From the NCBI GenBank assembly GCA_938034385.1, contig CALHLC010000039.1, positions 1-37,605 of the forward strand: DNA of 37,605 bases. Direction: 5' to 3'. This DNA comes from an uncultured Bacteriovoracaceae bacterium (GTDB lineage Bacteria > Bdellovibrionota > Bacteriovoracia > Bacteriovoracales > Bacteriovoracaceae). The position numbers and the translations under genes were made by a program. The notes beneath the pieces were generated by a model. It saw nothing but the letters and a program-made list of their open reading frames with translations. It was not told where the DNA came from and ran no database searches. How positions within the stretch are numbered: position 1 is the stretch's first letter; each line of letters starts with the position of its first letter. Positions 1 to 37,605 of this stretch are shown in pieces.

Positions 1-140
1 GGGTGTATCATTACAATCATTATAGGCCACATAGTTCATTGAATTACAGACCTCCTGCACCAAAAGCTAAAATTATAAAAATAGAAAAAAACTATGTTAA
101 ACCGAGTTTGATAGTGGTATGAAATAAGGGGGAAAGGTCA
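1..140 (+). mobile_element. 3' end of an IS3-family insertion sequence (element continues off the left edge)
   Basis: The first 140 bases match, in reverse complement, the right end of the complete element at 36363-37605; I saw no difference over the stretch compared. The element ends in the same right terminal repeat (GGGGGAAAGGTCA, 128-140). Base 141 onward differs from the flank of the other copy, so 140 is the element boundary. Only the last part of the transposase reading frame is inside the window. The copy points rightward, opposite to the copy at the other end. The rest of the element and its outer target duplication lie outside the window. Confidence 0.95.
3..122 (+). CDS. IS3-family transposase OrfB, C-terminal fragment (cut by window edge)
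   Basis: The frame starting at base 3 encodes the last 39 residues of the same transposase as the gene at 36381-37220, including the HYRPHSSLNYRPP segment typical of the C-terminus of IS3-family OrfB (end of the rve integrase domain). It stops at TGA 120-122. The catalytic DDE residues are outside the window, so whether this copy is intact cannot be judged here. Confidence 0.93.
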   Translation: MYHYNHYRPHSSLNYRPPAPKAKIIKIEKNYVKPSLIVV

Positions 141-808
141 CCCCATTTTTTAAATTTTAATTCAAAGAGAGTGATATTGGCAGCAAAGCCTAGACCTAAT
201 CCCTTGAAGTCTACTTCATCGATTCTCCTTTTATCTTGGCAATTTCCAGACGAAATCTTCATAAGATTGATTCTATCTGGAGCTTCTGTATATTTAGAGC
301 ATAGGTTTAAAGTATAAGAGTAGTTGATATACCCAAGAGTAGGACCAAGAGCAAGTTGCAAGAATTGAACTTTTCTCCCTACTGATGCGGCAAGGCCTAA
401 TTGATAGCCAAGAGAGATTGAAGATGTCTTTAAATCGGATGAGACGTTCCAAAGAGGGTTTGAATTTGTAAAGGCCAACTCACTCTGTGATAGAAAATTT
501 GATTTAATATAGTTTTTATTATGATCTGATCCCGGAGCTTGATTTAAGCTGTGGGTAGGGATTTCAAGATTAAAATAAATTCTTGAAATAAAATACTTGA
601 AGTTCTTAGGCTTAAAGACTGGAACTATTGGAAATCTGAGTTTTCCGTTAAATCCTTCTTCGTTGAGATTAAATCCATTTCCTTCTAGGGAGTGATCACT
701 GAAATAAGAAGAAAGCCTTAATTTTACTCCTAAAGATTTATAAATGGTTTCAATTGAGGCTTGTGCTGAAACAGTGCTAAAGAGAAGCATTAGAAAGAAA
801 GTTTTCAT
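92..808 (-). pseudogene. Outer-membrane-protein-like gene truncated by IS insertion
   Basis: The reading frame starts best at 808, where a cleavable signal peptide begins (MKTFFLMLLFSTVSAQA). An ATG 18 bases further upstream is in frame but would put charged residues before the signal. The mature part has alternating polar/hydrophobic, glycine-rich stretches such as LGYQLGLAASVG and LGLGFAANITLFELKF, which suggest a small outer-membrane beta-barrel. The native C-terminus is missing: the insertion element begins at base 140, so roughly the last 15 residues and the stop codon are read from IS sequence. A barrel protein normally needs its final strand for assembly, so this copy is probably non-functional, unless little was lost. 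I cannot name the family. The barrel assignment rests on composition only. Confidence 0.6.
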
Positions 809-935
809 TATAAGCTCTAAGGTCATGAAGTTATTTTAGATGAAAATAGAGTTCAAGGCTATGAAACTGTCACTAATTGTTAGAGGATTATCGATAGTTT
901 TTTTGTTACTTTATTCATAACAAAGGAAAAACATC

Positions 936-1841
936 ATGGACAAATTTTTAAAAATTACGAGTATTTTATTTCTATTATTTTCAAGTCAGCTCTTTTCAAA
1001 AGCAGAGTTAGTTTCGAGCGTAAATCAAGACTTAGGTCAGATGGATCAAATAACTATAGAAGAGTTTGTAGCTATAAGTAGCGTCGACCTCGTTGCAAAA
1101 GACTTTAGAGGTATTGTTGGACTAAGCAATTGTTCAGGATCTATTATATCGCTAGAGGGAAGATCTTTAGATTCTAAAGCATTACTTTTAACAAATGGAC
1201 ATTGTATTGTAGGAGGTTTTCTGGATCCAGGAGAGGTTTTAATAAATAAAGCTTCGGTACGCTCTGTATCTTTATTAAATAAAAATGCAAAAAAAATAGC
1301 AACGCTAAAAACTTCTAAAATCTTATATGGAACAATGTCGAAAACGGATATGGCATTATACGAAATGGATATTACTTATAAGCAGTTAGCTACAAAGTAT
1401 AAAATAAATCCTTTAATGTTAGATAGCTCAGCCCCAGCTAAAGCTGAGAAAATTAAAATTCTATCAGGTTATTGGAAAAAAGAATTTAATTGCTATGTTG
1501 ATAAAATCATTTTTGAAATGAAGGAATCAAGATGGACTTGGAATAACTCTATTAAGTATACAAAAGCGTGTAAGACCTATGGTGGAACATCTGGGTCTCC
1601 AATTATCTCTGAATCTTCTGGAAAAGTAATTGGAGTTAATAATACAGGAAATGAAAGAGGAGGACAGTGTACGTTAAATAACCCTTGTGAAGTAGATGAA
1701 GATGGAAAAGTCACTATTGATAAAGGTAATAACTATGGTCAGAATACTTTTTGGATCTATGGTTGTTTAAAAAATAATAACGTCGATAAGTTATCTTTCA
1801 ATTTTCAAAGATCTGGTTGCGAGTTGCTAGGTCCTCAATAA
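936..1841 (+). CDS. Exported trypsin-like serine protease (S1/V8-like fold)
   Basis: Predicted secreted serine endopeptidase of 301 residues. An N-terminal signal peptide (residues 1-22) is followed by a chymotrypsin-fold domain with the catalytic triad visible: His89 in LLTNGHC, Asp138 in SKTDMALYE and Ser219 in GGTSGSPI. The GxSGSP form of the serine motif resembles V8/glutamyl-endopeptidase-like and bacterial trypsin-like proteins. Several cysteines could form disulfides in the periplasm or outside the cell. AAGGA about 8 bases before the ATG serves as ribosome binding site. The gene stands alone, with a terminator-like hairpin just downstream. Such proteases are numerous in predatory Bdellovibrionota; a role in prey digestion is inference, and the substrate is unknown. 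Confidence 0.85.
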   Translation: MDKFLKITSILFLLFSSQLFSKAELVSSVNQDLGQMDQITIEEFVAISSVDLVAKDFRGIVGLSNCSGSIISLEGRSLDSKALLLTNGHCIVGGFLDPGEVLINKASVRSVSLLNKNAKKIATLKTSKILYGTMSKTDMALYEMDITYKQLATKYKINPLMLDSSAPAKAEKIKILSGYWKKEFNCYVDKIIFEMKESRWTWNNSIKYTKACKTYGGTSGSPIISESSGKVIGVNNTGNERGGQCTLNNPCEVDEDGKVTIDKGNNYGQNTFWIYGCLKNNNVDKLSFNFQRSGCELLGPQ

Positions 1842-1858
1842 TTTATTTAATTTTATTT

Positions 1859-1902
1859 TTAAGGGTTTTTATTTCATCTAGTAAAAGCCCTTAATATTTT
1901 TT
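1859..1902 (+). terminator. Rho-independent terminator after the protease gene
   Basis: TTAAGGGTTTTT (1859-1870) pairs with AAAAGCCCTTAA (1883-1894) with one T-G wobble around a 12-base loop. A T-rich tract (1895-1902) follows. It lies 17 bases after the protease stop codon. Confidence 0.75.
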
Positions 1903-2042
1903 CAGTTTAACCCAAAAAAGATTAAGTGGGTCTTTATCATATCTATAAATTTATTATTGCAAAGAAGAAGTATCAAAAGACTTATACGATGCATTTACAA
2001 AGTATTGGGACGAAAGTCTTTTATCCCTATCAATATATCAAA

Positions 2043-2119
2043 TGGTCGGGGTGAGAGGATTTGAACCTCCGACCTCCTCGTCCCAAACGAGTTACGCTAC
2101 CAGGCTGCGCTACACCCCG
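2043..2119 (-). tRNA. tRNA-Pro, anticodon UGG
   Basis: On the minus strand a 77-base cloverleaf can be folded. The acceptor CGGGGTG pairs with CACCCCG, followed by discriminator A and an encoded CCA. The D arm is GCGC/GCGT, the anticodon loop TTTGGGA holds anticodon TGG, and the T arm is GGAGG TTCAAAT CCTCT. The sequence is close to known bacterial tRNA-Pro. The first anticodon-stem pair appears to be an A-G mismatch. It lies 45 bases downstream of rdgB on the same strand, so it could be co-transcribed with rph-rdgB. A weak CCCA/TGGG hairpin about 110 bases further on (around 1909-1930) might end the transcript. Confidence 0.96.
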
Positions 2120-2164
2120 AAAATCTGATTTTTGTAATTTATCTCTTTTTATGGATTTCGTCTA

Positions 2165-2737
2165 TCAAACTGAGAGGAATTTTTTGAGTTCCTTGATGGC
2201 TTTGGCCCTATGTCCATATTCCTCTTTCCAGGCTAAATCTTCAGAAAAGGACTTATTTTCAGGGTGATGGGCAGGCATGAAAATGGGGTCATATCCAAAG
2301 CCATTTCCACCTCTGAGAGTCTCAGAAATACTCCCATTTGACCTACCTTCAAAGAAAAATATTTCATTTTCTCCTTTATATAAACATAAGACACACGAAA
2401 AATATGCTGCTCTATTTTCAATTTTATTCTCTTTGTAATGCTCTAAAAGGTGATTACATTTATCTAAATAGCTATTTAATTCAGGCTTATAGCGAGCTGA
2501 AAATAATCCAAGCAAATAAGGAAAAGCTTCCAAATTTAGTCCAGAATCATCTGAAAGAGCAGGCTGATTATAAGTTTCATAATAAGCCTTAGCTTTTAAG
2601 AGAGCATTTTCAAAATAACTCTCTCCAGTTTCTTGGACTTCTATTTTTTCTCTTGATTCAATAATGATTTCTGGAGCAAGCTTGCGAGTAAACTCTGCCA
2701 TTTTTCCTTGATTAGAACTTGCAAGAATTACATTCAT
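2165..2737 (-). CDS. rdgB: XTP/dITP diphosphatase (RdgB/HAM1 family)
   Basis: House-cleaning nucleotide pyrophosphatase that hydrolyses XTP and dITP to monophosphates and keeps deaminated purines out of nucleic acids; cytoplasmic. The 190 residues contain the family signatures in order: N-terminal [13 protein letters not shown] for substrate binding, ALSDDSGL with the metal-binding acidic residues, [16 protein letters not shown], and the C-terminal HRAKA segment. Length is normal for the family. The start codon overlaps the stop of rph by four bases (ATGA), so the two are translationally coupled. The rph-rdgB pairing is widespread in bacteria and supports both calls. Confidence 0.96.
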
Positions 2738-3438
2738 GATAAAATTTTATCTTGAGCCGCAAAAGTAGTTTTAAGAGATTCTTTAGCACAATCGATAAGC
2801 ATTCCAAATTGTTCACTTGAAAAGGGTTGACCTTCGGCTGTTCCTTGAACTTCAATGAATGCTCCAGCTTTAGTCATCACTATATTCATATCTGTTTCAC
2901 AACTAGAATCTTCTTCATAGTTTAAATCAGAAATAATATCCCCATCTTTATTGATCCCTATACTAATTGCAGCAACTTGGTGAGTAATAGGGTTTTGTTT
3001 TAACTGACCAGATTCAAGTAGAGAGTTGATTGCTAATTGAAGAGCAACAAATCCACCTGTAATAGAGGTTGTTCTCGTTCCACCATCAGCTACTAAAACG
3101 TCACAATCAACAGTGATCATTTGTTCGCCAAGGATTTTTAAATCTATTCCAGCTCTTAAGCTTCTTGCAATGAGTCTTTGTATTTCCTGGGACCTTCCAC
3201 TGATTCCTTTACGCTCTCTTTTGATTCGCTTATGAGTTGAACCTGGAAGCATTGAATATTCAGCTGTTACCCATCCCTTGCCTTTGCCTTTTAACCAACG
3301 TGGAACTTCTTCAGCGACATTAGCCGTCACATGGACTTTGGTATTTCCGCATTCAATCAAAACGCTTCCTGCAGCATATGGATTAATATTGGGAGTAATT
3401 TTTATTGTTCTTGGTTCTTGGCGTAGTATTTGGGCCAT
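2734..3438 (-). CDS. rph: Ribonuclease PH
   Basis: Phosphorolytic 3'-to-5' exoribonuclease that trims tRNA 3' ends using inorganic phosphate. The 234 residues match the family throughout: an N-terminal RTIKI start of the RNase PH fold, the basic [20 protein letters not shown] region that binds phosphate and RNA, the central [19 protein letters not shown] motif, and [15 protein letters not shown] with its conserved aspartates. An AGGAG lies about 11 bases before the ATG and overlaps the start region of the divergent birA-like gene. It is the first gene of rph-rdgB(-tRNA-Pro). Most bacteria encode the CCA end of only some tRNAs; here the nearby tRNA gene does encode it. Confidence 0.97.
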
Positions 3439-3453
3439 GGGATAGTAGCTCCT

Positions 3454-4107
3454 ATGAAGGTTATAGATTTACAAACATGTCATTGTACTCAAGATGAGTT
3501 GAAAAACCAAATTGGTGAAAAGTATGAACAATTCTTAATTACAACAAAAAAACAAACCAAAGGAAGAGGTCAACGTGGTAAATCTTGGTTTCAATTTGAT
3601 GATTCCATTGCAATGAGTTTTTCTCTCAAGCCTTGTGAGGAGGTCACTTTAACTCCTTTAAAGGTTGGGGTGTTGGTTAGCGAGTTTTTATCAAAACATG
3701 GAAGGAAAACAACACTTAAATGGCCTAATGATATTTTTTTTGAAGGGAAAAAGTGTGGAGGAATCATTTGTGAATATGTTTCAGAAGACCTGGTGATAGT
3801 TGGACTTGGTCTAAACTTATATCAATCATGTTTCCAAAAATTTGAAAACCCTCACAGCTTCTTAAATGTTTCAGTTGTAGCAAAAGACATATATGAATAT
3901 ATCTTAGATTCTAAAATGACCTCTGAATCGATAAGGCAAAATTTTTTAGATCTTTGTGATCACTTAGGTAAAGAAGTAATCATTGATGCAGATTCAAATT
4001 TTAATAAAGGCCTCTTTATGGGAATAGGAGATCAAGGGGAAGCTCTCATTGGTACTTCAGAAGGCGTTAAGAAGTTCTATAGTGCAACACTTAGATATTC
4101 TAGTTAA
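3454..4107 (+). CDS. birA: Biotin--[acetyl-CoA-carboxylase] ligase, short form without DNA-binding domain
   Basis: Joins biotin to the carrier lysine of acetyl-CoA carboxylase via biotinyl-AMP; cytoplasmic. The catalytic domain is recognised from [11 protein letters not shown] (the biotinyl-AMP GRGRRG loop), the KWPNDI motif, KCGGIICE and VGLGLN. At about 217 residues it lacks the N-terminal helix-turn-helix of E. coli BirA, so it should be a pure ligase and not a repressor. I prefer ATG 3454 over an in-frame TTG at 3430, because the latter would overlap rph and add residues not typical of the family. Neither start has a good ribosome binding site. Only 15 bases separate it from the divergent rph start, so its promoter must lie inside rph. 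Confidence 0.9.
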
Positions 4108-4127
4108 AGTAAGAAATCGACTCGATC

Positions 4128-4150
4128 AAAAAATGATGTTAGCATTTTTT
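4128..4150 (+). other. AT-rich stem-loop ending at the ampG-like start codon
   Basis: AAAAAATG (4128-4135) pairs with CATTTTTT (4143-4150) around a 7-base loop, and the start codon of the next gene follows one base later. It resembles a weak terminator for the birA-like gene but occupies the place where the ribosome binding site of the next gene should be. The stem has a single G-C pair, so stability is low. Confidence 0.4.
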
Positions 4151-4151
4151 T

Positions 4152-5429
4152 ATGAATAAAAAGAGTTTTTCCGAGATCCTTAAAAGTCCTAAGAAATTTA
4201 TAACTGTCTTTCTTCTAGGTTTTTCCAGTGGTTTACCAATTATGGTCGTCTATGGAAGTATAAAGTTGTGGCTTAGGCGATATGAAATTGATCTTCCTAA
4301 GATTGGTTTGTTTTCTTGGATTGCTGTTGCTTATTCTTTCAATTTTCTATGGGCATTTCTATTTGATCGCTATACACCTTTTAAGAAAGTTGGAAGACGA
4401 AGAAGTTGGTTGTTAATTACTCAAGTCATGTTAGTTGGCTCATTTTTACTTTTAGCGATTGGTGATCCAAATAAGTCTTTAACTTTCATTGCTGTAGCTG
4501 GAATTTTATTATGCTTTTTTAGTGCTTCCCAAGATGTTGCGGTTGATGCTTATAGAAATGAAATTCTAAGTTCAGAGGAACTAGGAATTGGTGCATCTCT
4601 AGGAGTTTATGGTTATAGAGTTGCAATGTGGGTTGCTTCAGGCTTTGGAATTTGGGTTGTAGATAAAGAAACTTGGAATTGGTCATTTAATCAAATGTTT
4701 TTAATGCTTGCAGCTTTTATGGGAGTTGGCCTTTTAACAACTCTATGGGCCGATGAGCCTGAAAACACGCTTCCTCAAGAAAAGAGTTTTGTAGGGAGTG
4801 TTATTAACCCTTTTATTGAATTTTTAAAAAGAGAAAGAGCTTTATTGATCCTAGTTTTTATTTTTTGTTTTAAGTTGGGAGATTCAATTGCTGGCTCTAT
4901 GAGTAGACCATTTTATGCTGATCTAGGTTTTAGTAATGCAGATATTGGAAAAATTGCTTCAACGGTTGGACTATTTTCAACTTTAGCTGGTTTAATTGTT
5001 GGTGGAACATTGATTTATAAACTTGGTTATCGAGTAACACTTTGGTTTGCAGGAATTGGTCAAGCCATTACCACTGGTTTATTTGCTCTTTTGGCTACTT
5101 ATAGCACCAATACAGATCTTGCTAAAATAGTATTTTTAGAGGACTTTACTTCAGGAATAGGGACTGCTGCATTAGTAGGGTTTATGGGTCACTTAACAAA
5201 TAAAAGGTTTACTGCATCTCAGTATGCTTTATTTGCCTCTCTAGCTTCTCTTGGAAGAACTTTATTTTCAGGAGCAGCAGGTAAAATGATCGTATATTTG
5301 AAAGAGTTTCCAGTTTTTGCATCTGCTTCGAATCATGTTGGATATGTGAATTTCTATATAATTTGTGCACTTCTAGCTATTCCAGGATTGTTCTTTTTAG
5401 CTATGATGAAAAAGGAAGAATTTGAGTAA
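4152..5429 (+). CDS. ampG: AmpG-family permease (muropeptide transporter, MFS)
   Basis: Inner-membrane major-facilitator protein of 425 residues with about 12 hydrophobic segments. The N-terminal half follows the AmpG pattern closely: GFSSGLPIMVVYGSIKLWL, DLPKIGLFSWI, FNFLWAFLFDRY, VGRRRSWLL and SASQDVAVDAYRNE. AmpG proteins import GlcNAc-anhydroMurNAc peptides released from peptidoglycan for recycling. In a predator such a carrier could also take up prey cell-wall fragments (inference). It is somewhat shorter than E. coli AmpG, as are many relatives. No Shine-Dalgarno precedes the ATG; a T run and an AT hairpin lie immediately upstream. It probably follows the birA-like gene with a 44-base gap. 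Confidence 0.85.
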   Translation: MNKKSFSEILKSPKKFITVFLLGFSSGLPIMVVYGSIKLWLRRYEIDLPKIGLFSWIAVAYSFNFLWAFLFDRYTPFKKVGRRRSWLLITQVMLVGSFLLLAIGDPNKSLTFIAVAGILLCFFSASQDVAVDAYRNEILSSEELGIGASLGVYGYRVAMWVASGFGIWVVDKETWNWSFNQMFLMLAAFMGVGLLTTLWADEPENTLPQEKSFVGSVINPFIEFLKRERALLILVFIFCFKLGDSIAGSMSRPFYADLGFSNADIGKIASTVGLFSTLAGLIVGGTLIYKLGYRVTLWFAGIGQAITTGLFALLATYSTNTDLAKIVFLEDFTSGIGTAALVGFMGHLTNKRFTASQYALFASLASLGRTLFSGAAGKMIVYLKEFPVFASASNHVGYVNFYIICALLAIPGLFFLAMMKKEEFE

Positions 5430-5561
5430 GATAACACAGCGCTGCATGAGAGTTTTAGTTATACTTTAGTTCTCAGTATTCATACTTTGAACTCCACAAT
5501 AAGATCTCTTTTCCTGTATACTGGCCCCAAGTAAAAAAGCTGGAATATTAAACGGGGAATC

Positions 5562-8500
5562 ATGAAATTAGAAAGAATGCATATTCAAGGATTTAAGTCC
5601 TTTAAAGATAGAACAACGATCCATTTTGATGATGGAATTACTGGTATTGTTGGGCCAAATGGATGTGGTAAATCTAATATCGTTGATGCACTTTTTTGGG
5701 TTATGGGGGAGCAATCGGCAAAGCACCTACGTGGTACAAAAATGAGTGACCTGATTTTCTCTGGATCTAAAAAATATTCTCCAGGATCTTTTGCTGAAGT
5801 TTCTTTAGTTTTAAACAATACAACTCACAAGCATATTCATATCGGTTCTAAAGTGGTGAACCCTCAAGAGATTCAATTAACTAGAAAATTATATAGAAAC
5901 GGTGAAACAGAATATCGAATTAATAATATGCAAGCACGTTTAAAAGATATCCAAGAAGTTTTCATGGATACAGGTGCTGGAGCAAAGTCTTACTCAATTA
6001 TTGCTCAAGGTGAAATTGATCGGTTAGTAAAAGCAAAACCTGTCGAGAGAAGAGTGATGATTGAAGAGGTTGCAGGAATTACGAAGTTTAAAGTTCGTAA
6101 AAAAGAGTCTCTTCGAAAAATTGATCAAGCGAATTCAAATCTTGAGAGAATTAATGATCTTAAAAAAGAAATTTATAAACAATTAAAAACTCTTGAAGGT
6201 CAGGCCGAAAAAGCGGAGCGAGCAAAATCTTTAAAAGCAAAGATAAAAAAATCAGCATTAAGTGTTGCAAGTCATAAGGAATTAGATCTAGTTGAAAAGA
6301 TAATGAAGTTCAGCTCGGAGATCAAAGAAACTCAAGAAAAGCTTGAAGATTCTAAAGTTAAGTTAAACGTCTTAGAATCAAGCATTGAAAATGAAAAGAA
6401 TCAAAAAACAGCTTTGATTGATCAAATAGAAGCTCAGCAAACAAGCTTTAACGCTGACAAGATGGAACTCGTTTCCATTGAAGAAAAGTTTAACTTCTCT
6501 AAAAAATCAATAGAGGATAAAAAAGATTACATTGAAGAAAAAAGAAAAGAGATTACGGAACTTAAAGAAGAGTTAGGTTCAAGAACTGAAAAAATAGAAG
6601 AAATCTCAACTAGGTTAGCAAACTTTGAAAAACCTGATGAGAATTCAAAAGTAGATCTTAAATTTTTAGAACAAGAAGTTTCTAAATTTCAAGAAGTGTA
6701 TAAAAGTGATGAGCAGGATTTCTTTGATTCTCAACAAAGTTTGAGAGAGTTTGAATTTAATCAATCTAAACTTAAAGCAGAGCTAGCTCAAACAAAATCA
6801 ATATTGGAGAGTAAGTCCCATCTGCTCTCTTCTATCGTTGAAGAGATTGGAGACTTAGAAGCTTATTATCTTGAAGTTAGTAATAATGATGCAGACGAGA
6901 AGAAAAACTTAGAAGTTTTAGAAGAAAAGCTAGTAAGTATTGAGAAAAGAAAAAACTCGCTAAGTACTAAGCTTGAAGCACTAAAAGAGAAATGTTCTAC
7001 GAGTGATGAAGACTTACAAGCTAAGAAAGCAAAAGTATTAGAGCTTGATACAGAACTTAGAACATTAGAAAAAGTTAGCTCTAGTGACTGTGATGCCTTT
7101 TTAAGAACTCCTCTTGGGCAAAGCTATAGAAAACTAAGTGAATGCTTAAGTATAGAAAAAGAGTACGAGCAAACAGTTAGGAAATTACTTCACCCATATG
7201 CTGATCTATTAATTGGAAAAAATCCCAATAGTACTGTTATTGAATGGGCCAAGGATCAGGGTGCAAATCTTAGATTTTTAGGACGTATAGAAAAAAATAT
7301 GGCTTCAACAGGTGTTGGGAGCTTATCTAGTGTTGTTAGGTCTGATTCAGAACTTGTTTCGAACTTTTTAACTTACTTTGCAATAGGTACTGAAACTTGT
7401 CCTGAGCATTTTATTGCAGCTATTTCTAAATCAGGAGATTACATAAAGAGATCTATTGGATCTCAGTCATTAGAAGAATTAATTTTTGATATTTCAAATG
7501 ATTCTTTCTCTACGGCAATTAGAAAAAAAGAAATAGGATATTTATTGAAAGCTAGTAAAGATGAGCTTTTACAGGTGGAGAAGTTATTAAATCAATCAAA
7601 AGCAGAATATTCAATAACTAAGGAAGAGTTTGCAGAAGTAAGCTCAAAGTGGCAAAGCACAAATGAAGAAGTGATTACTGTGAAATCTAGAATGAACTCA
7701 GGTTCTCTTCAGTTCTCAGTTAATCAAGGAAGACTTGAAGGACTAAAAAAGAAAAATAAAGCAATCTCTCTTGAGAGGTTAAATCTAAATGAAAAAGAAG
7801 AGCAGTATACAAAAGAAATTGAGCGAACTGCCCAAACATTTGAAAATGAAAAAGTGCGAAATGTTAAGCTTTCTGAAGCTTATGAAAGTAGTAAAGAGTT
7901 ATTTCACTCTAAGCAAGAAGAATTTATTAAAATAAAAACTCAAATGAGCTCGTCAATTTCAAGAAAGCAAGAGCTTGAGAGTTTACTTGCTGATATGAAA
8001 AATCAAAAAGTTAGAATAGAAGAGAAAATTTTAAATCTCCAAGAAAATATTGAGCAATCTGAAAAAACAGTTGCTGATATCTCTAGCCAAGAATCAGATT
8101 ATAGTGAAAAAATTGATTCATTATCGACTTCACTTACTGAAAAAGAAAAAGATCTAAAGCAATCAAAAGAAGAATTAAATATTTTAGCTAGTGAGCTAGA
8201 AGATAATGAAAAAGAAATTCACAAGCTTCAAAGTCTAGTTTCAAAATCTGAAAAAATAATTTTAGAAAAAAGTCTAAAGATTGAAAAATATATTGAAGAT
8301 GAAGAATTTGTTGTTAGGGAAACATTTGATACTTATAGAGTAGATGTGAGGGATGTGATTTTATCTCATCTTGAGACTGAGTCTGTTGAGTCATTAAAAG
8401 ATTTAAGCAATATCTACTATATGGATACAGATTCTGGAACTCAGCGAATAACTCCAGAAGAATATGAATTTGTTAAAAAGTTTCCGGGACAAATTACTGA

Positions 8501-9137
8501 AGCTAAAGATCGGTTAAAGAACTATAAGTCTCAGCTTAATCGATTAGGTCATGTAAACTGGGAAGCGGTAAGTGATTATGAGAATAAAAAAACTCGTTAT
8601 GACTTTTTAAAGATGCAGGAAGAAGAACTATCTCATTCTATAAATGATCTTTATCAAGCAATCGAGCGAATAGATATCAAATCTAAAGAGAGATTTGGAA
8701 TTGCTTATGATGAAGTAACTTCAAAGTTTGAACAGGTTTTCCCTATCATCTTTGGAGGCGGGAATGCGAAACTTCAAATGGTTGGAAATCTATCTGACGA
8801 GGACTTTGGTGTAGAGATCGTAGCGAGCCCTCCTGGGAAGAAGATGCAAAATATTAATCTTATGAGTGGTGGAGAAAAAGCTCTTACGGCAGTGGCCTTA
8901 ATCTTCTCTATTTTCCTTGTTAAGCCATCACCGTTTTGTCTTCTAGATGAGGTTGATGCTCCTCTAGATGATGCTAATGTTGGGCGTTTTAATCAACTAT
9001 TGCGTGAAATGAGCTCTGAGTCTCAATTCATTCTGATTACCCATAACAAGAAAACGATGGAATTAAATGATAAACTTTATGGGATAACGATGCAGGAACC
9101 GGGAGTTTCTAAGGCGGTGTCCGTACAACTTCAATAA
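5562..9137 (+). CDS. smc: Chromosome segregation protein SMC
   Basis: Core ATPase of bacterial condensin, which compacts and resolves the nucleoid. The 1191 residues show the full plan. An N-terminal head carries Walker A GPNGCGKS (31-38). Long coiled coils span roughly 170-490 and 660-1010, around a central hinge-like region at about 495-640. The C-terminal head carries signature LMSGGEK (1100-1106) and Walker B FCLLDEVD (1126-1132). Length is normal. The hinge is divergent: the usual glycine-rich GG end of the hinge is replaced by a short SGDYIKRSIGS stretch. GGGGAA before the ATG acts as ribosome binding site. lolA follows 31 bases later and may be co-transcribed. ScpA and ScpB are not in the window. 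Confidence 0.97.
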   Translation: MKLERMHIQGFKSFKDRTTIHFDDGITGIVGPNGCGKSNIVDALFWVMGEQSAKHLRGTKMSDLIFSGSKKYSPGSFAEVSLVLNNTTHKHIHIGSKVVNPQEIQLTRKLYRNGETEYRINNMQARLKDIQEVFMDTGAGAKSYSIIAQGEIDRLVKAKPVERRVMIEEVAGITKFKVRKKESLRKIDQANSNLERINDLKKEIYKQLKTLEGQAEKAERAKSLKAKIKKSALSVASHKELDLVEKIMKFSSEIKETQEKLEDSKVKLNVLESSIENEKNQKTALIDQIEAQQTSFNADKMELVSIEEKFNFSKKSIEDKKDYIEEKRKEITELKEELGSRTEKIEEISTRLANFEKPDENSKVDLKFLEQEVSKFQEVYKSDEQDFFDSQQSLREFEFNQSKLKAELAQTKSILESKSHLLSSIVEEIGDLEAYYLEVSNNDADEKKNLEVLEEKLVSIEKRKNSLSTKLEALKEKCSTSDEDLQAKKAKVLELDTELRTLEKVSSSDCDAFLRTPLGQSYRKLSECLSIEKEYEQTVRKLLHPYADLLIGKNPNSTVIEWAKDQGANLRFLGRIEKNMASTGVGSLSSVVRSDSELVSNFLTYFAIGTETCPEHFIAAISKSGDYIKRSIGSQSLEELIFDISNDSFSTAIRKKEIGYLLKASKDELLQVEKLLNQSKAEYSITKEEFAEVSSKWQSTNEEVITVKSRMNSGSLQFSVNQGRLEGLKKKNKAISLERLNLNEKEEQYTKEIERTAQTFENEKVRNVKLSEAYESSKELFHSKQEEFIKIKTQMSSSISRKQELESLLADMKNQKVRIEEKILNLQENIEQSEKTVADISSQESDYSEKIDSLSTSLTEKEKDLKQSKEELNILASELEDNEKEIHKLQSLVSKSEKIILEKSLKIEKYIEDEEFVVRETFDTYRVDVRDVILSHLETESVESLKDLSNIYYMDTDSGTQRITPEEYEFVKKFPGQITEAKDRLKNYKSQLNRLGHVNWEAVSDYENKKTRYDFLKMQEEELSHSINDLYQAIERIDIKSKERFGIAYDEVTSKFEQVFPIIFGGGNAKLQMVGNLSDEDFGVEIVASPPGKKMQNINLMSGGEKALTAVALIFSIFLVKPSPFCLLDEVDAPLDDANVGRFNQLLREMSSESQFILITHNKKTMELNDKLYGITMQEPGVSKAVSVQLQ

Positions 9138-9168
9138 ATGCTATAATAGCATCAATGAGGAGAAGAAA

Positions 9169-9768
9169 ATGAGTCTATCAAAAGTTTTAATTTTATTACT
9201 AATTTCTAGCGTAGGGTATTCATCTTTTTTACCAAATAGCTTTAAGGTTCAGTTAACTGAAAAAGCAATGAAAATTGGAAAGAAAAAATCAAAGCATGTG
9301 GTTGGGAGCTTTAATTATAAATATCCAAGCCAAGTAAGATATGAAAATGAACAAATGACTTTTGTTAGTAATAAGACAAATTCATGGCGTTATGTTCCTC
9401 CTTTTATTCCAGGTGAAAAAGGTGAAGTTTACGTCAGCAAGAAAAACAGAAATGTTATTGCAAAATTATTTGATGTTTTAAGAAATGGTTTGAAGGATAA
9501 TAGTGTTTATAAAGTAAAAAAACACGGAGCTCAAAATTATTTCTTAGATTTTACTAAAGCTGGAGCTAAAGATTATAATATCAAATCAGTCATTCTCTCT
9601 TTTAACTCAACAAAGCTTAACTTTGCAGACCTCGAAAAAATGTCGTTAACATATGCTGATGGGAAATTAGTAGATTTATTTTTGAATTCTATGAATTCTG
9701 CAGTTAGTTTTGATGATTCATTTTTTGTTTTTAAGGCCCCTGCTAATACAAAAACGATAAATCAATAA
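9169..9768 (+). CDS. lolA: Outer-membrane lipoprotein carrier protein LolA-like
   Basis: Predicted periplasmic chaperone that ferries lipoproteins from LolCDE to the outer membrane. The 199 residues start with a signal peptide (MSLSKVLILLLISSVGYSS). The LolA-type beta core follows: VVGSFNYKYPSQVRYE resembles the family's fold-defining strand pair, NSWRYVPPFIPGEKGEV corresponds to its W/P-rich stretch, and FVFKAPANTKTI to its C-terminal strand. Sequence similarity is moderate, so a LolA-fold paralogue is possible, but the window's many lipoproteins make the role plausible. A strong GAGGAGAAG site precedes the ATG. A hairpin terminator follows the stop codon. Confidence 0.8.
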   Translation: MSLSKVLILLLISSVGYSSFLPNSFKVQLTEKAMKIGKKKSKHVVGSFNYKYPSQVRYENEQMTFVSNKTNSWRYVPPFIPGEKGEVYVSKKNRNVIAKLFDVLRNGLKDNSVYKVKKHGAQNYFLDFTKAGAKDYNIKSVILSFNSTKLNFADLEKMSLTYADGKLVDLFLNSMNSAVSFDDSFFVFKAPANTKTINQ

Positions 9769-9773
9769 AAATA

Positions 9774-9791
9774 AGACTCTTCCTTGAGTCT
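9774..9791. terminator. Hairpin between convergent genes, probably bidirectional terminator
   Basis: AGACTC (9774-9779) and GAGTCT (9786-9791) form a six-pair stem around TTCCTT. On the minus strand it is followed by a T-rich run (complement of AATAAAAATA), making it the better terminator for the gene at 9800-10369. On the plus strand only scattered Ts follow. Confidence 0.6.
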
Positions 9792-9799
9792 AATTAATA

Positions 9800-10369
9800 T
9801 TAAAGCTCGGTTAATAATTTACTGAGCTTTTTAAACTTTCTATTAGAAATTTTTGAAAGATGATTCTTTTCACCATGAAAAAGCTTTTTCAAGATATCTT
9901 TAAACTTTGAGTCTAAAATTTTCTTCTTAGATTTTTTATAAGCATTTTGAGGAAAGTCTACTAATGTTTCTCCAGCATATAAAAAAGCAGCTACAGGATA
10001 AAATACAGTTGCGAGTACAGCTTTCTTAAATCCATTAGAAGCTTTGTTTTTATTCTCTTTCATTTTATTTAAACGCTTTTGAGTATAACTATAGTCTTCG
10101 TAATTAATAGGTTTGCCATTAATATAATAATCATCGTTAGTTAATATTGCAGGATATACTGTATTATTTAGAGATTTTAGTTCTTTATCACCTTGAGTGA
10201 CTTGAATCACTTTATAAGTTTGGCACTTATCTCCACCCATTTCAAACATAGCACACTCCATATAGATGGCAGATGATGTTCTTTTATTAACGATAATTGA
10301 TCCAACATTTTCGATGGCAGCAAAGCTTGCTCCGCTAAATAAAAGACAGATCAAAACTAAGTTTTTCAT
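9800..10369 (-). CDS. Exported protein of unknown function
   Basis: Unrecognised 189-residue protein. The start at 10369 is chosen because AAAGGAGA sits about 7 bases upstream and a clear signal peptide follows (MKNLVLICLLFSGASFAA). A longer in-frame start at 10393 would precede this site. The N-terminal half is a small mixed domain with two cysteines (MECAMF, DKCQTY) that could form a disulfide. A hydrophobic segment around VLATVFYPVAAFLYAG could cross or lie in a membrane. The last 45 residues are very lysine-rich. It is convergent with lolA and divergent from mutY. No function can be proposed. Confidence 0.75.
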   Translation of the reverse strand: MKNLVLICLLFSGASFAAIENVGSIIVNKRTSSAIYMECAMFEMGGDKCQTYKVIQVTQGDKELKSLNNTVYPAILTNDDYYINGKPINYEDYSYTQKRLNKMKENKNKASNGFKKAVLATVFYPVAAFLYAGETLVDFPQNAYKKSKKKILDSKFKDILKKLFHGEKNHLSKISNRKFKKLSKLLTEL

Positions 10370-10463
10370 AATTTTCTCCTTTGTAAAAAACAAGTTATAA
10401 CAAATTTAATTGCTATAAAGTATATGGAGAATTATGATATTTTCTATCAGAGGATAACTTGTC

Positions 10464-11474
10464 ATGAATGTCAGCTTAGCTCAAAAATTAATTAAGTGGT
10501 CTAAATCAAATTATGCTGATTTACCATGGAGAAGGCAGAGGTCACTTTATACTACTCTTGTTTCTGAGATTATGCTGCAACAAACAACTGTCTCTACTGT
10601 AAAGCCTCGATTTTTATCTTTTATAAAAAAATTTCCAGATATATCAGCACTGGCATGTGCTAGTGAAGCTGAAGTGTTAAAGGCCTGGGAAGGCTTAGGT
10701 TATTATTCAAGGGCCAGAAGGCTACATTTTGCAGCAAAGAAGATTGATTTGATGGATGGTTTTCCTGATACCTTTGAAAAGCTTATTGAGATAAAAGGGA
10801 TAGGTAAATATACTGCAAATGCTGTTTTAGCAATTGGGATGAACAAGAGAGCTCTTGCAATAGATGCTAATATAGAGAGAGTCCTGGCTCGATATTTGGG
10901 GATTTATAATTATAAGGGAAAGTGTGGAGAAGAGATTGATAAAGGATTTAGCTCTAAAAAAATCTTAGATATTGATGTTAACTTTAGAGATTTAAATGAA
11001 TCTTTAATGGATTTAGGCAGAACATATTGCAAAGCCAATAAGGTTAATTGCATCATGTGTCCTTTAAAAGAGAACTGTCTAAGCTTAAAAGAAAACAAAG
11101 AATTATCAACGCCTCAAAGATTAGTAAAAAAGAAAGTCATAAAAGAAGATCTTAATATTTTAAGAGTAATTTATCAGCGCTCAAATAAATATTTATTTTT
11201 TAAAAGACCAAAAGGGAAGTGGTTACAAGATCAATTAGAATTACCAAGTTTTATTATAGCAAATTCTAAGTTAAAACAATATCCTCTGCTTAAGAAGTTT
11301 AGTGTTCAGGAACTTCCTCATATTGAATCAACCATTACGAAGTATAAAATTAAAAATTATATATTAAATACTAATTCTATAAAGCTAGACCCTAAAAAAT
11401 CTGTCTGGTTAAGTAGTGATGATTTTGAAAATCATCACTTAAGCTCTGTAACAAAGAAAATCTTAAATTTCTAA
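10464..11474 (+). CDS. mutY: A/G-specific adenine glycosylase MutY
   Basis: Removes adenine mispaired with 8-oxoguanine in base-excision repair. The 336 residues contain the HhH-GPD domain with VSEIMLQQT (catalytic Glu35) and the hairpin IKGIGKYTANAV. Catalytic Asp134 lies in ALAIDANIERVLAR. The four-cysteine [4Fe-4S] loop has C189, C196, C199 and C205 with canonical 6-2-5 spacing. The C-terminal 110 residues correspond to the NUDIX-like domain that recognises 8-oxoG, though this part is weakly conserved. The stop codon overlaps that of the convergent symporter gene. Together with photolyase, oxyR and dps it contributes to a DNA-protection theme in this stretch. Confidence 0.96.
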   Translation: MNVSLAQKLIKWSKSNYADLPWRRQRSLYTTLVSEIMLQQTTVSTVKPRFLSFIKKFPDISALACASEAEVLKAWEGLGYYSRARRLHFAAKKIDLMDGFPDTFEKLIEIKGIGKYTANAVLAIGMNKRALAIDANIERVLARYLGIYNYKGKCGEEIDKGFSSKKILDIDVNFRDLNESLMDLGRTYCKANKVNCIMCPLKENCLSLKENKELSTPQRLVKKKVIKEDLNILRVIYQRSNKYLFFKRPKGKWLQDQLELPSFIIANSKLKQYPLLKKFSVQELPHIESTITKYKIKNYILNTNSIKLDPKKSVWLSSDDFENHHLSSVTKKILNF

Positions 11475-12727
11475 CGATCATTTTTACTAAAAGAATCTAC
11501 GACAACAGTTCCAACACAATCACCAAAGACATTAATCATTGTTCTAAACATATCTAAGATTCGATCTACTGCTAGAATAAGAGCAATACCTTCTAATGGA
11601 TAGCCAACTGCACTTAAAACAATACTCATCGTAACAAGACCAGCTCCAGGAATAGCAGCCGCTCCTACAGCAGCAAGAGAAGCTGTTATAAAGATGATAA
11701 TTTGATTAGCAATAGAGAGGTCTAAACCATAAGCTTGGCCTATGAAAATAACGGCAACTGATTCATATAGGGCCGTTCCATCCATGTTTATAGTTGCTCC
11801 AAGAGGCAAAACAAATTGAGCTGTTTTCTTATTTACTCCCAGGTTATCTTGAACAGCATTCATAGTAATTGGTAAAGTTGATGCTGATGATGCTGTCGAA
11901 AAAGCAGTTAACATAGGAGGGATACAAGATTTAATAATAAAAAATGGAGAACTTTTATGTCTCCATGAAGCAATAAAGATTAAAACTAAGAAATGGAAAA
12001 ACAGTCCAAGTATGACTGCAATCATATATTTTGAGAGCCCGTAAATAGCATTAAAGCCTGAGTTTGCAATGACATAAGTCATTAGTGCAAAGATACCAAA
12101 TGGTGCAATCTTCATAATGACTTCAATCATAATCATAGACACTTTTTCTAAAGATTCCATAAAGTTGATTAATGGCATGGCTACTTTTTTATTAAGTAGT
12201 GAAACAATTCCAAGAAAAAGAGAAAAAACGATGATCTGTAAGATCTTCATGTCTACCATCGCTTTAAAAGGGTTTGTAGGAATAGCATCTAATAAAACTC
12301 CAACGATAGTACTACCTAGGCCTTTACTGGCACTGTTTTGAAATTTCTGAGTTTGGGCTTCACTTAACTCAGATGTAATTGATGAAATATCAACCCCAAC
12401 TCCAGGCTGGATAAGATTAACCATAATTATCCCTATAAAAACCGCAATGGCAGTCGTCATGAAATAATAAGCCATGGCTCGAATTCCCATACTTCCAAGT
12501 TCGTCAGGAGAGCCTATATTAATAATGGCCATAAAGATTGAAGCTAGAACGAGTGGAACAATAATCATTTTTAAAAACTTTAAAAATACATCTCCAACAG
12601 GTTTAATATAATTTGCTAACTCTTGGTTACCCGAATAATAAAGAGCAAACCCAACAAGTAGGCCGAGAATAATAGAGACAAGAATGTAAAAGGCTTCTTT
12701 GTTAGCATTAGCAGAGTTTGATTTCAT
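11471..12727 (-). CDS. Dicarboxylate/amino acid:cation symporter (DAACS, GltP/DctA type)
   Basis: Inner-membrane secondary transporter of 418 residues coupling uptake of acidic amino acids or C4-dicarboxylates to Na+ or H+. Family hallmarks are visible: the re-entrant serine-rich hairpin TAFSTASSASTLP, the substrate-site motif GATINMDGTALYE, the second hairpin AAIPGAGLVTM, and VDRILDMFRTMINVFGD with the conserved aspartate and arginine of transmembrane helix 8. Substrate specificity (glutamate, aspartate or dicarboxylate) cannot be read with confidence. AAGGA precedes the ATG. The stop codon shares bases with the mutY stop. It follows the gene at 12775-13413 by 47 bases on the same strand. 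Confidence 0.94.
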   Translation of the reverse strand: MKSNSANANKEAFYILVSIILGLLVGFALYYSGNQELANYIKPVGDVFLKFLKMIIVPLVLASIFMAIINIGSPDELGSMGIRAMAYYFMTTAIAVFIGIIMVNLIQPGVGVDISSITSELSEAQTQKFQNSASKGLGSTIVGVLLDAIPTNPFKAMVDMKILQIIVFSLFLGIVSLLNKKVAMPLINFMESLEKVSMIMIEVIMKIAPFGIFALMTYVIANSGFNAIYGLSKYMIAVILGLFFHFLVLIFIASWRHKSSPFFIIKSCIPPMLTAFSTASSASTLPITMNAVQDNLGVNKKTAQFVLPLGATINMDGTALYESVAVIFIGQAYGLDLSIANQIIIFITASLAAVGAAAIPGAGLVTMSIVLSAVGYPLEGIALILAVDRILDMFRTMINVFGDCVGTVVVDSFSKNDR

Positions 12728-12774
12728 GAATATCCTTATGCGTTATTTTAAATGCACTATAGAAAATTTAAAGT

Positions 12775-13413
12775 CTATCTGCAAGCACAGGTCATAAATA
12801 ATGGCGAGTTTTTAAGGTCTTTACATACCTTAGATTTATCTTTGTTAGTTAGGTTTAAAAACTTTATTTTTTGATCTTCGATTTCTATATAAAAGCTCAT
12901 TGAGCTGTATTGATAGGTCTTCTTTGTAAGAGTAGGTAACTCTTTGCCTGAGCTTAACTTTTTTAAAAAGTTTAAACTTGGATTATAAGTTTGATCTTGA
13001 GTTAACTTTTGAGCGATTGGAAATCCATCTTGAGCTAATTTAAAATGAGTTAATTTTTTCTTTCCCCTAGGATCCTTAGAGAATTTAAGAATATGAGTAG
13101 ATCCATCATCTTTTTTGATATGTCTAATGTCTTCAACTGTTTGAACCTTGGCTGGTGTGTTAAAGTAATCATTCATTTCTTGAATTAATAGGTGTGACGA
13201 TAAATCTTTACACTTGCCTGATGTTTTTTTTTTAGAGATTTGAATTTGTTTGTTTTCTTGAAGGTTGGGTAATGGAAAGTCTTTAATTTTTTGCTCTTGC
13301 TCGATTAAAGATGATTTTTCTTGCTTGGTTAAGACTTCACTTCTTTTCATGAGAAAAAGTGAAGTGAACAAAAGTGCTATAAGTACCAAAAGAAGGAGGA
13401 GGCTTTTTTTCAC
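12775..13413 (-). CDS. Membrane-anchored or exported protein of unknown function
   Basis: 212 residues with an N-terminal hydrophobic helix (residues 4-21) followed by a positively charged MKR. This could be a signal peptide or, since no clear cleavage site follows, a membrane anchor. The rest is lysine-rich and polar. A cysteine pair at the end (MTCACR) and single cysteines in SGKCKDL and SKVCKDL might form disulfides. No family recognised. It starts 6 bases after the stop codon of 13420-14649, so the two genes are very likely one transcript and may act together. Confidence 0.75.
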   Translation of the reverse strand: MKKSLLLLLVLIALLFTSLFLMKRSEVLTKQEKSSLIEQEQKIKDFPLPNLQENKQIQISKKKTSGKCKDLSSHLLIQEMNDYFNTPAKVQTVEDIRHIKKDDGSTHILKFSKDPRGKKKLTHFKLAQDGFPIAQKLTQDQTYNPSLNFLKKLSSGKELPTLTKKTYQYSSMSFYIEIEDQKIKFLNLTNKDKSKVCKDLKNSPLFMTCACR

Positions 13414-13419
13414 AAGACT

Positions 13420-14649
13420 TTAAAAGTTCTCACAGGTCGATTTTGGAACATCTTTATCAACAAATCCCCATCTATATAAAAGAGCATCATTTGGGTTTGT
13501 TGAGATCGTTCCATCTTTTAACCCAAAGTAGAACCTCTTTAGGTCAATTTTCTTAGGCTTCTTAAAAATACCTTTTCTAAATTTTACCTTTAGCATTCCT
13601 TCGAGTTTTTTACCTGCTTCTTCAGAGGTATTTTCTAAAATTAAATAATCTAACCCTAGGCGTTCGTCCTCACCAACTGCAAAAGCATTTCCTGCATCTT
13701 TTGCTTTAATCCATGATTGGCCTAGTTGGTCTAAAGCATTAATAATTCTTTTATCTCTAGAAGGAGTTGAATAACTATCATACTCAGCTGCACTCATGCA
13801 CCTTCCTTCTATTTCTTCTTGATACTTAATAGATTCCTTGACTATTTCTACTCGGCTTTTAAGTTGATTTTCAACATTTTTTAAAACTCGTTCGATCTCA
13901 TTTTTGATCGTTTCAGATCTTTGTCTAATAATACGTGTAACCTGGTTAAAAAATCCAGAGCCATATCTTTCAAGGATTTCATATTGATCTAATCCATATC
14001 CTAGTTCTTCTGAAATTTCTGGTTCAATACTATCTAAATGTTCAGGCCACTTAAATCTTCTAAATCCAAAAGGAGTTTCTGAAAACAAAGGGGTAGGAGA
14101 ACCAAATTTTCTCAATAGATTTCTAACACCTCTAGGAACAGTAGATGATAATAAGTCAAAGTAACCTGTTTCTAAAATTCCTTTAATAATATATGCATGT
14201 CTGGATGAGTCTGGATTAACAGTTACATAACTATCTCCTGGAGAGATGTGATTTACGTTAACTGGAAAAGTGTCATGATGAGCAAGTGATAAAGTTCCAA
14301 CAATATGACCAAGATTATTTATAAAGGCCTTTAGTCTATCTTTGTCATCTTCTATATCATCAAAAGCCGTAGTTTCATTATGTAAAGTAGTACTTCTTCC
14401 GCCCAGAGTATTTGAGATCACAAAAGGAAGTTTGTTTTCAAAAGCAAAAATAGCTCTCATTGCATAAACTGCATCAGCACAATCTGTAATGATTCCTTTA
14501 TATTTTCCTTTGGAGTAGATATCACTTTTAAAGTCTTCAAGTACCCATTGACGATATTTTTTTTCCCAATCAAGATTCCAGTTATTTTCGTTTTCCCATA
14601 CTGCTGAAAACGAACTAATAGACATTAATAAAACGATGATAACTTTCAT
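13420..14649 (-). CDS. Exported protein, possibly NlpC/P60-like cysteine hydrolase
   Basis: I choose the start at 14649 because a signal peptide begins there (MKVIIVLLMSISSFSA) after AAGG; an upstream in-frame start would add 13 residues without this feature. The protein is 409 residues. Near its N-terminus TDCADAVYAMRAIFA places a cysteine at the head of a helix, and about 94 residues later ISPGDSYVTV...SRHAYIIKGI gives a histidine on a strand. This Cys-then-His order and the GD(x)n(H)A pattern recall NlpC/P60/CHAP-type amidases, but similarity is too weak to be firm. The C-terminal half is mostly helical and charged (about 240-320). It is coupled to the gene at 12775. Confidence 0.7.
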   Translation of the reverse strand: MKVIIVLLMSISSFSAVWENENNWNLDWEKKYRQWVLEDFKSDIYSKGKYKGIITDCADAVYAMRAIFAFENKLPFVISNTLGGRSTTLHNETTAFDDIEDDKDRLKAFINNLGHIVGTLSLAHHDTFPVNVNHISPGDSYVTVNPDSSRHAYIIKGILETGYFDLLSSTVPRGVRNLLRKFGSPTPLFSETPFGFRRFKWPEHLDSIEPEISEELGYGLDQYEILERYGSGFFNQVTRIIRQRSETIKNEIERVLKNVENQLKSRVEIVKESIKYQEEIEGRCMSAAEYDSYSTPSRDKRIINALDQLGQSWIKAKDAGNAFAVGEDERLGLDYLILENTSEEAGKKLEGMLKVKFRKGIFKKPKKIDLKRFYFGLKDGTISTNPNDALLYRWGFVDKDVPKSTCENF

Positions 14650-14735
14650 ATTTAAACCTTGTAGAATAGATGAATTATTGATTAACATATTTGAGTTTTA
14701 AGAAATCCGATACTCTGGGTCAAGGTAATTTATTT

Positions 14736-16202
14736 ATGGTTGAAAATTATGGCATACATTGGTTTAGAAGAGACCTAAGAGTCGCAGGAAACAATGCTCT
14801 GCAGCAAAACTGGAAAGAAAATAACGGTAGGGTTGTAGGAGTTTTCTGCTTTGATAGGGCCTTCTTAGCTAGGCCAGATTTTTCAGTTAATAGATTCCAA
14901 TTATTCATCAATACACTTATTGGCTTACAAGAAGAGTTAAGAGAAATCGGGAGTGATCTCTTGTTTCTGGATGTTGGTCCGGAAAAAGCATTTAAAGACT
15001 TGCTTAGTAAGTTAAAGGAAAAAGGCTCTCTCCCAAGATTGTTTACTTGTAATCGAGATTATGAACCTTTTTCTAGAGTGAGAGATAAATCTATTTCTGA
15101 GCTCATGAAGGCATATGAAGTAAAAGTTCAAACTTATAGAGATCATCTTCTAATAGAGCCCCATGAGGTCTTTCGATCTAAAGTGACTGAAGGCTATAAA
15201 GTATTTACTCCTTTTTCTAGAAAATGGTTAGAAGCTTTTAGAAAAGATGATGTTCAAAATCGAATAAAAATTCAAGCAAAGGGATTTGAGTATCTCAATT
15301 TACCTAAAAAGAGTGTAAAGAATTTATTTAAAATGACTTGGTTAGATTTGGGAATAAAGAGTGTTGATAACTTGGAAAAATATTCTAAAGAAAATAAAAA
15401 AAATGTTGATATTGAGATTCCTGAATGTGGGTTAAGGGCAGCTTTAAAAAAGCTAGATGAGTTTAAAGATAAATTAGATGAGTATAAAAATAAAAGAGAT
15501 ATTCCTTCAGTACTTGGTACTTCAAAAATGTCTATGTTTTTAAAAAATGGATCTATTACGACATCACAAATTATTTATTATCTTGGTTTGAATTTTTATG
15601 AAAAAAAAGATGATTCAGGCAAAGCTACTTATTTCAAAGAAATTATTTGGCGTGAGTTTTATTATCATGTTCTCTATAGATGGCCACAGGTTGAGCATAC
15701 GGCTTTTCAACCTAAATATAGTGATCTTAAGTGGGGTAATAATAAGAAGTGGTTTGAAAAATGGAAGAAAGGCAAGACTGGTTTTCCCATCGTAGATGCT
15801 GGAATGAGGGAGCTGAAACAAACTGGTTGGATGCATAATAGAGTGCGAATGATTGTAGCCTCATTTTTAACGAAAGATTTATTAATAGACTGGAAGTGGG
15901 GAGAGCAGTATTTTATGGATACTCTTCTTGATGGTGACTTGGCTCCTAATAATGGAGGCTGGCAATGGGCCGCTTCGACTGGATGTGATGCTCAGCCATA
16001 CTTTAGAATCTTTAATCCATGGTCTCAGAGCAAGAGATTTGATCCTGATGGGGAATATATTAAGAAATATGTTCCAGAGTTATCCACATTAGAGGCCAAG
16101 AAATTGCATGTGCCAATTCTGGATCATCCTGATTATCCACCTCCTATCGTAGAGCATTCAGTTCAGAGACAATTGGCACTGAAGATGTATAAATTCGAGT
16201 AG
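14736..16202 (+). CDS. phrB: Deoxyribodipyrimidine photolyase (class I CPD photolyase/cryptochrome family)
   Basis: Light-driven, FAD-dependent repair of cyclobutane pyrimidine dimers. The N-terminal Rossmann domain starts with IHWFRRDLRV, and the FAD-binding helical domain contains TYFKEIIWREFYYHVL, VDAGMRELKQTGWMHNRVRM, GDLAPNNGGWQWAASTGCDAQPY (read as two adjoining motifs) and FNPWSQSKRFDP. All are strongly conserved in class I enzymes. I start at ATG 14736, giving 488 residues close to the family length; a TTG at 14691 would add 15 atypical residues. It diverges from the gene ending at 14649 with 86 bases between, and precedes ssb. Confidence 0.95.
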   Translation: MVENYGIHWFRRDLRVAGNNALQQNWKENNGRVVGVFCFDRAFLARPDFSVNRFQLFINTLIGLQEELREIGSDLLFLDVGPEKAFKDLLSKLKEKGSLPRLFTCNRDYEPFSRVRDKSISELMKAYEVKVQTYRDHLLIEPHEVFRSKVTEGYKVFTPFSRKWLEAFRKDDVQNRIKIQAKGFEYLNLPKKSVKNLFKMTWLDLGIKSVDNLEKYSKENKKNVDIEIPECGLRAALKKLDEFKDKLDEYKNKRDIPSVLGTSKMSMFLKNGSITTSQIIYYLGLNFYEKKDDSGKATYFKEIIWREFYYHVLYRWPQVEHTAFQPKYSDLKWGNNKKWFEKWKKGKTGFPIVDAGMRELKQTGWMHNRVRMIVASFLTKDLLIDWKWGEQYFMDTLLDGDLAPNNGGWQWAASTGCDAQPYFRIFNPWSQSKRFDPDGEYIKKYVPELSTLEAKKLHVPILDHPDYPPPIVEHSVQRQLALKMYKFE

Positions 16203-16232
16203 ATTTTCTGATTTGAAATATTCCTAGAATTT

Positions 16233-16246
16233 TCTAACTTGTTAGA
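16233..16246. promoter_or_regulatory. 14-base palindrome upstream of ssb, candidate operator
   Basis: TCTAAC-TT-GTTAGA is a perfect inverted repeat lying about 65 bases before the ssb start. Just downstream TTGTAA-N17-TACTTT could be a weak -35/-10 pair. The arrangement suits a repressor or activator site for ssb, possibly DNA-damage related, but it does not match a consensus I can name. No T run follows on the plus strand, so a terminator is less likely. Confidence 0.35.
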
Positions 16247-16310
16247 TCTGCGTCTTGTAAAAGCTAATTAACTAAAATACTTTATATCCACAAAAGATTA
16301 GGAGATTAAA

Positions 16311-16772
16311 ATGAGCGTAAACAAAGTGACTTTGATTGGAAGACTAGGAACAGATCCAGAACTTAGGTATACACCAAGTGGTGCGGCAGTTTGTAATTTT
16401 TCATTAGCAACTTCAGAGAACTGGACAGATAAAGCATCTGGGCAAAAGACTGAAAAAACTGAATGGCATAGAATTGTTGTTTGGGGAAAACAAGCAGAGC
16501 TTTGTAATCAATATCTTTCAAAAGGTAGACAAGTTTACATGGAAGGAAAACTTCAAACTCGTCAGTGGGAAGATAAAGATGGAAATAAAAGATATACAAC
16601 TGAAGTAACTTGTAATCAGGTTCAGTTTCTTGGATCAAATCCTAATGCTAATAATAATCAAAGTTATAATAAGCCTGCTCAAGCAAGTGCAAGTAATTCT
16701 GGTTCAGAGGCAATGCCAAATTATGAAGTTAAAGCAGACGAAACTTTTGCTTCAGATGATATTCCATTCTAG
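16311..16772 (+). CDS. ssb: Single-stranded DNA-binding protein
   Basis: Binds and protects single-stranded DNA in replication, recombination and repair, as a tetramer. The 153 residues show the OB-fold ([50 protein letters not shown]). A low-complexity Asn/Ser-rich linker (about 112-140) and the acidic tip DDIPF, which docks partner proteins, follow. TTAGGAGATTAAA precedes the ATG. A strong terminator follows the stop codon, so the gene ends its own transcript. Confidence 0.98.
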
Positions 16773-16799
16773 AAAGAAAGCTTTAAATTACCATAATAA

Positions 16800-16834
16800 A
16801 AAAAGGCCCATAAATTCTTAAGGGCCTTTTTTTT
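16800..16834 (+). terminator. Strong rho-independent terminator after ssb
   Basis: AAAAAGGCCC (16800-16809) pairs with GGGCCTTTTT (16822-16831), a ten-pair stem with a 12-base AT-rich loop, followed by a T run. The flanking A and T runs make it a candidate terminator in both directions, though dps transcripts arriving from the right would first meet the hairpin at 17065. Confidence 0.9.
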
Positions 16835-17114
16835 GTCTATATATTTAAGAGAGTCACATTATAAATACCCCGGCAGGAAATATCTAAATCTTAAAATACT
16901 AAAATTTTTTTGGATTTGGTTTTAAAGAATTTTTCAACTATATCTGCTCATCTAGCTAAAACCATTTATAGTTTAACTCATGTCGAGTTTTTCTCAAGTA
17001 ATCAAATAGATATTTGTAATCTTAGGTACTTAGAGAGGTTTTTAATATGGTCTAAATATTTTGATTGCCAAGCATTGGTGGCAAGAAAAATTCATCTAGA
17101 AATATAAGATAAAA
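16835..17114. other. Intergenic region without a convincing gene; weak stem-loop near dps end
   Basis: Between the ssb terminator and the dps stop codon I see no supported gene. A 65-codon frame (16910-17107, plus) starts with TTG without a ribosome binding site and has no recognisable features. TTGCCA (17065-17070) and TGGCAA (17079-17084) form a six-pair hairpin that may help end dps transcription, but no long T run follows it. Confidence 0.5.
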
Positions 17115-17579
17115 TCAATCCAACAGAGATCTAAGCATCCAAGCTGTTTTTTCATGAACTTGAATTCTTTGTGTTAATAAATCAGAAGAAACTTCATCAT
17201 CGGCTTCTTGAGTCAGCGGGTAAATAGACCTAGCAGTTTTTATAACGCTTTCATGGCTAGTGACGAGATTTCTAATCATAGTGACAGCGTTGGGCTGAGA
17301 ATCCTCTTCTTTTATTGAAGTTAGTTCTAAAAATTTTTTGTATGAACCTGGAGCAAAATGACCTAAAGATCGAATACGCTCTGCAATTTCATCTACGGCA
17401 GTAGATAGTTCAGCATATTGCTGTTCAAACATTGAGTGAAGAGTATTAAACATTGGGCCAGTAACGTTCCAGTGGTAGTTATGAGTTTTTAAGTAAAGAG
17501 TGTAGCTATCTGCTAAAAGTTTAGCCAAGCCTTGGGAAATATTTTCTCGTTTTTTGGGATTAATTCCTATATCAATCAT
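17115..17579 (-). CDS. dps: Dps ferritin-like DNA-protection protein
   Basis: Dodecameric mini-ferritin that oxidises and stores iron using hydrogen peroxide and protects DNA. The ferroxidase ligands are spaced as in E. coli Dps: His36 in [11 protein letters not shown], His48, Glu52, and Asp63/Glu67 in [11 protein letters not shown]. The second signature [10 protein letters not shown] is also present. The 154 residues are typical, with a short N-terminus lacking a long lysine-rich tail. AAAGGAGAACATA precedes the ATG. It lies 47 bases after the VOC gene, and oxyR is divergent on the other side, so peroxide induction through OxyR is likely, as in enteric bacteria. Confidence 0.96.
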
Positions 17580-17626
17580 TATGTTCTCCTTTAAAAAACA
17601 GAGAGTAATCTCCCTGTATAGTTTTT

Positions 17627-18013
17627 TTATAAGCCACCAGCAAAAGTTTCAGATAGTTCAATTTCTATTCCGTTTGGATCTGCAATATAAATAGAGCGAG
17701 AGTTCTCATGAGAGTGAACTCCTCCTCCATACAGAAGTGGAATATTTTTTGATTGAATTTCTTTAAGAGTAGCGTCGAAATCCTGAACGTTGATTCCGAA
17801 GTGATGAAAAGAGTCGCAGTTTAAGCTTTCTTTATTTTCACTTAAGCATAAAACGAGTTTATTAGAAATTCCTGTAATTACGTAAGGTTTACCCTTGCTA
17901 TTTAAGCCTTCTTCTTTGACTTCAAAGCCAAAGAGGTCCTTATAAAATGCAATTGTCTTGTTCATATCTGAGACTGTGAAATTTAAGTGATCTATATTTG
18001 TTATTTGTACCAT
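17627..18013 (-). CDS. VOC-superfamily protein (glyoxalase/extradiol-dioxygenase fold)
   Basis: Small metalloenzyme of 128 residues with the beta-alpha-beta-beta-beta repeats of the vicinal oxygen chelate fold. Candidate metal ligands are His9 (NIDHLNF), the histidine pair in [10 protein letters not shown] and the glutamate in NGIEIELSE, a His-His-Glu set. [15 protein letters not shown] is a common signature of this family. The start at 18013 is supported by a near-perfect AAGGAGGT site; an upstream in-frame start is ignored. The substrate is unknown. It is the first gene of a likely VOC-dps operon divergent from oxyR, so detoxification of a peroxide- or aldehyde-derived compound is plausible but unproven. 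Confidence 0.88.
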
Positions 18014-18083
18014 TTGGCACCTCCTTGATTGAGAATATCTCATGAGATTAAGGATAGTTGAAATTAATAGATATTATAGTATT

Positions 18084-18098
18084 ATAGCTAGTAACTAT
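18084..18098. promoter_or_regulatory. Candidate OxyR-binding half-site overlapping the oxyR start codon
   Basis: ATAGCTAGTAACTAT fits the established OxyR half-site ATAGnTnnnAnCTAT at every specified base. It ends one base inside the ATG of oxyR (18097-18099) and lies about 70 bases upstream of the VOC gene start. Full OxyR sites have two such half-sites seven bases apart. Upstream and downstream partners are only partly conserved; for example, an ATAG begins seven bases downstream. The position suggests that OxyR represses itself and may activate the VOC-dps operon. Confidence 0.6.
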
Positions 18099-19038
18099 GA
18101 TAACTATAGACCAATGCCGATATGTTCTAGCTCTTGCTCACCACCTTCACTTTGGAAGGGCAGCTAAAGAGTTGGGGATTACTCAACCCTCTCTTTCTAT
18201 TCAAGTTCAGAAAGTTGAAGAGATGTTGGGAGTTATAATTTTTGATAGATCAAAAAAACCAATTTTAATAACATCTGTTGGAGAGGAAGTCATTAATCAT
18301 GCACGGAGAGTTATTAAAGAAGCTGAAGTGCTGATGAGAACAGGAGATCAAAAAAAAGAACTCAATGGGGTCTTTAAATTAGCTATTATCCCTACTTTAT
18401 CACCCTACTTACTACCGACTTTCCTTGATAGCTTTGCCAGTAAATATCCTAATCTTCAGGTGGAGATCAATGAATTACAAACTGATGAGATACTTAAACT
18501 TTTAAAAGAAGATAGATTAGATGCGGGAATTTTAGTCACTCCGCTTAGAGATTCAGAAATAGTTGAGAGAGTGTTGTTTTATGAGCCATTAATGCTTTTT
18601 TTAGAAAAAGGTCATGATTTCAAATCTGAAAAGATTCCTTTGAAAGATTTAGACTTTGATAAGCTATGGTTGATGGAGGAAGGACATTGTTTAACATCAC
18701 AAACTCTAAATTTGTGTAAGATAAAAGAGCAAAGTTCAGTTTTATCAAATGTTAGATTCAAAGGTGGAAGCTTAGAAGTTCTAACTAATCTTGTAAGGAA
18801 GGTTGGTGGCTTTACAGTTATTCCTAAACTATGTGCAGGATCTCTGAGTTTAAAAGAAAGAAAGGAACAACTCCGGGAGTTTAATGATCCTACGCCTGTT
18901 AGAGAGGTGAGTATTATTTCATCTAGAATTTTTTACAAAGAAGAAATTATATTAAAAGTTCAAGAAGAAATATTGGCTAACCTTCCTAAAGAGATAAGCT
19001 CTCTCAAGACTAATAAAGCAAAAATTATAGACTTATAG
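18097..19038 (+). CDS. oxyR: Peroxide-sensing LysR-type regulator OxyR
   Basis: LysR-family transcription factor of 313 residues. An N-terminal winged helix-turn-helix (HFGRAAKELGITQPSLSIQVQKVEE, in two contiguous motifs) is followed by a periplasmic-binding-like sensor domain. The redox-switch cysteines are present as Cys198 and Cys207 in the EEGHC and NLC segments, nine residues apart and almost at the E. coli numbering (199/208). That makes this OxyR and not a generic LysR. The neighbours fit: dps and a VOC gene diverge, and a thioredoxin-fold lipoprotein follows 15 bases after the stop. A matching DNA half-site covers its own start codon. No typical ribosome binding site is evident. Confidence 0.93.
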   Translation: MITIDQCRYVLALAHHLHFGRAAKELGITQPSLSIQVQKVEEMLGVIIFDRSKKPILITSVGEEVINHARRVIKEAEVLMRTGDQKKELNGVFKLAIIPTLSPYLLPTFLDSFASKYPNLQVEINELQTDEILKLLKEDRLDAGILVTPLRDSEIVERVLFYEPLMLFLEKGHDFKSEKIPLKDLDFDKLWLMEEGHCLTSQTLNLCKIKEQSSVLSNVRFKGGSLEVLTNLVRKVGGFTVIPKLCAGSLSLKERKEQLREFNDPTPVREVSIISSRIFYKEEIILKVQEEILANLPKEISSLKTNKAKIIDL

Positions 19039-19053
19039 AAGAGGAATATAAAA

Positions 19054-21264
19054 TTGAGAAAGTATCTAATCTTTTTCTTGTTTCTAAGTTGCACAAAGAT
19101 AAAGCCTAAGGAGAAAATCGTGGATTATCCTATAATTGAAGCATTTGATTCTAACTTAAAAAATAAAATAAGTGAGTATTCAAGAAAAAGAGGGAAGGAC
19201 TATAAGCCACGTACGAAGCATTTTGAAAATGGTAGACCTAAATTCACTAATAGACTCTTTTTAGAAAATAGTCCGTATCTTTTACAACATGCACATAACC
19301 CAGTGAATTGGTACCCTTGGGGAGAGGAAGCGTTTAAGAGAGCAGAAGAATTGAAGCTTCCAATCATGCTTAGTATTGGGTATTCAACATGCCATTGGTG
19401 CCATGTGATGGAAGAAGAGTCCTTTGAGGACTTAGAGATCGCAAAGTATTTGAATCAAAACTTTGTAGCGATCAAACTTGATAGAGAAGAAAGGCCAGAT
19501 ATAGATGCAATATATATGAATGCGGTTCAGGCCTTAACTGGTAGAGGAGGGTGGCCTTTAAATGTTTGGTTGACTCACGATCGATTGCCGTTTTTTGGTG
19601 GAACTTACTTCCCTGCTAGAGATGGAGATAGAGGAGCAAGAGTTGGATTCTTAACTCTGCTTGGAAGAATTAGTGAAAGGTTTAAGACTGATCCTTTAAA
19701 AGTGTTGGAATCGAGTAAGAAGATAGAAGAGATCGTTCAGAATAACTTTAATGTAGAAAAAGATGATCAGCTTCCTGATTTTTTGACTATAAAAGAGTTG
19801 ATAGGGTTTTATAAAAGGAGTTTTGACTCAGCAGAAGGTGGGATGAATAGGGCTCCTAAGTTTCCAAGTTCACTTCCAATGGGACTGCTCATGAGAGAAT
19901 ATTCCAAAAATAAAGATCCTGAAATTTTAAATATGATCACCTTGAGTTTGAAGAAAATGGCAAAGGGAGGAATGTATGATCAAGTTGGAGGCGGCTTTCA
20001 TCGTTATTCAGTTGATAAAACTTGGCTTGTTCCTCACTTTGAGAAAATGCTTTATGACAATGCTCTTTTAGTCCCGATTTATCTAGAGGTCTACCAACTA
20101 ACAAAAGATGAGTTTTTTAAAGAAGTAGCTATAGATATTTTAGCTTACGTTGAAAAAGAAATGATGAATGAAGATGGATTGTTTTATAGTGCTACAGATG
20201 CTGATAGTGAAACTTATTCAGGAGAAAAAGAAGAAGGGTTCTATTTTACATGGAGTTATAAAGAATTAGAGGCATTATTGAGTAAAGAAGAATTAGAGTT
20301 TTTAAAAGAAAATTACGGCGTTAGTAGTAGGGGAAATTTTGAGGGGCGTAATATATTATTTCGTAAAGGAAAGAAGATTTCAAATGAGTTAAAATTAAAA
20401 CTTTACAATGAGAGAAATAAGAAAAGAAAGTTGCCCTTAAGAGATGATAAAGTTTTAACTTCGTGGAATGCTCTGATGATTAGTGCTTTTTCTAAAGCAG
20501 CTCAAGTTTTAGGAGAAAAAAGATACCTAGAGATCTCTCATAAAGCGTTAAAGTTTTTCCAAGATAAGATGTTGTCAGATAATCATCTTTATCGAGTTTT
20601 TAATGAAGGTGAGAGGAAGATAAAAGGGACTTTAAATGATTATTCATTTTTTATTAAGGCACTCCTAGATACTTACGAAGCAGGGTTTGATGGGGAGTGG
20701 ATGAACCTTGCAGTTAAACTAGATAAGCACTTGATGGATGAATTTGAAGATCCTCAAAATGGAGGATACTTTATGACTGCTAATAATGCTGAGAAGCTAT
20801 TTGTTAGACAAAAGCCAAACTATGATGGTGCTCAGCCTTCAGGGAATTCGATTACTTATCATAACTTAATTCGCTTGAATGAATTTACGACAGATGATTT
20901 TTACAGACAAAGAGCTAATAAGTTATTAAAGAGTTTAAATTCAATAATTAAGAAAAACCCTGCTGCAATGAGTGTTTTATTAGAAGGTTTGTATTTTCAA
21001 TTTGGCAAGGTTAAACAAATAATTATTGCAAGTCAGAGCCATGAGAAAACAAAAAACTTTATTAATGTAATTAAAGAAATGTATTTACCCAATAAGATTG
21101 TTGCGGTGGTTGATCCAAAGTTATCAAAGCTCTACAAGATTATTCCTATTTTGAAAGATAAGACTTGTATGAATGGAGAGATTACAGCTTATGTTTGTGA
21201 GAGAGGGGTTTGTAAAGAACCAACAGGAGATTTAGAAAAGTTAAGAAAACAATTAGCTGAATGA
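19054..21264 (+). CDS. DUF255/YyaL-type thioredoxin-domain protein, predicted lipoprotein
   Basis: 736 residues matching the YyaL/SSP411 (spermatogenesis-associated protein 20) family: a DsbH-like thioredoxin domain followed by an (alpha/alpha)6 barrel of the N-acylglucosamine-2-epimerase type. The thioredoxin part carries the family hallmarks [19 protein letters not shown] and a CHWCH active site (Cys113, Cys116), then [10 protein letters not shown] and [10 protein letters not shown]. The start is TTG with GAGG about 8 bases upstream. The N-terminus is unusual for the family: [13 protein letters not shown] looks like a lipoprotein signal with Cys13 as the lipidated residue, implying a periplasmic or outer-membrane location. 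It is probably co-transcribed with oxyR. The catalytic role of the family is not established. Confidence 0.92.
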
Positions 21265-21267
21265 TAG

Positions 21268-22998
21268 TTATTGCTTGGATCCAGTCCAACCTGTAACCAT
21301 TTTACTACCTTTAAAGTATGTAAATACTTTCTTATCTAACTTAAGAGCTAAGTGCTCTAGGTCTTCTCTGCTTACTTTTTCAGGGAACTGGTAATAGACT
21401 TGTAGGATTTCTAGTCCTTTGTGGGGTATCGTTATGTTTTTCTTAATAACCTTATCTCTAAGCTTCAAACTAAACTCTAGGTTTTTGTGTTCACCTTTGG
21501 GAAGGATGAAAGTAAAGCGCAGACCATAAAGAAAAAATTTTTTATCAACAAGATCATAAGAGATAGATGTCCATTGATTAGGTTGGAGAGATGTTTGCTT
21601 GAGTCGAGGTTCGATCTCGTCATAGAAGTCATCATCTCGCACTTTAGAAAGTACGGCATCGGGGAAGTACTCCCTTTTGACTTGCAATACTAACTTGAGG
21701 TTATTGCATACAAGGAAGCCACTATAGGCTGAAAAACATGATTTTAAATTCGGATCTGATAGACGATTAATCTTTGTGTTGATTGAGATATGTTTGAAGC
21801 TATAAGATGGTGACAACCATCTTATAGGTAAATTTCTAAATGAACCTATACCACCAATGCATATGATTAGTAAGAAAGTCTTAAGAGTTGAGAGTTTTTT
21901 TGTTAGAGTAATAAGTAAACTAAAAAAAATAATTAAAACACCTACTTCCTGGATTAGATTATGCCTTTCAGTTGTTAGGAAAAAGGGATAAAAAGTTTTT
22001 ATTCCCCAGGGATAGAATGTCACAGTAATAAGAGAAGAGAAAAAGATCATTGAGAGCGCTACTTGCAAAGAATATTTCAGAAATCGATCTTTTGTTTTCA
22101 TTGAATAAAACAAAAAGAACATCTTTAAACTGATTCCGAAACATAAAGCAAGTAAAAAAGAAGAAGAGTCTTCGCTGAACTGAGAGAAGTTTATAAAAAC
22201 CTTGGAGTAGTGATAAGAGAGATTCATGAATATTTTCTTTATCAATAGGAAAAGAGAATCCAAAGGAAGGCTTTTAAGCTCTTGGTTTTCTGAGACTCTG
22301 ATAAAGAGTGTATAATAGATATAAAAAACGAAAAACGGAATTGTTATAATCATTGAATAGAATAACCACTGATTTTTCTTGTTGTTCTTTTTCTTTTCAT
22401 GAAGAAAGCAGTAAGTCAGTGTAGGGAATAGGCTAACTAGTAATGGTTGGGAAATTATGAATAATGGTGTAGCTATCTTGATGATTAAGGGGGTTGATCC
22501 ATCAGGGTCGTAAAGAAAGGCAACTAAGTATAAAGCAAGAGGAATACAGAAAAAATAACTAATATTTATTATTAACATCGTATCAAATGTAGCGATTGAA
22601 GAAAGTGTCAAAGAAAAAATAAACCGAATGAAATTAGATGGTACCAATTTACTAAAGCTTTTTCTTGTAAAGCAGTAGGAGCATAGGCTTATAAAGAAAA
22701 TAGTATAGAAACTATGAGCAAAACCTATATACTGATCCTTTACTCCGAATGTATAAAATAAATAAGAAGGAAGTCTTTTCGCGAAGGGGATATAATTATG
22801 ATCCATTAGGAAGAATTGTTTTAAACCTCCGTTAGATAGGGCGGTGTATTTTCCAAAATATTCATAGTCAATTAAATACCCTTTGAAGTGGGTTTCAAAA
22901 TGAAAAATATAATAGAGAAAAAAAGTTAGGATGATTCCAAAGTAAAAGAGATAGTTTGTTTTTATTTCAGACGAAATAGATTTTGATAAAGAATTCAA
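21268..22998 (-). CDS. Polytopic membrane protein of unknown function, tandem paralogue 1
   Basis: 576 residues. About ten hydrophobic segments fill residues 15-390, and a soluble, probably beta-rich domain makes up the last 185. After the first membrane helix an acidic LIDYEYF stretch sits in the first outer loop, where GT-C glycosyltransferases carry their metal/catalytic acid. Membrane topology also resembles GT-C or O-antigen-polymerase proteins, but no signature is decisive. It is the downstream twin of the gene at 23086-24816, with the same length and no large indels that I can see. The start is TTG at 22998, directly after an in-frame TAA, with a promoter-like -10 only about 10 bases upstream. 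It is convergent with the YyaL gene, 3 bases apart. Confidence 0.85.
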   Translation of the reverse strand: MNSLSKSISSEIKTNYLFYFGIILTFFLYYIFHFETHFKGYLIDYEYFGKYTALSNGGLKQFFLMDHNYIPFAKRLPSYLFYTFGVKDQYIGFAHSFYTIFFISLCSYCFTRKSFSKLVPSNFIRFIFSLTLSSIATFDTMLIINISYFFCIPLALYLVAFLYDPDGSTPLIIKIATPLFIISQPLLVSLFPTLTYCFLHEKKKNNKKNQWLFYSMIITIPFFVFYIYYTLFIRVSENQELKSLPLDSLFLLIKKIFMNLSYHYSKVFINFSQFSEDSSSFLLALCFGISLKMFFLFYSMKTKDRFLKYSLQVALSMIFFSSLITVTFYPWGIKTFYPFFLTTERHNLIQEVGVLIIFFSLLITLTKKLSTLKTFLLIICIGGIGSFRNLPIRWLSPSYSFKHISINTKINRLSDPNLKSCFSAYSGFLVCNNLKLVLQVKREYFPDAVLSKVRDDDFYDEIEPRLKQTSLQPNQWTSISYDLVDKKFFLYGLRFTFILPKGEHKNLEFSLKLRDKVIKKNITIPHKGLEILQVYYQFPEKVSREDLEHLALKLDKKVFTYFKGSKMVTGWTGSKQ

Positions 22999-23007
22999 TT
23001 GAATTTA

Positions 23008-23036
23008 AATGTATAGTGTTGATATTTATAAGTCAA
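23008..23036 (-). promoter_or_regulatory. Promoter of membrane paralogue 1
   Basis: On the minus strand TTGACT (23031-23036), 17 bases, then TACATT (23008-23013). The same boxes stand at the same place in front of the twin gene while the spacer has diverged, which supports function. The predicted transcription start would fall about 2-3 bases before the TTG start codon. Confidence 0.6.
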
Positions 23037-23085
23037 TTTGAAGTTGCTTTTCTTATTGTAACTCTTCATGATATTTGAAATAGAT

Positions 23086-24816
23086 CTATTTTTCGGTGCC
23101 GGCCCACTCTACAATAACTTCGTCATTTTTTAGATAAGTTGATATTTCTTTGTCTATCTTCATAGATAAAGTTGATAGGTCCTCTCTTTTTATCTCTTCA
23201 GGGAATTGATAATATATTTGTATGAACTCCATTTTTTTATGGGGAACGATAATTTTTTTCTTAATAGAATGCCCTTTGAATTTGATGTGTAGTCCTATGT
23301 TTTTATATTCTTTTCCAGAGACTATCATTGTAAGTCGAAGGCCATAGAGAGAAAACTTATCACTTACTAAGTTGTAAGAGATTTTTTTCCATTTATTGGC
23401 TTGAAGTATTTTGGGCTTAAACTTTACTTGTACCTGCTTAAAAGAACCGTCATCTTGGATTTTAGATAACTCCGTTTCTGGCATTTTATATTTGTTTAAT
23501 TTCACAAGCAATCTAATATTGTAGCACATTAAAGATCCTCTATATCCTGAGAAACATGACTTTGGAATTGGATTGAAGTGGCGATTAACCTTTGTATTTA
23601 ATGAGATATGTTTAAAACTATGTGATGGGCTATACCATCTTTGTGGTAGATATCTAAAAGAACCAATACTGCCAATGAGCAGGATTGAAAGTACAGTCAC
23701 AATGGGTGAGAACTTCTTAGTCATAGAAATAATTAAGCTAAAAATAATAATTAATATTCCGACTTCTTGAATAAAATGATATTTCTCTGTTACATCAAAA
23801 TAAGGAAAAAAGACTTCTATTCCCCACGGAAAGAAGGAGATTGCTATAAAGGAGGAGAATGCAATCATTGAAGTCGCAACTTGCAAAGAGTATTTAAGGA
23901 ATTTGTCTTTAGTTTTCATTGAATAATAAATTAAGTAAATCTTTAAACCTATACCAATTATTAAGGAAGTAATGAAAACGGCTGATAAGTCATAGAAGTC
24001 TGAGCTAGTGGAGAAAATCCTAGAGTAATGAAAAGAAATGTTCAGTAGTACTTTCTTGAATAACAAGAAAGTAGAATCAAGCGAAAGACTTTTTAACTCT
24101 TGATTAACCGAAACCTTTACGAAAAGAATATAAAATATATAGAACACATAAAAAGGGATTATTGAGAATATTGAGAAAAGCATCCATTTGCTTTCCATGC
24201 TTTTTTTTCTTCTGTTCTGAAAAGCACAATATAGGAAAGCGGGGAAAAGGCTAACTAATAATGGTTGTGATATTATAAATAGTGGTGAAGCTATTTTTAT
24301 AAAAAGTGGAGTAGAGCTTTCAGAATTATGGAGAGAAGCAATTAAATAGAGAGCTAATGGAATGCAGAAATAATAATTAATATGTATCATTAACATTGTA
24401 TCAAGAGTTGCAAGAGAGGAGAAAGTCAAAGAAACAATGAATCTAATCAGGCTTGATGGAACTAATGAACTAAAGCTCTCCCTTGTAAAGCAATAAGAGC
24501 ATAAGCTAATAAAGAGGATAGTATAAAAACTGTGAGCGAAGCCAAGGTATTGATCTTTTAGTCCAAGCGTATAAAACATGTAAGAAGGAATTCTCTTAGT
24601 GATTGGAATATAGTTATGATCTATCAAAAGAAATTGCTTCCAGCCAAGATTAGAATTTACTGTGTATTTATGAAAATATTCATTATCAACTAGGTGACCC
24701 ATGAAGTGGGTGTCATGATGAAAAATGTAATAGAGGAAAAAAGTTAGCAAAATTCCAAAGTAAAAAAGAATGTTAAATTGTATTTCAGACGAAATAGATT
24801 TTAATAAAGAATTCAA
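23086..24816 (-). CDS. Polytopic membrane protein of unknown function, tandem paralogue 2
   Basis: 576 residues, the twin of 21268-22998. By eye well over half the residues are identical. Conservation is highest in the N-terminal loop (NEYFHKYT, DHNYIP, RIPSYMFYTLGLKDQY) and the KTKDKFLKYSLQVA segment; the C-terminal soluble domain is most diverged. The acidic LVDNEYF motif after helix 1 is kept. The divergence shows that both copies have been maintained for a long time and are probably both functional. Like its twin it starts with TTG (24816) straight after an in-frame stop, without a Shine-Dalgarno. Possible glycosyltransferase or polymerase role is inference from topology only. Confidence 0.85.
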   Translation of the reverse strand: MNSLLKSISSEIQFNILFYFGILLTFFLYYIFHHDTHFMGHLVDNEYFHKYTVNSNLGWKQFLLIDHNYIPITKRIPSYMFYTLGLKDQYLGFAHSFYTILFISLCSYCFTRESFSSLVPSSLIRFIVSLTFSSLATLDTMLMIHINYYFCIPLALYLIASLHNSESSTPLFIKIASPLFIISQPLLVSLFPAFLYCAFQNRRKKSMESKWMLFSIFSIIPFYVFYIFYILFVKVSVNQELKSLSLDSTFLLFKKVLLNISFHYSRIFSTSSDFYDLSAVFITSLIIGIGLKIYLIYYSMKTKDKFLKYSLQVATSMIAFSSFIAISFFPWGIEVFFPYFDVTEKYHFIQEVGILIIIFSLIISMTKKFSPIVTVLSILLIGSIGSFRYLPQRWYSPSHSFKHISLNTKVNRHFNPIPKSCFSGYRGSLMCYNIRLLVKLNKYKMPETELSKIQDDGSFKQVQVKFKPKILQANKWKKISYNLVSDKFSLYGLRLTMIVSGKEYKNIGLHIKFKGHSIKKKIIVPHKKMEFIQIYYQFPEEIKREDLSTLSMKIDKEISTYLKNDEVIVEWAGTEK

Positions 24817-24825
24817 TTAAATTTG

Positions 24826-24854
24826 AATATATGGTAAAGCCATTTATTCGTCAA
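24826..24854 (-). promoter_or_regulatory. Promoter of membrane paralogue 2
   Basis: On the minus strand TTGACG (24849-24854), a 17-base spacer and TATATT (24826-24831), near consensus for sigma-70. It aligns without gaps to the promoter of paralogue 1. The predicted start point lies about 3 bases before the TTG codon, so the mRNA would be nearly leaderless. Confidence 0.65.
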
Positions 24855-24960
24855 TTTGGGCTATTTGAACAGCTCGGAAAAAAATTAGACGACTTAAAGA
24901 ACTTTCAACAAAGTTTGATATATGGTAAATTATGATCAATAACATATTGAAGGAGAAGAC

Positions 24961-25233
24961 ATGGATAAGGTTCAAGCAAGTCATATTTTAGTAGAACAAG
25001 AGTATGAAGCAAAAGATTTATTAAAAAAACTGGAAGAAGGAACTGAATTTGAAACTCTAGCTAGAGATTTTTCGAAATGCCCTTCTGGTAAAAGAGGTGG
25101 AGATCTTGGTGAATTTGGTAGAGGAATGATGGTTAAGCCTTTTGAAGAAGCAACGTATTCTTTAGAAGTTGGTTCAACATCAACTCCAGTTCAAACTCAA
25201 TTTGGTTATCACATCATCAAGAGAACAAAGTAA
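24961..25233 (+). CDS. ppiC: Parvulin-type peptidyl-prolyl cis-trans isomerase (PpiC-like)
   Basis: A single parvulin domain of 90 residues without signal peptide, so cytoplasmic, the same size as E. coli PpiC. Family motifs are clear: ASHILVE at the start, FETLARDFSKCPSGKRGGDLG (two adjoining motifs), FGRGMMVKPFEEA, and the C-terminal TQFGYHIIK. It catalyses isomerisation of peptide bonds before proline. AAGGAGAAGAC precedes the ATG. The stop codon overlaps the next start by one base (TAATG), placing it at the head of a three-gene operon with two lipoproteins. Confidence 0.95.
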   Translation: MDKVQASHILVEQEYEAKDLLKKLEEGTEFETLARDFSKCPSGKRGGDLGEFGRGMMVKPFEEATYSLEVGSTSTPVQTQFGYHIIKRTK

Positions 25234-25694
25234 TGATAAGAATTTTTCTATTATTAGTCCTAGCATGTGCTCAAAATGAAAAGGTTCTGCTTACACAGAA
25301 ATGCAAAGGTAAGTTTGTTGGAGCAAAGACTGGGGGAGCAAATAACTTTGAAAATAAAGATTTAGCAAATCAACGATTTTCTAATATGAATTTTAGTTAT
25401 GGATGTTTTGTTAATACAAATTTAAAAAATGTAGTATTTAATTACTCTGATTTAACAAATGCTATCTTTGAAGATGCCAATGTAAAAGGGGCCTCTTTCA
25501 AATGTACCAATTTAACAAATGCAGACTTTACAAAGGTTAAAAATTTAAATGCACAACAATTAGTGAGTGCTTATGGATACTCAGTAAAACTACCTAAGGG
25601 TTTGAGTGTGCCTGAAACGATGCAAGCTGTAGGGTGTACGGATAACCCATTTGGGAAGGAAGTAAATATTCAATTTATAGACGAAGGAAAATAA
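25233..25694 (+). CDS. Lipoprotein with pentapeptide repeats
   Basis: 153 residues. The N-terminus (MIRIFLLLVLACAQ) has a lipobox with Cys12 as the likely lipidated residue. From about residue 45 to 108 the sequence runs in units of five with a central Phe or Leu (for example SNMNF, VNTNL, NYSDL, EDANV, KGASF, TNADF), which fold into a right-handed quadrilateral beta-helix. The short helix could act as a docking or spacing module; function of such lipoproteins is not known. Translationally coupled to ppiC upstream and to the next lipoprotein gene downstream through one-base overlaps. Confidence 0.85.
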   Translation: MIRIFLLLVLACAQNEKVLLTQKCKGKFVGAKTGGANNFENKDLANQRFSNMNFSYGCFVNTNLKNVVFNYSDLTNAIFEDANVKGASFKCTNLTNADFTKVKNLNAQQLVSAYGYSVKLPKGLSVPETMQAVGCTDNPFGKEVNIQFIDEGK

Positions 25695-26233
25695 TGAGAT
25701 TATTAATTTTAGCACTTTTTATTTCTTGTGCCTCTATGGATGGCAACTCACAAAGATCAGTGGCTAGCTCAACTCAAGTCAAAGATGATGAGATTTTAAA
25801 ATATATAAAAATGCCAGGAATGGTAAAAGAAGCAGATAGAGAAATTAGTGAAGTATTAATTTCGAAGTCTGGAAGAGTATTTACTAGAACAACTCCTTGG
25901 AAGGCCTATAAAGAAAACAAGAGAGCATTAAAGAAAATAGTCATGAAGTTAGATCCGATGATTATTAAGGCAATTAACGCTAGAATTAGCAATCTAAATC
26001 CTGAGTTATTATTAAAATTAAAAATGGAAAAATATGATGCTTACCCATGTGATGCTGGTAGTAGATCATTAAAGCTATTGTTCTTAAATAAAGAAGTCTC
26101 AATCAGAGAAGATAAAGATTGCAATGGGCGATTTAAGTTAAAAAATGACATGAAAGCCTTTAACGAAGTTCACAATCTTAATGAACTTGGTGCATTTGTA
26201 ATTAGCTTATTAGAGTTTACTCGGTTAAATTAA
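25694..26233 (+). CDS. Small lipoprotein of unknown function
   Basis: 179 residues with a lipoprotein signal (MRLLILALFISCAS, Cys12 lipidated). The mature protein begins with a polar Ser/Gln-rich linker and continues as a compact mixed domain. Two cysteines (AYPCDAG, DKDCNGR) may form a disulfide. No family recognised. It is the last gene of the ppiC operon and is convergent with the NlpC/P60-like gene, 10 bases away. Confidence 0.75.
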   Translation: MRLLILALFISCASMDGNSQRSVASSTQVKDDEILKYIKMPGMVKEADREISEVLISKSGRVFTRTTPWKAYKENKRALKKIVMKLDPMIIKAINARISNLNPELLLKLKMEKYDAYPCDAGSRSLKLLFLNKEVSIREDKDCNGRFKLKNDMKAFNEVHNLNELGAFVISLLEFTRLN

Positions 26234-26243
26234 TCTTTTTCCT

Positions 26244-27716
26244 TTAAGGTCTAAAGTATTTATACCATGTTCGGCCTACGATTATTTTACTTTCTTCAAT
26301 TTTTCTTGATTCATCTAATAGTTCCATGGACTCGGCATATGAGAGAAGTCTATTTTCCTTTTTAGAGATTTTATCAAGATATTCGAACATAATCGCACCA
26401 ACGTCTTCTATAGTCATGAATGTACGAATTTGAGTAATAGACATATTTAGAGGCATCTTTTTTTTGAGTTTTTCCTTAGAGTCTTGAAGAAATTTTATAG
26501 GAATTTTGTTCCTTCGTAATGTCCATCCAGTCAAAGCTTTAACTTTGCTTTTAAGCTTTGCTCGTAACGTAAAGTTATCATTTTCCATCCATTCAAACAT
26601 TTTTGTAAGAATAGCATCTTTCATCCTGATCTTTCTTAGTTCTTTTGGATTTCTCCATTCGGCAACTAATTCAAATCTATGATCAAATTCATAATCGCCT
26701 GGACTCAGAACTTTGAAGTTTTGAATATTTTTCTCAGTAACCTGAACTCCAATTGATTGAAGAAATGGCAAGAGTGATAAAGAAAATCTTGATTTCGTAT
26801 AGGGAATATCTGTCTTTTCTTCAAGGCATTGGAATCCAGCATGAGCAACTTCAGAACAAAAAAGTCTATCAGTTTTGTCATGCTCCATTCCAAAATCATA
26901 TTCAATGATATTTCCTTTCTCTTGTCTTAATTTGACCCTTTCAAACATGCACTTACTAGCTAGGTGAGCTTCTTTTTTATCATTGTATCGAAATACAACT
27001 GTTCTAGCATTTTCTTGATCTATATGAACTTTAATATCAGCTGTTACATTTCCAACTTCTATATGTGACTCAGTTGTATAGAGTCTACCAATTTTGTCTT
27101 TATAGACAAAACTCATATGACTAAACTGAGAATCTACTGAAGCTATTCTTGAAATAGCTGCACTCGTATAAGCTTTTCCTCTGGATAGAACAACATCTCC
27201 AGATTTTAAATCATTATAGTGAGTAAATGAGTTTTTATAGTCAGGGTGAACAAGAAAGTATGTTCCAAAGCCAGTTAAAGTTTTATATTTATGAGAATCT
27301 TTTTTTGCTAATTCAATATTTTCTATTAAAAAGTCTTCAAGATACCTTAATGCTCTTGTGAGGTTTCTATAATTTTCAAAGCAATTATTTAAATTAGGAT
27401 TGTCATTAATAAATTTTAAATGCTTTCTAGAATCTACTCTTATTTGAAAACTTAAATCAATTGCTTTTGATTTCTCTTCTAAGCCAATTGTATCTAGTTG
27501 GACATCGTCCTGAGTTAAACCATACATTTTATCATATGCATTACTCAGCATTTCTTGAGAACAAAACTCTTCCGAGTTATCTTGGAGAGCAAACTTATGA
27601 AGTTGTTTCAAATCTTTAATATAAGAGTCATGAACTTCGCTATTTGATGGAGATCTCAAAGAGATCGTTTGAGTACATGAACACAGAATTAATAATATTA
27701 CAGCTAAATTTTTCAT
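26244..27716 (-). CDS. Lipoprotein of the permuted NlpC/P60 (YiiX/YaeF-like) family
   Basis: 490 residues. A lipobox LCSC places the lipidated residue at Cys14. A helical region precedes the catalytic-looking domain (about 145-300). There SGDVVLSRGKAYTSAAISR is followed by FSHMSFV with His200, TESHIEV with Glu216, and after about 70 residues RLFCSEVAHAGF with Cys287. This His-first, Cys-later order is that of the circularly permuted papain-like proteins (YiiX, YaeF/YebB, related to LRAT acyltransferases). Members act on peptides or on lipid acyl groups, so the substrate is open. The start codon overlaps the stop of the PLD-like gene by four bases, indicating joint production. Confidence 0.82.
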   Translation of the reverse strand: MKNLAVILLILCSCTQTISLRSPSNSEVHDSYIKDLKQLHKFALQDNSEEFCSQEMLSNAYDKMYGLTQDDVQLDTIGLEEKSKAIDLSFQIRVDSRKHLKFINDNPNLNNCFENYRNLTRALRYLEDFLIENIELAKKDSHKYKTLTGFGTYFLVHPDYKNSFTHYNDLKSGDVVLSRGKAYTSAAISRIASVDSQFSHMSFVYKDKIGRLYTTESHIEVGNVTADIKVHIDQENARTVVFRYNDKKEAHLASKCMFERVKLRQEKGNIIEYDFGMEHDKTDRLFCSEVAHAGFQCLEEKTDIPYTKSRFSLSLLPFLQSIGVQVTEKNIQNFKVLSPGDYEFDHRFELVAEWRNPKELRKIRMKDAILTKMFEWMENDNFTLRAKLKSKVKALTGWTLRRNKIPIKFLQDSKEKLKKKMPLNMSITQIRTFMTIEDVGAIMFEYLDKISKKENRLLSYAESMELLDESRKIEESKIIVGRTWYKYFRP

Positions 27717-30385
27717 TTTCCTCTCTTTGATAAATATATTTTACAGTTTGTAAGTAAAGTTTTTTGCCAATCTAATAATTCATTTAGGTCTAGTTCTCTA
27801 AGAGAACCGTCTGTATTCATTACTGAATTATCAGGTTTTGTTCTACTGAGAGTATTATTGTTAAAGATACCAATTTTGACCGTTTTTGTTAATTTTTTAG
27901 ACTTCTTAGCTAGAGCTCTAGTTACTTGGGTGACATCTTCTTTACTCCTAGCCGAAAATGAAAAAAGATGAAGTTTTTCACGCGTGCTACCATCTGCCCC
28001 GATGAGATAAAGATATTTTTTTGGTATTTTCTTAGAGCTAAGCTTTGATACTTCACCTTCAATAAGTTTAACCACTTCAGAAGTATCAGCTACCTGGATA
28101 AAGTTTTTCGTTGGTATTAAACTTTCAATATGATTTTTCTTCTTTAGGAATGCAAAGATCTTTTCGAGGTCTTCGTTAGATACAATTTTAGAATAAACCT
28201 TTACTTGATTCCCATTGTTGGCCTTTAAGGCCCACTGGATTTCATTAAATGCTGATCCCATAAGCTTTGAAGGATTGTCACCTTCATAAGTTTTTATGAA
28301 GTCATCATAAGTAAACTTCTTTGTATCAAACTTGATAATGTTATTATCAAATTCGAAGATGAAATTAGTTTTTTGAAAAGGAGACTCAATCTTAATCTCT
28401 TGGCCTAAGGTGAAAATAAGATTTCTTGTTTTGTTAAGACCAAGTACCTTTTTCATTTCTCTAACCGTCTCTTGAATAAGAACATCGTCGGCACCTTCTG
28501 AGATTTGAGAAATTAACTTTTTTCGTAGTTTTCTAGCTACTCTGATCTTCTTTTTATTACTAACGTTTGCATTTTTAAGTACTTGGACAAGGGTTCTGCT
28601 TTCTTGTTTTGCTTTTATTGCGAGGTATTCGGTTGCTCCTGAAATTCTCTCGACAACTCTTGGGTTATTTGTCGCTGCAATTGTTTCATTACTATTTTCA
28701 GCATTTTTACTAAAGTTGAATGAACTAACAAATAAGGTCCAATCACCGGATCTTACAACCTTACTATGAATCTTGGCAGTCAGAGGGATTCTTTCCCCAT
28801 TACTTAATTGAACCCAATTATTACCATATTCGCTTGAGCCAACAAAGACACTCATTTGTCTTATCTCTTCTAAGAGTTCTGGGCCAAGTTCTTGTAGGAA
28901 CTTAGACTTTTTGTCTTCCTTATAAATAGTGATTCCCGTATATGGATCAACTGTAGCTTTATAACCGGCCATGACTAAAAACTGAGACCATTCTCGTTTA
29001 GCAAATGGAGGATCTCCTACAAAACGAAGTATTGGCTTTTGACCATTTGCTATAATAAATTTGATTTTTTCTAGTATTTCGTTAGAGATAGTTTCTGATG
29101 AGTGAGCAAAAATCATCATATCAATTTCCGGACCCTTTCCTTCTCGAATCATTTTGCCAATGAAGTTATAGTTTATATCATCAATTGCACCTTGCGGAGC
29201 AAATGCTAAAAAATAGCTTATAGGTTTTTCACTAGATGTATCAATGATTTGAAATGCACCACTTACAGGATATTGTGTTCCACGCAAACCACTGAAAGTA
29301 TAGTCCATGTTGTGTTTAATCGTTGCTGCAAAACTATCACTTTTAATAACAGCAAGATGATTTGAATTTGGCTTGGCATACTTTAAAACCTTTTGTGCGT
29401 CTTCTGATTCTAAAATTCTTTTTTGTTCAGATAGAGGTAGGTTTGCAAAATCTCCGAGTGGATGAATTCCAGAGTTTGTAAAATTCCCTGATGATAGAAT
29501 TACTTTTGATTCACCTTTTAAATCATGATCTATAACAATCATTTTTTGATGATTGATTCCTACCGAGTCTATCTCTTTAACATCTATCCCTGCTGCCTTT
29601 AATCTTTCAGCTACTTCTTTTACAGCATCACTGTGCTCTATTGCATCTAAATCTATCCCCACAGTGATTTTCACTTTTGGGTTAGTTTTTTTCTTTGCTA
29701 TTAGTGCATCAGCTATTTCTTTGTTGCTAAACTCATAGACATTGATACTGATATCAGACTTCGCTGATTCTATGTTTTTAACAATTACATCAATTAAGTT
29801 ATCAGGCTTTTGAACAGGAAGAGCTTCTCCTGCTTCATTTGTAATGTAATGAGAAAAGTTTTTGTCTGTTTCTTTTAGTTCTCTGTTGATTATTTCATGA
29901 GTCCAATATGTTTTGACTGCATCTTTTTTAAATTTCTCTTCTATTTTAAATGGTTCGGTTGATTTGAAAAGTTCTTTTAAGTCTTTAGCGACACTTTGCT
30001 TCTTGAAAAAGTTTGAAGCTTCTTTTCGTAAGGAATCTCGAACTTTAAGCAACTTCTCAGGAGATTTTTTAGACTTAATTACTTCTTGGGTATATCTGTC
30101 GAGTAAATTGTAGACTTGTTCATATTTATTAACTAGCTGTATAAGTTGTGTTTCATTTAAAGTTTTGATGGATTTTTGATTAATTCTATATTCGTCTAAT
30201 TCTTCAGGTGTGAAAAGTTCAATGTCTTTGAGTAATTCTTCTAAGAAATCTTCAAAATACTTTCTTGTTTCTAAGCTTTTATAAATCTCTCTTACAACTG
30301 CAAGCTTAGATTTTAATGAGCGGGCGGCGTATACTACCGGAGAGAGTGAGAGTGAAAGAAGACATAATAAGAGTAATTTTTTCAT
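27713..30385 (-). CDS. Exported phospholipase-D-superfamily protein with two HKD domains
   Basis: 890 residues with a signal peptide (1-20). A helical N-terminal region (about 25-185) is followed by two PLD domains. The first has the full motif NHQKMIVID (His279, Lys281, Asp286) and SSGNFTNSG. The second has KIHSKVVRSGD (His540, Lys542) and SSFNFSKNAENSNE with Glu567. In the second motif the aspartate position is Gly547, with Asp548 one residue late, so it is slightly degenerate. About 300 residues of unknown character follow. Substrates in this superfamily include phospholipids and nucleic acids. Location outside the cytoplasm and coupling to an LRAT/NlpC-like lipoprotein favour an envelope or prey-directed role (inference). 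Confidence 0.88.
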   Translation of the reverse strand: MKKLLLLCLLSLSLSPVVYAARSLKSKLAVVREIYKSLETRKYFEDFLEELLKDIELFTPEELDEYRINQKSIKTLNETQLIQLVNKYEQVYNLLDRYTQEVIKSKKSPEKLLKVRDSLRKEASNFFKKQSVAKDLKELFKSTEPFKIEEKFKKDAVKTYWTHEIINRELKETDKNFSHYITNEAGEALPVQKPDNLIDVIVKNIESAKSDISINVYEFSNKEIADALIAKKKTNPKVKITVGIDLDAIEHSDAVKEVAERLKAAGIDVKEIDSVGINHQKMIVIDHDLKGESKVILSSGNFTNSGIHPLGDFANLPLSEQKRILESEDAQKVLKYAKPNSNHLAVIKSDSFAATIKHNMDYTFSGLRGTQYPVSGAFQIIDTSSEKPISYFLAFAPQGAIDDINYNFIGKMIREGKGPEIDMMIFAHSSETISNEILEKIKFIIANGQKPILRFVGDPPFAKREWSQFLVMAGYKATVDPYTGITIYKEDKKSKFLQELGPELLEEIRQMSVFVGSSEYGNNWVQLSNGERIPLTAKIHSKVVRSGDWTLFVSSFNFSKNAENSNETIAATNNPRVVERISGATEYLAIKAKQESRTLVQVLKNANVSNKKKIRVARKLRKKLISQISEGADDVLIQETVREMKKVLGLNKTRNLIFTLGQEIKIESPFQKTNFIFEFDNNIIKFDTKKFTYDDFIKTYEGDNPSKLMGSAFNEIQWALKANNGNQVKVYSKIVSNEDLEKIFAFLKKKNHIESLIPTKNFIQVADTSEVVKLIEGEVSKLSSKKIPKKYLYLIGADGSTREKLHLFSFSARSKEDVTQVTRALAKKSKKLTKTVKIGIFNNNTLSRTKPDNSVMNTDGSLRELDLNELLDWQKTLLTNCKIYLSKRGK

Positions 30386-30546
30386 GAGTATACCTTTTGT
30401 CTACTTTATCAAAAATAGCTCTAATTATCCTTAGAATGCATTTAAAGCCTAGTTGGAGATTTTCTATATTGCGCGAAGTTATCAATGTGAGTACCAAGGA
30501 TATGTAATATCTATGTAGTCTTAACTTATGTTAATCCTTCAAATGT

Positions 30547-30587
30547 AAGGAGGTGTTAGATTGCTTGTGGAGATAAGAACTAGGTAG
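30547..30587 (+). promoter_or_regulatory. Possible 8-codon leader peptide with strong ribosome binding site
   Basis: AAGGAGG (30547-30553) stands seven bases before TTG (30561), which opens a short frame MLVEIRTR ending in TAG at 30585-30587. The start codon of the next gene follows six bases after this stop, in the same frame. No better ribosome binding site serves that gene (only AGG in ACTAGGTAG about 10 bases away). This suggests reinitiation or translational coupling from the leader. Position and spacing are seen directly; function is inferred. Confidence 0.35.
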
Positions 30588-30593
30588 AAAATT

Positions 30594-31895
30594 ATGAACT
30601 TTAAACACAATATAGACATAATAGATGAAACTTTAAGAGAGGGCTCTGAGAGATCTCCTTATTATGTTGATCTTAATACTAAGATAAACCTAGCTCAGGA
30701 TATTTTGAATTCTGGAGTAAGATCGTTAGTTGTAGGAATGTTTCCAGATGTTCCTGAGAATATTGAGCTGTTAAAAGAGCTCTTAAGACTGCAAACAATT
30801 GGTGAGATTAGTAAAGATAAGCGTTTTATCATTATTTCTCATCTTGGTAAAAGGTTCCATGAAACAACTCAAATATTAGAAGAGTTTGGAATAGAAAATG
30901 ATTCGGTTTGGATCTTAGCCATTCATGGTGCTTCTAATCAACAAATTAAATATTTATTTCCTAAAATTTATAATGAAACTGAGATTGATAAAATTAATAC
31001 TCTTGAATGGATGGATTTATCTGACCAAGAGAGAAAGCAAGTTAACTTAGAATGGTTTGAAAACTTTATAAGTAAAAATAAATCAAAAAATGGTTCAAGA
31101 ATAATGCTTGGTTTATTAGATTATTTTAGAGCAGACCTTGATTTAATCGATTACTTTTTATCTGTTGCTATCTCTCATGATATTTCTCAAATTAGACTTG
31201 TAGATAGTGCAGGAACGTGTCGGCCTGATCAATTACAAGAATATGTAGGTCGAAAAATTGAAAAGTTTTCAATGCTCAAATTTTACGGTCATTTTCACAA
31301 TGATTTTGGGCTAGCAACAAGTAATGCTCTAATTGGACTTTCTATGGGCATGCAAGGGGTAGATGTTTCTCTTGGAGGCTTTGCAAATAGAGCAGGTCAC
31401 CCAGCTCTTGCTGAAATTGCTTATGGACTAAAAAAGCTTTATGGACAAGACCTTCCATATTTCAAATATGAAAACCTTTTTCAACTAAGTAGGAAAGCTG
31501 AACAAGTTTATGGTTTGATAGAAAACCCTACGTCGCCAGTCACAGGAGTGATTACAAGCACCACCACAACAGGAATAAGAACAGAGTTAGAAAAAATGAG
31601 TCCCGATATTTTTGACATTAGCATACCTGAAGAAGTTGGAACAAAAGTATTTAAAACTTTAGGATCACGATCTGGAATAGATGGACTTAAAAGGTTTATA
31701 AAAGAAAAGAATCTTTTAATAGATGAGAGTAAGCTTAATGAGATTTACAAAGGATTAATGAAATCTTGGACTGAGAAGTCAAATAAAAGAAAAGAAAAAT
31801 CTAAAAAACTAATAACCCAATATCAAGAGAATCTAAAATCATCTTTATATACAGAAGATGAAATTTTAGAAACTTTAAACACTTTAAAAGGATAA
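30594..31895 (+). CDS. DRE-TIM metallolyase (isopropylmalate/homocitrate-synthase-like), divergent
   Basis: 433 residues. An N-terminal TIM barrel carries the HMGL-like signature IDETLREGSE (Asp11, Arg15, Glu16), RLVDSAGT around Asp204, and the metal-binding GHFHNDFG (His233, His235). These enzymes join an acyl-CoA to an alpha-keto acid or cleave the reverse product. The usual G-x-GERaGN loop of isopropylmalate synthases reads GGFANRAGHPALAE here, so it is not a standard LeuA, and the C-terminal 110 residues are too short for the leucine-feedback domain. The reaction cannot be named. It is followed 3 bases later by a diiron-oxidase-like gene, and the two probably form one pathway. Confidence 0.88.
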   Translation: MNFKHNIDIIDETLREGSERSPYYVDLNTKINLAQDILNSGVRSLVVGMFPDVPENIELLKELLRLQTIGEISKDKRFIIISHLGKRFHETTQILEEFGIENDSVWILAIHGASNQQIKYLFPKIYNETEIDKINTLEWMDLSDQERKQVNLEWFENFISKNKSKNGSRIMLGLLDYFRADLDLIDYFLSVAISHDISQIRLVDSAGTCRPDQLQEYVGRKIEKFSMLKFYGHFHNDFGLATSNALIGLSMGMQGVDVSLGGFANRAGHPALAEIAYGLKKLYGQDLPYFKYENLFQLSRKAEQVYGLIENPTSPVTGVITSTTTTGIRTELEKMSPDIFDISIPEEVGTKVFKTLGSRSGIDGLKRFIKEKNLLIDESKLNEIYKGLMKSWTEKSNKRKEKSKKLITQYQENLKSSLYTEDEILETLNTLKG

Positions 31896-31898
31896 ATC

Positions 31899-32939
31899 AT
31901 GAACACTTTACATCAGATTTTGAGATTAATGAAAGGAACTTATAATAAAGCAGAGCTTTATAGAGATGAGACTGTTTCAGATATTTTAAATGCAAAAGTA
32001 GACGAGATTATCTCAGATGTATTAGCAGGTAAAGAAAAAGGCTTTGAAAATTTACATAGAGCACTTTATGAAATTTATATCTGTCACTTTGTTGCACCTT
32101 GGTCTGAAGACGTTTTAGATGTGAACGATTTACAAATCTTAACAATAAGAACAAAGCTTGAGAAAGTTTGGGAGCAAGTTCTAGAGAGTAAATATGAAGA
32201 TGAGATAGAGGCATTGGCAAATTCAAATGACTTTTTTAATGATCTTGAAAAAACAATTCATAGTCATCATTCAGGAGTTGATCACCCTCTTTTTTCATAC
32301 CTTAAAGACAATGCAAGCTTAGAGGACTTAAGAGAATATATAAGACAAGAAGGTCCATTTGATTTATGTTTTTCAGATATTCTTTGCTATTTAATGCCTG
32401 GTGTATATGGACAAAAAAGAATCGAGATCGCTTCAAACTTTTGGGATGAAATAGGAAAAGGTAGACAAGATAGAACTCATAGAAAATTGAGAATCAAGCT
32501 GATGAATACTCTTAATATTAATGAGCAAGAGCATATTCAGCACCCTTCAAAATATTGTTGGGAAGAATTAGCTTTAGCAAATTTTTATTTCAAGTCTAGC
32601 TTGAATCGAAAGAAAAACACTCAGGCCTTAGGTGCTTTGTTATGTGTTGAAATGGCAGTGCCAGGAAAGATGAACTATGTTTATGATGGTCTAAAAAGAG
32701 TAGGCCTTGATGATAAAGATTTAGTTTATGTAAGTGAGCATAGTGTTGTTGATATTAAACATGCTCAAGGCTGGAGAGATGATGTATTGACTCCTTTATT
32801 AGAACAAAGACCGGATTTAAGACAAGAAGTTTTAAAGGGTGTTTTTGGGAGACTTGAAGTAGCTGGAATTGTATGTGAAAAATTATTTAAATTAGTTACT
32901 GATAAAAATGATCAAAATCAAAGTACAGCAGCTGTTTAA
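31899..32939 (+). CDS. Haem-oxygenase-like diiron oxidase (iron-containing redox enzyme family)
   Basis: 346 residues, no signal peptide. After a helical N-terminal extension (1-125) comes the HDO-type seven-helix domain, starting with DHPLFSYL. The metal ligands typical of the family are all present: Glu184 in FWDEIGKG, His194 in RTHRKL, Glu251 in LLCVEMAVPG, then His281, Asp285 and His288 in SEHSVVDIKHAQGW. Relatives such as UndA, BesC and SznF use two irons and O2 to oxidise or cleave amino or fatty acids. The substrate here is unknown. The start lies 3 bases after the DRE-TIM lyase stop, so the product of that enzyme or of its pathway is a candidate substrate. Confidence 0.88.
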   Translation: MNTLHQILRLMKGTYNKAELYRDETVSDILNAKVDEIISDVLAGKEKGFENLHRALYEIYICHFVAPWSEDVLDVNDLQILTIRTKLEKVWEQVLESKYEDEIEALANSNDFFNDLEKTIHSHHSGVDHPLFSYLKDNASLEDLREYIRQEGPFDLCFSDILCYLMPGVYGQKRIEIASNFWDEIGKGRQDRTHRKLRIKLMNTLNINEQEHIQHPSKYCWEELALANFYFKSSLNRKKNTQALGALLCVEMAVPGKMNYVYDGLKRVGLDDKDLVYVSEHSVVDIKHAQGWRDDVLTPLLEQRPDLRQEVLKGVFGRLEVAGIVCEKLFKLVTDKNDQNQSTAAV

Positions 32940-32949
32940 GTGAAAGCCT

Positions 32950-32973
32950 AGGCTCACTACTTTAAGTGAGCCT
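32950..32973. terminator. Perfect hairpin between convergent genes
   Basis: AGGCTCACT (32950-32958) pairs with AGTGAGCCT (32965-32973) around ACTTTA, nine pairs. No long T run follows on either strand, so termination efficiency is uncertain. Its position between the oxidase and DUF2853 stop codons suggests a bidirectional terminator. Confidence 0.55.
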
Positions 32974-32983
32974 GGACCAAAAC

Positions 32984-33334
32984 TTAAGCAACTTTTTTAG
33001 AGATATAGTGAGACTCTTGACCAAGGCTTTCTACGATAAAATAATAAAAAACTGGTCTTAATTTATTTCTATTTGAGCTACCAAGTTTGTTTGTAGCATA
33101 CTCAATAGCATCATCAGCTCTTTTTCCTTCAATGCCGAACTTCTTGTGGATAAAGTTCGTTCTGATTCTATCAACTTCATCTTTACTACCAGTTGAGACT
33201 AAAATAGCGTCTGCTTTATAGATAGATGGTCCGAGACCTTTTGCTATAGCTTCTAATAGATCTGTATTCCATGAATCTGTAGATTCCTCAATTTGCTTAG
33301 TACATCTTTCAAATACTTCGTTAAATTTAGACAT
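32984..33334 (-). CDS. DUF2853 family protein
   Basis: 116 residues matching the DUF2853 pattern: a short helical N-terminus, LLEAIAKGLGPSIYKADA in the middle and the hallmark GSSNRNKLRPVFYYFIVE near the C-terminus. Small, soluble, probably cytoplasmic. The family has no established function. AAAGGAGTAAGAA gives a strong ribosome binding site. It stands alone, convergent with the oxidase gene. Confidence 0.88.
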   Translation of the reverse strand: MSKFNEVFERCTKQIEESTDSWNTDLLEAIAKGLGPSIYKADAILVSTGSKDEVDRIRTNFIHKKFGIEGKRADDAIEYATNKLGSSNRNKLRPVFYYFIVESLGQESHYISKKVA

Positions 33335-33555
33335 TTCTTACTCCTTTAAGAATTTTTAATGAATGGCTATTGTACTTTAAAAGCCACTTTTTCAAAGGTG
33401 AGGTAAAAGCCTCCTATTTATTTATATAATTTATGGATTATTGGACTTGATCTCGAAATATTTATACTTAAAGAGTCTTTTACTAAAGTTAAATTAAACT
33501 ATGTAAAAATTCATAGATTAAGTCTATTGAATATGAATCATGCTAAGTTGAGCCA

Positions 33556-34737
33556 ATGAAAAAATTAGTCATGCTTGCTTTTATCTTCTTTGTTTCCTTG
33601 CCAACGTTGGCTAGTTGTCTTGGAACTCATTATATCTATCTTATTCACGGGATTAATGGAAAAGGAAAGACTTTTGGTCACATGAAAGAAACCCTCGAGT
33701 CTCAATTACCCGAATGTACAAAAGTCGAAAAGTTTGAATATGATACCGGCAATAGGTTTAAGACTATTTGGAATTTCGCTTCAAGCTTTAATAAAAAAAG
33801 TGTGTTTCATCGACTAAAGAAAGATGATTCTTTTTCAATGATTATGCATTCTCAAGGTGGTTTAGTTGGCTTAGCTTTTCTTGATATGGTGAAATCTTCA
33901 GCTCACTTTGATAAAATTGATTCTTTTATTACGCTTTCAACTCCTTTTCATGGTGCTCATGTTGCACAGTGGGGAGACTTTTTTCAATTTATTGATGGCC
34001 GATTTTCACCTTTTGGAAAACAAGAGTTGATTGGAATGAGATATGGTTCTAAGAATTATTATAGACTTCTTAAAGTTCAACAACAATTACTTCCTAAAAC
34101 GAGAGCTCTTTCAATGGGAGGCTATTCATTTAAGCATAGTGGGATTTTTGGAGAAGATGATAATGTTGTTCCTGTATATTCGTCAAGAACGAGTTCTTTG
34201 TTTTTAAACGCCAGAGGTAATTATAAAAATAATGAGCTTATGTGTGGAGCTGAGAGATTAAACACTATTCCTTATATATTATTAAAAGCATCTCACTTTA
34301 AGTTTGATCGACATGGTATTGCTAAGATTCCTTCAAAATGTATTAATAATAGAAAGTGTGGACATCCGGCCCTTAACCTACTTTTAAATCACTTAAATGG
34401 AGAGAATATTGAGCAATCGATGATAAAGCAGCCCAAGGAGCTTTCGAGGTTTCGAATAACGCTTTATATTGAATCAAGTAAACGTCCTAATATTGAAATA
34501 TTAACTTATCCTGAAAATAATAAAAAATTATTAGCAAAGTTATTTAAACTAGGAATAAAGCCAAACAAGATTTCCAAAAATATTTATTCATATTCTTTTG
34601 ATGCTCCAATGACGAAATCTAAAGAATCTCATATAGAATTTGAACTAAGTGGAGAGAATATGAAAACAAGAAAAATTTTCACTAGAGTAAAAGCCGGTCA
34701 TACAACTAATGTTGTTACTAAATTAGACTTTTTTTAA
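33556..34737 (+). CDS. Secreted alpha/beta-hydrolase (lipase-like), predicted lipoprotein
   Basis: 393 residues. The leader MKKLVMLAFIFFVSLPTLASC ends in a good lipobox (LASC, Cys21), so the protein is probably membrane-tethered after export. The alpha/beta-hydrolase domain shows the oxyanion strand YLIHGINGKGKTFGHM and a nucleophile elbow MHSQGGLVG with Ser99. TLSTPFHGAHVA, typical of lipases, also appears, along with an aspartate region GEDDNVVPVYSSR and histidines (SHFKFDRHG) that could complete the triad. The elbow lacks the first glycine of GxSxG (histidine precedes Ser). About 100 residues of probable beta domain follow. Esterase or phospholipase activity is inferred. The upstream 220 bases hold no gene I can support. 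Confidence 0.85.
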   Translation: MKKLVMLAFIFFVSLPTLASCLGTHYIYLIHGINGKGKTFGHMKETLESQLPECTKVEKFEYDTGNRFKTIWNFASSFNKKSVFHRLKKDDSFSMIMHSQGGLVGLAFLDMVKSSAHFDKIDSFITLSTPFHGAHVAQWGDFFQFIDGRFSPFGKQELIGMRYGSKNYYRLLKVQQQLLPKTRALSMGGYSFKHSGIFGEDDNVVPVYSSRTSSLFLNARGNYKNNELMCGAERLNTIPYILLKASHFKFDRHGIAKIPSKCINNRKCGHPALNLLLNHLNGENIEQSMIKQPKELSRFRITLYIESSKRPNIEILTYPENNKKLLAKLFKLGIKPNKISKNIYSYSFDAPMTKSKESHIEFELSGENMKTRKIFTRVKAGHTTNVVTKLDFF

Positions 34738-34754
34738 GTGAAGTAAAATATGTG

Positions 34755-34773
34755 TATCCTTTATCTAAGGATA
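34755..34773. terminator. Hairpin between convergent lipase-like and lipoprotein genes
   Basis: TATCCTT (34755-34761) pairs with AAGGATA (34767-34773) around a five-base loop, followed by TTT. It sits 18 bases after one stop codon and 12 before the other. A weak terminator is likely. Confidence 0.45.
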
Positions 34774-34784
34774 TTTAAGAGAAG

Positions 34785-35276
34785 CTATCTTTTTACCCAT
34801 TGTACTTTAAAAATATCAGGATTTTCTGCAAAGATCTCTTTCATCTGATCACAATAGTCTTTAGACTCAGAATTGAACTCTTTCGGGGCCACACTAAAAG
34901 TTTTAACTATCATTGTGCGAGGATGTATTGTCATGGAGAACAAACATCCATGGTCACTATATGAATTGGGTGTTGAAGAACAATTTACACCATTGGAGAA
35001 GTGACCTTCTAAATCTAGCTCTTGATTATATTTTTCACATTTTTCTTTTAATTCTTGAGTATATTCTTTGATAATTTGAGTTCCAGAAACTTCATCTTTA
35101 GATCGTTCTAGAGTGAAAGATGAGCAATATTCAAATTTTTGAGTTGATTTATTCAAAACTTCACATGATACCCATTTTGATTCATTTTTTTTAATAGCTT
35201 TCGGAGTAATTCTATTTTTTTGCTCCTTACCACAAGAGATAAAAAGCAAGAGTACCGGAAGTATTATATAGCGCAC
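34785..35276 (-). CDS. Small lipoprotein of unknown function
   Basis: 163 residues with a lipoprotein signal (MRYIILPVLLLFISCG, Cys15). The mature protein is polar and carries six or more cysteines (SCEV, EYCSS, EKCEK, VNCSS, HGCLF, DYCDQ), consistent with a disulfide-stabilised periplasmic domain. No family recognised. It is a single gene between two convergent/divergent neighbours. Confidence 0.75.
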   Translation of the reverse strand: MRYIILPVLLLFISCGKEQKNRITPKAIKKNESKWVSCEVLNKSTQKFEYCSSFTLERSKDEVSGTQIIKEYTQELKEKCEKYNQELDLEGHFSNGVNCSSTPNSYSDHGCLFSMTIHPRTMIVKTFSVAPKEFNSESKDYCDQMKEIFAENPDIFKVQWVKR

Positions 35277-35394
35277 GATTGTTCCTTCAGTTTAACAAAT
35301 TATTAAAGCTTAAATAGTTTATGAAAAAAGAAAGCAAAATGAAACATAGTGCTTCTTGAGATTTTATGAGTTTTGATCATTATGCCACACCGAG

Positions 35395-35435
35395 TCTAAT
35401 TCTAAAGAATACTTTTTTCTGTGCAAAGAATTAGA
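35395..35435 (+). promoter_or_regulatory. Nine-base inverted repeat in front of the exonuclease gene
   Basis: TCTAATTCT (35395-35403) and AGAATTAGA (35427-35435) are perfect inverted copies separated by 23 bases. The second arm ends 19 bases before the ATG at 35455. It could be a two-half operator or, if transcribed, a 5'-leader hairpin. The loop contains a T6 run. No family consensus is recognised. Confidence 0.4.
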
Positions 35436-35454
35436 TGAGATGTAGTACTAATAA

Positions 35455-36027
35455 ATGACCTATCAATTATCAATCTCCAAGGAAGAAATTAATAAATTAC
35501 CTTTATATCAATTCACAGGTAAGACAATTCTAATTGAATCAAAACAAGCAGCATTAGAAGCAATTGAAACGATAAAAAATGAAACTATTCTCGGCTTTGA
35601 TACAGAAACTAAAGCCGCTTTTAAAAAAGGGGAGAGCTATAACGTTTCCATGTTGCAACTTGGAACAGATACTCACGCTTATCTTTTTAGACTTAATAAG
35701 TTTCCGTTAATAAAAGAACTGAGCGCTATTTTAGAAAACCCGAAAATCATCAAAGTAGGAGTTGCAATTTCTGATGATATTAAGGCCTTGAAAAAATTGA
35801 GCGACTTTAAAGAGCAAGGCTTTGTAGATTTGGCAGAGGTAGCGAAACAGAAACAGATAACAAATTTTGGGCTACGAGCACTTACAGCAATTTTTCTAAA
35901 AGGACGGTTGTCTAAAAAAGCGAAAATATCTAATTGGCAAAGAGAGACTCTTACCTCTGCTCAGATAAAATATGCTGCTTGTGATGCAGTTGTTGGGTAT
36001 TTAATTTATAAGAAAATGAATCAATAA
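35455..36027 (+). CDS. DEDDy 3'-5' exonuclease (RNase D/WRN-type domain)
   Basis: 190 residues consisting of a single exonuclease domain. Catalytic residues are visible: Asp49 and Glu51 in LGFDTET, Asp108 in AISDDIKAL, and Tyr173/Asp177 in KYAACDA, which makes it a DEDDy enzyme. There is no HRDC domain as in full-length RNase D, so this is the short stand-alone type, whose substrate may be RNA or DNA. No strong ribosome binding site is visible; a long inverted repeat lies in the leader. The stop codon is 5 bases from that of the convergent 74-residue gene. Confidence 0.92.
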   Translation: MTYQLSISKEEINKLPLYQFTGKTILIESKQAALEAIETIKNETILGFDTETKAAFKKGESYNVSMLQLGTDTHAYLFRLNKFPLIKELSAILENPKIIKVGVAISDDIKALKKLSDFKEQGFVDLAEVAKQKQITNFGLRALTAIFLKGRLSKKAKISNWQRETLTSAQIKYAACDAVVGYLIYKKMNQ

Positions 36028-36032
36028 AATAT

Positions 36033-36257
36033 TTATTGCTTTGATAGGATGCGCTCGGCCTTTTGGACTTTCTCAAGTAAGTTCTTTATTTCTCCTATAT
36101 CCATCAGGTGTAGTGGATGGCTAGGAGGTAATTCTTTTTTTTTAGAACTCAAACTTAAGCTTTCCATCCGATTTTTAATAGTTATCCGAAGTTTCCTTAG
36201 TTCTTTAGTGTTCCATGTTTCGAGTTGATCAATAGGTTTTAACTTTATATTAGCCAT
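36033..36257 (-). CDS. Small hypothetical protein (74 residues)
   Basis: A short, charged, probably all-helical cytoplasmic protein. GGAG lies six bases before the ATG, and the frame is free of stops against a real convergent gene, so it is likely expressed. The sequence has two helical parts joined by ELPPSHPLHLMD. No family recognised. It is the last gene before the insertion element. Confidence 0.6.
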   Translation of the reverse strand: MANIKLKPIDQLETWNTKELRKLRITIKNRMESLSLSSKKKELPPSHPLHLMDIGEIKNLLEKVQKAERILSKQ

Positions 36258-36362
36258 TTATACTCCGTATTATATTGCCTCTTTTGTTTATAGTGTTTAT
36301 CAGGATCACTTGCAATAGCTTAGTTTAATGATAGGTCTTGAATTTATTGACAGTAGCTCTAA

Positions 36363-36375
36363 TGACCTTTCCCCC
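36363..36375 (+). repeat. Right terminal inverted repeat of the IS
   Basis: TGACCTTTCCCCC. It matches the left repeat TGACCTTCCCCC except for one extra T. The same sequence in reverse closes the partial copy at 128-140. Confidence 0.85.
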
Positions 36376-36380
36376 TTATT

Positions 36381-37220
36381 TCATACCACTATCAAACTCG
36401 GTTTAACATAGTTTTTTTCTATTTTTATAATTTTAGCTTTTGGTGCAGGAGGTCTGTAATTCAATGAACTATGTGGCCTATAATGATTGTAATGATACAC
36501 CCAATCTTTAAGCACATAATTAGCTTCTCTTAAATTATAAAATATTTCTCCATTCAATAACTCATCTCTCATTTTTCCATTGAAAGATTCACAATAACCA
36601 TTCTCCCAAGGGCTACCAGGCTCTATATACAAAGTTTTTACCTTCAATCTCTTTAACCAATCTTGAAGATCAAGTGCTATGAACTCTGCTCCATTATCTG
36701 ATCTTATATAATCAGGTAAACCTCTACTTATAAAGAGCTGCCCTAAAGATTCGATCACTGTCTCTGAGTTTTGTTTTCTTCTAGCAAAGCTTAATAAACA
36801 CTCTCTTGTATACTCATCAATAATATTAAGAATTCTAAAGCTCTTCTTATCAGGGTAAGTACGATCAAAAACAAAGTCATAGCTCCAGACATGATTTTTA
36901 TATTCAGGTCTTTTTCTTATACAGCTATTATCATTCAACCAGAGTCTTGATCTCTTAGGTTGTTTACTAGGTACCTTTAATCCTTCTTGAGTCCATATTC
37001 GCTCAACTTTCTTATGGTTAATTACAATCCCTGCATTTTTAATCAAAGCTGTAATCCTAGGTGTTCCATATCTTCCATATTCACTAGCTAAATCTATTAC
37101 CTTCTTTCTTATGAGTTGATCCCTAGGAGATTCATAATACTTATATCTTTGTGTGCTTCTATTTTGACCTATGAGTTTACAGCCTTTTCTTTCTGAGACT
37201 TTAAACTTCTCCATAGTCAT
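36381..37220 (-). CDS. IS3-family transposase OrfB (catalytic part)
   Basis: 279 residues from the first ATG. An HTH_21-type N-terminal region (GQNRSTQRYKY, EYGRYGTPRITALI) precedes the rve integrase core. The DDE triad is Asp115 in VWSYDFVFD, Asp175 in YIRSDNGAEF and Glu211 in NGYCESFNGK, with 35 residues between the last two as expected. The frame is open further upstream to a TAA just before the slippery site at 37256-37262, so the natural product is an OrfAB fusion made by -1 frameshifting. Stand-alone OrfB from the ATG may also be made. The frame appears intact. Confidence 0.96.
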   Translation of the reverse strand: MTMEKFKVSERKGCKLIGQNRSTQRYKYYESPRDQLIRKKVIDLASEYGRYGTPRITALIKNAGIVINHKKVERIWTQEGLKVPSKQPKRSRLWLNDNSCIRKRPEYKNHVWSYDFVFDRTYPDKKSFRILNIIDEYTRECLLSFARRKQNSETVIESLGQLFISRGLPDYIRSDNGAEFIALDLQDWLKRLKVKTLYIEPGSPWENGYCESFNGKMRDELLNGEIFYNLREANYVLKDWVYHYNHYRPHSSLNYRPPAPKAKIIKIEKNYVKPSLIVV

Positions 37221-37249
37221 ATGAACTGCTTGCCTCTTCCGTTGAGTGC

Positions 37250-37540
37250 TTAGAAGTTTCCCTTAGATATCTCCTTATGAACGGCTATTTCAAGTTGTTG
37301 ATCAGCTACAATTTTTTTTAGTCTTAGGTTTTCTTTTTCAAGTTGTTTTAATCTTTTTGCTTGATCAACTTGCATTCCACCGTATTCTTTTTTCCATCGG
37401 TAGAAAGTATTGTCACTAATTTGGAATGTTCTACAGCAATCTCTTAGATTTTTACCTTCTGCTAATAAGGATTCAATACCTCTTAGAATCTTAATGATTT
37501 GTTCTGGTTTAAAGTTTTTCCTTCCCATTTTCTTCTCCAT
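37250..37540 (-). CDS. IS3-family transposase OrfA (DNA-binding part)
   Basis: Helix-turn-helix protein of the IS3 OrfA type: FKPEQIIKILRGIE, then NLRDCCRTFQISDNTFYRWKK (helix-turn-helix with WKKEYGG), followed by a leucine zipper-like coil (LKQLEKENLRLKKIV). The ATG at 37528 is the more likely start, as GGAG sits seven bases upstream and MGRKNFK is the usual family beginning; the longer frame starts at 37540. Its last codons contain the G_GGA_AAC slip site, joining it to OrfB. Confidence 0.93.
   Translation of the reverse strand: MEKKMGRKNFKPEQIIKILRGIESLLAEGKNLRDCCRTFQISDNTFYRWKKEYGGMQVDQAKRLKQLEKENLRLKKIVADQQLEIAVHKEISKGNF
37256..37262 (-). other. Programmed -1 frameshift site GGGAAAC
   Basis: In the OrfA frame the minus strand reads AAG GGA AAC TTC TAA, so G GGA AAC is a canonical X XXY YYZ slippery heptamer one codon before the OrfA stop. 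Shifting -1 here gives LLSTQRKRQAVHM leading straight into OrfB. It must be used here, because the OrfB frame has a TAA just upstream of the site. Confidence 0.85.
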
Positions 37541-37593
37541 TTGTTGCGTCCAGATAACGCAATGCTTACGACATAGCGACTGGACTAGTCAAT

Positions 37594-37605
37594 GGGGGAA
37601 GGTCA
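37594..37605 (-). repeat. Left terminal inverted repeat of the IS
   Basis: On the minus strand the element begins TGACCTTCCCCC, matching the right end with one base less. It is the last sequence of the window. Confidence 0.85.

Follow-up and report, generated by a model that had tools for sequence, protein, structure and literature searches.

What could be made, or broken down, by a two-gene unit that joins a DRE-TIM barrel enzyme to a haem-oxygenase-like diiron oxidase (HDO)? The question is raised by a pair of genes in an uncultured Bacteriovoracaceae bacterium (genome of 2.67 Mb in 66 contigs), which lies on contig C39 within the window, the term used here for the whole stretch of DNA analysed (37,605 nucleotides). 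DRE-TIM enzymes are mostly annotated as LeuA-like. The HDO superfamily has more than 10,000 members, of which about a dozen have been functionally validated (PMC13108848). The original prediction for this locus was of keto-acid extension by the barrel enzyme followed by oxidative processing by the HDO, in a pairing for which no described pathway was known. The literature accessible to us, whose coverage leaves out most subscription papers, contained no such pathway. Both enzyme superfamilies are known; the barrel clade and the pairing of its members with an HDO appear to be undescribed.

Gene organisation and conservation

The locus consists of the following features.

30515..30593, + strand: conserved 5' leader of the operon (about 85-93% identity to locus L032 of the sister genome; single copy in the genome of the window, G000, and in the sister genome, G003)
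30594..31895, + strand: DRE-TIM barrel protein, 433 aa, forming a separate clade (PF00682 71.7 bits; tree; NCBIfam equivalog scores all far under the cut-offs)
31899..32939, + strand: HrmI-like haem-oxygenase-like diiron oxidase, 346 aa (PF14518 129.3 bits; HrmI profile E 9.5e-39)
32950..32973, no strand assigned: perfect 9-bp hairpin, AGGCTCACT-ACTTTA-AGTGAGCCT, in the gap between the HDO gene and the DUF2853 gene, which converge (read by eye)

Both reading frames are on the + strand (30594-31895 and 31899-32939) and, as had been predicted, the HDO gene begins three bases after the lyase gene, with 3 nt between them. The pair is under strong purifying selection: compared with the sister genome, the barrel protein is 82% and the HDO 84% identical at the amino acid level, and dN/dS is 0.08 for each gene, at a dS of about 1.5 at which synonymous sites are saturated. 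With the low E-values of both domain matches given below, this conservation shows that the two genes are no chance reading frames. The DNA before the first start codon is also conserved. Its last 60-85 nt are 85-89% identical to the sister genome and its last 40 nt 92.5%, compared with 60-75% just upstream of the leader; two intergenic regions close by reach 52% and 39%. The hairpin beyond the HDO gene is probably a terminator, and a hairpin of different sequence is found by eye at the same place in the sister genome. As far as can be read from the DNA, the barrel and HDO genes would form a real transcription unit.

Several other observations concern this region. The leader (30515-30593) holds two tiny reading frames, ATG...CAAATGTAA and TTG-LVEIxTR-stop, together with a TTAAC-N4-GTTAA palindrome. 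A structured leader RNA was considered and rejected (no Rfam match; fold z-scores of -0.9 and -0.6). No foreign-DNA signal was detected, the GC and GC3 of the pair being like those of neighbouring genes. At 31893-31910 the barrel gene of the window stops earlier than its counterparts in Tistrella and the sister genome, where it overlaps the HDO start. Upstream, two large genes on the - strand (26244-30385) are conserved next to the pair in the sister genome too: one encodes a secreted-looking protein of 890 aa with a PLD domain, which had no match at E 1e-20 in six other relatives searched, and the other a protein of 490 aa that weakly resembles YiiX permuted papain-like enzymes. Further upstream are two adjacent - strand ORFs of 576 aa each (21268-22998 and 23086-24816), possibly a tandem duplication, and an IS3-like transposase pair (36381-37540; OrfA/OrfB-type ORFs, by eye) lies about 3.4 kb 3' of the HDO gene.

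The barrel protein: fold, motifs and phylogeny

The barrel protein matches the Pfam HMGL-like family (PF00682) with 71.7 bits and an E-value of 8e-20. Its motifs are found where the original prediction placed them, with DETLREG at residues 11-17, HFHND at residues 233-237 and ANRAGHP, in place of the usual GERAGN, at residues 264-270; the predicted lack of a leucine-feedback domain was borne out by the Pfam domain scan, which returned no LeuA regulatory domain. The ANRAGHP loop is invariant across the three barrel homologues; the other two motifs vary little, reading DESLREG and HFHDD in the Tistrella protein. Where HMG-CoA lyase has a GGCPYA loop with the catalytic Cys, the alignment places GGFANRAGHP. 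The protein falls well short of every NCBIfam equivalog cut-off: its best score is 103.6 bits against a cut-off of 462.9, and it reaches at most 104 bits against Claisen synthase models with cut-offs of 413-950 bits.

In a tree of 22 sequences the three barrel proteins form a clade of their own, with 100/100 support and a long stem (2.46). It had been foreseen that the lyase might instead group inside a known LeuA, homocitrate synthase or HMG-CoA lyase clade. The barrel clade falls outside all the sampled LeuA, NifV, phosphonomethylmalate synthase, citramalate synthase and HMG-CoA lyase sequences. The tree program warned of long-branch attraction; the separateness of the clade can therefore be taken as safe, and its deeper placement cannot.

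The barrel protein: active site

The residues that matter for the chemistry of the barrel protein are these.

30636..30641, + strand: R15-E16, an Arg that is conserved and the first of the metal ligands (RDG/REG; alignments)
31116..31118, + strand: L175, at the position of the catalytic Glu, E227 of MAMS (alignments; mutant data from PMC11532901)
31290..31304, + strand: HFHND, with the HxH metal ligands H233 and H235 (alignments)
31383..31403, + strand: ANRAGHP loop replacing GERAGN (alignments, tree)
31578..31580, + strand: R329, at the position held in MAMS by the catalytic base His, H388, in the SGIH motif (alignments; PMC11532901)
31611..31613, + strand: F340, at the position of Tyr399 of MAMS (alignments; PMC11532901)

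The best structural match to the barrel protein, judged by sequence, is the solved MAMS (6e1j). In MAMS the metal is bound by Asp90, His288 and His290, Arg89 and Thr257 touch the 2-oxo acid, and a set of His388, Tyr399 and Glu227 is also conserved in IPMS (PMC11532901). Among mutants of Arg89, Glu227 and His388, only E227Q and H388N retained activity, which was reduced; Y399F had very little activity, and T257S remained active (PMC11532901). Residues were mapped by counting along the pairwise alignment with MAMS, in which the numbering of that paper was reproduced at HxH, and were checked on an alignment of 13 sequences. R15, E16, H233, H235 and S205 of the barrel protein correspond to Arg89, Asp90, His288, His290 and Thr257 of MAMS, and the metal site of the Claisen synthases (Arg, Asp/Glu and HxH) is thus present as R15, E16, H233 and H235. 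The Glu/Tyr/His enolisation triad, on which acetyl-CoA condensation depends wholly or almost wholly in MAMS, is replaced by L175, F340 and R329. The same Leu/Phe/Arg replacements occur in the Tistrella protein, and the triad is missing in all three homologues. With the first set present and the second replaced, the site appears to have kept its metal/2-oxo-acid half and to have lost its acetyl-CoA half. AlphaFold models of the barrel protein and the HDO, built from two-sequence alignments, were too poor to use (mean pLDDT 44 and 43) and were discarded.

The protein thus shares the barrel, RDG/REG, HxH and traces of the linker and C-terminal sub-domain with the Claisen-condensing DRE-TIM synthases (IPMS/LeuA, the homocitrate synthase NifV, citramalate synthase and MAMS), but it differs from them in having Leu, Phe and Arg for the catalytic Glu, Tyr and His, and ANRAGHP for GERAGN. 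Taken alone, the loop change is a weaker sign, because the motif reads GERAGM in phosphonomethylmalate-type enzymes and GERNGI in one homocitrate synthase. The 2-phosphonomethylmalate synthase-like proteins, to which the barrel protein is 24-26% identical, are likewise DRE-TIM enzymes with a varied GERAGN Asn and serve specialised metabolism; however, they keep the SGIH histidine and are encoded beside or near PEP mutase genes.

The HDO

32448..32762, + strand: putative diiron ligands E184, H194, E251, H281, D285 and H288 (invariant in the HDO alignment; aligned with HrmI)

The second protein matches PF14518 (Haem_oxygenas_2) with 129.3 bits (cut-off 28.9, E 2e-37). The full set of six 3His/3carboxylate ligands named in the original prediction, which the HDO superfamily carries on three core helices, is in place; these residues are unchanged in four HDO homologues and align with those of HrmI and SznF. 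The closest solved HDO by sequence is HrmI, at 2.8e-24 with the single sequence and 9.5e-39 with a four-sequence profile, and SznF, RohS and BesC are well behind. HrmI acts on lysine, whose side-chain amine it oxidises to nitro at a 3His/3carboxylate site, and HDOs which share this ligand set differ in the reaction that they catalyse (PMC13108848). As the nearest solved relative is HrmI, an amino acid or amine is a first guess at the substrate; as the same ligands serve different reactions, the reaction itself cannot be read from the sequence. The likeness to HrmI (and BelK), an L-lysine N6-oxygenase, extends over the PF14518 type, about 240 alignable residues and the 3His/3carboxylate pattern, but it is distant, with identity at roughly a quarter of aligned residues, and the window has no assembly-line genes.

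HDO matches were found in 39 of the 129 class members searched, many of which have no barrel gene. The genome of the window has a second, shorter HDO (G000:C64:3677-4144, an open frame of 244 residues). By eye, a relative from the same family (L040, G066:C96) has an HDO domain fused to a cupin-like C-terminal part, as in SznF, and this fusion gene adjoins an ATP-grasp-like gene.

Distribution and gene context

The barrel gene is rare. A profile search across 369 genomes of the phylum was positive in 2, which belong to one genus, and did not find the gene in two other congeneric genomes; a scan of genome contigs with one sequence matched the sister genome only. In one genome (G002) an empty site could not be made out, as gene order around the DUF2853 orthologue is not preserved. 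Homologues in other phyla were sought in plasmid records, where the only full-length close relative of the barrel protein is on pTM3 of Tistrella mobilis (about 44-45% identity; 38% for its HDO). The two genes overlap by about 46 nt in Tistrella and about 50 nt in the sister genome. At all three barrel loci found, from two phyla and with two of the loci in one genus, an HDO gene lies directly 3' of the barrel gene, so the pairing held up against the concern that the two genes might rarely occur together. The association does not run the other way: none of ten plasmid HDOs of 27-35% identity has a barrel gene beside it in annotations or ORF lists. Viral contigs gave no match to either profile, and phage records only partial, weak LeuA-like matches.

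In Tistrella the gene order is PALP enzyme, barrel, HDO, flavoprotein, ATP-grasp protein and two MFS proteins. The PALP enzyme scores 408 bits against a cystathionine beta-synthase model, under its cut-off, and 329 against cysteate synthase. The flavoprotein has a weak Pyr_redox_2 match, and within the plasmid set it has no other relatives than two Shinella proteins annotated as SidA/IucD/PvdA; the ATP-grasp protein weakly matches BacD-type ligases, dapdiamide ligases and LAL_C2. These genes suggest a cluster that makes a peptide-like small molecule from an unusual amino acid. The earlier remark that the pair has no transporter or ligase next to it is right for the window and fails for the Tistrella homologue, which has an ATP-grasp ligase-like protein and two MFS exporters. 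A related arrangement is found on plas1 of Burkholderia stagnalis, where an HDO with 33% identity directly follows a cystathionine-synthase-like PALP gene, of a family that the Tistrella cluster includes as well, but where there is no barrel gene and other tailoring genes take its place.

A pathway completed by genes elsewhere in the genome was considered and rejected: the Tistrella-type flavoprotein has no detectable match in the Bacteriovoracaceae genomes, and ATP-grasp matches there are weak only. For these reasons the Bacteriovoracaceae product may be different from that of Tistrella, or much simpler. A PALP homologue is present in all four congeneric genomes, with or without the pair.

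Possible functions of the pair

Our preferred reading, which we hold tentatively and at a little less than an even chance, is that the two genes are one biosynthetic operon: the HDO would oxidise an amino acid, and the barrel protein would carry out an aldol or retro-aldol step without enolisation of acetyl-CoA. The operon would make or modify an unusual amino-acid-derived metabolite. With its diiron site and O2, the HDO would oxidise its substrate, an amino acid or close derivative, by N-oxygenation, desaturation or cleavage, and the barrel protein would bind a 2-oxo or 2-hydroxy acid at a divalent metal and make or break the adjacent C-C bond, acetyl-CoA not being enolised. The same pair occurs in a richer cluster of an unrelated bacterium, and a real small-molecule pathway is therefore indicated. 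That both enzymes act on one substrate is something we infer, as are the order of the steps, the exact reactions and the product.

Three other explanations have been weighed. The two enzymes may be catabolic or housekeeping, with the HDO opening an amino-acid-like compound from prey or the environment and the barrel protein cleaving the product in a retro-aldol reaction. Predators of this lineage import the amino acids of their prey, and the window has just the two genes, with no ligase or exporter nearby; set against this are the very patchy distribution (2 of 369 genomes) and the ligase and exporters which accompany the pair in Tistrella, and we consider the explanation unlikely. Somewhat more doubtful is the keto-acid extension of the original prediction. 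In this version the barrel protein would act as a Claisen synthase, condensing an acyl-CoA with a 2-oxo acid, and the resulting 2-alkylmalate-type compound would be oxidised by the HDO. The barrel protein is indeed most like the Claisen-condensing side of its superfamily, with the metal site, linker and C-terminal sub-domain kept. However, the triad residues are Leu175, Phe340 and Arg329, the GERAGN loop is altered, and no LeuC-type isomerase was found in the genome, whose single aconitase-family match is an open frame of 908 residues. Both the loss of the triad and the lack of this isomerase speak against keto-acid extension.

It is more improbable still that the HDO gives stand-alone protection from oxidative stress, with the barrel protein as a metabolic passenger. 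There is a precedent in DtpC of Acinetobacter, an HDO-domain protein able to protect against desiccation-linked oxidative stress (PMC13232832), and the many relatives with HDOs and no barrel gene would fit a free-standing role. Yet the closest solved relative is an amino-acid oxygenase, HrmI, and an unrelated bacterium has kept the pair within a cluster that looks biosynthetic.

A more novel scheme would be that the HDO N-oxygenates an amino acid, giving a nitro or hydroxylamino compound, whose activated carbon the barrel protein then adds to a 2-oxo acid in a metal-dependent aldol step of the Henry type, or releases from one in a retro-aldol step. We regard this scheme as a long shot, and know of no described DRE-TIM chemistry of this kind. 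If it were true, an activated nitro or hydroxylamino carbon would replace the acyl-CoA enolate in DRE-TIM chemistry.

Implications

A named strain, Tistrella mobilis KA081020-065, carries the pair. The conserved pair, an HDO and a DRE-TIM enzyme without the acetyl-CoA machinery, may represent a new and testable reaction.
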